NCBI RefSeq assembly: GCF_000003815.2
Contig: NC_049983.1
Location: 1,238,546 to 1,302,545 of the forward strand
Source of the DNA: Branchiostoma floridae
Lineage: Eukaryota; Chordata; Leptocardii; Amphioxiformes; Branchiostomatidae
Length of the DNA stretch: 64,000 nucleotides
Reading direction: 5' to 3'
Part shown: positions 1 to 64,000 of the stretch, piece by piece
Layout: each line of letters begins with the position of its first letter
Numbering within the stretch: position 1 is the first letter of the stretch
Translations under genes and position numbers: made by a program
The notes under the pieces: model-generated
Seen by the model: the letters and a program-made list of their open reading frames with translations, nothing else
Told to the model about the DNA's origin: nothing
Database searches by the model: none

Positions 1-294
1 ACGCTAGTAACACCGCCCACACAGACATTTGTGTACATGTAATAGTTTTGGTCGCTGAATATTGAAAAGGAATTGTCGAAAACAGCCTAAAAATCTGTAA
101 AATTCGAGAAAACTTGCAGTGACTTGAAACTAGTAAAACAAGAGTTCGTAGACATCAGGCCTGCATGAAATATATTGGGTGTCTGTAGACCTATTGTGTA
201 TTTTTTTCCTTTTTGTCTACGTGACTTGGTTGGCAAAGTGAGCTTTTTACCGTGTTGGTGAGCGGACCCAAACATGCACCTCTTACTCTCTTCC

Positions 295-1360
295 GTCTTT
301 CTCAGTTACATATGTTACAAATTTGAAAGTCCTGTCACGGAATGTAGTCGATTTATCAACTTTCCTCATTAATTATGCATATAAGCTGTTAATTTGCATA
401 CTTAGTATATCATTACGTAAGTTTTTATCTAGGCTATCTACATACTAAAAATCATGACGATCCGTCAACACGTTCATATTTTGCCATAAATTATGCAAAT
501 GAGGTCATCATTTCTTTCTTTCTCAGCTACAAATGTGACAAGTTTGAAAGTCCTATAAAGGAATGCAGTGGATTTAAAAACTTTTCTCTTTAATTATGCA
601 AATTAGCTGTCGATTTGCATAATTAGAATTCCATCATCTAAGTCTTCCCTTTGGCTATCTACATACCAAAAATCATGACGATCCGTCAACACGTTTATGT
701 TTTCTCATTAATTATGCAAATGAGCCCGTCATTTGCATAATTAATTTTCCTTCATATTTCTCTCTTTCTCATCTATATATGTAACAAGTTTGAAAGTCCT
801 ATCATGGAATGCAGTGGATTTATAAATTTTCCTTATTAATTATGCAAATTAGCTGCTGATTTGCATGTTTGTTTGTTTGTTTGTTTATTTATTCTTTATT
901 TAACCAGGGTAAAGCATGTCGCCTGACGTTTTTCAAAGCCCCCTGGGGGGAGAACCCCGAACATAAATCATACATTAAGTTCAACAAAACCAAATCAACT
1001 TCAATAACATAATCATACATAAAGTTCTATGAAACCAAATTACTTAGGTAACATAAACATAAAGATTGTACAAAATCAGATTTAACTAAGATAACATAAA
1101 ATAATACTGCCAAACGAGTGAACCAAAAGTTTAACCTTAACGTGACATAACACAGGAAACATAACAAAAAGAAGTCAAATTTAAAATCAGGATTGAATTT
1201 GCATATCAATGTTAAGTGCATAAAGGTTTTTGAAAGTCGCTAGCGTTCTGGCTGTTTTGATGTGTTGTGGCAGTGAGCATAATTAGTATTCCATTATGTA
1301 CATTGTTACTTGGGCTATCTACATACCAAAAATCATGACGATCCATCAACACGTTCTCGA
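295..1360. repeat. AT-rich tandem satellite block, about 240-bp unit
   Basis: Roughly 240-bp units follow each other from about 295, 531 and 766. Each carries a 'gacaagtttgaaagtcct'-like segment, a 'catgacgatccgtcaacacg' segment and several 'aattatgcaaat' stretches. The third unit is interrupted at about 866 by a retroposon and resumes at about 1276. No coding potential was seen. Related segments recur at about 7440-7500 and 57240-57700, so this is a dispersed family. Confidence 0.7.
866..1276 (-). mobile_element. Short retroposon inserted in the satellite (3' end at the low coordinate)
   Basis: The segment interrupts a satellite unit between 'gatttgcat' and 'gcataattag'. On the minus strand it ends in an AATAAA-containing, A-rich tail followed by a (AAAC)n run (plus-strand 'gtttgtttgtttgtttgtttatttattctttatttaacc'). 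This is the usual look of a LINE or SINE 3' end. No reverse transcriptase sequence is present, so it is a 5'-truncated or non-autonomous copy. The family was not identified. Confidence 0.55.
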
Positions 1361-1964
1361 GTTATTCTCGTCCAAAGTTTGAAAGGAAATCGGCGACTGC
1401 AGTTCCAAAGAAGCCGCTAGGGGGTCCAAACTTACAGCACTTACTCTCTGTCCCAAGGGCTATCTACCACTCAAAAATCACAACCAAAGCATGTGCAGAA
1501 CACGAGATATTAAAGATTGAGGTTCTGCTGCAGTACCTTAACAAGCCACTAGGGGACCCATTATCGAACTTGACCTTCGTTTTCCCGACCCCTATCCACC
1601 TACCAAATATCATTGGGATCCATCCAAGGCTTCTCGAGTTATGCTCTTAACACACTGACACACAGACCCACAAGCCCAAAAGATAACCTTAGCCATTCTG
1701 GCAAAGGTAACCAATTCAGCACCGATATATCATCAGGCAGGAGCAGAAGCATCATCTGGCAGCAGCAGCATCTGGCACAAACAGGGGATACAAAGTAACC
1801 CAATACATTGAAGGTGACCTACATGTAGGCCTCTACTAACCAGATGACCGTTACACAAGTAAACTAAGACCTATCAATCAACCCAAACCCTGGAGCAGTA
1901 ACCTGTTTTCACAACCAAGCAGATGTTAGTGGACCTGCCCCAACCAAGAAAAAAACAGCATCAT

Positions 1965-2550
1965 GCCTACAGTGTCAAGTTCATGCACTAGGAGGCCCAA
2001 AATCAAACCTGACCACCAGGACACCAGCAACAATTCATGTACCAAAAGGCAAAACAATGGCACCTTGCGTTCCGGAGATACAGCGCACGCGCCGTGCCCG
2101 CACAAAAGGTAACCTGGAATGTAAAGTTCAAGCACCAAGGGCGCCAAAATCAAAATTGAGAATTATTCAGCCACCGCCGACACATGTGCCAAATATCATC
2201 GCGCCCGCACCAACCGTTCAGAAGATATAACTCCGGAAAACCCCCTCTCGGACACAAAATTCGACCTGCGTGTCAAGTTCAAACGCGACAAGGCCCAAAG
2301 TCAATCCTAGGCAACAGCTAACAACTTCCCACCCATGCACCAAAAATTGTCGCAATGGCGCGTATCGTTCCAGACACACAGCGCCAAAAGTGCCCAAAAA
2401 AACACAAAAAATGCCACCTTCAATGTCAAGTTCAAGCGCCAGGAGGCCCAAAATCACACCTAAGTGTCAGGCTACCACCCCCAACCCACGTACCAAAAAT
2501 CGTCGTGCTCGCACCATCCGTTCTTGAGATACAGCGCCCTAAATCCCCAG
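1965..2550. repeat. Degenerate tandem repeat, about 150-bp unit, four copies
   Basis: Four diverged copies of a GC-richer unit are visible. Each runs from 'aagttcaagcgccaggaggcccaaaatca' through a 'ccacccatg..ccaaaaatcgtcg' segment to 'ccgttcttgagatacagcgcc'. Short open frames here are by-products of the repeat and show no domain. Confidence 0.6.
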
Positions 2551-3024
2551 CTTCCAAAAGTTCCCACGCCCCTGAAAACCATACCTGCATACATGCAGGT
2601 AAACAGTTCGTGTCAGTGTTATCTGTATTTTGAGGATTTTCGACGTCGGCTTTCTTTATTTGGAGGATTTTTAAGGTACGAGATTCAGACAAGGTCACTA
2701 TTTTACACGTGGAGTTTTTGTTGTAAGGAGAAATATAAGAGACTGAGGAAAGCACGCATGGACACGACTATGTATAGATTGTTCTCAACTATGGTTTCAT
2801 TCTTTGTTACACAAGCAGTCTTCTCATCTTTGCCATGATTACATGATTATATAAACACTATCACATTGACAGTAAAAAAATATGTGCATGTATACTGCTA
2901 CGGGGAAATATACTAATGATTTTTCTTCAAATCCTACTTCAAGGTATTTGTGTGAAAGAAATACAAATCTTAATCTTACTTTTCATTCGAGGCTTGTTGG
3001 TCATGTCGTTGTAACCGCGTTTAA

Positions 3025-3977
3025 CCCTATTCAGACCGGGCTTTTTTGGTCATCCCTGGACGGGGGGGGGGGTGGCTTTTGAGGCCCTCCACTTCTAAGT
3101 CCTCTAACTCTTAAACGACGTGTCGTAGGGCCATCAAATTTTCAAGAAATGATATCGGCATAATATCTGATGAATATTTGACGTTTGACGTTAAGTTGAT
3201 GTAAGATGACGTAATTATGACGTCATCAATTTTATTATATTGGCCAGACTCATGAAAAAAAGGGTATTCTCAGAAAACTTCAAGTTATACTACAAAAATG
3301 TAACAACAAGTGCAGATAACAGAATAATAATGTTTATTACGACTTGAATTGCCAATAGCATTATCGATGACGTCATAATGACGTCATAAAATGACGTCAT
3401 GCACATCTAAGATACGACTTAGGCTCCGCCATATTATATCCACCAGCTTGAATTTTTAAAACTACTTTATTTGCAACAAATAATCACAAAGGGCAATGGA
3501 AATAGACTAAATTCATTCGTTTAGATGGTTTTTGATGAAAAAATACCAGGTAGTTACAAATTTTAAGGGATAATTAGCTTGTTATTCTTGATCTGGCCAT
3601 ACGGTCCGCCATCTGGGATTTTGGGCCGATGACGTCATCAAATTAGCATAATTTATGCATATATAATTATGAAAGATATGCTAAATAATATAAGATTTTA
3701 TTTATGTAACAAAATAGCAGTAATATAGCGAATAAATGTGAAAAATACATTGTTAGAACCAAAAATAGTGATTTTTGGCAAAACTACCTGTCAGCAAACG
3801 GTTGCCATGGCAACATGAAATAATGGAACATTTGTCAAACTTCGTAAAATTGTTGGCAACAATATTTTAGGAAAACTCACCAAATTTGGTGGCTTTAGCG
3901 TAAGGCGTCCTAGCGTTATTGGACATCGAAATTGGCGCAGACCTCAAAAGCCCCCCCCCCCCCCCGTCTGAATAGGG
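3025..3977. mobile_element. piggyBac-like MITE, copy 1 (TTAA target duplication)
   Basis: A 953-bp non-autonomous element. The left end is CCCTATTCAGACCGGG and the right end is its inverse (ccgtctgaataggg). TTAA flanks both sides exactly (3021-3024 and 3978-3981). TTAA duplication plus termini beginning CCC is the signature of the piggyBac superfamily. A poly-G run sits just inside the left end and a poly-C run inside the right end. The interior has no long ORF and carries several TGACGTCA palindromes. A copy about 950 bp long lies at 26116-27065. Confidence 0.85.
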
Positions 3978-4239
3978 TTAAGACTAGTGGAACTATCAGC
4001 TAATAGAACAACACAACGTTATAGCGCTAACGTACAGCCCAACTAATATAACACACTGCACGAAAAGCCAGATTTCCGGTACTTCCCAGGCAGGTACACG
4101 TCCGTTAAACATGGCGCGGGCAGGCAGTGGGAAGGACTTTCCCGGTACAGCGTGTGCATACCCTTAAAATCCTGCGTTCTCCTGCACAGTCGGCTGTGCG
4201 GTAATTCGCAGGCCCCGCACAGCCCGACTGTTACCTCGG

Positions 4240-4745
4240 CAAGTATACCGAAGTCACGGGTTCCGCACTGGGCGCCCAGTGCGAAATTCGTGGAGAAAAT
4301 GGCATCGGCACTCGGGGCCCAGTGCGGAAGAAACTTCAGCACAGGAGTTCTAGTGCGGAACGGCTTTGTTCGAGTGCTGAAGACCCGTCAGCACTGGAAT
4401 TCCAGAGCTGAACCTTGTCTCGGCACTAGTTTTCCAGTGCTGAAGTCCGCTCAGCACTCGTTTTCCAGTGCTGGAATCCGCTCAGCACTCGGCTTCCAGT
4501 GCGGAAGGCTGGTTGAAAGGTCGTTCAGCACTGGTTACCCAGTGCGGGGGTCATTCAGCACTGGATAACCGAGTGCCGATCTACCTAAGTCACGGGTTCC
4601 GCACTGGGTTTTCCAGTGCTCGGTGACTTTTCGGCACAGGAAGCCGAGTGCTAAGATCACTTCAGCATTAGAAGCCGAGTGCTATGATCATTTCAGGACC
4701 TTTCAGCACTGGGCTTCTAGTGCTCGTGTCCAAAAAGTACTGGAA
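4240..4745. repeat. Minisatellite made of small palindromes (AGCACT..CCAGTGCT)
   Basis: About 18 variants of a 24-30 bp unit, such as 'cagcactcgttttccagtgctg'. Each contains the inverted pair CAGCACT / AGTGCTG separated by a short spacer, so each unit can fold into a small hairpin. Open frames on both strands here are a consequence of the repeat and are not genes. Confidence 0.7.
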
Positions 4746-5072
4746 CTTTCCAGTGTTGAGTTTAAGCTTTTAGACGACAGCGGGATCTAAAAAAACTATC
4801 ATTTTCCCCACGCAAATCTGTTGTTTATACATGTATTGTTGAAAGTTGCCGTCAGTCAGCAGTGGTGCGTAGTATATTTCTAAGTTCTCTGTTTCCTCAA
4901 TTCTGACCATACGTCATTCCAAACCTACCTGTAAAACAACTGTCTTCTGCCGGCTTTCCGCCATGTCACTTGAAAAGAGCAGTGAACACTTATATAAATC
5001 CTCATTGGCGATAATGTAAAAATTAGCAAGTTCAGGGTGTCATAATCTCATCCGTGAACATTCCAGGTCATA

Positions 5073-5980
5073 GGGTTTACGGAAAAGCCTGGGCCCAGGA
5101 GCTGGGCTGGCTAGCCTGAAAGACTACCTTTTCTGGGCCCCAAGGCTATGCATGGGGTTTGGCCTGCAGCCGGAAGTTTTTTTTTATAAAAACTGGGTCA
5201 ATGACAATCCAAGCTGTGGGTGGGATGGGGCTGGGATGGGGAAAGGTAACAGTTGGTCATATTGCTGGGCTTGCAATGAATAACTCAACCAATACTGAAA
5301 GAAAACAATCATAAACTAAATTCCAAGTGTACAATGTTCAGAAAATGCTGGAAATGTTAAGACTGAAGGGGAGGGGTACTAGGCGAAATAAAGAATACTA
5401 GGATCATCATGGGTCAGGAAATGATAGCGCACAACATCAAATTCAAAACAGATGTCTCACACTTTGAGTGAGTGTGTATTGACCATTGTGCATTGTGTGT
5501 AAATGCTGCATGCATGTGTGAGTGTGTGTGTGTGTGTGTTTGTACATGTACAACTTATAGTGCTGTCTGTGCTGTTCCTTTCTTATGTTCAGGATATGTG
5601 ACTGATCTGATAGACACCGTATTCCTTAGACCATATAGGCCTGACTGGCAGCACAGCCACAGGGGATGCAGGAAGTATCTTGTTCACGTTATTAATTGAA
5701 GGTTCACGTAGATGCTGGTTGTTCATTGCTTGATATAATTCCATCACCTCCATTCCCCATTAATGTGATAAGCTGTCACCATCCAGCCAGTTCACCCACA
5801 GCTGGGATTACATTTGACAAAGTTTTTCCTCAAGGAAATTCCACTGTGGCCCAAACCCAGTGCATTTAGGGCTTCAGAAAGGGTAGCATGACAACCCCCA
5901 TGCATACCCTTGGGGCCCAAAAAGGGTAGGCTGGCTACCCTGCAGGCTAGCCTGCTGGGCCCAGGCTTTTCCGTAAACCC
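5073..5980. mobile_element. Long-TIR MITE with 9-bp target duplication (Mutator-like)
   Basis: The ends are inverted repeats of roughly 100 bp. The left end starts GGGTTTACGGAAAAGCC and the right end finishes GGCTTTTCCGTAAACCC. Immediately outside both ends is the 9-mer CAGGTCATA (5064-5072 and 5981-5989). Long TIRs with a 9-bp target duplication fit Mutator-like (MULE) non-autonomous elements, but no transposase is present to confirm the superfamily. The 908-bp interior holds a short (TG)n run near 5520 and no coding sequence that I recognise. Confidence 0.75.
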
Positions 5981-6263
5981 CAGGTCATACCCGGGTGAAA
6001 CAGCAGCCCGCTATCTCAAGTGTCCAAAAGTCTAATCTTTAAACTTTCTGACCGGCGGAAGGTCCCACAGCCTTCGTGTTTGCCGCCATCTTGGCATCAC
6101 GTGACCTCAAGTTAGGGACTGACCACTTCAAATTAGGGGTCAGCACAGGCTAAAAAAATCAACCAAAACCTTGTTTTTTTGCCTAATCTGAACGTCTGCA
6201 CCCTACACTGTCTCACCAATATGAAATGTTTCTAACATTTTCCTGCTACAAGTCGAAAATAGG

Positions 6264-6524
6264 CTAAAATACTCGATTTGGGCCTTCTGCGGCTGCGTCA
6301 ATTAGGGTCATTGCCCAAAACATGGCACTGAAGTAGGGGCAGCGAACAGAAAGAACAAACCGAATGGCAGGGAAACTGGCGGCCCTCGACTTCAAGGACG
6401 ACATCCTGCAGTACCCCATCCTTCTGTAATTCACCAATGTTGCAAAAAAAGACCATATAGTCGACGTCTTTGTAAGGAAACGGGCGAACTCCTTTGTGTT
6501 GATTTTCTTGCTCCGCGGCGCCAT
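6264..6524 (-). pseudogene. BTB/POZ-domain remnant (Kelch-like family)
   Basis: On the minus strand one frame begins MAPRSKKINTKEF. A second frame reads DGVLQDVVLEVEGRQFPCH, and a third resumes with VLSVRCPYFSAMF. Together these give the core of a BTB domain (DG.LQDV.L.VEG..F.CH...L....PYF.AMF) as found in Kelch-like E3 adaptors. A frameshift just after the FPCH segment breaks it, and no downstream BACK or Kelch repeats follow. I read it as a decayed fragment. The alternative is a short exon of a real gene with assembly indels. Confidence 0.6.
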
Positions 6525-6699
6525 GTTGATGTTGGACTGTTCTAACAGAAATGGGGGATATTCATTGAATATTTATGACGTCCCTCAGACATCTAACTAT
6601 CGGATTGAAACATGCTGAATTTGGTTCACATATATTCCTTTTAGATTCTAAAATCTATATAATTTTGATAACGCTGAATTATATGAGCGAGCGAAGTAA

Positions 6700-6823
6700 A
6701 TAAACCACCCCTGCAAACTACTGTGAGTGGCACACCCCACCGAGCTGTAACCACCACTTCCGGGTTCAGCAGTTCAGCAGGCAGGTCGAAGTCCAAAAGC
6801 CTCTTCGGCAGAACACACCACAG
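6700..6823 (+). promoter_or_regulatory. Candidate 5' UTR exon of the oxidoreductase gene
   Basis: A GC-richer stretch ends in 'cacaccacag|gtgagtt', a near-consensus splice donor after 6823. The oxidoreductase start codon lies just 9 nt after a splice acceptor ('ccttgcccag|ggtgaaaccATG', exon from 8724), so an upstream non-coding exon must exist. This is the best-looking donor upstream that I noticed. The link is inference. Confidence 0.3.
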
Positions 6824-7229
6824 GTGAGTTAAAGTTTTGAAACCACATGAATCACAAATTCATGATACTTCTTTTTTCTTCTTCCTCTTAGGTAACTACC
6901 CTTTAAATTACCACCGGCCCAAAACTAAAGTCTTCAACTAAATATATGGGGCTTCTGCAAATAAACAAATGCATGCATGTATGTGCCCCAGTAGAAAATT
7001 ATTCTTGTTCAAGTTGTTAAGTTGTTTTTCAGTTTGATGAGGTGGCCCAAAGGTTACGTACGTGGGAAAAGTTACCGGGATTAAATTGGGATTCGCACTC
7101 GTGGCTATATTTCTGTTTAGTTTGTGTTGCCCTTGCGGCCTGTGGGCTGACTCTTTTTGGTGAGGCTTCAGGGGCGACCCTAATAGTATAGTTTTAGATA
7201 GCTTTAGAGATGCCTTACATAATAATATA

Positions 7230-8250
7230 CTAAACATGCAAATCAGGGGCTAATTTGCATAATTAATGAGGACAGTTTATAAATACACTACATTTCATGT
7301 TAGAATGCTCAAAAATATGCCATATGTAACTAAAAAAGAGAAATATTAGGCTTACTGTTGAGGATATATCAGATTGGCCAAAATTACTGAAATTCCACAG
7401 GCATTGGTCTGCGCGTGCGCAATTGCACCATCCTTTTAAACGGGAATAACTCGGAAAGGGGTTGACGGATCTTCATGATATTTGGAATGTAGGTAGCTTC
7501 CGATATGCCTTACATAATTAAATGCTTATCATGCAAATTAGGGGCTAATGTGCATAATTAATGAGGACAGTTTATAAATACACTGCATTTCATGTTAGAA
7601 TGCTCAAAATATGCCCTATGTAACTCAAAAAGAGAGAAAATTAGGCTTACTGTTAAGGATATTTCAGATTGGCAAAAATTACCAACATTCCGCGCGTGCG
7701 CAATTGCACCATCCTGTTGAAAGGGAATAACTCGGGAAGGAGTTGACGGATCAACGAGATTTTTGATATGATTATGTAGATAACTTCGGAGGTGCCTTCC
7801 ATAACTGAGGGCTATCAATGCAAACCAGGGGCTAATTTGCATAATTAATGAGCACAATTTGTTAAGTCACAGTATTTCAATACTGCTAGGGCACTTAAAC
7901 ATGACAAATGTAATTAGAAAAGAGAAATATTGGTAGACATCAATTATGCAAATTGTTACCTAATTTACATAATGAGAAATTGTTATTGTAGTGTTAAATG
8001 ACGAAAATTCCATTCTTTCGACATTTGGTAGCAACATGTACGTTAAGTTGAACATGCGGCAGTAAGTCGTGCAAATCAGGGTCTCATTTACATAATTTAT
8101 GAGAAAATGCTAATATAGCTTTCTTTGCTAAGATTTGCATGCTTTGAACACATTGTTATTTAGGTAGAGGAAATCAACTGATATCTTTTATGTAAATGAG
8201 AACCTCATTTGTATACTCAATGAGAAACATTAATGATAGGTCACTTGTCA
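7230..8250. repeat. Dispersed AT-rich repeat, about 290-bp unit, three or more copies
   Basis: Units starting near 7230, 7510 and 7800 share 'catgcaaatcaggggctaatttgcataattaatgag', 'cagtttataaatacact' and 'tcatgttagaatgctcaaaatatgc'. Further diverged segments reach about 8250. Nothing coding was seen. The stretch 8250-8690 is AT-rich intergenic or intronic sequence without a visible feature. Confidence 0.6.
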
Positions 8251-8732
8251 CAAGAGATCACTTTTCTTGTTAACACTAATAACAGCAATGCCCAAAAAAC
8301 ATCTATCGCGTAAAACAATCTTCATACATACAGCCAGGCGAAAGGATATAACAACAATCCTTAATACTTATAAACAATAAAAACGTCGCCATGGCAATAG
8401 TTTTTATTGCCACGTTTATTATATAAATAGCCGATTCTTCTCTTATTGTTTGCTGAATTCCATCAGTGCACTTTAGCTTTAATTATTATTAACCATTCTT
8501 GTCTTTCACAGATTCCTGGCATCAGATTCTTCACTTAATTTTGCTGAATTCTGCTATAGCTTATTAAGATATTCTTGCCTTGTACAGATTCCTGGCACCA
8601 TTGAGATCCAATGTACCAGACCAATTCTTTGTACAAATGTATAACCAGTTTGAGTTGTTTTGTTTTACTTTATTCTATTCTAGTTAATGTTAGATGTTAT
8701 TTTTCCCACTGATCCTTGCCCAGGGTGAAACC

Positions 8733-11700
8733 ATGGCTCCAGTCCGGGCCCTGATAGTCGGTGCAGGGAACAGAGGAGAGGTGTATTCAAGGTTCTCCCT
8801 CGACAACAGTGAGCGTTTTCAGGTGGGTTACAGAACAACATGGAACAATCACCTGTATACAAAATGTACAACCATATCATCCCGATCCTCTATCTTGTAT
8901 TCACGTATATACAAACAGCTTAGGTTAGGAATGTCCCAGATTCAGACTTATAGCCATATTTGAGGATAGTCACACCTCAGGAATGTTACATTTCTTCAGG
9001 TGTGACTCTCCTCAAACATGGGACCTCTGGCTTTATCATTATGTGGAAGGTCACACTTACATGTATAAAAAAGAGTCATGGGTTCACCCCAGTGTGAGTG
9101 GTTCAATTACTTTACAGTCCTGCATACCTATGGCTTTTGCGTACCTATAGCCTCTGCATGCCTATAGCTTCTGCATGCCTATAGCTTCTGCATGCCTATA
9201 GCTTCTGCATGCCTATAGCTTCTGCATGCCTATAGCCTCTGCATGCCTATAGCTTCTGCATGCCTATAGCTTCTGCATGCCTATAGCTTCTGCATGCCTA
9301 TAGCTTCTGCATGCCTATAGCCTCTGCATGCCTATAGCTTCTTTATGCCTATAGCTTCTGCATGCCTATAGCCTCTGCATGCCTATAGCTTCTGCATGCC
9401 TATAGCTTCTGCATGCCTATAGCTTCTGCATGCCTATAGCTTCTGCATGCCTATAGCTTCAGTACAAATTGTTGTATTAGGCCTAAAGGCGGTTCGTCAA
9501 TTATGAAAAACAAGCAAAAGAGCTGCAGCATCAATTGGAAATACTGCATGCGCATCAGCTCCCTAGCTTCATTTTAAATTCTTATTTTCCATTCTTTTTC
9601 TCCCAGCTTTTGGAGAACATGAAATGATGTGTTTTTTTTTCTTTCATTCTGCAGGTGGTTGGTGTTGCTGACCCGCAGCTGTTCAGGTGCCAACGTTTAC
9701 AGCAGCAGTATAACATTCCTCAGGAGAATGTCTTCACAGATAAACCACACGTTACATTGTGTAACACCTGGTTGAATTCAATATATTGATAAAAGTAGAT
9801 CCATAAGATGGGAGATTTGTAATGACCAAGATGGATTCTCACAGAAGAACCATGTTATTATAAGTGAACAGCTGTTCTAAGAAGAACTTATAACTGTTCT
9901 TCGAAGAACTCATAACTATTCTAAGAAGAACTTATATACAGTAATATGTTTCTGCTAGAACAAAAATATGGTGCTGTAAGTTTATAAAAAGCTATCATAA
10001 TAAAAAAACTAGAAAGGCCGACATTTGCTTGAGAGCAAATACAGCATATTTCAGCCATCTCCCTCCTTATGTAACAATGGTTCTCCTGTCAGTTCGACAG
10101 ATGAGCAGGCAGACAGGCATTACCTGTTTTGCCTGACCTGCACATGACTTTTTATGGTGAAGGAGGGGCGTGCAATTCCTTCTCCACCCTCTCGTCTACT
10201 GGAGCACTAAGTCTCACAGGGACAGAACTGTTTGACACGTGTGAGACGGCTTCAGCAGATGCAGCTTTGTTTTTCGGAGTATCCGTCTCCTAGGAGGACT
10301 TCCGACCAAGGATGTAAGGGGTTCCTCCTGCCCCGTGTGCCATGGCGGGTGTGTCATGCCCGAACATGCCCCTAAGGCCTGTCTCGGCCACAAAGCCCCG
10401 CCAAGACCACTAGCCGCAGCTAGATACTCATTTACACCTGAGTTAAGTGAGGAAAGTCGTGTAAAGTGCCTTTCCCAAGGGCACAAGATCGGTGACACTG
10501 CAGTCGGATTCGAACCCGCAACCTCTCGGTCTCGAGCCGAATATGCTACCACTGCGCCACGCGGCCCCACTGTATGTAACAATAGACTGTTCCAAAATCA
10601 CTCATGTGCAAAAATGGAACACTTCTGCTTAAAATGACTTCTAACTACTAATCACACTTATGAGCAAAAATGAATCTTACAAAAACCCCTTCAAGAATGG
10701 ACTCAAAAAAATAGACGACTCCAAAAACACTTCCGCTAAGAAATGGAATTTGGAATCATCAGCCGTCCAAAACCATATTTGCAAAAAATCCCCCCTCTGT
10801 GCAAGAATCGACTCTTCCTGTTATACCCCTATGTAAAGTGGAGCGATCCAAAAATATAGCTAAAATAGTCAGCGAAGTCCACCAAATGAATTTTAAAAAA
10901 ATACCCCCTTCGNNNNNNNNNNNNNNNNNNNNNNNNNNNNNNNNNNNNNNNNNNNNNNNNNNNNNNNNNNNNNNNNNNNNNNNNNNNNNNNNNNNNNNNN
11001 NNNNNNNNNNNNNNNNNNNNNNNNNNNNNAAAAAAGTCCCCCGTGCATGAATGGGCTCTTCCAGATAAAACAAGGCTTGCTGATTGGCTGCCGAATCCTC
11101 CTCATGTACAGTCTTCAGGTGGAGGTAAACTTCCATTTAACAAATGGAATTCGGAATCATCACCCATGTCCAAAACTGATTTTTTTTAAATCCCCCCCTA
11201 TGTGCAAAAATGGACTGTCCCAGTAGTAGTCAAGTGGATCAGTGCGAAAACACTTCCGCTCAAAAAAACATTGGCATTATCACCAAAGTCTAAAAGTAAA
11301 TTTTAAAATACACCCCCTGTCCAACAATGGACTCTTCCAGCAAAATAAGCTCGCTCATTGGCTGGCCATTAATTGGATTCACCTTGTCCACCAACCACCT
11401 GGATGTCTATGGACTAGGTAGGTAGGTAGATAATTAGATCTACCTGGCACACCTGTGGCCCTGACACACCAGAATGACCTAGAGGTCGTTGACCTCGGCA
11501 CTCCAACCTTACCTATCCTAAACTCTCCCACAAAAACCTCCTTAAGGAGCCATTTTGATTTATACTACATATTATACATGGATCCTTTGAATAAGTATCT
11601 AGGGCACCTCTGTGCCAAATTTCAGGTCATTTGGATGTAATACCATGGTACAGGGGGCCAAAATATACAGTCTTGGTCCAAAAGTTGCAATAAAACCTCA

Positions 11701-12511
11701 ATAAAATCATTTAAGGAGCAGATATGAAAAAATTAAAAAAAACACATTTGGGTATTGGCCCACTCTACCCTTGTGCCAAATTTCAAGTCATTTGGTCCAG
11801 AAACGGCGGAGATGAATTGCTTTGAAAATTTGACAGGAGAAAGAAAGAAAGAAAGAAACATTACGAATACAATATATTTCACCATACCTATGGTATGGCT
11901 GAAATATAACAAGGCCTTCATGGAATAATGTTTGTTATGACTGTCAACTTATGCACACCTCCCGCAATTTATGCACACCTCCCGCAACTTATGCACACCT
12001 CCCGCATGTCCAGACTGGCAGCAGGCGGCGGAGAGGGAGAAGTTTGCCGACTGTGTTGTCATAGCAACCCCAGACCAGCATCACAAGGCTCCCGCCGTGG
12101 CGTTCGCTGACCGAGGCTACCACATACTTCTGGAGAAACCCATGGGAGTGCGTGGAAAATAAATTTTGTTTGACAGTAGCAAAAGAGAGGAGACAAGGCG
12201 ATCAGAGATGGCATACTTCAGACCCTTACCCATACTGCGTTGTAGCCCCAAAGACAAAAATAGCAGCACTGAGATATTGGCAATGCTGCATTGTGTATAT
12301 TGAAAAGCACTCACACACACATAGGTACACACATGCACAGACACACACAGAGATACACTGGCAGATACACACATACACCGATACACACAGAGATAAACTG
12401 GCAGATACACAAATACACCGATACACACAGACATACACACAGATACACACTTACTGTACACAGATACACAGATACACATATAGACACAGACACACACACA
12501 CACACAGAGAT

Positions 12512-12545
<34 letters not shown>

Positions 12546-15500
12546 ATACATATAACACACACACGCACCTTTATTCGTGGGGTAACCTAAATCTATTGTT
12601 TTTCGAAATAAATATTGACAGAAGATATTAATTTTCAAATTGCAAGATATATAAAAATGTTGAAAATATTGTTACCGTTGCTGTTGCATTTCCAGGTTAC
12701 AGAGTCAGATTGCCGTGAGATCGTGTCAGCCTGTGAGAGGAACAACGTCATCCTGTCAGTGTGCCACGTCAAATATTGTTACTGTTGCTCCTTACAGGTT
12801 ACAGAGTCAGACTGCCGTGAGATAGTGTCAGCCTGTGAGAGGAACAACGTCATCCTGCCAGTGTGCCACGTCAAATATTGTTACTGTTGCTCCTTACAGG
12901 TTACAGAGTCCGACTGTCGTGAGATAGTGTCCGCCTGTGAGAGGAACAACGTCATCCTGTCAGTGTGCCACATGAAATATTGTTACTGTTGCTCCTTACA
13001 GGTTACAGAGTCCGACTGTCGTGAGATAGTGTCCGCCTGTGAGAGGAACAACGTCATCCTGTCAGTGTGCCACGTCAAATATTGTTACTGTTGCTCCTTA
13101 CAGGTTACAGAGTCAGACTGGCGTGAGAAAGTGTCAGCCTGTGAGAGGAACAACGTCATCCTGCCAGTGTGCCACGTCAAATATTGTTACTGTTGCTCCT
13201 TACAGGTTACAGAGTCCGACTGTCGTGAGATAGTGTCCGCCTGTGAGAGGAACAACGTCATCCTGTCAGTGTGCCACATGAAATATTGTTACTGTTGCTC
13301 CTTACAGGTTACAGAGTCAGACTGCCGTGAGATAGTGTCCGCCTGTGAGAGGAACAACGTCATCCTGTCAGTGTGCCACATGAAATATTGTTACTGTTGC
13401 TCCTTACAGGTTACAGAGTCAGACTGCCGTGAGATAGTGTCCGCCTGTGAGAGGAACACTAGTGTCATCCTGTCAGTGTGCCACGTGAAATATTGTTACT
13501 GTTGCTCCTTACAGGTTACAGAGTCCGACTGCCGTGAGATAGTGTCAGCCTGTGAGAGGAACAACGTCATCCTGTCAGTGTGCCACGTGAAATATTGTTA
13601 CTGTTGCTCCTTACAGGTTACAGAGTCCGACTGCCGTGAGATAGTGTCCGCCTGTGAGAGGAACAACGTCATCCTGTCAGTGTGCCACGTGAAATATTGT
13701 TACTGTTGCTCCTTACAGGTTACAGAGTCCGACTGCCGTGAGATAGTGTCCGCCTGTGAGAGGAACAACGTCATCCTGTCAGTGTGCCACGTGCTGAGGT
13801 ACTATCCACCTGTCAGGAAGATCAAGGTCAGACAACCTTCAATGTTGTAAAACAGTTATTGCAAGCTCGTTTAAATCCTAAAAGATTGAAAGGATCCCAG
13901 ACACACTTTGTTGCAGTCCCCATGGTTTTTATTCTTCTTACCCTCTGTCCTCCACACACAACCTTCTTCTCTCAGGGTTGCTTCCAGACATAATGACCCT
14001 GTCCCCTGCCCCCTCCCCCTAATCTACTTCCTCCCAGCCAGGGATGATCCATCATACATCTGGGGAAAGGAAGTCAAGTCACATCTTGGGAAAGGAAGGG
14101 GAGACCACTTTGGCCATGCATTTTTTCATACACTAACTACTTACTATTCTAAGCATACAACGCATACAACAAGTCACCACTGTGAATTATCATGTTCGGT
14201 CTGATGTTCGTATTATTGAACATTGTCCTAATTTTTGTAGGAACTGATTGACAGTGGAGCCATTGGAGACATAGTTCACATCCAGCACATGGAAGCAGTG
14301 AGAACTATTTCTTTTTCATTTATATCCTAAGCTTGTAGTTTTACCTATTGAATAAGTTTAAATCATGTCTACTTCTATATAATGTGATATTTAGTATGTG
14401 TGCAATAGCTTTCCATGTATACATGTAGTATTACAGGTAACGCTAGTTCACATTTATCAGCAGGGTAACATATATTTTTCGTTGTTTCTAAAAACAAGGT
14501 ATTTAGCAATATCAAGTCAACAGTCGATCGTTTCAAACTGCATTATTTAAAAAAAAATCACAATCTGAATCCACCGGCCAAAGACAAAAACTACAATGGA
14601 TATAGGTCCACCCCGCACCCCCCGAATAAAGGTGAACTAAGTAAACGTTACACCCACTAACAGATTTCAAGTTTAATTGATTGTTTGATTGAATGTTTGT
14701 TTGATTGATTGATTGAATATTGATTGACACAGGAATTCCAGGACACAGGAATAGTGCTTACCTTTCTTACCCAACTCCCAGGTGGGATTCTGGCCCTTTC
14801 CACATGCCTTTGTACGTGGAAACTGGAGAAAAACTGACGACAGTAGCTTCTTGCTTCTCATCAAGAGCTGCCACGATGTCGATCTTATTACGTACTGGCT
14901 CCCTGAGTCAAGGTTAGATTCATAATGGCTGCTTGCTTGTATTAATGCCATGTTGGAACTACTAGTTAGTAACAAACGCCTGAACACAAAGACCATGGTA
15001 CCAACAGATTCTTTATTTTTCTTCTTTCACAATTCATTTTTTGATTTTGAAAGACTTTGCTCCAGATTCAAAATAAATTTTGTTAAAAGCGCAAGTCGGC
15101 AACAAAATCTGTACATTTTATGATAGGAAAAAAAGGTTTGAATGACATTAGTATCTGCCAATGGCCTTCTTGCATTATAATAATAGTAATGCTTTATTTG
15201 CCAGAAGCATTTCGCAGCCTTTCGGCTGAATTGTACACTCCTTTCACATGAGAATCAAAGACATGGAGTCAAAAACTGACTATTTGAAATATAATTAATA
15301 ATACAACTGGTAAAACACTATACTATACATGAAATGTACAGCCATTAGTTTATTTAAAGTATAAAAGTATTTAAAATACTATTGACATGATTTACCACAA
15401 TAAGATGAGCACAACGTTCCAAATGCTTCCTAATCTTGACCATTTTACATTGGCGGTCGATACAATACAAGAACATTAAAAGATTTAAAATTTGATGGGG

Positions 15501-18500
15501 TTTTCATTTACATATCAACTTAATAGAAGTGTTGTACATCATATAACTATGGTCGCGCTTGCAGCATTACTGTATTATTTACATTATGTTGGCATAAATC
15601 ACTTTTGGAAATGGACGAAAATTGATGCACCTTTGAGTGTCATCCATATTAAGTCAAATCAGCATGGCCCAATATGTTATGAATACTCATTGATAATTCT
15701 CCTTTACTGACTCGAAACTGGTGGAAGTCATGGAGGGCAGCAGCTGCTCACTTCTCTCCAAAAGCTGTCACGATGTTGACCTCATACGCTATTGGCTCAG
15801 TGGTGCAAGGTTTGGTGCTGGATGCTTGTATGCCTGCCAAACTTTCCAATGTTCAATTTATAAGTCATTATGTCAAGGGGAACATTGTTTTTGGTGTGTT
15901 CTTCTTGGCTTCTATCCTCTTCTTACGTAATGAACTAATCAGAGTTTCAAACTGCAAGTGGCATTTTAGCTGTTTCAGCAAGTAGGAACAATGCAGCGGT
16001 TGTTACAGTGAATATGAATGAATATAACCTGTAAAAGAAAAGTACCAAATTGAGCTTTGTGGACTTTTCTATTGGTGATGCCTCAAAGTCAAGCCCAATT
16101 TAGTATTGTGTGTAAATATCTTGATAAAAGGCAAATTATTGGGAATGTTGCGCTTCCAGATGAACTTACCATTTTCCCAATCACATGTATGTTCCCAAAT
16201 GTGTTTCGTTTTCGTTTTCATTACACAACTTCCTTTTAATTTTTCCGTAAACGTTTCGACGACTGTCTGTAGCCTTCATCAAAATTCTGTACTGATAAAG
16301 GCGACAGATAGAACTTTTAATTCCATGTGATTGTCTATTTATACAGGTGTGTCAAGGTGTCCTCCTTTGGCAGTCTCATGCACTTCAGGCACGAGAACAA
16401 GGTAAGAGTCACGTCGTTCAACTATCGTGCACTATATACTACATGTAACGGCAGTTCACCTTTCTCCGCATGGTAACCTATATCCGTTGCTTTTTAAAAC
16501 GCGATGTTTAGGTATATCTAGTCTACGTTGGTTTCAAATTGCAATATTTTCATAGCATTCCCGTCTGAAACAGCCGTCTGTCGAATTGATATCCCTAAAT
16601 ACTCCGATTTTATATACAACGGATAACGGTTACCCCAAGGATAAAGGTGAAGTACCGTTATATACAAACAGCAAATTTCCAAAGTACATGTGGGAAGTGG
16701 AAAGCTTAATAATGTATGCAGAATATTTTCCAGACATCTTTCGCTATCTTCAGGATAAAAAAAAGAAACAGTCATGGACACTAGAGCCATATAATAGTGG
16801 ATTGCTTACGGCTGTCACCTGACAGAAACCTTCACTGCAGATTAACATACATTGAAGATTATTGGTCTTGCAATAATGTAACAAGCAAGACGGAAGTTTT
16901 TTTACAACATGTAGTTTCCTTCCAGCCCGCAGGTGCAGCCAGCAGGTGTCTGGACTGCCAGGTGGAGAGCACCTGTCCTTACTCTGCCAAGAAGATCTAC
17001 CTGACGAGGGTGGAACAGGTGACATTACATACTTTTACAGGGCTTGAAATACCACCTGCATATGCAGGTTAGTGCAGGTAAGAGTTGGGCTGTGCAGGTA
17101 TAATTCTGACGCCTACCTGGACCTAACCTGCACCAGACTTTTGAGACTTGTCCTTAAGCTTGTAACTCCTATACATACTGCGGCATGTGAACGCTGCTTT
17201 ACTTTATAGAATGCACCAAAACAGCCTGGCAGTATTTACTATGTTCAAAAAGTTGCTTTATCCTCTTTTGGGATATAACGTTACATTATTTGAATGGTAC
17301 AGGTAACATTTTCTGGTACAGGTAATTTCAAAGGTTTTTGAGCCCTTTTTTAACACTTTAGGGTCTTGGAAGTAGTGTCACTATATTTAAAAGGTCTGAT
17401 TGGCAATTATCACTTGCTGACATGAAGCTATAATTTACCCCTTAGGACAAGGTTTATCACTTTAGCTACTTTTTCTAGTGTTTGTGATGGGCTGTCTCCA
17501 GCTTTAATTTTGTTTCATTGTTTTGGGACCCTTCATGTTCATTTTCATTGCTAAATCTGTCATTGATCTTTAGCCAATGAAAATATATTTTCATCAATTT
17601 TATGTAATGAAGTTCCAATTATTTGGATGGATGGGGTAAAATGTTAGTCTGTCTCAACAAAGGGATGTACATCCCTGCAGGATGGAGTGACGAGGTCTGG
17701 AGACATGTATACCGCTAGCACCGGTTTGTAAACCTTTTCTGATACTCTTTACAATTACCAGGCTGCCAGCCTTTTTAGCTTTATGTCAAAAGCTGAAGAA
17801 ACAATGGTTACAGAGTCGAATAAAGCAATTGTAAAAAAGCTGGCACCAGACTTTACAAAGCTGTGAAGAAAGAAACCAAGAGATGGTGTTGAATGTTGCA
17901 GATGATTAGTTAAGCAGACTTTATTTTTTTTAGGGAATAACGGGCTGGCCAGTCAGTGTAGTGTGTCCTCAGGAACCGGTGGATGTGGAGAGTCTAACCG
18001 AGGCTCTGAGAACTGGACCGTACGGACGTTGTGTGTACGAGTGCGACAACGACGTTGTTTCCAATCAGGTACATTCTGCTATTAACGACCTTTTCACATG
18101 TCCCAGTGGTACAAGTAGTAACGAAACCCCAATGCTTGGCCATTTGGATCAAATTCTGTGACCTGTGGGTCCAAGTAGGATCCTATAGTCGACTTCAGCT
18201 AAGACATGTTGTAACTTGTAAGGAATTACATTTGTCATTTTGGATGGTGACCTAAAGCAGGCGGGCTTGTGTATGCAGAAGCTTCAGGTGTAAGCCTCAA
18301 GTGTCAAACCTCTGCACGTAAAAGAATCCAACACACGTATCAAGAATTAGAAGAGTAAGCGATGACCAAAGTGTGCTTGGCCAAAGCACAAGCCGTTAGA
18401 GCAAAGCCACATCACACATAAAAAGCGGCATGCAAAGCCGATTTGAGCTTTCATGATTAAACAAACTTTAAGGTTTAAACAAACAAACAAACAAACACTA

Positions 18501-21500
18501 TTGGCCATTTAAAGGGGTGTTCTGTCAACCAGTGGAAGAATAGCTCTTTAGTGAGCTCAGCTGGTTGGAGATCACTTTTACATTCTGTGAGATTTTAACA
18601 AGAAAAATGTTGAAAGAATTTTAATGATTCAGGTGTAAAAAATACATTTTTTTTCTATTTTCAGTTTATAGCCAACAACAGGAGCTTTTTGATTCACAAC
18701 CTTGTAATTGTCTTGATTTTGTTTTCCATTGAACCACCTTGAATTGTACTCTTTGACTAATAAATCTTGGTTTAAAATCTCGGGTCAATTTAGATGTCAG
18801 TCCAGTCACTGAAGAAATACTGCAGATGTTGCCGAAAACATCTGTTTCTTGAGTTACTGTTTCCTTACATAGTACCTAGTAGGCAAATGTTGTAGCAACT
18901 TGTAGTAGTATTCAGCAACCTGTACTGATTTTAAGCATGACCTTTCTTTTTACATGAATATCTAGGTGGTTAACTTCCAGTTTGACGGTGGCCAGACGGC
19001 TTCCTTCAACATGGTGGCCTTTACTCAGGAGATCTGTGAGCGACAGACCAGGATCTCAGGAACCAAGGTAATTTTATATGTATAATTTGTGGAGTGTCGT
19101 GTAATGGCAGCGTGTTTGGCTTAGAACCAAATGATCCCGGGTTCTAATCCTGTCATATCACCGACCATTTGCCATTGGGAAAGGCACTTTACATGACTTC
19201 TCATTTCAGTCAGGTGAAAATGAGTACCTAGCTCTCGTTTCGGGACCACCCCTCGGATTGGACATTTGATGGAGTCCCATGTTTGGTTAGAGACACACTT
19301 CAAGCACGTAAAGAACCCCACGGTTTTCAAGAAGTGTAAGGATCCTCTCCTGGGATGGTGTAAGATGACAAAAATCATTCCGGGCAAATAGGCTAGAGTG
19401 TTATCCCGAGCAGCCTTCGTAACTTCTGCTTCGACTATCAAGTCAGTTATAATTAGTCAAGCTTGCTCAATGTTTCTGACATGGGGAGATGCTGCTACAG
19501 TGAGCATCATTTCAGTGTTGAGGAGAGATGCTGCTACAGTGAGCATTATTTTAGTGCTGAGAAGAGATGCTGCTACAGTGAGCATTATTTCAGTGCTGAG
19601 GAGAGATGCTGGTACAGTGAGCATTATTTCAGTGCTGAGGAGAGATGCTGGTACAGTGAGCATCATTTCAGTGCTGAGGAGAGATGCTGCTTCAGTGAGC
19701 ATCATTTCAGTGCAGATGAGAGATGCTGCTACTTTGAGCATTATTTCAGTGCTGAGGAGAGATGCTGCTACAGTGAGCATTATTTCAGTGCTGAGGAGAG
19801 ATGCTGCTACAGTGAGCATTATTTCAGTGCTGAGGAGAGATGCTGCTACAGTGAGCATTATTTCAGTGCTGAGGAGAGATGCTGGTACAGTGAGCATCAT
19901 TTCAGTGCTGAGGAGAGATGCTGCTTCAGTGAGCATCATTTCAGTGCAGAGGAGAGATGCTGCTACAGTGAGCATTATTTCAGTGCTGAGGAGAGATGCT
20001 GCTACAGTGAGCATTATTTCAGTGCTGAGGAGAGATGCTGCTACAGTGAGCATTAGCTCATTGCCGAGAAGTGGTCTATATGGTCTTGCACTAAGAAACG
20101 TTTTAAAAATTAAAGATTTTCCAGTAACTCAATTAACAGAAAATCTGGTTGGTAAATTACTAAATCATTCTTTATTCAATACAAAGGATCTACGTCCAGC
20201 TGATATTTCAATGACGTTCTGGTTTCAATGACTTTATGCCATCAGGGAAATAATGACTCAGGTTCACTGGTGCTCTGCAGTTATAAGTGCCACAGATAAC
20301 TAGCTAGAGCAAGCTTAGCTGTTGAAAATGAGTCTATGCTTGTTGTATTGCTCATCTCATATTCCCATGTTGTATCCTTCCATCCAGGGTGAGCTACGCT
20401 GCTCCGGACCAGGCCCCGTGTATGTCTATGACTTCCTGACGCAGACGTCCACGGAGCATCGCTGTGCAGTGGCGCCCCCTAGCAGGATGGGTGATATGCA
20501 CGGCGGTGCAGACTTCTTCCTCATGGATGCCTTTGTAAAGGCTGTACAGGTAAGGTTATATAAAGTGGGAAAAGATGAGAAGCAAACTTTAGAGCGTTGG
20601 AGAGGTTCATCACTTACGTATGTATCCAGTTACATGTACTATCAATTTTTTTTACAACAGTGACTGTTTTAAAGGTACCGCAAAATTTTCGATGTCTGAC
20701 AGCACATCTTGGTCACGGAGAATGGCCTAGTCTTGATCTCGCGAGAGAACACGAGACTAGGCCAAGCTTGCGTAGATCATCTGCCACCTCCCCCCAGGAC
20801 TTGGGGAGCTCCAAATGAACCGCAATGAGGGTTAGGATATCCCCAAGTCCTACCTACCCCTTCTCCGTAAGATCTCCGTTTGATGTGTTAAAAAATTCCT
20901 ATTTCCCCAGAACTATCGTAGAGTGGAATATGTTATCGCCAAACACAGTAGGGGCGTCTTCTCTGGATAGTTTTAAAGAACACTTGCAGATAGATGTGCA
21001 AAAGTTAGGTGTGACTAGTCATTCTGTGTAATATAACCAGCTGCTGCCGCGCCGCCTGCCTGCGAAGCTGGTGTGTTACGCCGAAGGGCGGTTATACCGG
21101 CTATATAGATACAGATACAGAAGCCTGGCCTTGTTTCTTCTTTTGTATTTTGTGATATACTGTGTATTATGTGATATATTGTGTATTATGAGCATTTCTA
21201 AGGAAAGTTAGAACAAAATGTATATGAGCATCTATATGAGGCAACTATGGCATAATATAGTTGCATTCATTGAACTGTCATGACAGATGAAGAACAAGAA
21301 GTACACACCAGCAAAAAAATATGATTCCCCTATCTAGAAACATACTTTCAAATTGTTCAACTGTATCGTAATATGTATCACTAGAGTTTGGGCCAGCCAC
21401 CAGCCTAAAAATTACAAGAAAACGAAAGATAATAATAGGGTCGGTAGCTACCGACCCTATTTTTTCTGGACTGAAACAGGAAACACAACATTTATATAGG

Positions 21501-22015
21501 CCTAACCATAATCCTCTAAGCCACAGGATGTCAGTGTTGACGGAGTATACTGATATGCGTTCCTACCACATACATTTATTTGCAGTACATTCAACAGCTT
21601 AATATGTAAGATAAAAACATCAAAACATTAACCTCTGGGATTGCCGACAACAGAGAGAAATTGAGGAAGCTTAAATCGTCTTCTCTGCCTCCAACCGAAC
21701 TGTTTTCATCCCCAACTGTGCACCTAATGCTCTAATTCTAAATAACGATTTACCTCTAGCACTCCACCATCAGGCTATTTACCGTTGCCTACTGATAATC
21801 AAAGGAAGTCATTAATAATGAGTAGTAGATTTAACATGATTTTTGGTTTTAGAAAATTACATTATTTTGTGTCATCCTTTCAGAGCGGTGACCGGTCCGA
21901 GGTACTGACCGGACCACAGGACACCTTGCAGAGCCACCTGCTGGTGTTTGCTGCCGAGCAGGCTCGACTTCAGGACAAAGTCATGACTGTACACCTAGAC
22001 GGCTCCTATAGCTAA
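8733..22015 (+). CDS. Gfo/Idh/MocA-family oxidoreductase, 12 coding exons (about 427 aa)
   Basis: Predicted NAD(P)-dependent sugar or cyclitol-type dehydrogenase; the substrate is unknown. Coding exons: 8733-8822, 9655-9739, 12014-12147, 13719-13826, 14241-14297, 14782-14912, 16347-16401, 16926-17018, 17934-18068, 18966-19067, 20388-20549, 21884-22015. All junction phases agree. The Rossmann N-terminus reads [14 protein letters not shown] (GxGxxG dinucleotide loop). Exon 3 has [11 protein letters not shown] and LLEKPMG, the EKP motif with the catalytic-site lysine. Exon 6 has [12 protein letters not shown], the conserved His/Asp segment of the C-terminal domain. Length is normal for the family. 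The ATG is the first after a splice acceptor, so a 5' UTR exon lies upstream. Oddities: exon 2 appears to end at AG|ATAAAC instead of GT; exon 4 is preceded by ten partial copies of itself with in-frame acceptors, so the protein could be longer; and the last 54 bp, including the stop codon, is triplicated. Confidence 0.88.
9121..9458. repeat. 17-bp minisatellite in oxidoreductase intron 1
   Basis: About 20 copies of 'gcatgcctatagcttct' with a few c/t variants (agcctct). It lies in the intron between exons 1 and 2. The unit contains GCATGC, so it is partly palindromic. No function is visible. Confidence 0.9.
10215..10571 (-). mobile_element. tRNA-derived SINE, copy 1
   Basis: The minus-strand head (about 10503-10571) has a pol III A box (TGGCGCAGTGG) and a perfect B box (GGTTCGAATCC), with a tRNA-like spacing between them. 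The body carries the 'gggaaaggcactttacacgactt' segment shared with the copies at 19090, 25545, 36068 and 40010. It sits in the intron between exons 2 and 3. Confidence 0.8.
10580..11400. repeat. Degenerate tandem repeat, about 130-bp period, with N gap 10913-11029
   Basis: Repeated phrases are 'aaaaacacttccgct', 'ggaattcggaatcatca', 'aaaaatcccccc' and 'gcaaaaatggactcttcca'. The assembly gap lies inside the repeat, which suggests a collapsed or unresolved array. Intron 2 sequence. Confidence 0.55.
11944..12013 (+). repeat. 20-bp repeat, three copies, touching the exon 3 acceptor
   Basis: Three copies of 'acttatgcacacctcccgca' run directly into 'tgtccag', the acceptor of exon 3 (first coding base 12014). 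The pyrimidine-rich acceptor region is itself the repeated unit. Confidence 0.75.
12300..12565. repeat. (CA)n-derived microsatellite in intron 3
   Basis: Imperfect CA-rich repeat ('cacagatacaca', 'cacacacacaca'). It opens long frames on both strands, up to 173 codons, made almost only of His/Thr or Cys/Val. None shows codon complexity of a gene. Confidence 0.95.
12696..13718 (+). repeat. Tandem array of ten partial copies of exon 4, each with its own acceptor
   Basis: Ten units begin at 12696, 12798, 12900, 13002, 13104, 13206, 13308, 13410, 13515 and 13617. They are 102 nt each, except the unit at 13410 with 105 nt. Each has exon 4's first 75 nt or so ([17 protein letters not shown] and on to CH) followed by 'aaatattgttactgttgctccttacag', the exon 4 acceptor tract. 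The 11th unit, at 13719, is the full exon 4 with its donor after 13826. The whole array is open in the exon frame, each unit adding KYCYCCSLQ at its end. Copies 2 and 5 share Pro for Ser, and copies 3, 6 and 7 share Met for Val, hinting at higher-order duplication. Confidence 0.95.
15180..15310 (-). mobile_element. Possible retroposon 3' end
   Basis: The segment 'ataataatagtaatgctttatttgccagaagcatttcg' reads on the minus strand as an AATAAA-bearing end followed by an (ATT)n-like tail. This resembles a truncated LINE or SINE end. No coding sequence and no clear target duplication were seen. Confidence 0.35.
15729..15813 (+). pseudogene. Shadow copy of the 3' part of oxidoreductase exon 6
   Basis: This stretch matches the second half of exon 6 (14830-14912). 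It starts with 'aactgg' and continues with a block that reads [14 protein letters not shown], against [14 protein letters not shown] in the real exon, then AG|GTTTGG where the real exon has AG|GTTAGA. The distance from 'aactgg' to the SCH codons is 2 nt longer than in exon 6, so the copy cannot keep the exon 6 frame. No matching acceptor was seen. It looks like a decayed duplicate exon about 0.9 kb downstream of the original. Confidence 0.7.
18260..18497 (+). mobile_element. SINE-like retroposon with (AAAC)n tail
   Basis: The body carries 'cacgtaaaagaatccaacacac' and 'ggccaaagcacaagccg' and ends in 'aaacaaacaaacaaacaaac', the layout of a SINE 3' end. It lies in the intron between exons 9 and 10. 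The head was not clearly recognised. Confidence 0.5.
19090..19400 (+). mobile_element. tRNA-derived SINE, copy 2
   Basis: A tRNA-like head ('gtgtaatggcagcgtgtttggctt...') has a one-mismatch B box (GGTTCTAATCC). It is followed by the family body 'gggaaaggcactttacatgactt' and a 'caagcacgtaaagaacccca' segment. It lies in the intron between exons 10 and 11. Confidence 0.7.
19486..20055. repeat. 39-bp minisatellite, 15 copies, open in several frames
   Basis: The unit is 'gctgctacagtgagcattatttcagtgctgaggagagat', 39 nt or 13 codons. Because the unit is a multiple of three and lacks stops in some frames, long ORFs of 197-277 codons appear on both strands (13-residue repeats such as [13 protein letters not shown]). 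It lies inside the intron between exons 10 and 11 and has no visible start or domain. Confidence 0.95.
21434..21461. repeat. Perfect 28-nt palindrome
   Basis: AATAGGGTCGGTAG followed by its exact inverse CTACCGACCCTATT, with no loop. It is in the last intron of the oxidoreductase gene. Confidence 0.9.
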
Positions 22016-22125
22016 ACACAAGTACAGGACAGAGTCATGAATGTACACCCAGATGGTTCCTATAGCTAAACACAACTACAGGACAGAGTCATGACTGTAC
22101 ACCCAGATGGCTCCTATAGCTGAAC
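21972..22125 (+). repeat. 54-bp triplication of the oxidoreductase stop-codon region
   Basis: The end of exon 12, encoding [13 protein letters not shown] and the stop, is followed by two more copies of the same 54-nt unit ('caggacagagtcatgaatgtacaccc...'). The copies lie in the 3' UTR, each again ending GSYS then a stop (TAA, then TGA). The unit is a multiple of three. Confidence 0.9.
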
Positions 22126-22139
22126 TCCTCTAAAAGCCG

Positions 22140-23880
22140 TTAAAAAGGGGGTATCTCACTGGGCCATGTCTGTTTGCAAAAGAGAATTGTTCACAGTCAC
22201 AAACATGTCGTCAGTTTCTTGCCAACAGGCTCCAACAGGCAACATTCGATTGCCCAAATTGGAAAATGTTTTTTTTTTTTAATCTAAAAATTGCAATTTG
22301 CAAAATGTCCCAAGTGTGCACAATTTATATGCCAACTAGTGTATCAAGGAGGTTGGGTGTGCCAAAAATGCGAAAAGGAACAAAAAGGAACGAAAAGTAC
22401 CGAAAGTGCGAAAAGGAACGGGAACGAAAAGGAACGGAGTAAAGTGAAAATAATCGATGAGAATATAACGGAATGGTCCTGTGAGCGGCAAATGCATATG
22501 AAAGGTGTTTTTTTTTTTCATTTTGCGGCTTGTTTCTCGAAATGCCTAGAGCCCTCAAGGCACCTTCATACCGAATTTAGACCATCATCATCATATCTTG
22601 CCAAATTTCAGATTATTTGACTTAAATGCGGTAACATACATGTAAGTGTCCAAAACATAGTTCTTCTCTGGTAGAACGAAAGTGTATTTGGCAAGTAATT
22701 TTCACAAGTTTAGCCTTTTTATTATCTTTCCTCCCAAAAAAAGCAAAGAAATGTGAGAACAATAATTACTGTGGATTTCTGCCCTCCTACACACCGCTTA
22801 ATATGTAAAATCTCCAAATACTACTCAGTGATGTATTTAGTATATCATATTTGAGAGATACTTAGATGTACGTCCAAACATTACGTTCGTTCAATACATC
22901 ATAAATCCATTAAGTAGGGACTGGGGCTTTAAAAATTGGAAAAAGGGATGCTAATGTCACCAAATGCCAAAGTGAACTCCAAAGTGAATTCCAATGTCCA
23001 AATAAGATGTGAAAGAACAAACATAAAAAAAACAACTGTTGTTCGTTATAGGTATACTGTACTCTGTGCGTCATTTGTTTAACATTCTCAAACACTTAGA
23101 TTTCATCTTGAAGGCATTTATTTTGTGATCAACCTTTTTTTTTATTCGCACGCTCGCATCAGTTTTGGGGTTTACAGTTTTGGGATGTTATATATCAAAT
23201 CAACAAATCCTAATCTTTAATTAGTCCTCGGGGATTCTATGTAACAATCCCGGTCTATTTCTGTCTTAATTTGTACTAATTAGAAAGATCGCATATCAGC
23301 TTTATTAGCAAAACAAAAGATAGAATGCTGGCGCTGCGCAACGTTATCTGTTTTGTCTTCTACTAGCCTCCATAGCAGACTCTCTGGGGTATTTTTGTCG
23401 TCTTTTTTTAGCTCACAATACACTTTTGCTGGCCATTTGTTTTTCTACTGGGTCGCTGATTGCCGGCTGTCGCTCATTACCGGCCCAAGCGACCCAGTAC
23501 AAAAAGAAATGGCCAGAAAAAATGTCTACTATGAGCCAAAACAAAAGGACAAAAAAGGCCCAAGAGAGCCTGCTGTGGAGGCTACGCGTCTACTAGGATA
23601 TACATGAAGCATTTTGTCTGGAATGTTATACAACTGGTAAACAACTGTTACACAATATTCATGTGATTTTGAATTGAGGAAAACCGTCTGGAACGTTACA
23701 CAATTGCCACACAACCGTTACACAACCGTTTCTCAACCGTTGCACGAATGTTTTCGTAACATTGTATGCCTTGTAACACTATTATGTTCCATTTAATTTT
23801 ATAAACAAAAAAGAGGATCCCAACCTACTGACACTACTTTTTGTAGGACTTGTGTAATCTTAAACACAACATTTTCCCTA
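22140..23880. other. Intergenic region without a recognised gene
   Basis: No coding exon was seen. A purine-rich 'gaaaaggaacgaaaa' patch lies at 22365-22440. From about 23230 the sequence is homologous to 33800-34380, the 3' flank of paralogue B. It includes many 'acaaccgttacacaactg' short repeats. An AATAAA on the minus strand (23301-23306) could serve gene A, but it is about 580 bp from the stop. Confidence 0.5.
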
Positions 23881-23884
23881 CGCC

Positions 23885-25931
23885 CTACTGCTGCCCATAT
23901 AGTTGCTTCTTCCGTCGTGATAACGGCAGAACACTTTGTATCAAGTTGCTAATGGTGTCGTCTCGTTCCGAGTTTTCTTCGTTTTCTTCGATCACATTTT
24001 CGAGCTTGTCCAAAGACGAAGTTGTAAATTTTGTCGACCCAATGCTCGCCCTTCTCGTTGGCGATGTTGCAGTTGAACCTGGCGACATAAACGAACCGTA
24101 GTTTGTGGTGGACAGAGACGGCAGGGAGCTTCTCCTGGCCCGAGAGTTAGCACTGGAGCTGGCCGGTGACAGGTAGGTGTTACGCCACGTTTGTTCTCCA
24201 GCATTCAAAGCAGGGAAGCCAACTTTTAACAAGTCAGTCGAAAGATTCGTGGACGCCACGCTTGTTCTGCGCTGGATCTTAGCCGAAGTCTTCTTCTTTG
24301 TTTTCTTTTTCTGTTCGTTCCCATCGGCATTTTCTTGAGTGTCGCCTGCAAGTACTACTCTGAGAGCCGCACCAGCTTTTAGTCTCGCTCTCTGGAAAAC
24401 CTGATCCTGCTTTTCAACAGAAGATTCGTCCACGTTCAAGAGAGATGCGAGAACTTTCGCGTCCATCCTTGGTCGGCGTACCAGTCTGGGTTTGACCCGC
24501 TCCTTGTTGTTTTCTTCGTTAGTGGATTTTGAATGACGTTTGTGATCGTGCTTCTTTTTATTCTTCGACGGCAACTTGTGCAGTGAAATGACATTGTCCT
24601 TTGTGGGTTCTAAATCACTGTTTCCTTCACATTTCACAGGAATATGGTACAAAGTCCGTTGTATGAAGGGATGCTCCGGTAAGGAGGTTGCTCGACTCTT
24701 AAACGGCTTGGTCTTAGAATCGAGTTTTATACTTCCTTGCTTTTGAGTAACGCCGTGGGGGTCTTGATACACGTCTGGGTATATTATACCTATGGCTGCA
24801 TTTTTCTCCCTTTCCTTCGATTTCTTTGAAGACGTCGTGCGTAGGTATCCTTTTTGTAAGGGTGTCGTCGGTTGCACCTGTTGTCTCAAATTCTCCTTGT
24901 TGTTTATGTCCAGAATGCGTTTGTTTATGTTCTCTAGACGAGGCAACAGGTTACTCTGTTCGCCCCTGAAATGTTAAGATAAATAATAAACGTTAAAAGC
25001 AGTCAGAAACTTTCTAATAGAAATATTTCAAAGAGCAAAGAAAATTACTATTTTATGTTATTCTTTATTGCAGACAGTATCTGGCCCATAGTAAAAACTG
25101 ACTTAAATATACGGACCTAAAATAAACTCAACAACGCAAAGACGTAAAATAACATCACTCTGTATATACAGGCGTCTCCAGACGTATATGTTGTGGTATA
25201 GAAAGATGAATAATGGAATAAGAATTAATTCGAACATTGTAAAAGTCGATATACAAAGGAAGAGGACTGTTTACACTATCTGAATTACAAACAATTCGCT
25301 GGCACTGCAGGAACTGAACTGCAGAATTGGCTAATTCATTATTAGGCGAAAACAACAGTAGGCAATGTAACATTTGGATATGACTCTCGATCTAAATGTC
25401 TCGTCTGTCTATATCACTCAAGTATTTTTTCTTTTCTATTAGCTTTTGGGCGAGGACAATGTGGCACTTCACTCAAGTTTAGTAACTTATATTAACAGTG
25501 CCACATACACAGTACAGACAAAAGGTAAAGGTAGTCTTTCCTTCTGCCTCCCGAACCGAAGTCAGGTACCCATTTTTACACCTGTATGAAGTGATGAAGG
25601 CCGTGTAAAATGCCTTTCCCGAGGGCACAACTCCGGGAGCACCGTGGGTATCGAGCTCAGAACCTCTCGGTACCAAGCCGAACGCTCTACCAGTTACGCC
25701 ACACAAGACGCCACAAACTGAAATTCTACATTCACTGAAGTATTTTTCCATGTCGACCATTCCTTACCTGTCAGAGTTCCACGCGATACGTCTTTCATTC
25801 TCCAGCAGGTGCATTTCCAAGCCGTGCTGTTGTTTATCTCCTAGCATCTTTTGACGGTAAGTCTTCATGTCCTTGTCTTCCATGGTATGCACCGCGTGAG
25901 TTTCTACGTCTTCTGCGAACCTGTTCTTCAT
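23885..25931 (-). CDS. Gene A: uncharacterised basic Ser-rich protein (about 414 aa), two exons
   Basis: Exon 1 is 25768-25931 and exon 2 is 23885-24965, joined in phase (SD + R + GEQSNL). I do not recognise the family. The N-terminus MKNRFAEDVETHAVHTMEDK and the following 35 residues are highly charged and helical in character. Residues about 218-260 (RRPRMDAKVLASLLNVDESS and on) are the best conserved block between the paralogues. Three RRxS/T sites, RRTS (about 287), RRSS (about 332) and RRAS (about 360), fit the PKA or basophilic kinase consensus. The C-terminus is an acidic helix-like stretch ending SRRKKQLYGQQ. There is no signal peptide or membrane segment, so a cytosolic or nuclear protein is likely. 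The intron carries a tRNA-derived SINE. The paralogue is gene B, 10.5 kb away on the same strand. Confidence 0.8.
25545..25712 (-). mobile_element. tRNA-derived SINE, copy 3 (gene A intron)
   Basis: The minus strand reads 'gtggcgtaactggtagagcgttcggcttgg...' with a diverged B box, then 'gggaaaggcattttacacgg' and 'aaaatgggtacctgacttcgg'. A copy of the same family lies at the equivalent intron position of gene B, so the insertion predates the A/B duplication. Confidence 0.7.
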
Positions 25932-26000
25932 TTTTATGGTGTTATCCGAGATGCTTTCTTACGAAATGTTTTATACAACCCGCCCTCGTCCAGACACTAT
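25932..26000 (-). promoter_or_regulatory. Gene A core promoter: TATA box and GC box
   Basis: On the minus strand, a TATAAAA box (25969-25975) lies about 38 nt upstream of the ATG, preceded by GAGGGCGGG (25979-25987). This leaves room for only a very short 5' leader. The same TATA/GC arrangement is repeated ahead of the decayed exon-1 copies at 36.9 and 38.2 kb, and with a changed TATA at 37.3 kb. Confidence 0.55.
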
Positions 26001-26115
26001 TCAAAATGCTATGCAGCTTTCTAGACTGCGACGATATAAGTTGCAGTTTATCTTATCTTATTTATCTTTTCTACTTTGCATTTCCCAAGAGTATCAAACG
26101 GGATGTGTATTTTAA

Positions 26116-27065
26116 CCCTATTCAGACCGGGCTTTTTTGGTCATCCCTGGACCGGGGGGGGGGGCTTTTGAGGCCCTCCATTTCTAAGTCCTATAACTCT
26201 AAAACGACGTGCCGTAAGGCCACCAAATTTTTAGGACATGATTTCGACATAATATCTGACAAGTATGTGACGTTTGACGTTACGTTGACGTAAGATGACG
26301 TAATTATGACGTCATCAATTTGATTACATTGGCCAAATCCATGAAAAATGGGTATTCTCAGAAAACTTCAAGTTATGCTACAAAAATGTAACAACAAGTG
26401 CACATAACAGAATAATAATGTTTATTACGACTTGCGTTGCCAATAGCAACATCAATGACGTCAATATGACGTCATAAAATGACGTCATGCACATCTAAGA
26501 TACGAGTTGGGCTCCGCCATATTATATCCACCACCTTGAATTTTTAAAAATACTTTTTTTGCAACAAATAATCACAAAGGGCAGTGGAAATAGACTAAAT
26601 TCATTCATTTAGATGGTTTTTGATGAAAAAATACCAGGTAGTTACAAATTTTAACGGATAATTAGCTTGTTATTCTTGATCTGGCCATTCGGTCCGCCAT
26701 CTTGGATTTCGGGCTGATGACGTCATCAAATTAGCATAATTTATGCATATATGATTATGAAAGATATGCTGAATAATATAAGATTTTATTTATGTAACAA
26801 AATCGCAGTAATATAGCAAATAAATGTGGAAAATACATAGTTAGAACCAAAAATAGTGATTTTTGGCAAAACTGCCTGTCAACAAACGGTTGCCATGGCA
26901 ACAAGAAAAAATGGAAAATTTGTCAAACTTCGTGAAATTGTTGTCAACAATATTTTAGGAAAACTCAACAAATTTGGTGGCTTTAGCGTAAGCCGTTCTG
27001 GCGTTATAGGACATCGAAGTTAGCGCGGGCCTCAAAAGCCCCCCCCCCCCCCGGTCTGAATAGGG
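26116..27065. mobile_element. piggyBac-like MITE, copy 2
   Basis: A 950-bp element, clearly the same family as 3025-3977. It has identical CCCTATTCAGACCGGG ends, the inner poly-G and poly-C runs, and TTAA on both sides (26112-26115 and 27066-27069). It is inserted inside the 'gtgtattttaaaaactgttacg' motif of the upstream module of gene A. There is no ORF, and there are multiple TGACGTCA palindromes. Confidence 0.88.
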
Positions 27066-27469
27066 TTAAAAAAAATACGTATACGTATAAGCTGTTGCCG
27101 AGTGAGTACGTGTGCAAGTTTTCAGCTTATATATTTATTGTGGCCATAGGACAGTAGCGTTCGAGCCACTAACACCGCAAAAAGACCATAACTTTGTCAT
27201 AAGTGTGGTGTTTTTGTTTTTAACTTACTCGAGGTGTGGCACACCTCAAACACAGGACTTTAATTTAGCTTTCTGGACTGGCACAAAATGATATTTAGTT
27301 TATCTTATCTTATCTTTCCTACTTTGCATTTCAAACGTAATTTCCCTAGAGTATCACACGGGATGTGTATTTTTAAAACTATTACCTCTAATCTATGCGG
27401 GAGTACCATATAGCCAGAATTTTCGCGCGATTGCACGTTTTTAGCTTTTACATAAGACTATGTTGATTT

Positions 27470-30400
27470 GATCATAGTCAAGTCAAGTCAAGTTTATTGC
27501 ACAACGATTGTATCAGGTACAATGTATGGCAAGTAAAATGTATTACTAGCAACTACGAACTATCTACATGAGTATACTAATCTAACATAATAGAAAATAA
27601 GGCGGCATAGTGTATTTTACATTGTTAAACTTAAAGCACGACTTCTCTTTTGCATAGCATTATATATATATTGGCCTAGGTGGACAGATACAGAGTCGGG
27701 ACATGATAGAATTACATTGAATATTTCTCTACTTGTATTAGGTAGTGTTGTTCTGTTGTTACACATGGTCAATAACTTTTTCCTTTCTTCATCATAACAA
27801 GGGCATATCATCAGGAAATGGTATTCATCTTCAATACTGTCTTTGCAGATGGGACACATTCTCTTTTCGGATGGTATATTTTTGTGACGACCCTTTTCAA
27901 TTTCTAAATTTTTCTAAGTTTTGAATTGATAAAAGATAGTTTTCTAGCGCAAAGGCTGTCTTAATTTTCGAATATGTTGCCAGTTTACTAAAGTTTCTTA
28001 TCTTTTGTCTCCAGTTCGAAAGATATGTGTCCTTTAGGCGTTCCTTGAACATGTTTCCAAAATATTTGGCATCGACATTAGGGTTTAGCCAAATATTTTG
28101 GAAACCATGTCTGCATAGTATATCTTGTACATGTGTAATCCATTCATGTTCTTGAGCAACAGCAGTGTCGTACGCTTTTTTAACAATTCTATCATTAGAC
28201 ATATTGTGTAATCTAAGCCAATATTTAATCAGTCGTGTCTGGGTGTCTATATACAGTGGAAACACACCTAGCTCGCCCAGTACAGCAGCGTTAACAGAAC
28301 TTCTAGGAACACTAAGTAATACCTTACAGTAGTTAAGCAGTACATGTTCTAGATCAGGAATCTCGTAGGAAATATTAGGCTGCTCTAGTGTTACGTTCTG
28401 ATTTCTCAGGGCGTCTGATTGATATGTAATATTCAATTTGTCAGTATACTTCTTAAATCGAACAAGAACAGGACGGGTAGATGATGTATCATATTTCCTG
28501 CCAACACGGATAGCCTTAAGTATATTTACATTCGGTCCCAGTATCGGGGCAATGATGTTTGAAACTGTATCCCTAACACTTTCATTCGGATATTCCTTTA
28601 TTCCTTTAAGGATGAGCTCTTTGCTTTGAGCGTTTGTTCCAAGTATTTCCCCGCAGTAGAGCAAGATCGGCTTGACTAGGCTTTGGAATAAATCCAGGGC
28701 AAGAGATATCGAGGGATTATGATTTGATGCTAGCAATGATTTAAGTTTAAAGGATGCTCGCATAGCTTTTACTCTGAGTTGTTTATTGGCACGGTGAAAT
28801 GATCCTGATGGTGTGATGTCTACTCCTAGGTAAGTGTAAAAGTTTGTGAAATTTATAGGTTGTCCTTGTGACTGAAAGGGGGAGCGTTTATTATAGTTAG
28901 CTCGCCCATTTTTTGAAAATATCATAACTTTAGTTTTTTCTCTATTGATCGATAGTTTCCAAGTAGAACAAAATTTATCTAGTCTTTCTAGGCAATGCTT
29001 CAGACCCGTTTCCAATTTTGAGATGAGCACAAGGTCATCAGCCCAGAGAAGGCTACTTATGGGGGTATCGTTTAGTATTACAGGGTCGCATAATGGTGAT
29101 GACAATCTGTCTGGAAGATCATTAACAAATAGATTAAAAAGGAGTGGGCTTAGATTGCATCCCTGTCGTACACCGCAAGAAGATCTAAAGTAATCTGAAA
29201 GGCCGTGAGACGTTTTCACACAATATTCTATATTATCGTACATTGATTGTATAATGTTGAAGAAATTACCACCTATACCCGACGATAAGACCTTGTAGAA
29301 TAAACCTTTTCTCCACACAGAATCAAAGGCTTTCCTGAAGTCTACAAAGCATGTGTATAATTTTCCGCCGGGTACAGATAACTGTTTATCAATGAGAGAT
29401 TTCAGCACAAATATGTTATCACTGGTCCGAAAGTCCTTTCGAAATCCAGACTGAAAGGGGGACAAAATGTTGTTGTTTTCTAAGAAGTGCTGTAAACGGT
29501 TGCTGAGTACTGATGTGAACAACTTTCCGACACAGCTAGAAATGGCAATTCCTCTGTAATTTGAAGGATTCGATGGATTGCAACTTTTGTATATGGGAAC
29601 AAGAATGCTCTGACTCCATTGGTGTGGGAAATATCCAGAGTTAAGGACTATATTAAAGAGTTTTCGCAATGGTGGTATAAGTTTTGTATTGGCATATTTC
29701 AACATTTCATTAATGACGGAGTCTGTTCCACACGCTTTGCTGCATTTTAATTTACGCAGCCCCTCCAAAATTTCTTCATTTGAAATGTCGAAATCTAGAG
29801 GTTTTTCTGTAAGTTTTTCTAGCGTGTGGATAATGTTGTCTGTAATGTTGTCTGCAGGGTCGCTATTCACAGAGTGTGCTTCAGTGCTTTTGGTAGCTGT
29901 CTGGACAAGTTCAGGCCTTACATTGTAGACATGTTGGTGAAAATCTTTATCGGATTTGCTACTTTCAATGAGGTCATTTAAATTTTTAAAGTGGGTTCTC
30001 CACTCTTCGGGGTTAATGTTATCATCAATGTCTTGTTGATCACTTTCATCCTGCTTTTGTAGCTTTAATTCTCTCCAGAACTTTTGAGGATTTTCTTTAC
30101 TGAGTTTGCTTAGTTTGTGCCATTGTCTTTCGTTGAAAAGCCTTTTTTCTGTTTTGATTTTCTTCTTGTAGACTTTTAGATTGCAAAAATACGTATGGCG
30201 GACATCAAGTCTCCACGGACATTTTGAAAATTGGGAAGCTAAGTTATTGATTTTGCGTTTCAGCGAGGCGCATGATGGAGTGTACCATGGCTTACTTTTC
30301 TTTTTCTTTCTTCTTTTGTTCCTGAAAGTGATTTTTCTTAAAGATTTGTCGGCCACACGTGTGATAATGCCAGCAAATTCCTCTACTACACTCTCTACGT

Positions 30401-31640
30401 TGCAGAATGACTTATCCATAAACTTTTGTATGTCATTCAATGTTGATGGATCATGGAGCGCGTCTGAGAATTTCACTTTTGAGTCTTCATCCCAGATGTA
30501 CTTATTTGGCAGAGGATGTGTTGGGATTTGAACCTGCTTAATGTACGGTGAATAATTTGTGGAAATAGAACAAGACAACAAACAATGGTCTGAAAACACA
30601 GAGAGATCATTCACTTTCAAATACTGAACTTTGGATAGAAATTCCGAGCTAACAATGAAGTAATCAACCACACTTGAACCATTATACTTGTGGCAGGTAA
30701 ATTTACCGGATAAGTCTCCTGCGACCCGGCCATTTAGGATATTAAGAGTGGCTGCCGAACAAAGGTCAATTAAATTATTACCGTATCTATTAATTGTTTT
30801 GTCGTAACTCGATCTCTGAGGCGTGTCTTTTAGATCTATGGAGTCGTGGTTTAGACAATCATCTTCAATTACTGTTTCCTGAAGGGACGCTGTTCTGGCG
30901 TTAAAATCACCAAGCAGCATGACATTACCTTGATTTGAGAATTTGCATATGTCATCTTGTACAATATCAAATAGGGAATTGTTTTTCGTTTCTGGGATTG
31001 ATGAGTTTTCCGGAGAGAAATACACACAGCCGACAAACAGATCTTGCTCTAGGCCAAAGAATATCTTATCTAACTTACACCAGAGGATATCTTTGTGTTT
31101 AGATGGTAGTTTTGTAAGACCTTTGGTGAGTTTGTTTTTGAACATAATGACTATCCCGCCTGAACTTCTTTTGGCAGTCTTTTTACATCCCTATCACTTC
31201 TAAAATAATTAAAAGATTCTATTCTACATTTTTCCCCTGGCTTGAGCCAGGTCTCCTGGAGGCAAACAAAATCATATTCTTCTAATCTAGAAACGAACTC
31301 TTCATCTTGACATTTCCTCCTAAGACCACCTTGAACGTTCCAAGAACAGAACTTAAGTGCTACCTTTTGGATAGACATTCTTGGGTCAAAGGTGCCGAAT
31401 TAGGAAGCCGGAGGTATCACAGACAATAATAGAGCATGGTTACATATGAGCGGAGTGTATCAATACAAAATTAACGTAACAATGGGGCATTACACAAGTA
31501 GGTATACATATGTATTCTATATTTTTAGGATCAGGTCAAAATTAGGCTATTATAGTTGAGAAAGTTTGGCGTCGAAAAATAAGAAAGGGATATTTAGTTA
31601 CCTGATTCAGTCAGATTAGTCCGATATGCATCTAATGTGC
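27470..31640 (-). mobile_element. Nearly full-length non-LTR retrotransposon (APE/RT LINE)
   Basis: Read on the minus strand, the element carries an endonuclease start, a long EN-RT frame and a C-terminal zinc-knuckle region. Its 3' UTR has AATAAA (27490-27495) and a (TTGAC)n tail at 27476-27490. The 5' boundary is uncertain: coding sequence begins near 31378, and non-array sequence continues to about 31860. It sits between array modules of the A/B upstream region, so it inserted into that module. Confidence 0.88.
27617..31378 (-). pseudogene. LINE ORF2-like protein: APE endonuclease, reverse transcriptase, C-terminal zinc motif; two frameshifts
   Basis: Three frames make one protein. 31378-31151 starts the endonuclease (LKFCSWNVQGGLRRK; VCLQETWL). 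31145-27897 (1082 codons) continues it with MLLGDFNAR and SVFSDHCLL. It then gives the reverse transcriptase with FVDFRKAFDSVW (motif A), GVRQGCNLSPLLFN (motif B) and LLWADDLVLIS (catalytic ADD, with Trp at the usual Tyr/Phe position). 27859-27617 gives the C-terminal MCPICKDSIEDEYHFLMICP zinc-binding motif. The first break is consistent with loss of one A in a 'gtaaaaaga' run. The second is a single-base shift just before the zinc motif. Otherwise the frame is intact, so the copy is young. Function is self-mobilisation by target-primed reverse transcription. The clade was not assigned. Confidence 0.88.
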
Positions 31641-31869
31641 ATTTCTAAGTCAGTATCTCAGAAAGTCCGTCAGCATGTTCACGAGCTTCTCTGCCATGTG
31701 ACGTTTGTCTTCCACGGGCATATCAAATTGCGTCAGTTTCCAAAAAATGCTCTCTCTTCACAACCTGTGGCTGAATTGCGAGAAGTTTGCAATAGGTTAA
31801 CGTTGTTTATATGTACATCGCAAGGGTCTGGAGCGACTGCCGTTCGGCGCTAAGTCAGTAGACCTTAAT

Positions 31870-32250
31870 ACGACAGTTATTGCCCCGGTTGCGGCCATAG
31901 GACTGTAGGCTTTGACGAACACCGCGAAGAACCCCTTATTTTTTCGTATTGTGTTTTTGATTTCGTATGGTGTTCTTTAACGCGCTTGAGGTGCGGCTCG
32001 TCTCAAACACCGAACCGCTTGCGTATCTACGTCTTCTTCATCTCATGGTCTTATCCGTGACGCTTTCTTACGAAATATCTTACGAACAAAAAAAAGCAAG
32101 GTGGCTCGATCCTAATCTAGACCATGTTTCAAATGATATGTAACTTTCTGAACTGCGTCAAAATAATTTCCGGTTTATCTTATCTTATCATTGCTACTTT
32201 GCATTTCAAACAGAATTTTCCAAAAGTTTAGCACGGGGTGTGTATTTTAA
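31870..32250. repeat. A/B upstream module fragment
   Basis: Carries the phrases of the 36.6-39.4 kb array: 'gttgcggccataggactgtagg', 'cgtatctacgtcttc', 'cttatccgtgacgctttcttacgaaatat', 'cagtttatcttatctta..tttgcatttcaaac' and 'gtgtgtattttaa'. Most of the exon-1 copy is deleted here. Confidence 0.65.
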
Positions 32251-33213
32251 CCCTCAAACCACCGTATGGGGTCAAAACTGACCCCAGGCGCATATCAATG
32301 TGTGCCATTATGTCGTTTCTGGTCTAAAACAAATTTCCTTCCAGGAGTTTGTTTGTACATCTGTCCTATAACTTCTTATACGTTTTTACCGAGATTGGCT
32401 AATTGTTAATTAAGTTATCCTCGAAAGTTTATGCATGGTCCAGTGGGGTCAAAACTGACCCCAGCATTTTTTTAAACAAACGTTTGCGACCCACACCTAA
32501 ACTACTTATCGTAGGATCACAAAATTTTCAGAGAATGATGTACATGTAAGCCAAAATTATTGTAACAACTTTTGTGCCATTAACATGTTATATGACGACA
32601 TTATGACGTCATCTAGGTAATATCGGCCGCCATCTTGGATTTTGACTGATGACGTCATCAAATTAGCATAAATAATGAACATTGAGTCCTGAAATTTACA
32701 TTGAATTTCATAAGATGTGATAAACAACTATTATTTGCCAAGAAAACCTTAAAACTTAAATGTTTAATACAAAATTGGAAAATTTCGTAATAAATATGTC
32801 TGTCAGAATTCCGTTGCCATGGCAACATGAAAAATGATGAACATACTTTGTTCACTGAAAATGTTTGCTATCAACATTTTCTAAAAAGTTACTAAGTTTG
32901 GTGGCCCTAGCATAAGCCATTCAGGCGCTATATAGCATTAAAGCTGGTACAGGCATAAAAAACCTCCTTCCCGGTCTGAATAGCGTTTGTGCAAAATGTG
33001 GTCCTCATGATCTTTTGCATAAATTATGATAATGAGCTAAAAGTATTCTCACCTAATTATGTCAGAGTGTCCCATATATATTAATGAAACTATACATATA
33101 TACAAATCACAAAAAGATTCACACAAAAAACTGTATTTGTACAAAACGTTTTGGGGTCAGTTTTGACCCCATACGGTAATCTACGTCACAAAAAAGCTAC
33201 GGTGGTTTGAGGG
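32251..33213. mobile_element. Second piggyBac-like MITE family (TTAA, CCCTCAAACCACCGTA ends)
   Basis: The termini are perfect 16-nt inverted repeats, CCCTCAAACCACCGTA, flanked by TTAA (32247-32250 and 33214-33217). An inner inverted motif, CCGTATGGGGTCAAAACTGACC, occurs near both ends, like the sub-terminal repeats of piggyBac elements. The interior shares 'gccatcttggatttt..gatgacgtcatcaaattagcata' and 'gttgccatggcaacatgaaaaat' with the other MITE family and contains a degenerate end of it (ggtctgaatagcg near 32975). It is therefore related or chimeric. No ORF. Confidence 0.85.
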
Positions 33214-33469
33214 TTAAGACTGTTACGTATAATCTGTGGTCAAATCGGTCAGAACTTTCGAACATGTGTATAAATAAGTATCAAGCTAGACTTGTTGTTA
33301 TATATGCTGGATGTCCATCGCACTGCGATGTTATATATAAGACTATATTAGTTTGGTTATATGGATGGTATATTATAGGAATTCAATGAAATATTATATT
33401 CCGATTTCTTGATACGTCAATACTGTGCAGTTAGTTACATGTACATGATATGTGTGGGTGTAAAGGTGG

Positions 33470-33800
33470 TATCTCTAATATCTCACTGCACTTTGGGCAC
33501 CGGTGCGGCACTGCGGGGTTAGGTAGATTACTCAACGAATTTCAGATATAAAGAGCGAATTTTCTATTTTTCTATATTTTGTGGTCTTCTAAGTCGTGCT
33601 TTTACGTATTTTACAATATCTAAATTATTAAAAAAAGTCGGCGAAAAAAACAAAACAGTGCTGCAATGAACGAACCGCATAGTTCTAGGACACTTTTTTA
33701 TTATTTATTTGACACTTATTTTTGCCCGTGTAAAAATTTGCCCGTGAAAATGACGCGCTGTGTCGCGCCGCAGTGTGTCATTATTTTGCCTCGTGTAAAG
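33470..33800. repeat. Diverged relative of the 249-bp TTAA MITE
   Basis: Shares 'ctcaacgaatttcagatataaagagcgaattttc', 'cttttacgtatt' and 'aatatctaaattataaaaa' with 37680-37800, but its ends are decayed. Intergenic, with no gene seen. Confidence 0.6.
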
Positions 33801-34384
33801 CGGCCCTATGTAACAATCCCGGTCTTTTTTACGGCTTAATTGGTACTAATTAGAAATATCGCATATCAGCTTTATGGAAAGACAATAGTCAGATTGATGG
33901 CGCTGCGCTACGTTATATATCGGGTCTTTTAGAAAATCATTGAAAGCTTTTTCTTTGGAATGTTACACAACTGTTAACAACTATTACACAATATCTAATA
34001 GAACTGTCTGGAACGTTACACAACTGCAACACAACTGTTACTCAACCGTTACACGAATATTCTTCTGGCATCGTATGTCTTAGGTTCAATCTAATCTAAT
34101 AAAACAAAACAAAACAAAATAGAATATCAACATACTGACCCTAGTGTTACACAACTGGCAAACAACTGTTACACAATTGTTTCGTGTTCTTCACGAGAAC
34201 TGTGACATAACCATTACACAACCGTTACACAACATTACTCAACCGATGTACGAAAGTTTTTGTAACATTGTATGTCTAAGGCTTCATCTAATCTAATAAA
34301 AGAAAGAAAAAAATTAAACGAGGAATCCCCGACCCTAATTTTTTTCAGGAGTGTAACCGTAAACACAACATTCGTTCCTAGGCC

Positions 34385-36372
34385 CTACTGTTGTCCATAT
34401 AGTTGCTTCTTCCGTCGTGATAACGGCAGAACACTTTGTATCAAGTTGCTTATGGTATCGTCCCGTTCAGAGTTATGTAAGTTCTCCTCGTTTTCTTCGA
34501 TCACGTTTTCGAGCTTGTCCAAAGACGAGGTTCTAAAGTTTGTCGACCCGATGCTCGCCCTTCTCGTGGCAGTTGAACCCGGCGCCAAAAACTTACCGTG
34601 GTTCGTGGTGGAAAGAGACGGTAGGGAGCTTCTCCGGACCCGAGAGAAAGAACTGGAGCTGGCCGGTAACTGTTTGGTGTTGGGCCACGTTTGTTTTACA
34701 GCCTTCAAAGCAGGAAAGCCGACTTTTAACAAGTCACTTGACATATGCATGGACGCTACGCTCGCTCTACGCTGGATCTTAGCCGAAGTCTTCTTGTTCT
34801 TCTGTTCGTTCTCTCCTGCATTTTCTTGAGTGTCGTCTGCGAGTACTCTGAGAGCCGCATCAGCTTTTAGTCTCGCTGTCTGGAAAACCTGGTCCTGTTT
34901 TTCAACGGAAGATTCGTCCACGTTCAAGAGGGATGCGAGAACTTTCGCGTCCATCCTGGGGCGGCGGACTAGTCTGGGTTTGACCGGTCCCTTGCTGCTT
35001 TCTTCGTCGGTAGATTTTGAGGAACGTTTGTGATCGCGATTCTTTTTAGTTTTCGAGGGCAACTTTATATGCGGTGAAACGTCTTTGTCTTTTGGTTCTA
35101 AGCGACTTGACCCTTTAGATCTCACGGGAATATGGTACAAAGTCCGTTGTATGAAAGGATGCTCCGGTAAAGAGGTTGCTCGACTCTTAAACGGTTTAGT
35201 ATCAGGGTCGAGTTTTATACCTCCTTGCTTTTGGGTAACGCCGTGCGAGTCTTGAAACACGTCTGGGTATTGGATATCTCCCGTCCAGGTCGAAGACATT
35301 TTAGATATGGCTGCATTTTCCTCCTTTTCGTTCGATTTCTTTGGCAACGCCGTCCGGGTGTATCCTCCTTGTAATGGTGTCGTCTGTTGCACCCGTTTTC
35401 TCGAATTCTCCTTGTTGTTTATGTCCAGAAGGCGTTTGTCTATGTTCTGAAGACGAGGCAACAAGCGACTCTGTTCCAATCTGAAATGTTTAGATAAATA
35501 TTTAAGAGTAACGTTAAGAGTAGTCACAAACTTCCGTATAAAAAAAGATTTTAAAAGAGTTGAGAAAAGTCTAGATTTACTTTTCCTTTATTCTTTATTG
35601 CAAGCACTAACAATATTAATGGCAAATACTAATTAAAAATGGATAATATGATGCATAGACCAACATAAAGACATCAAATCATAGCACTCTCTATACACAG
35701 GCGTCTCCAGAGCTTTTTATGTTGTGGTAGAAAGATCCCGAATAAATACAGCCTGAATAATGGAATACCAAGAGTGGACAAGTCGATATACGAAAGATAG
35801 GACTGTTTACACCATCTGAGATCAAAATTATTGTACGATTAATTGAATACAAACATTTCGCTGGCACTGCAGGATTGATAAATTCAGTATTAGGCGAAAA
35901 CAATTGTTGTAGGCAATGCAATATTTGAATGGGGCTCTCGATCGAAATGTCTCGTCTGACTGAAATTCTTTTTTTTATTTTGGTTTTGGACAGACAAGGA
36001 CAATGTGGCCCTACACTCAAGTTAGTAACTTATTCTAACAGTGCCACATACACAGTACAGACAGAAGGTAAAGGTAGTCTTTCCCTTTACCTCCAAGACG
36101 TCCGAAGTCAGGTACCCATTTTTACACCTGGGTGAAGTGAGCAAGGTCGTGTAAAGTGCCTTTCCCAAGGTCACAACTTCGGGGGCACGGCGGGTATCGA
36201 ACTCAGATTCCAAGCCGAACGCTCTACCAGCTACGCCACAAACTAAAATTCTACATTCATTGGAGTATTTATTCTTGTCGACGACTCCTTACCTGTCGGA
36301 TTTCCAGGCGACTCGTCTTTCATTCTCCAGCAGGTGCATTTCCAAGACATGCTGTTGTTTCTCTCCTGGCAT
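34385..36372 (-). CDS. Gene B: paralogue of gene A (about 391 aa), shortened N-terminus
   Basis: Exon 2 is 34385-35480 and exon 1 is 36293-36372, joined in phase (KSD + R + LEQSRLLPRL). It is clearly homologous to gene A over the whole exon 2. It keeps all three RRxS sites (RRAS, RRSS, RRAS), the RRPRMDAKVLASLLNVDESS block and the C-terminal RRKKQLYGQQ. The exon-1 homology extends upstream of the chosen ATG (TKTYRQKM). However, gene A's start region (MKNRF...) is gone, and an in-frame stop appears after a few more codons. I therefore placed the start at the Met equivalent to residue 30 of gene A. It may use an upstream exon or promoter from the adjacent array, or be on its way to becoming a pseudogene. 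Function unknown. Confidence 0.7.
36068..36240 (-). mobile_element. tRNA-derived SINE, copy 4 (gene B intron)
   Basis: Diverged copy of the same SINE family as in gene A's intron ('gtggcgtagctggtagagcgttcggcttgg...' on the minus strand, 'gggaaaggcactttacacgacc', 'aaaatgggtacctgacttcgg'). It lies at the corresponding intron position. Confidence 0.7.
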
Positions 36373-36489
36373 CTTTTGACGGTAGGTCTTCGTCTCTCTG
36401 TCTTCCTCGAGTAACACGCGAGCGTATCAATAACTGCGCAAGGAGGTTCTCACCTCCTTGGTCTTTTTATGGTTTTCTCCGTGATGCTT

Positions 36490-36570
36490 TCTTACGAAAT
36501 ATATTACGAAATATATTACGAAATATATTACGAAATATATTACGAAATGTATTACGAAAGATATTACGAT
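36490..36570. repeat. 12-bp tandem repeat upstream of gene B
   Basis: About seven units of 'ttacgaaatata' lie where gene A has a single 'cttacgaaatgttttata' (TATA-box) segment. It is a local amplification of the promoter-proximal sequence. Confidence 0.8.
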
Positions 36571-36801
36571 AGCACCTCCCTTCAAGGAAAAAAATCAAGG
36601 CGGACCAGCCCCTATCTAGACCACATTTGAAATGTTATGTAACTTTCTAGACTGCGACGAAATAATTTGTAGTTTACCTTATCTTATCTTATCTGTCCTA
36701 CTTTGCATTTCAAACGGGATTTCCCAAGAGTATCGCACTGGATGTGTATTTAAAAAAACTGTTACGTACTGTGGTCGAGTACGGTCAGAATTTTCGCACT
36801 A

Positions 36802-36891
36802 CTAGCATCTTATGACGGTAATTCTTCATCTCATTGTCTTCCATGAGCCCTACTGCGTGCGTATCTACATTTCCGCGAACCTGTTCTTCAT
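36802..36891 (-). pseudogene. Decayed exon-1 copy 1 of gene A/B
   Basis: The minus strand starts ATG AAG AAC AGG TTC (MKNRF), then reaches TAG after a few codons. Nucleotide homology to gene A exon 1 continues to the 'agatgctag' segment, about 90 nt. The TATA-like 'ttttataca' and GC-box-like 'cgccctcg' segments of gene A's promoter precede it. Confidence 0.8.
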
Positions 36892-37121
36892 TTTTATGTT
36901 ATTATCTGTGATGTTTTCTTACGAAATATTTTATACACTTCGCCCTCGTCCAGACCGTATACCAAATGTTTGGTAACATTCTAGACTGCGACGAAATAAT
37001 CTTCAGTTTATCTTATCTTATCTTATCTTTCCTACTTTGCATTTCAAACGGGATTTCTCAAGAGTACCACACTGGATGTGTATTTAGAAAAAAAAATGTT
37101 ACGTACTGTGGTCGAATACGG

Positions 37122-37229
37122 TCAGAATTTTCGCACTCCTAGCATCTTATGACGGTAATTCTTCATCTCCTTGTGCTCCATGAGCACTTCTGCGTGCGTA
37201 TCCACGTCGTCAGAAAACCTGTTCTTCAT
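37122..37229 (-). pseudogene. Exon-1 copy 2 of gene A/B, open for 35 codons
   Basis: On the minus strand it reads MKNRFSDDVDTHAEVLMEHK, then EMKNYRHKMLG, before diverging to VRKF and a stop. Gene A has MKNRFAEDVETHAVHTMEDK then DMKTYRQKMLG. The match is in frame and without stops as far as the homology goes. The last quarter of the exon and its donor are missing. The TATA position reads 'ttttacac', so the promoter copy is probably weakened. Confidence 0.8.
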
Positions 37230-37622
37230 TTTTATGGCATTATCTGTGATGCTTTCTTACGAAATGTTTTACACAATCCGCCCTTGTCCAGACAATGTTC
37301 CAAATGCTAGGTAGCTTTCTAGACTGTGACAATATAATTTGTAGTTTATCTTATCTTAATTATCTTTCCTACTTTGCATTTCAAACGGAATTTCCCAGGA
37401 GTTTCAAGGGATGTGTATTTAAAAAAAAAAACTCTTATCGTACAATCTGTGGTCGAGCACGCCCAGAATCTATGCACTTGTGCAAGTTTTTAGATTGTAT
37501 ATAAGGCTTTCTTGTGGCCATAGGACTGTAGGGTTCGAGTCTCTCACACCGCAAAGGACCATAACTTTTTTTCGAAAATTGTTTGATTTTTTTTCACGTG
37601 CTTGAGGTGTGGCTCTCCTTAA

Positions 37623-37871
37623 AGGCCCCCTCTCACTTGACGTGCGGCACGCTTGCGGCATTGCTGCGTTCGGAAGATGCTCAACGAATTTCAGAGATAA
37701 AGAACGAATTTTCTTACTTGTTGTATATTTTGTCGTCTTTTATGTTATACTTTTACGTATTGCGCATATTGCGCAATATCTGAATCATAAAAAATCGAAG
37801 AAAATAACAGGGAACGAACGCCGCAATGCCGCAAGCGGGCCGCACGTCCGCACGTCAAGTTGAGAGGGGGC
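37623..37871. mobile_element. 249-bp MITE with TTAA target duplication
   Basis: Inverted ends (A)GGCCCCCTCTCACTTGACGTGCGG and CCGCACGTCAAGTTGAGAGGGGGCC, flanked by TTAA (37619-37622 and 37872-37875). The ends are GC-rich and the middle is AT-rich. No ORF. It is inserted in the module array. Confidence 0.85.
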
Positions 37872-38040
37872 CTTAAGCAAGAGACCTCGTTAAAAAGTTA
37901 GGTAACTTTCTAGACTGTGACGAAATAATTTGCAATATATCTTATCCTATCATTTCTGCTTTGCATTTCAAACGGGATTTCTAAAGAGTATCACACCGGA
38001 TGTGTAATTTAAAAACTATTACGTGCTGTGGTCGAGTACT

Positions 38041-38129
38041 AGCATCTTTTAAAGGTAATTCTTCATCCCCTTGTCTTCCATGAGCAGTACTGCGTGCGTA
38101 TCTACGTCTTCCGCGAACCTGTTCTTCAT
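38041..38129 (-). pseudogene. Decayed exon-1 copy 3 of gene A/B
   Basis: The minus strand reads MKNRFAEDVDTHAVLLMEDK, then GMKNYL and a TAA stop. Gene A has CGT CAA at the place where this copy has CTT TAA. The promoter copy upstream keeps 'ttttataca' and 'ccgccctcg'. Confidence 0.8.
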
Positions 38130-39459
38130 TTTTATGGTGTTATTCGTGATGTTTCCTTACGAAATATTTTATACAATCCGCCCTCGTCCAGACAGTATAC
38201 CAAACTTTCGAGATTGCGACGAAATAATTTGCAGTCTATCTTATCTTATCTTTTCTACTTTGCATTTCAAACGGATTTTCCCAAGAGTATCACACTGGAT
38301 GTGTATTTTTAAAAACTTTTACGTATAATCTGTGGTCGAGTACGGTCAGAATCTATGCAAGTGTACAGGTTTTAGCTTGTATATAAGTTTTTGTTGCGGT
38401 CATAGGACTGCAGGGTTCGAGCCACTCTCACCGGAAAGGACCATAACGTTTTTCGACACGGGACCTCCATTTAACGCAGCCCATGTCTACACCACATTCA
38501 AAATGATAGGTAACTTTCTTGATTGGCACGAAACAGTTTTCAGTTTATCTTATCTTATCTTATCTTTCCTACTTTGCATTTCAAACGGAATTTCCCAAGA
38601 GTATCACACAGGATGTGTATTTTAAAAACTGTTACGTATAATCTGTGGTCGAGTACGGTCAGAATTTTGCACGCTTTTAGCTTATACATAAGGCTTTGTT
38701 ATGGCCACAGGACTGTAGGGCTTGAGCCACTCACACTGCGAAGGGCAATAACTTTTTTTCTATAAGTGTGGTGTTTCTTTTAACGTTCTCGAGGTGTGGC
38801 TCTCCTAAAACACGGGACCTCTATTTAACACAGCCCTTGTCTTGATCACATTGAAATTGTTAGGTAACTTTCTTGACTCAGGCACGAAATAGTTTTCAGT
38901 TTATCTTATCTTATCTTTCCTACTTTGCATTTCAAACGTGATTTCCCAAGAGTATCACACGGAGTGTGTATTTCTAAAACTATTACGTATAATTTGTGGT
39001 AGAGTACGGTCCGAATTTATACGAGTGTGCAAGTTTCTAGCTTATATATAAGGCTATGTTGTGGTCATAGGACTGTAGGGTTCGAACCACTCACACTGCG
39101 AATCTTTTTATATGAGTGTGGTGTTTTGTTTTTTCATGTGCTCTAGGTGTGGCACTCCTCGAACACGGGACGCAGCCCTTGTCTACACCATATTCAGAAT
39201 GATAGATAACTTTCTAGTTGGGCTGTGACGAAATAATTTTCAGAATATCTTATCTTTCCTTCTTTGCATTTCAACCGTGATTTCCTAACAGTATCACACA
39301 GGGTGTGTCACACGTACAGGGTGTGTATTTTAAAAACTGTTGCAAATAATCTGTGGTTGAGTGCGGTTAGAATTTCGCACGTGTGTACTTAGCTGCACGT
39401 GTTGTTATATATAAAGCTATGTTGATTTGCTCATTATGGATGGCATATTCTGGGAATCC

Positions 39460-41050
39460 CAAGAAATGACGAGAGCGAGCATGCAATATGAAAAAAAAAT
39501 GTGCAAAAAAATACTTTTATGCTGAAATCAAAGTGGTCAGGAAGGTTGAACAAATGACTAAACAGAGTATGGTATACCTAACAATAGATTCATCATTTAT
39601 GTTATTTTGTATCTTCTTCTTTAACCTTGGCATTCTATGATTTTAATAGACGTTTTCCGACGTTTTGTTTGCAATGTGCACAATATCTTTGAACAGTTTG
39701 CAGCTACTTTGTACGCTTTACGTAATGGTTGAATCTTTTTTAACGGCCGAAAATTGATGGCGGTGGGGATGTCATTCATAGAATCAAATCAACATGGCCT
39801 AATGAAAAATAACACGTTCCCCACAGATTATTGCAAAAGTACTGAAGATTACAGAAAACAGAAATAATAAAACGAGATTAGCATATTACTCCCTGTAAAT
39901 TTGGTGATCGTACAGTAAGCCGTTTTGAAATTAGGAAGGGGGGCCGAATGTGGTCGATGGGTGGCTCTCCTCGAACACGGGAGTTCCATTCAACGTCTTA
40001 TCCCAACGTCCTATGCGTAACCGAAGCTTGGTACGCATTTAAACCTGAGTGAAGTCGTGTAAAGAGCCTTTACCAAGGACACGTGGTCGGTGGCACATCA
40101 ACTTGGCGGATTAGAATCGGTAACCCAGGACCTCTGGTTTATGGGCCAAACACCCTTCCGTTATGCCAAAACGACCCAACTATAAAGTACTTAAATTGCA
40201 TAGTTTCAATTGGCATGGATTCTGCCAGGTTTGCAGCTTTTAACTAATGACAAAGGAGTGTCTTAGTGGTTCTTCTCCGTATGAAAATCGATATTCTTAT
40301 CAGACCGTAAGTGTTCAGGCTTATAGTTTTACATCATGTGGAATACAAAGTAAAAGTTAGTTCTCCTAACGAGTTTTGGCACTAGCAATACTATCAAATT
40401 CGACACAAAGACAACAAACACGGGTGTGTGGTACCAAAACTGCACATCACTAAAAGCTTCCAAGCAAATGCACATAAACAGTAAACGTAACTAAGCGATC
40501 TGTTCTAGCTGTTTTGCAGCATTTCTACATAATAACACAATAGCACAAAGTTTCGCGCACCTGTACATAGTAACACAATAAAGAAAAATTCCGCGGCACC
40601 TCTACATACATGTAAGGAAGTAGAATATGTCTGCATTAGAAATACAACATAAGGTAAGTTGTAGGTTACATGTAAGAAAAAAATTGCACCCTATAGTAAA
40701 GCTATACTGAACGTAGTGATGTTTCTACCGAATGTACGTTATATCTAGTACAGTAATTAGAAATAAGTTAGTACACTAGAAACATACATTAAAAGCCTTC
40801 GAACAAAATAAAATTTGGTGGTTTGAATCAGAATATGACAAAGTTACTATCAAAACAATTATTACTATATAGGCTTGGTAGCAATTTGCACTGATAATAT
40901 TCCGTAATACACCAATATTCCACAATGTTCCACAGCCAGCCTTACTGCCTCATGTCATCTTTTCAAATCTCATCTCCTAAATTGCCTCTGACTCTGACGA
41001 TTGTAAACTGCAGATATGACGGCCACCGTGTCAAACACAATTACTGCAAA
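39460..41050. other. Intergenic, no gene seen; diverged SINE at about 40010-40195 (-)
   Basis: AT-rich sequence without coding character. Around 40010-40195 the minus strand shows the SINE family body and a tRNA-like head, decayed ('gtcgtgtaaagagcctttaccaagg'). Several short 'acataataacacaatagcac' direct repeats lie near 40530-40580. Confidence 0.5.
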
Positions 41051-41054
41051 AACC

Positions 41055-41830
41055 TTCCAAACATCCTCAACAGAACCCCGAGGTTTTGTCTCTAACACGT
41101 TAACATGTCTGATACACTATAACATTATCCACAGAACCCTGAGGTTTTGTCTCTAACAGGTTAAACATGTCTGACACATTGTAACATTCTCCACAGAACC
41201 CTGAGGTTTTGTCTCTAACAGGTTAAACATGTCTGACACACTGTAACATTCTCCACAGAACCCAGAGGTCTTGTCTCTAACAGGTTAAACATGTCTGACA
41301 CACGGTAACATTCTCCACAGAACCTTGAGGTTTTGTCTCTAACAGGTTAAACATGTCTGATACACTATAACATTCTCCAAAGAACCCAGAGGTCTTGTCT
41401 CTAACAGGTTAAACATGTCTGACACACGGTAACATTCTCCACAGAACCATGAAGTTTCCTCTAACACGTTAACATGTCTGATACACTATAACATTATCCA
41501 CAGAACCCCGAGGTTTTGTCTCTAACAGGTTAAACATGTCTGACACACTGTAACATTCTCCACAGAACCTTGAGGTTTTGTCTCTAACAGGTTAAACATG
41601 TCTGACACACGGTAACATTCTCCACAGAACCCAGAGGTCTTGTCTCTAACAGGTTAAACATGTCTGATACACTATAACATTCTCCACAGAACCCAGAGGT
41701 CTTGTCTCTAACAGGTTAAACATGTCTGACACACGGTAACATTCTCCACAGAACCCTGAGGTTTTGTCTCTAACAGGTTAAACATGTCTGACACACTGTA
41801 ACATTTTCCACAGAACCCCTCAGGCAGTTT
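41055..41830. repeat. 62-bp satellite array, block 1 (about 12 copies)
   Basis: The unit is 'acattctccacagaacccagaggtcttgtctctaacaggttaaacatgtctgacacacggta' with alternating variants (ccagaggtc / ctgaggttt). Units with the two variants tend to alternate, suggesting a 124-bp higher-order unit. Confidence 0.95.
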
Positions 41831-44800
41831 AAGGCATGTGACAATTTTGATCGAACATGAAATTGGAACCACTGCGTGACCGCATGTGACCTTGACGGAC
41901 CGGACGGTCCAATGTCAGTATCTAATGTTACATTGCGAAAACAGGAACGTACGTTGCATGGGTCACACTAAATACTTTTCTTGAGACTTATTAATGTTGA
42001 ATATTAAAGATATTGGCCTAGTATTTATCAAATATTGATATAACCAGTTGCGGTTAATAAAAAGGGACCCCCGTGAGAGCCACTTATGGTACCGTCCGAA
42101 CATTCGAACACGCGTTCGGATTCCCCGGGTATAGAGTGGCGGGAAAACAACGGGGCGCGCATACTTCAAGGAAACAGCAAAATAATGCTAAAAATCGATA
42201 TTTCTAGCCCATAATGATTGTATGGCAGTTGACTGATGCCTTACAAGGCTAACTGCTTGCGAATTTCGCATTTATACAGCAGCGATTTGACAGATACAGG
42301 CATATATGAAACATTCATGCTTTACCATCGGTTAACGTTACGTACAGTGAAACATACTTTGGCGCAGTTCTTGTAGGGTAAGTATTGTTTCGTCGGCTGC
42401 TGCCCACATCAGGATACCGGTTGTACGACGAGTTTTGAGCCGATTTACGTTCATTTAGCCTTAGACCTTCGGAAATCAAGCGGGCCTTCTTGCAATATCT
42501 TTGATTTTGGTTGCTGTGTTGATATTAGTACAAAAAATGCCCCAAAATTATCAAAAAAGTATGTTTTTGCCCCAAAATAAAGCCTTACCGATGTATAGCG
42601 GCAAAAGGCCCGGGCACATTAGATATCACAGAGATGTAATCTGTTACTCCAGAAAATATGACTCTGTTAGACAGTCATTTCATAGTGGGCACAGACCCGT
42701 TTTAATAGCATCACTATTTTTTATCAAAAAATGATTTTTTAACCCAAAATATTCAGAATCTAGAATTTTCTTGTCATCTAATTTTGAATATGGGTAAATT
42801 ACGTCAACTGGCCCTACTTTGTTGAAAACTGATGGTTACATCGAAAGTTACAGCCATATAACTGCTAGACTGAAGTATATGCGGGTGTCACAGGCCTTAA
42901 ACTGCTTGAGCCTGAGGTTTTGTCTCTAACATTTTAAACATGTCTGACACACTGTAACATTCTCGACAGAAGCCTGAGATTCTGTCTCTGACAGGTTAAA
43001 CATGTCTGACACACTGTAACATTCTCCACAGAAACCTGAGGTTTTGTCTCTAACATGTTAAACATGTCTGACACACTGTAACATTCTCCACAGAACCCAG
43101 AGGTCTTGTCTCTAACAGGTTAAACATGTCTGACACACGGTAACATTCTCCACAGAACCTTGAGGTTTTGTCTCTAACATGTTAAACATGTCTGACACAC
43201 TGTAACATTCTCCACAGAACCCAGAGGTCTTGTCTCTAACAGGTTAAACATGTCTGACACACGGTAACATTCTCCACAGAACCCTGAGGTTTTGTCTCTA
43301 ACAGGTTAAACATGTCTGACACACTGTAACATTTTCCACAGAACCCCTCAGGCAGTTTAAGGCATGTGACAATTTTGATCGAACATGAAATTGGAACCAC
43401 TGCGTGACCGCATGTGACCTTGACGGACCGGACGGTCCAATGTCAGTATCTAATGTTACATTGCGAAAACAGGAACGTACGTTGCATGGGTCACACTAAA
43501 TACTTTTCTTGAGACTTATTAATGTTGAATATTAAAGATATTGGCCTAGTATTTATCAAATATTGATATAACCAGTTGCGGTTAATAAAAAGGGACCCCC
43601 GTGAGAGCCACTTATGGTACCGTCCGAACATTCGAACACGCGTTCGGATTCCCCGGGTATAGAGTGGCGGGAAAACAACGGGGCGCGCATACTTCAAGGA
43701 AACAGCAAAATAATGCTAAAAATCGATATTTCTAGCCCATAATGATTGTATGGCAGTTGACTGATGCCTTACAAGGCTAACTGCTTGCGAATTTCGCATT
43801 TATACAGCAGCGATTTGACAGATACAGGCATATATGAAACATTCATGCTTTACCATCGGTTAACGTTACGTACAGTGAAACATACTTTGGCGCAGTTCTT
43901 GTAGGGTAAGTATTGTTTCGTCGGCTGCTGCCCACATCAGGATACCGGTTGTACGACGAGTTTTGAGCCGATTTACGTTNNNNNNNNNNNNNNNNNNNNN
44001 NNNNNNNNNNNNNNNNNNNNNNNNNNNNNNNNNNNNNNNNNNNNNNNNNNNNNNNNNNNNNNNNNNNNNNNNNNNNNNNNNNNNNNNNNNNNNNNNNNNN
44101 NNNNNNNNNNNNNNNNNNNNNNNNNNNNNNNNNNNNNNNNNNNNNNNNNNNNNNNNNNNNNNNNNNNNNNNNNNNNNNNNNNNNNNNNNNNNNNNNNNNN
44201 NNNNNNNNNNNNNNNNNNNNNNNNNNNNNNNNNNNNNNNNNNNNNTTTTTATCAAAAAATGATTTTTTACCCCAAAATATTCAGGATTCTAGAATTTTTC
44301 TTGTCATCTAATTTTGAATATGGGGTAATTACGTCAACTGGCCCTACTTTGTGAAAACCTGATGGTTTCATCGAAAGTTACAGCCATATATCTGTTAGAC
44401 TGAAGTATATGCGGGTGTCACAGGCCTTAAACTGCTTGAGCCTGAGGTTTTGTCTCTAACATCTTAAACATGTCTGACACACTGTAACATTCTCGACAGA
44501 AGCCTGAGATTCTGTCTCTGACAGGTTAAACATGTCTGACACACTGTAACATTCTCCACAGAAACCTGAGGTTTTGTCTCTAACATGTTAAACATGTCTG
44601 ACACACTGTAACATTCTCCACAGAACCCAGAGGTCTTGTCTCTAACAGGTTAAACATGTCTGACACACGGTAACATTCTCCACAGAACCTTGAGGTTTTG
44701 TCTCTAACATGTTAAACATGTCTGACACACTGTAACATTCTCCACAGAACCCAGAGGTCTTGTCTCTAACAGGTTAAACATGTCTGACACACTGTAACAT

Positions 44801-46400
44801 TCTCCACAGAACCCCGAGGTTTTGTCTCTAACAGGTTAAACATGTCTGACACACTGTAACATTCTCCACAGAACCCAGAGGTCTTGTCTCTAACAGGTTA
44901 AACATGTCTGACACACGGTAACATTCTCCACAGAACCTTGAGGTTTTGTCTCTAACAGGTTAAACATGTCTGACACACTGTAACATCTTCACAGAACCAT
45001 GAAGTTTCCTCTAACACGTTAACATGTCTGATACACTATAACATTATCCACAGAACCCTGAGGTTTTGTCTCTAACAGGTTAAACATGTCTGACACATTG
45101 TAACATTCTCCACAGAACGTTAAGGTTTTGTCTCTAACAGGTTAAACATGTCTGACACACGGTAACATTCTCCACAGAACCATGAGGTTTTGTCTCTAAC
45201 AGGTTAAACATGTCTGACACACGGTAACATTCTCCACAGAACCTTGAGGTTTTGTCTCTAACAGGTTAAACATGTCTGATACACTATAACATTCTCCACA
45301 GAACCCAGAGGTCTTGTCTCTAACAGGTTAAACATGTCTGACACACGGTAACATTCTCCACAGAACCCTGAGGTTTTGTCTCTAACAGGTTAAACATGTC
45401 TGACACACTGTAACATTTTCCACAGAACCCCTCAGGCAGTTTAAGGCATGTGACAATTTTGATCGAACATGAAATTGGAACCACTGCGTGACCGCATGTG
45501 ACCTTGACGGACCGGACGGTCCAATGTCAGTATCTAATGTTACATTGCGAAAACAGGAACGTACGTTGCATGGGTCACACTAAATACTTTTCTTGAGACT
45601 TATTAATGTTGAATATTAAAGATATTGGCCTAGTATTTATCAAATATTGATATAACCAGTTGCGGTTAATAAAAAGGGACCCCCGTGAGAGCCACTTATG
45701 GTACCGTCCGAACATTCGAACACGCGTTCGGATTCCCCGGGTATAGAGTGGCGGGAAAACAACGGGGCGCGCATACTTCAAGGAAACAGCAAAATAATGC
45801 TAAAAATCGATATTTCTAGCCCATAATGATTGTATGGCAGTTGACTGATGCCTTACAAGGCTAACTGCTTGCGAATTTCGCATTTATACAGCAGCGATTT
45901 GACAGATACAGGCATATATGAAACATTCATGCTTTACCATCGGTTAACGTTACGTACAGTGAAACATACTTTGGCGCAGTTCTTGTAGGGTAAGTATTGT
46001 TTCGTCGGCTGCTGCCCACATCAGGATACCGGTTGTACGACGAGTTTTGAGCCGATTTACGTTCATTTAGCCTTAGACCTTCGGAAATCAAGCGGGCCTT
46101 CTTGCAATATCTTTGATTTTGGTTGCTGTGTTGATATTAGTACAAAAAATGCCCCAAAATTATCAAAAAAGTATGTTTTTGCCCCAAAATAAAGCCTTAC
46201 CGATGTATAGCGGCAAAAGGCCCGGGCACATTAGATATCACAGAGATGTAATCTGTTACTCCAGAAAATATGACTCTGTTAGACAGTCATTTCATAGTGG
46301 GCACAGACCCGTTTTAATAGCATCACTATTTTTTATCAAAAAATGATTTTTTAACCCAAAATATTCAGAATCTAGAATTTTCTTGTCATCTAATTTGAAT
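41815..46400. repeat. Macro-repeat: three near-identical copies of a 1.1-kb spacer with 62-bp satellite blocks
   Basis: The 1.1-kb spacer starts 'cccctcaggcagtttaaggcatgtgac' at about 41816, 43344 and 45428. It is followed each time by the same sequence (for example 'gaacattcgaacacgcgttcgg'). The second copy is interrupted by N 43980-44245, and the third runs into N 46401-46500. Satellite blocks at 42905-43345 and 44440-45427 separate them. The spacers encode identical short ORFs (68 and 77 codons) of no recognisable kind. Confidence 0.9.
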
Positions 46401-46500
46401 NNNNNNNNNNNNNNNNNNNNNNNNNNNNNNNNNNNNNNNNNNNNNNNNNNNNNNNNNNNNNNNNNNNNNNNNNNNNNNNNNNNNNNNNNNNNNNNNNNNN

Positions 46501-46611
46501 CAAAGCAGAGGTTGTGTCGCGTACATCTAGAATTAGTCGGAAAAATACACCGGAGCGCCAGTGTAATTTTCCCGACTACTACTATATCTACGCGACTCAA
46601 CCTCTGCTTGG
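46501..46611. mobile_element. Foldback element / hairpin MITE
   Basis: Left arm 'agcagaggttgtgtcgcgtacatctag...gtcggaaaaatacac' pairs with right arm 'gtgtaattttcccgac...tatatctacgcgactcaacctctgct', giving a stem close to 48 bp around a short 'cggagcgcca' loop. The left flank is an N gap, so target duplications cannot be checked. Confidence 0.75.
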
Positions 46612-46679
46612 AGAGTACTTATAGCTCTCATGAGTTGTGTGTGTAGAAACATGACTTTTAATACTTGACTTTAATACTG

Positions 46680-47400
46680 ACGAAAGATTGAGGAAACGAG
46701 AGATGAAAGGGACAGATTAACAACATTGAACTGCTACAACAGTTACTACTACTACCAGAGATGGAGAAAGGGAGCGATTGAGAAAGGGGGATTGAGAAAT
46801 GGAGAGACTGAGAGAGGGAGAGATTGAGAAATGGAGAGATTTAGAAAGTGAGAGATTGAGAAAGGGAGAGATTGAGAAAGGGTGAGATTGATAAAGAGAG
46901 AGATGTTGAGAAAGGAAGAGAGATTGTGAAAGGGAGCGGAGAGATTGAGAAAGGGACAGATTGAGAAAGGGAGAGATGTTGAGACGGAGAGAGGTTGCGA
47001 AAGGGAGAGATTGAGAAAGGGAGTGAGGTTGAGAAAGGGACAGATTGAGGAAGGGGCAGATTGAGAAAGGTTGAGATTAAGAAAGGGAGAGAGGTCGAGA
47101 CAGGGAGAGAGGTTGAGAAGGGGAGAGATCTAGAAAGGGAGTGATTTAGAAATGGAGCGATTTAGAAGGGAGAGAGGTTGAGACAGGTAGAGAGGTTGAG
47201 AAACGGAGAGATCTAGAAAGGGAGAGATTTAGAAAAAGAAAGATTGAGACGGAGAGATGGAGATCGACAACGGGAGAGAGGTTGAGAAAGGGAGGGATTA
47301 AGAAAGGGAGAGAGATTAAGAAAGGAAGAGATTTGGATGGAAGAGAGACTGAGATGGAGAAAGATTTTATTGAGAAAGGGGATTTGAGAAAGGGAGAGAA
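46680..47400. repeat. Polypurine minisatellite (gagattgagaaaggga)n
   Basis: About 700 bp of almost pure G/A on the plus strand, built from 14-18 bp units of 'gagagattgagaaaggga'. It lies directly downstream of the lectin-ZP gene on the minus strand and includes its likely polyadenylation signal. The long ORF on the minus strand here is low-complexity Ser/Leu/Phe and is not counted as a gene. Confidence 0.9.
47366..47371 (-). terminator. Likely polyadenylation signal of the lectin-ZP gene (AATAAA)
   Basis: Plus-strand tttatt gives AATAAA on the minus strand, 88 nt past the stop codon at 47459-47461. It is the only such hexamer I noticed in the polypurine region. Confidence 0.5.
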
Positions 47401-47458
47401 AGCTTTAGTCTGAAGTCCATCGCTCATGCTGACATTTCGTTCCTCACTCCAGAAACGA

Positions 47459-50400
47459 CTACTCGGGTTTGGTAGTGGCGCTGGCAGCCTTGTCCTTTCC
47501 CCAGAGCTCAAAAGAATAGTTGTCAATACCTGAAATAAAAAGCATGTCGAACAAAACACATCGAATCAAAGAAAAGAAGAGAAATAATTCGGAGATGGAA
47601 TGACCAAATGCTCATTATCATAATGCAACTGTGGGGAAATTAGAGTTCAATCGCAAGATCTGATCTACAATGCTTGAAAAATCTTTTGTGGACAATCGAC
47701 ATCAACTGTCGCCATCAAAACGTATGCATGGTTTAGCTTTTCTGTTGCCTTGCTAAATTAACAAGCAGTCTTTAAACTGTGTCTTACACAGATTCTGTTA
47801 GGCGCATAAATATCGTTCTGACCGTAACGATCCTCGGCCTGCTCCTTGGCGTCACGTCCGCGTCTCTTCCTCGCCAGGAAGGCAGCAGCAGCCACCAGCA
47901 GGACTCCGGCTATTCCCGCAGCTGTGCCCACAGCGATGCCGACAGTGGGGAGGGGGATGGCTGGGGAAACACACAGACATCATGTTCATTATAACATTAT
48001 ACCGACTGCTACCTGACTGTGTACTAGTGTGCTCCGGCTATCCCCGCAGCTGTGCCCGTACCGATGCCGACCGTGGGAAGGGCAACGGCTGAGGAAACAC
48101 ACAGATATCATGTTCATACTGTCTACTCTCCTGACACATAATGCTCATAATGTCAGCTACCTGACACATCATGTTAATACTGTATTCTCTCCTGACACAT
48201 CATGTTCATACTTTCCATTCTCCTGACACATCATGTTTATGCTATCCACTCTCCTGGCACATCCTGTTCATGCTGTCTACTCTCCTGGCAAATCATGTTT
48301 ATGCTGTCCAATCTCCTGACGCATCATGTTCATACTGTCTACTCTCCTGACACATCATGTCCATGCTGTCTACTCTCCTGACACATCATGTCCATGCTGT
48401 CTACTCTCCTGACACATCATGTCCATGCTGTCTACTCTCCTGACACATCATGTTCATACTGTCTCTCTCTCCTGGCACATCATGTTCATATTGTCTACTC
48501 TCCTGGCACATCATGTTCATACTGTCCACAATCCTGACACATCACGTCCATGCTATCTGCTCCTCTATTGTCTACTATAGTGTGCAGTATCAGCACATGC
48601 AGAATTGTACTAGATACTGGACTGTCCTCATCATGGAAAAGATGATATGTGACTAGAAAACTTTCTAAAAGCTTTGAATATGAGATGACATATTCCTGTT
48701 AGTAAAAGCAACAGAACATATTATGGTTAGACGGTCACCACACACTCTATTTGTATTAGAGTGGCACCTTCCTTATAAACAAATGCTATAGCTACCTTCT
48801 TCTTGTGCATTCACAACTTTGAAGGGCCCCTGGGTTATGGTCGTTATGCGGTCCCTTTCGCTGGCACGTCGGACTCGGGCCTCGCTCAGGTCGGACACAG
48901 CACGCCTTCGCCGACTGGGTGAGATGCAGCCCTGACTGCACCGCGAGTCCGGGTCGCTCTGGAAGCAGACCACCATGGTGCAATGGATGTACACCTGCCA
49001 TCGAGGAAAATGTAACATCTTTAGGAATCTGGCACACCACCGTGGGTGTAGTGTCCCCACCAATGACTCTATTGGCTGACAGCTAGCCCTGCCACCACCC
49101 GAGTAATGACTCCCTATTGGTTGACAGCTAGCCCTGCCACCACCCGAGTAATGACTGCCTATTGGTTGACAGCTAGCCCTGCCACCACCCGAGTAATGAC
49201 TGCCTATTGGTTGACAGCTAGCCCTGCCACCACCCGAGTAATGACTGCCTATTGGTTGACAGCTAGCCCTGCCACCACCCGAGTAATGACTGCCTATTGG
49301 TTGACAGCTAGCCCTGCCACCACCCGAGTAATGACTGCCTATTGGTTGACAGCTAGCCCTGCCACCACCCGAGTAATGACTGCCTATTGGTTGACAGCTG
49401 GTCTGCCACCACCCGACCAATGACTCACTATTGTTTGACAGCTGGCCTGCCACCACCCGATCAATGCCTCCCTATTGGCTGACAGCTAGCACTTCCCACC
49501 ACGCGACCAATGACTCCTAAATGGCTGACAGCTAGCCCTGCGACCAATGACTCTCTATTTTACCAGACTGGGATCGTCAATGTCGGGGAAGTGAAAGGAC
49601 TGGATGGAGTAGTATAAGGCCATGTCGTTAGACCGATCTGTGTCTAGCTGAAGCGTGGTGTCGACGTCGCACCTACAGAAGAGAAACTATCGTGAATGCC
49701 ACAGAATAATGGTCTACTGGCCAATCGTACAACGGCCTAGCGGATGCGTTGTGATCATATCGCGCATACAGGACAGAAGTTATTTTTAATGCCACAGAAT
49801 TTACTGTCCTATTTTACAACAGCAGGCTCTTTACTGATTTTACTGAGATGTTTTTAACTGAGAACATTTGTGTTAAACACACTGCTGTTTCCATCTTCTA
49901 ACAAATTTATACCTTCGATGTAAGGAGTTTGACATCAATTCAACACTACATAGAAACCGAAATAAAACTAACCAACTAACTAACTAACCCGTCATGGATG
50001 ATTCTGACACTCGGAGAGTCGTCAGGGTCGGTACTGGGCGTGGCGAGGCAGCGGAGAGCGAACAGCTCCAGGCCGTTCAGAGGTGACGTCACGCTCAATC
50101 CGAAGTGCAGCTTGTCAGATGAAGTCACCTATCCATGCACAAATAAAGGAGAAAACAATAAAATAGACGTATTACATTGGAAGAGGGACAAGTCAGGGAA
50201 AAGAGTGGTTACAATATTTGTAACTAAACAGCATTACGATATTCATTACTTTCCAGCTGGTTTGTACACAAGACGACAATGATATTTTGCACTTGACGAC
50301 AAGAAGACAGATTGGCAAACACTGCTCTAAAAAAAAAACTAAAAACAGCACACCTGCATAGGGTAGTCGTCTGAGTCATATGTCGCAGTGAAGTCTGACG

Positions 50401-53400
50401 ATGTAAACATGTGCATCTCAAAGGTGAAACTGTTTTCCGCGTCCACAACTTGCACACTGTAAACATAGATAAACTATGTGGGCAACTATACAGATAACTT
50501 AATGATAAGTGGGGAACTGTTATGGTCTGACTAGAAACATGGGTTAAGACTTTCAATGTGAATATTAAGCCACGGTCACAAGAATCGTACGACGTCATTG
50601 CGATGGCATATTCCGCATATCGCACGATGATCGCAGTGAATCGCAGGTGAATCGTAATCAAAATCAGCCATCGCAGAGCATCAGATGATGTTAAAAAAAT
50701 TTTAAGCGTCGTGCGATTTTTCACTTGTGTCTCTTCTCAATAGCCGAATGATCGCTTTTGTGGTTCTTTAAGCAACCAAATGTGGACCTAGCTGTTAAAT
50801 ACCTTCCTACAATGTCTTTCACTGTAGAAACAAATTAAAAGAAACCATAAGAACATGATTCTACAAAGGTTCAAATCAAGAACAAGTACGAGGCAATATA
50901 AGCATGGTTATCTCAGCCTTCTTGCTGGCTCTACGAGTCAAGCTTTTTCGAAAATCATATTTTGCTTTTTTGTGATGATATGCTATCCAGAAAAAGAGAT
51001 GCCATCAGACAAAAATTATATCATAAGCATTACGTCATTAGCCTGCCTTTCTGTTCGAGTTTTCCCCATGGTTACAGTCATGTGGTAATCTGACCCGAGA
51101 TTGGCGAGAGACCCACGAATATGTAGCCATCAAACAAATGCATGCATCACCTGTGCGTGATACTGAATCTAATCTGGGCCTAACTAAAGAATGAAACTAG
51201 AAGCTAGAGTCCCATCAGTTATTTTGTACTGACGGTTAAGTTAGCACCGAATTGCAACATCTGTTGACATTTGAAGTGCCCTTCCCTTCTCTGTGAGACA
51301 ACTTAATGACGGAGGAACTTACCGAGGAGACGGGATGTTGTAGAGGATCGCCCTCCTCTGTGAGACCACGTACTAACGGAGGAACCTTGCAAGGAGACGG
51401 GATGTTGTTGAGGATCGCCCTCCCCTGTGAGACCACGTACTGACGGAGGAACTTACCGAGGAGACGGGATGTTGTTGAGGATCGCCCTCCCCTGTGAGAC
51501 CACGTACTGACGGAGGAACTTACCGAGGAGACGGGATGTTGTAGAGGATCTCCCTCCCCTGTGAGACCACGTACTGACGGAGGAACTTACCGAGGAGACG
51601 GGATGTTGTAGAGGATCTCCCTCCCCTGTGAGACCACGTACTGACGGAGGAACTTACCGAGGAGTCGGGATGTTGTAGAGGATCTCACTTCCATGTGAGA
51701 CCACGTACTGACGGAGGAACTTACCGAAGGGCGGGATGTTGCAGATGATCTCCCTCCCTTGTGAGACCACGTACTGACGGAGGAACTTACCGAGGAGACG
51801 GGATGTTGTAGAGGATCTCCCTCCCCTGTGTGACCACGTACTGACGAAGGAACTTACCGAGGAGACGGAACCACGTACTGACGGAGGAACTTACCGAGAA
51901 GACGGGGTGTTGTAGGGGATCTCCCTCCCCTGTGAGACCACGTACTGACGGAGGAACTTACCGAGGAGACGGGATGTTGTAGAGGATCTCCCTCCCCTGT
52001 GAAACCACGTACTGACGGAGGAACTTACCGAGGAGACGGGATGTTGTAGAGGATCTCTCTCCCCTGTGAGACCACGTACTGACGGAGGAACTTACCGAGG
52101 AGACGGGATGTTGTAGAGGATCTCCCTGCCCTGTGAGACCACGTACTGACGGAGGAATTTACACCGGAACCTCTTGCTGAAGGGCGTTCCTCTCACGGCT
52201 CCGTTGTCAGTCGTCACCTGACTGGCGATTGCCACGTTGGTGAATATGAATTTGTCCGCTTCTGATGACTGAAAACAGGGAGAAATAAAAAAAAAAAAAC
52301 TTTCTAACAACCAGAAACCCTCTGTCATGAACTGCTATCGGAAAATATTTTAGCCATAGACATTCGCCACTTTTGACCTTTTCCCACCTTTTTGACTTAC
52401 CAGTTTGCTCATGATTAGTGCAAGGCCACATGGACCACTTCCGGATACTGAACTATCTCAGATTTTCCAGAAAGCTACTCACATCCTGAATGGTCCCGCA
52501 GTCCTGCAGACCTGCCCGCAGAGTCACATCCGTGTCTGTAACTGTCGCGCGGCATCTGGCGTCTAGCATGTGCATGTTGTCCACATCTACCGCTGGTAGC
52601 GCCGCTCTGGGGAAGGTCACGACCATGTAGTTCTCATGACATTCCACGTTTACGATAACCTCAGCTGAAAAAAATATCAATGAATCTCACTGAGCATGTT
52701 ATGTGCAAAATCAATACCTTGATGGTGGTCCTGAGAACAAATTTACTAATAATTACCAGGTCTCAAATCCATGCCAGAAATATGTGAAAAGTCTTGCCCG
52801 AAAGCTTCACGCATTGGGCTTTAACATTATTATGGACTTATGATCTTAACTCCTCGTAAGTCCTACCTTCAATTCAGCCTTTAGCTGCTATTGCTGGACT
52901 TAATCGTTGCTCAATAAACTATTGATGATACATGCATCCCATTGTATCAGAACAAACGGAGACTGTAGTCTTTGTTCAGTCAGTAACATTGAGAGATATA
53001 AGTCTTCCTACACCCACGTCCCATGACTGACCAACCTGTTGTCTCGGTCCCACTGATCTCTCCAACTTCCTGGTCGCCATCTCCAAACGCCGTCAGGGTG
53101 AAGGTGTACTCTGTGTCTGCCCACAGTCCGGGCACGGTGGCCAAGGTGTCGCCCGGGGAGGGCGGGGGAGACAGGTCCTGGTGCGAGGCCCCGGCGTGAC
53201 GATAGCGCAGCCGGTACCGGGTTATATTCAGGTCAGCAGACGCCGTCCAGGACAGGGTCATGTAGTCCATCCCGACATCGGTAAAGACCAGGTCAGAGAA
53301 GCCTGTTGAGTGATAACAAAGAATATGCCTTGTGATAACAAAGAATATGCCTTGTGATAACAAAGAATATGCCTTGTGATAACAAAGAATATGCCTTGTG

Positions 53401-55686
53401 ATAACAAAGAATATGCCTTGTGATAACAAAGAATATGCCTTGTGATAACAAAGAATATGCCTTTTTAGCCACTCACTGTGCCTTTTAGCCACTCAATCAG
53501 TGCTAAAAAAACCTTTTCTCCTCTTCTTTGTGAAAAAGTGATGAGACTATAATTTTCAAAGATCATGTCAGTTTGGCTACAATCTATTTTGTGGATATCT
53601 GTCTGTGGACCTTGGATGTTTTGCAAAATGTTTTCTCTGGTGATATATAATGCAAATTGAAGCAGTTTTTGGGCACTTAATACGCGTGGTACAGTTTGCC
53701 AGTTGTTTGTGTCTCCTGCTCATTCGTCGACATCTGTGGACAAAAAACAGGATAATTTTCCATAGATAAATGATGCTGTGAGAGTGTGAACGTTATGAAA
53801 TGGAGGCAATGTATGAACCTGCAACAATTACTGAATGTACAATCGAGTTCGTTGTTCTCACCTGTACAGGTGCCTATCATTATATTGTACGCTATATAGA
53901 GTCAAAAAGCTCCTACAATGCAGAACTTTCATCATCGTTCTGCAAGATTAGGTTTAGGACTCGCCCCACGTTAAATCTTTACTATTTTATACGTTCTCAG
54001 TTAAGCTAAGTATATATTGTTATGTAGTTACGCTAACAGCACGGAGTAGATGTTGGCCGTTGTCCTGAACATTAAAGAATGGATGTGTCATGCCAAATAC
54101 AAGTCTCTCCAAAAATTGCTAATGTTTTTGCAGCCACAGTATCACTGTCAGTTTGCAATGCACAAAATGTCTGCATCGTTGTACTGGACAAAACTGGCAG
54201 ATGTGAAAAAGTATAAACATTTTGCAGTTCTAATGTCTTTTTCTTACACAACAAGAATTTTGTTTATATGTACCCAACCAACTGGATCAAATCTTGACGC
54301 GCACGCCGTATCTAAGAAAATAACGCCTTCCAGGAAGCCCTGCGGTTCAATTGTACCTTCACCAACCTGCCGTCCCACCATGAAGTGTTTTCTAACCTTC
54401 ACTCACCTGGCGTCCCATCATGCAGTGCTTCCTAACATCTACCCACCTGCCGTCCCATCATGCACTGTTTACCACACTACCAAAACTGCTTTTTCTTGTT
54501 TATCTTGTTTTGCTTCCTCACAGAAAATTTTTCTTCGAAGAAGAAAATTATTCTGTCCCCAAGAAATCTTAGAAAAATGCGCTTGTCCATGGGGCAAGCA
54601 AATTTTTTGCTTTAGTTTTTGAGAAAATTTGAGATTTGTTTTCTTCTCTTTCCAAAAAATGCTTTTCTTGTTTATCTTGTTTTGCTTCCTCACAGAAAAT
54701 TTATCTTCCAGGAAGAAAAAAAATTCTTGTATTTCTTACGAGTTGAATCTGGTTAGAAAAAAACAAGAATTTCTATAATTTTTTTTGCACTGTAAGAAAA
54801 AAGAAGACGATTTTGCTTAAATATCTAAAACAAATTTTGTAGTTTCTCGTTTTGCTTGAATTTTATTCTACATTTTCTTCCTGTAGGAATATTTTTCTTC
54901 ATACAAGACTTGTCCATGGGGTAAGCAAAATAAGAAAAATCATTTTTGGTAGTGCAACCTTCACCATCAAGCTATCCCATCATGCTTCGGAGAGATGGAG
55001 GCTCTATGAATTACGTCATAACCATGTAGACAATTGATTTAATTCCAGTTATGGCGGCAATGTTGGATGTCGAGTAAAGGCTTACCAAGAAATACTTGGA
55101 CTTCGCACAGGGCCAGTATTCGGGAGGATCCAGGAAGACGGACGCCCACATAGCGACCCCGCATGCCCGGACATGAGACGGAAATGGAGGGGTGACTCAC
55201 GTCGATTTGAAGGTCACCTCCACACTGGGGGTTCGTGCTGACCTGGTCGGAATCCCCGATGTGGATGTTGAAGGGGTTGAGTCGTTCGGAGCAACAGTCC
55301 ATGCGGTTGAAGATGACCACACTGTAGATATTGGAGACAGAACGATTTGTTTTAATGTACACATTGTATGTTCCGATGAAGATTCCCATAAATACCATAT
55401 TTTGGGTGTGTAGACTTTGATATATCTACGGTCACTATTATTATCTGCTATGGGACTTGCATCTTGAGCTTTTCTTTCCCAAGCGTTGATTGACTCATTA
55501 AGAGTTATTGCGTTAAATCACGAGACTAAATGCATATACTTACTATATATATATATATAAATGCATATACTTAATATATATATAAATATAGGCAATTAAT
55601 GACGTCATCACATATGGACCATCCAAAGCAAGTAAGTAAGCATACATCACTTAATGCTAATAAAACGTTAAACATTGAGTATGCAC

Positions 55687-55719
<33 letters not shown>

Positions 55720-58700
55720 AACACAAACCTGTCTATAGTGAACACCCAAGTTCCTCAATATACATGCTGGCTTCTATAGACTTGATTATTGAGGCTTGGT
55801 TCAATTGTAAAATATCTGGGACCACAAAAAAGAGGCCACAATAACTAGGAGGTCCTTATGCAGGGTAGAACGGGTTTCTGTTTGTGTATTTGTGCGTCCG
55901 AGTGTGGCATGACTCTTCGCATATTCACTGTAATGATCACATGTGAACATACTGTACATGCGTACATACATACCTGTCAATCACATACGATTGGCCGAGA
56001 TCCACCCACCAGGCGGGGTTAGCCTCTCCATGGACATTGGTGTGTGAACAGGAATCAGCAAGAGTGTCTATGGCACGGCTGGCCTCCCCAAGCACAGCGG
56101 TGCTGGTTTGGAACGTTGGCTTCCCCAGCGCGACATTGACACCTACCACAGGTGAGAGGACTGTCATCAGCACTGTCAGTTTAACATCGATGAATCAAAG
56201 GACAGAAGGTTTTTTATTCTTTACAGAACGATATTGTTGCTCCCGCATACCATGTCACCTTATTGTCCGCCAGGCGTCGCTTTCATGTGGGGTAACCTTG
56301 TTTTTACTGTTGAGTGCAACATTACCATGTTTGGATGGATTAATGCTGTGTTATGGAAATAAAGGGGCGTCTAGCTCTATGAAGAACGTCCAAACTGAGT
56401 CATATCCTGTGTTAGACTGATCTGGGGACATCTGGGTGCCCTGTTTTATTGGTTCTAATTCACAGCAGATGTCATGGGCTAACTGGACACACATGGCCCA
56501 TCGTTACAGCTGCATTGACTTGAACAAGCCGTTAAAGTCAATCAGATTCAACGATGTCTAATAATAAAACCGCTTATCACCATTTGGCACGGACCATAAT
56601 CGAAAACACAGTGCTAATTATCATTTTACTAGGCTACCCGTCATGCAGTATTTCCTAACCTCCATTCACCTGCTATCCCATCATGCAGTTTGTCTAACCT
56701 CCACAATTGTGATGTCCCATCATGCAGTGTTTCCTAACCCCCACCATCTTGCTGTCCCATCATGCAGTGCTTCCTAACTTCCACCATCTTGCTGTCCAAT
56801 CGTGCAGTGTTTCCTAACATCCACCAACAAACTGCCCCATTAGGCTTCGGACAGATAAAGGCTTTATGAATAACGCCATAACTAGAGTTAAGCGACCCCA
56901 TACCTCCATGAAATATTTAGATTTTTTGTAAAGTTTTTGGAAATGACTTACACATTTACATGATGTATGCATGGCCATGTTCATCATTGACTAACGTACA
57001 CATGTCACAAATATAAAATTCCCATCATTAATCACCAAGCGGTTTTGCAATTTTGTATATATAATGCGAATAAGTTCCTTATTTTGAGTTCCTGCATATT
57101 TGGTATCTGCTTATGTTCCACCTTTTATAATTTACATCCGTTAAATTTATTGACGTCCACTTTACGAAAACAATTGAATTATACTATTTTATCCTTAATT
57201 GTAGAAATAAGGTCATCATTTGCATAACTTGTACATCATCATGAACACCTTTGCCAAAGCTACTTGCATGCCTGAATGATAGCAATCCGTCGTTTCTTTC
57301 TGCAGATATCCTCATTGGAGTGTCTTGAGAAAACGCCTCTGCAGTTCCAATATTAAATCCGAGGGAGCTAAAACTTGCCCAACTTTGTAATGACGCTAAA
57401 GGCTATCTACCTTTTAAATTACACCACCACATATTATCCGGAATAAGACAGAAATAAATTGAAAAACTCCTCATAGAATATCCTCATGAATTATGTAAAT
57501 GTACTTCTATTTTGCATACTTAATATTTTATCTTGTGCAACATTGTCTTCGGTACTTATATACTAAAAATCAGTAAAATGCGTTGTTCCCTTCTTGACTT
57601 ATCCTCATGAGGAAGCTTTTGACAAAAATGCCCCTGCTATCCCCAAACTTGCCGCTATATGGGGTCCAAACTTAAGTCACTTCTTTCTGAGCTATCTAAC
57701 ACCCCAAAAGAACACGAGGTAGAAACCTGGAAGTTGTGCTACAGTACGCAGGCAGTCCGTTAGGAGGCCCAACATGTAATCATTTCCAGTGTTCATCACA
57801 CCCCACCGACACATCAAGTATGAAACCAATTCATTAAGCTGTTCTTGAGTTACCTCGTTCACACATACACACACAGACACACAAAGTTAACGCTTAACCT
57901 AGACCTAGTGAATATTTTACCTCCACAATATTTCATGGAGACAACCATGTAAACTAAATGTAGTAAAGGCTTACCAGGAAATACTTGGACTTCGCACAGG
58001 GCCAGTATTCGGGAGGATCCTGGAAGACGGACGCCCACATAGCGCCCCCGCATGCCCGGACATGAGACGGAAATGGAGGGATGGCTCACGTCGATTTGAA
58101 GGTCACCTCCACACTGGGGGTTCGTGCTGACCTGGTCGGAATCCCCAATGTGGATGTTGAAGGGGTTGAGTCGTTCAGAGCAACAGTCCTGGCGGTTGAA
58201 GATGACCACACTGTAGATATTGGAGACAGAACGATTTGTTTTAATGTACACATTGTATGTTCGGATGAAGATTCCCATAAACACTATATATTGAGTGTGT
58301 AGACTGTGATATATCTACTGTCACTATTATTACCTGATATTGGGACTCGCATCTTTGCACTAAATCACGAGACCGAATTCTAAACGCATGTACTGATTAT
58401 ATATAAACATAGACAAGTAATGACGTCATAAACGATGGACCATCCAAAGCAAGTAAGGAAGTAAGCATTCCTCACTTAACCCTATCCAGACTGGGTCATT
58501 CCCTGGCCCGGGGAGGGAGAATCCCGTTGCCACGGCAACATGAAAAATCACAAACCTTTCTACAGTAAACACCCAAGTTCCTCAGTAGACATGCTGGCTA
58601 TAGACTGGATTATTGAAGCTTGGTTCAATTGTAAAATATCTGGGACCACAAAAAAGAGGCCACAATAACTAGGAGGTCCTTATGCAGGGTAGAACGGGTT

Positions 58701-59478
58701 TCTGTTTGTGTATTTGTGCGTCCGAGTGTGGCATGACTCTTCGCATATTCACTGTAATGATCACATGTGAACATACTGTACATGCGTACATACATACCTG
58801 TCAATCACATACGATTGGCCGAGATCCACCCACCAGGCGGGGTTAGCCTCTCCATGGACATTGGTGTGTGAACAGGAATCAGCAAGAGTGTCTATGGCAC
58901 GGCTGGCCTCCCCAAGCACAGCGGTGCTGGTTTGGAACGTTGGCTTCCCCAGCGCGACATTGACACCTACCACAGGTGAGAGGACTGTCATCAGCACTGT
59001 CAGTTTTACAAACTTCGATGACTCCATTTTTTTGTCCCTAAGTGTAGTAGTAGTGGACCACAAGCCTTACCACCTTACTGTCCACCATGCAGTGTTTCCT
59101 AACCTCTACCACCTGCCTTCCCACCATGCAGTGTTTCCTAAACTCTACCACCTGCCTTCCCACCATGCAGTGTTTCCTTACCTCTACCACCTGCCTTCCC
59201 ACCATGCAGTGTTTCCTTACCTCTACCACCTGCCTTCCCACCATGCAGTGTTTCCTTACCTCTACCACCTGCCTTCCCACCATGCAGTGTTTCCTTACCT
59301 CTACCACCTGCCTTCCCACCATGCAGTGTTTCCTTACCTCTACCACCTGCCTTCCCACCATGCAGTGTTTCCTTACCTCTACCACCTGCCTTCCTATCCT
59401 GGACCCGGCGCATCCCCGTCTTGTTTTCAGCTATAAGCAAGTGTATGCCCCAACGGTGCTGTAATACACCGTATGACT

Positions 59479-59509
<31 letters not shown>

Positions 59510-59749
59510 AACTACTACTACTATTACTAAGAACACTTATCCCAATTTCGCATGATACATAACCGGAAGCACCATTTTAATCATAAGTTTCCTAGGCTTT
59601 GCTGTTGAAGATTTCAAGCCACAGTAATGCTGACTATGTTAGAAAGTATGAAATTTCTGTGGGAAAAAAATCTCACCTTGACCATTCGCGCCAGCAGTCA
59701 TAGCGACCAGAACTAGCAGCCCCACGGGTACCACCACTCGCGGGTCCAT
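47459..59749 (-). CDS. Membrane protein: 2x F-type lectin, FN3, ZP domain, TM (765 aa, 14 exons)
   Basis: Probable cell-surface or shed fucose-binding glycoprotein. Exons, 5' to 3': 59677-59749, 58798-58966, 57975-58210, 55974-56142, 55086-55321, 53036-53302, 52483-52664, 52096-52268, 50354-50456, 49989-50128, 49564-49672, 48796-48994, 47790-47960, 47459-47529. They sum to 2298 nt with all phases matching. A signal peptide (MDPRVVVPVGLLVLVAMTAG) starts the protein. Both lectin domains (about 25-159 and 160-294) carry HX24RXDX4R, the fucose-binding motif of F-type lectins (H62/R87/D89/R94; H197/R222/D224/R229), with the vicinal DCC cysteines. FN3 spans about 295-383. ZP-N starts at about 384, and ZP-C runs to the cysteine-rich CTMVVCFQSD segment. 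A furin-type RRRR is at 647-650. The TM is at about 691-715, followed by a short tail. ATG lies 21 nt after an acceptor at 59771-59773, so a 5' UTR exon is upstream. Last-exon phase could differ if donor gtaaga is used. Confidence 0.88.
48032..48118 (-). pseudogene. Partial copy of the TM exon with its acceptor, ending in a stop
   Basis: On the minus strand the copy begins after 'gtttcctcag', as the true TM exon does after 'gtttccccag'. It matches 57 nt of it (LPTVGIGTGTAAGIAG against LPTVGIAVGTAAGIAG). It then diverges to AH and TAG before any donor. It lies about 70-130 bp upstream of the real TM exon in transcription order. If spliced in, it would end the protein without the transmembrane segment. 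Confidence 0.8.
48100..48545. repeat. 31-bp minisatellite next to the TM exon
   Basis: About 14 copies of 'tcatgttcatactgtctactctcctgacaca'. The unit resembles the sequence flanking the TM exon acceptor ('acacacagacatcatgttcat'), so the array probably grew from that flank. Confidence 0.85.
49085..49490. repeat. 45-bp minisatellite in a ZP intron, open on the minus strand
   Basis: The unit is 'tgactgcctattggttgacagctagccctgccaccacccgagtaa', 45 nt or 15 codons. Seven copies are almost perfect and 2-3 flanking copies have diverged. On the minus strand the repeat (GSHYSGGGRASCQPI) is open and stays open into the downstream ZP exon, in that exon's frame. Confidence 0.92.
51283..52148 (-). repeat. 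67-bp array: ZP exon 3' end plus splice donor, about 12 extra copies
   Basis: The true ZP exon (52096-52268) ends with the codons for LRQYVVSQGREILYNIPSP and CG|GTAAG. Immediately downstream the last 62 nt of exon plus 'gtaag' is repeated about twelve times in 67-nt units. One unit is truncated near 51865 and one has a destroyed donor (cttgcaagg near 51370). In the exon frame the donor reads CGG TAA, so read-through past the true donor stops at once. Confidence 0.93.
53312..53465 (-). repeat. 22-bp repeat, seven copies, abutting the FN3 exon acceptor
   Basis: The plus-strand unit is 'gataacaaagaatatgccttgt'. On the minus strand this is the pyrimidine-rich tract 'aaggcatattctttgttatc' leading into 'actcaacag', the FN3 acceptor. 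The acceptor region itself has been amplified. Confidence 0.92.
54350..54480. repeat. Dispersed 'cccaccatgcagtgtttcct' minisatellite, small cluster
   Basis: Three to four diverged units of the sequence that forms a perfect array at 59087-59395. It lies in the intron between the second lectin domain and FN3. Confidence 0.7.
54490..54940. repeat. Foldback-like TC/GA-rich repeat
   Basis: Two copies of 'tgctttttcttgtttatcttgttttgcttcctcacagaaaattt' with inverted 'aagaaaa..ttttctt' stretches, plus two copies of 'ttgtccatggggcaagcaaa'. It looks like a decayed MITE. Intronic. Confidence 0.45.
55040..56165 (-). repeat. Segmental duplication, lectin domain 2 (copy of 57930-58990)
   Basis: Both lectin exons and much of the intron between them recur at 57930-58990. 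Exon lengths are identical (169 and 236 nt). The first-exon sequences are nearly identical at the nucleotide level, including the flanking 300 bp (55860-56160 against 58680-58985). The intron middle differs: a (CA)n run here, a MITE remnant there. Confidence 0.92.
56630..56830. repeat. Dispersed 'catgcagtgtttcctaac' minisatellite, cluster between the lectin domains
   Basis: About five diverged units ('tgctgtcccatcatgcagtgtttcctaacctccacca') of the same family as at 54350 and 59087. Confidence 0.75.
57930..58990 (-). repeat. Segmental duplication, lectin domain 1
   Basis: Partner of 55040-56165. The lectin exon b of the two copies differs by only a few substitutions (for example NRQDCC here, NRMDCC there; FPG against FLG at the domain end). 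Confidence 0.92.
58480..58555. mobile_element. Truncated remnant of the CCCTATTCAGACC MITE
   Basis: 'ttaaccctatccagactgggtcattccctggcccgggg' resembles the left end of the 3025-3977 family. It jumps straight to 'gttgccacggcaacatgaaaaat', an internal motif of that family. The duplicate lectin intron at 55.7 kb lacks it. Confidence 0.7.
59087..59395. repeat. 39-bp minisatellite in lectin gene intron 1, eight copies
   Basis: The unit is 'ctctaccacctgccttcccaccatgcagtgtttccttac', 39 nt or 13 codons, open on both strands. Each unit contains a Kozak-like CCACCATG, but the encoded repeat (MQCFLTSTTCLPT) has no features of a domain. Confidence 0.95.
59478..59527. repeat. (CTA)n microsatellite
   Basis: About 16 triplets of 'cta' with one or two changes, in lectin gene intron 1. 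Confidence 0.95.
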
Positions 59750-59770
59750 GGTGTTTCCAGGCTAGCTCAC

Positions 59771-62380
59771 CTGGAATAAAAGTCATCAGGAGGGGAGATT
59801 ATCACCTGGATCACTTGCCGCTATTCCATCTTCAAGCATTCAACCAAAGCGTTCTGCAGTTTGAGCAACAGGCGATTAGAAAGATGTTCATATTCAGCAA
59901 AAGCAGCAAGTACCCACAGCATGCGCAGCATGTTTACAAGACAAACTTGACTTCCACAAACCCATATCTTCCTCAAATAAACAAGGGTTATGATAAAGTA
60001 TGTCTGTTTTTGAGACCTTTTAAATTTTGGGTGTTATGATGGTCCAGTCCTATTGTAGAGGTCCTTAACATATTCCACCAAATATCATTAATATCAATCA
60101 ACAACATCTCGAGTTATGTTATTTACAGTCAAACGCACTTACGTACAAAGCTCCCTGGGGACCAGTAGGAAGACGCCAGGTATTCCATTTTTGAACTTGA
60201 TCCTCTTTTTCACAACCGCTACATAGCTACCAAATGTCAAAAATCAAAATCCATCCACAACTTTTTTTAGTTATATGCTGTTGACCTACATATGGACTCA
60301 AAAGTCCAGGCTAACCGTTTCCATAACCCTCTGTCAGTCTGGCGAAGGCAATTGACCCTTAAACTCCTGGGGTTTCAGCTCAGTACACGCCCCCAGTGCT
60401 CCAGTTTCCAGAGAATCCCTTTTAAAAGCGCGACACATAAAGAAAACGTCAAAAAACTGCCGGAGCGGAACCTCTGCTAGGAGAGTAGGCGATTTGAACT
60501 GCCATAGTGTTGTCATTAGCAACTCCAACCTCGTAACAAGTAGTTTAACAGGCTAAAACTGTGCATCAGTGCAGAAACATCTGCCTCGTTGTGACTTAAA
60601 ACAGCAGCCCTAAGGCGGCCCGCGTCCCCAAATAGCAAGTGCCCGTGCCCTGACATGTGTATACACATGTGCTAACTATAACATAACATGTCTCTGCAGA
60701 ATTAAAGCGACATGACATATACCTGAGACGCGACATATTCCCATGATCCCTATAATTATAAAAAAACAGAACACGCCAACTTTTTTACCATTCCTATGAT
60801 AAGTCCCAACTTCTTTGAAAGAAAGTCTTATGCCATACCCCCACTTTAACCCGAAACATCAGGGGTTAATATGCTTTCGCCGCGAGGCATGTTCTCGACA
60901 ACACATCTCCTACTTGTGACATAGTTGAACCATGCTTCACGCTGTGGGTGCACATAAGTTCCATTCTATAGATAGCGAGGAATACTCTCCAATTTGAAGG
61001 CGCTTTTTCCACTGGACCGTGATCGCTGAACGACCAGTGAACTTGAAATCACATGACCCTTGATATTGCAATTGGAATATGATGCACGATGTAACAATAT
61101 GGCTTAACAAACAACAAATATTCTACATTCGTGTATAGAATTTTTCAAAGTCCACACAACAAGCAAATCATTTGAAAGAATGAGCCCAAGAGCTGCCTAT
61201 CTTTGGAAAATCGCAACACTGCCATGTACAAAACACGTGGTAACCAAACTGGGTGTCCTGTTGCAGCACCACGGAACGCCGCTAGGGGGCATAGTCTTCA
61301 TTCTTGCAACACGTCAAATGTCATAAAGATTTATCGAGCTATGCGGACCACAGACAAACGCAAGCAACACCCGCACCAGAAAACAGCCTTCCTGACGAGG
61401 ATAATATAGCGTAATAAGCTTTAGACGTGGCGACGACTTTCGTGTCTTTTCTCACCCCTGCGAGTGGACAAGGTCTTCTGACCCTCCAGCTCATGTCTAC
61501 TAATGCCTTGACGGGCCCTGCATGTTCGACCGTCGGCCGTGTAGGTCGTTACGCCATGTCATTTGTGTGTGCGGGTGGAGATGTGGCCACAATGGCGGGT
61601 TGGCCGTGAAAATCGTCAAAGCGCGGCTTTCTTAGCGCCCGAACGATAGACCGCGACGGCAGCAGGGCAGTCCAGGGCAAGGCGACAAAATATCCGAGTC
61701 CCGTCTTCTTCACATCGCCAGGAAAACTTCCGTGATGTGCACCGTAAAGTCGATTATTGTCAGTCATGGAGATAAGAGATGTACGTCTTTACTTACTTAC
61801 TCTACCGGTCAGTACGTAAGAAAATAGCGCAATGTGGCCACAGGCACAGCCAATCGGTTACGTCTTTTTTCATGTTGCCAGACTGTACGAAAAAAAAGTA
61901 ATGTTACAGAGAAAAATGCAAAGATGTTCTATGCAGAGCTAAGAGCCGGACACAGGCGATGATGACAGGCATAAAGTTTAGCGTCGTCGGTGGGAAATTG
62001 GTCATGGTCCGCCCTCTTTGCTGTGTACGCCTTGTTCGTTGAAAGCAGACCACGATGTACCCACGGTTTAGCTAGTCCTGTAACGTCTGCTTGGATTTCA
62101 AGACGTGCATAATTTACAAGAAAAACGCGGCGTTCCTACACGTACCGTGTGTTGCGCCATACTCGGCTACGCTGCCCAGACAGAAATTTGCACTTGTAAA
62201 TTAGCATGTATTGGTCACACATATATCTGCGATAAAATCTGTTTTCCACATTATATATTAACTGGATCATGGATGTAGATCAGTACCGGCACAACGACAG
62301 TCGGGAAGCCAACGTCCTAAAAGATTACGGACTGACAACGTCGTCAAGAATTGCGGACTGACAACCACATAAGAGGTTTA
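59771..62380. other. Upstream region of the lectin-ZP gene, no coding exon recognised
   Basis: The acceptor at 59771-59773 ('cttttattccag' on the minus strand) implies a non-coding first exon further upstream on the minus strand, which I could not locate. A 72-codon minus-strand frame at 61549-61767 has no recognisable domain. The rest is mixed AT-rich sequence. Confidence 0.4.
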
Positions 62381-62388
62381 CCTTTTCA

Positions 62389-63270
62389 ATGTCTACCTTT
62401 CTTCATCCAAGAATCTGTGTCCGGTATCCTCGGGCACCGTCACCTTCCACGGAGTATGCCTTTGCTACACCTGTCTCTACACTAGGCATGCCCCTAGAAA
62501 TGGAGTATGCGGATGACGTGGACTTCCTAGATGAGGAAAGAGATCCAGTAGAAAGTCTCCTACCTGTAGCAGCGAAGAATCTTAAAGACTCAAATCTGTT
62601 TGTCAATGAAGATAAAACAGAGTTCACACATGTCTACCTGGCCGACAAACCAATCCGGGGAGAAGAGGAATGGAGGAAAAGTAAAATACTGGGTTCCCTC
62701 CTCTGTAGCTCGGCCGATGTGGAAGCACGCTGCATCATGGATAACATTGCTTTTAGATCCTTCTGCAAGATCTGGGTCCGAAGATCCAGCATACCTTTGG
62801 CAAAGAAGCTACAATCGTACAATGCATGCTAGGTGTCCACTATGCTATATAACTGCAACAGCTAGGCAGCACCAAAGGCAGTTACAGAGAAGTTAGACGT
62901 CTGCCACAGGAAACATCTGCGTGCAATCACAGGACTCCAATGGCCAAAACGCATGGTATCCAACGACACCCTATACCGTATCTGTAACACCATACCTCTC
63001 TCCGAAAGAGCGGGTCAATCAAGGTGGTCTATGTTTGGACACATCCTCAAAATGCCACAAGACACACCTGCACAAAAAGCCCTTGAATTCGCAGTTTTAT
63101 GTTCTAACAGATTCAAGGCAAGCGAGGGAAGACATTGTGTCAACCTGCTCAGCCTGCTAAAAACAGACCTAAAGCACAGAGGTAAAGCTTTTCCCACAAC
63201 AGCAAAGAAACTCCAGGAGCTAACTAAAGGAAGCTCGCAGGATGCAGAGCACAGTGGAGAAAGATGAAGA
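62389..63270 (+). pseudogene. Decayed LINE reverse transcriptase, C-terminal part
   Basis: One frame (62389-62832) carries MEYADDVDFLDE, the catalytic YADD motif of a reverse transcriptase. It is followed by NEDKTEFTHV and EWRKSKILGS, the typical post-catalytic segment of non-LTR retrotransposons. After a frameshift near 62830 a stop-containing stretch leads into MVSNDTLYRICNTIPLSE and MFGHILKMPQDTPAQKAL (62953-63267), the usual C-terminal region of such elements. The endonuclease and fingers are missing: 5'-truncated, inactive. A (GAT)n-like tail follows at about 63325. It belongs to a different family from the LINE at 27-31 kb. Confidence 0.8.
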
Positions 63271-63339
63271 AAGACTGAATGCAGCTATAGGACTTTCCAG
63301 ACTATAGATGCAGAACCCAGTGACTGATGATGATGATGG

Positions 63340-64000
63340 ATGTAAAAACAAATGAAAAAAATGATAGAAAAGAGGGTGGAGCAAAATCCAAGTAAGGGTA
63401 GCGAAAATTCGAAAGAAGCAGAAGTGGGCACGAATAAGTATTGGGCGCACATAAATCTGTGATAAAATCCTAACCTCACCGAAAATCCAGTTTCTGCATA
63501 AATAAATGTAAAAACCAAATGAAAAAATGATCTGGATAGAAAAGTGGGTGATGTAAAATCCTACTGCGGGTAAACGTAGCTGAACCACGCAAAAAAAAAG
63601 AATTTAAAACAATAAGTTCAAACGATGAGAACGTCATGGAAACAGTGCCGAAAGAAAACTTACGACGTCGCGGTACACTGTCTTGTGTTGCTTGGCTTTC
63701 CTGACGAGGATCGGTACCGACGTGCTGGCGACAAGTGCCACTCGGACAAGTGTGAGTCCTCCCGACTGAGGCGTGCGCTTGGTCTGACGGCAGTTGATAA
63801 AGACCTTTCCTAGCCTCACCGCAACGTTGAGCGTGGGAACTGAGCGTGGGAATTGGGTGTGGGAGCGTGCAAAGTTGGCGGTAACAAAAAGAAGTTGTGC
63901 TTGCATTGGCGCCTTGAGGTCTTTTGTGTCATTTTGTACCTGACTTCTTCGGTCGACCGTAAATTCTGTCTGTACTGGTAAGATAATTTGTTAACTTGAT
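63340..64000. other. No feature seen
   Basis: A 'gtaaaaaccaaatgaaaaaatgat' segment occurs twice (about 63340 and 63505), so the start is a short tandem duplication. The rest shows no coding character. Confidence 0.4.

Follow-up and report, generated by a model that had tools for sequence, protein, structure and literature searches.

Mirages, as described in amphioxus, are tandem duplications of exon-intron boundaries, and are known from Adh3 and from the globin genes BflGb6 and BflGb9 (PMC3087553, where the Adh3 case is credited to Canestro et al. 2002). In BflGb6 the repeated unit carries an acceptor together with the start of an exon, and the number of copies differs between two haplotypes (PMC3087553). 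Further mirages occur in lancelet PGBD5, in which repeats of 60 and 108 bp lie at splice sites (PMC3902484). The Adh3 data and the authors' own RT-PCR, as presented in the relevant passages of PMC3087553, suggest that regular splicing is undisturbed by mirages, and the corresponding passage of PMC3902484 gives the Adh and troponin C (TnC) mirages as producing no aberrant mRNAs.

Here we describe an array (hereafter array A) in a stretch of 64,000 nucleotides of Branchiostoma floridae DNA, the window, to which all positions refer except where another locus is named. Like the published mirages, array A is a minisatellite-like tandem duplication across an intron-exon boundary, and like BflGb6 it has the acceptor and the exon start within its unit. 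Unlike them, its unit is 102 nt long, it is in frame and it comprises ten extra copies; moreover, this type of array is common to three paralogous genes, two of which have acquired different frame-breaking changes. Two other systems invite comparison. Intron gain by Rogers-type AGGT duplication likewise involves a within-gene tandem duplication carrying splice-site sequence (e.g. PMC4974935), although array A duplicates an existing boundary and shows no new intron. NAGNAG acceptors also provide in-frame acceptors in series, but these lie three nucleotides apart (as outlined in PMC2951375), whereas the acceptors of array A are 102 nt apart, each with an exon fragment. Among the matches listed in a limited set of papers on amphioxus minisatellites and mirages, there was no report on this gene.

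Array A would be a clear addition to the known amphioxus mirages, and it permits a comparison within one genome, with three paralogs that carry the array, one that does not and, as controls, the arrays of other genes. This makes it possible to test how the spliceosome chooses one acceptor among many that are nearly identical, and whether a working exon refreshes such an array.

Results

The host gene, a Gfo/Idh/MocA oxidoreductase and probably metabolic, lies on the forward strand and begins with exon 1 at 8733..8822. Its joined exons match the GFO_IDH_MocA Rossmann domain (PF01408) over residues 5-126 (E 4.9e-22), and the best match in the PDB is 6z3b (E 7.4e-19). Nine exon translations match three paralogs in the same order, so that the gene does not resemble a pseudogene. 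In one paralog (D, locus L010), the match to exon 8 contains an in-frame stop, and this paralog may be damaged or misread there. Exon 3 (12013..12147) ends in the EKP motif (EKPMG) and is followed by the donor GTGCGT at 12148. Intron 3, taken to the first, distal acceptor (...GCATTTCCAG), covers 12148..12695 on the same strand, and exon 4 proper, 108 nt long, occupies 13719..13826 on that strand with the donor GTCAGA at 13827; the junction from the end of exon 3 to exon 4 is in phase 0.

As the first-pass annotation of this DNA had described, an acceptor and exon start are repeated eleven times in this oxidoreductase gene (12696..13826), with the exon frame open. Units start at 12696, 12798, 12900, 13002, 13104, 13206, 13308, 13410, 13515, 13617 and 13719, giving seven spacings of 102 nt, one of 105 nt and two more of 102 nt, which makes nine of 102 nt in total. 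A tandem-repeat row (TRF) for the same region (12693-13793, period 102, 10.8 copies) has a score of 1993, the highest among the 55 rows of the window; since this top score was reported independently, the array is not a chance resemblance. Ten tandem partial units (12696..13718, forward strand) precede the exon; in each, 75 nt from the start of exon 4 (78 nt in unit 8) are followed by an intron end of 27 nt that carries the acceptor ...TGTTGCTCCTTACAG. The units thus span the exon-intron boundary, which is the defining property of a mirage, and they are most likely intronic. Unit 8 (13410..13514, forward strand) owes its 105 nt to ACTAGT in place of one AAC, and this insertion of three nucleotides is the sole indel of array A.

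All eleven copies begin GTTACAGAGT, and CAG|GTTACA is found at each of the eleven unit starts. Across the 27-nt intron part, one sequence is shared by the acceptors at the ends of units 1 to 10, and the end of unit 10 is itself the acceptor of the real exon 4; the exon-side sequence, too, is nearly alike at all eleven acceptors. Past the shared acceptor side, what tells exon from unit is CACGTGCTGAGG in exon 4 and CACGTGAAATATT in a unit. Our comparison of units recovered the copy sharing reported earlier: units 2 and 5 have Pro in common, and units 3, 6 and 7 have Met. The repeated unequal exchange proposed on that basis gains support from the identity of units 3 and 6, the relatedness of units 2 and 5, and a copy number that differs among the three paralogous arrays.

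A genome search with the DNA of array A found four places. Besides the window locus (A, ten extra units), these are paralog B at C5:2.76 Mb on the same contig as A (five extra units; spacings 102, 102, 95, 102 and 102 nt), paralog C at C5:1.17 Mb on that contig in the other strand (two full extra units, preceded by a piece whose own acceptor has been lost; spacings 104 and 102 nt), and paralog D on another contig, C14, where the exon is present with no array. Unit borders in B and C are the same as in A, and in B and C the two breakpoints of the duplication share GTG. Copy number differs among A, B and C, a comparison of paralogs and not of alleles of one locus. Substitutions common to units of all three arrays are seen in the unit alignment, and in a unit tree of 21 rows (the acceptor-less piece of C being left out) the units of A, B and C mix and are not cleanly separated by gene, with no inner branch reaching the program's mark for firm support. 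Both the shared substitutions and the mixing would be compatible with an array that predates the duplications of the gene, or with conversion at a later time.

With regard to reading frame, the earlier claim that no stop interrupts the exon frame was borne out: ten of ten upstream entries of array A read open into exon 4. Paralogs B and C each contain a frame-breaking unit, of 95 nt (-7) and 104 nt (+2) respectively, and a shifted frame that runs into a stop follows from three of the five upstream entries of B and from one of the two of C, the remaining entries being open. Two of the three arrays, therefore, are not frame-neutral, by way of two different indels, and the maintenance of reading frame across homologous arrays, which would characterize a functional alternative-acceptor array, was not found in B and C. 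Frame-breaking units are the type of evidence that the first-pass annotation had named as telling against protein variants, and they occur here in paralogs B and C instead of in alleles.

To place array A among other boundary arrays, we considered 32 loci (9 globin and 23 ADH_N, families chosen for their published mirages), leaving out array periods below 12. Arrays of period 12 or more overlap the matched exon at 3/32 loci, a figure that is no genome estimate, as the sample is small, some loci lie close together, and L057 and L069 hold the same array. L052, an ADH_N locus by Pfam that we liken, as an assumption of ours, to Adh3, has arrays at both ends of one exon, at locus positions 1122-1526 and 1712-2035, with periods of 59 nt on the acceptor side and 33 nt on the donor side. 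L069, of ADH type, has spacings of 143, 145 and 147 nt; and L050, a globin locus, has three extra units with spacings of 154, 158 and 158 nt and resembles haplotype 2 of BflGb6 as that haplotype is described in PMC3087553. All three upstream entries of L050 meet a stop, as do all three of L069; since the distance to the exon is divisible by three for two of the entries of L069, the reading is broken there by stops and not by spacing.

Within the window itself, the reverse strand carries a donor array at 51323-52162, in which the end of a ZP-N exon (PF23344) and the donor GTAAGT are repeated in about twelve copies, mostly as 67-nt units, with one spacing of 37 nt, one of 66 nt and a changed donor in one unit. 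A two-copy acceptor duplication, its copies 128 nt apart, lies on the same strand at 47960-48097, at a transmembrane-like exon perhaps of the same ZP gene; this exon starts with CC. In the other minisatellites of the window (11 stretches inspected by eye), no clear exon boundary was found inside the units. The seven arrays have periods of 102, 158, 59, 33, 143, 67 and 128 nt; two of these, 102 and 33, are multiples of three, a share of 2/7 that is as chance predicts.

Differences among units were compared with the consensus. In array A, 6/11 coding differences are synonymous, the +3 indel of unit 8 adding two apparent substitutions to this count, where a share of 0.26 would be expected (P 0.04). 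Paralog B gives 4/6 (P 0.04); paralog C was left out, its row having held a spurious first copy (start 351). The excess is stronger than that of A in L050 (9/13, P 0.0005) and L069 (10/15, P 0.0006), the ZP donor array shows none (6/19, P 0.38), and the two arrays of L052 offer too few sites (1/1 and 0/4). Translation of the units was considered as the cause of the excess and rejected, given the greater strength of the excess in L050 and L069, where every upstream entry is stopped; for the same reason, the excess in array A is not evidence of translation. A simple account would be that the real exon, in which most past changes were synonymous, has served as the template for units. Arrays of this kind caution against taking an open frame or a synonymous excess as proof of translation.

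Differences from the exon grow with distance from it in array A (rho 0.67, P 0.019) and in array B (rho 0.95, P 0.033), and in L050 they number, nearest first, 4, 4 and 11, from three units only. No significant trend was found in the ZP array (rho 0.29, P 0.21, one unit of 66-nt spacing left out), and in L069 there is no rise with distance (9, 10 and 6 differences; 9/86 sites in the nearest unit versus 6/80 in the farthest). Copying at the exon end, then, does not hold for every array.

Discussion

We regard array A as very probably a mirage, an intronic minisatellite that spans an intron-exon boundary, has in part been seeded from the real exon, and leaves the acceptor before 13719 as the one normally used. 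A first tandem duplication of 102 nt, comprising 27 nt of intron end and 75 nt of exon start, would have made the unit, probably before the three paralogous genes separated; the array may then have grown and shrunk in each paralog by slippage, unequal exchange or conversion, with sequence of the real exon being copied into it. Since the acceptors of units 1 to 10 do not differ within the 27 nt of intron end, a stronger site in that stretch cannot be the reason for choosing the last one. Splice sites are commonly recognized across the exon (exon definition), which predicts use of the acceptor before 13719: as the sole acceptor 108 nt from the donor of the exon, it would be selected in this way.

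The first-pass annotation had offered two readings of the array, a neutral VNTR that is frame-neutral by chance and a source of protein length variants; the former is favoured by our results, and the latter is weak in view of the frame-breaking units of B and C, which provide the strongest test, the periods of the other arrays and the mirage papers. The frame neutrality of array A is less striking than it appears, being mainly one frame-neutral event and not ten, since a single first duplication of 102 nt sets the frame for all later equal copies. In the window, on both strands, 1483/2175 stretches of 27 nt ending in CAG are open in the frame that ends at that CAG; with one random duplication in three a multiple of three, and 0.68 of these stretches open, the chance of frame neutrality is about 0.23, roughly a one-in-four outcome of the first duplication.

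Several features nonetheless speak for an alternative to the mirage reading, in which the use of eleven alternative acceptors would lengthen the enzyme by 0 to 10 blocks, each of 34 or 35 residues, inserted after EKP. All ten upstream entries of A are open, its only indel is +3, the ten units all end in the same acceptor part, and the synonymous excess, taken alone, fits translated units. Array A is also the only one of the three that is fully in frame, and low-level use of its other acceptors would keep the frame. Weighed against these are the frame-breaking units in B and C, the stronger synonymous excess at loci where every upstream entry meets a stop, and the apparently undisturbed splicing of published mirages (in the passages of PMC3087553 and PMC3902484 noted above); each block, furthermore, would insert residues into the Rossmann domain, directly behind the conserved EKP, with presumable consequences for the structure. 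We consider such a set of variants improbable, and hold it equally improbable that some transcripts of A enter distal acceptors to form an isoform ladder of 34 or 35 added residues per unit.

Recursive splicing is still less probable. Every unit would here be a GT...AG intron removed stepwise at the CAG|GT junctions, with zero-length exons or as Rogers-type AGGT introns, and it is in keeping with this that CAG|GTTACA stands at all eleven starts and that the real exons of the acceptor arrays in L050, L052 and L069 also start with GT. Compared with the donor consensus GTRAGT, however, GTTACA looks poor; GT is a common start among the exons of the host gene (2, 4, 6 and probably 7), so that no enrichment is shown; and it is CC that begins the acceptor duplication near 48000. 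An enrichment of AG|GT at acceptor mirages was itself dropped as a candidate, given the frequent GT starts of the host gene and the one acceptor duplication starting with CC.

That misassembly inflated the copy number is comparably improbable: an N gap lies in nearby sequence, PMC3087553 reports a globin mirage whose assembly in the draft genome was aberrant, and the exact number of copies may be misassembled, but diagnostic substitutions separate most units, and their structure recurs at three genomic places.

Additional observations

A 20-nt repeat of 3.1 copies (11945-12006) forms the intron end immediately 5' of the exon 3 acceptor; in paralogs B, C and D, it was not seen within the 80 bases that precede exon 3. 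Exon 6 of the host gene is duplicated (14782-14913 and 15714-15810), as it is in paralogs B and C. The copies in B and C are both complete with acceptors and are candidate mutually exclusive exons; the second copy in the window gene is without an acceptor and without the first part of the exon. Adjoining the two-copy acceptor duplication is a 31-nt minisatellite (48107-48562). Finally, three arrays of 62-nt units (41060-41818, 42911-43346 and 44441-45430) have right flanks that are identical over 300 bases, and probably represent a single dispersed or mobile repeat, present in several copies, that contains a minisatellite.
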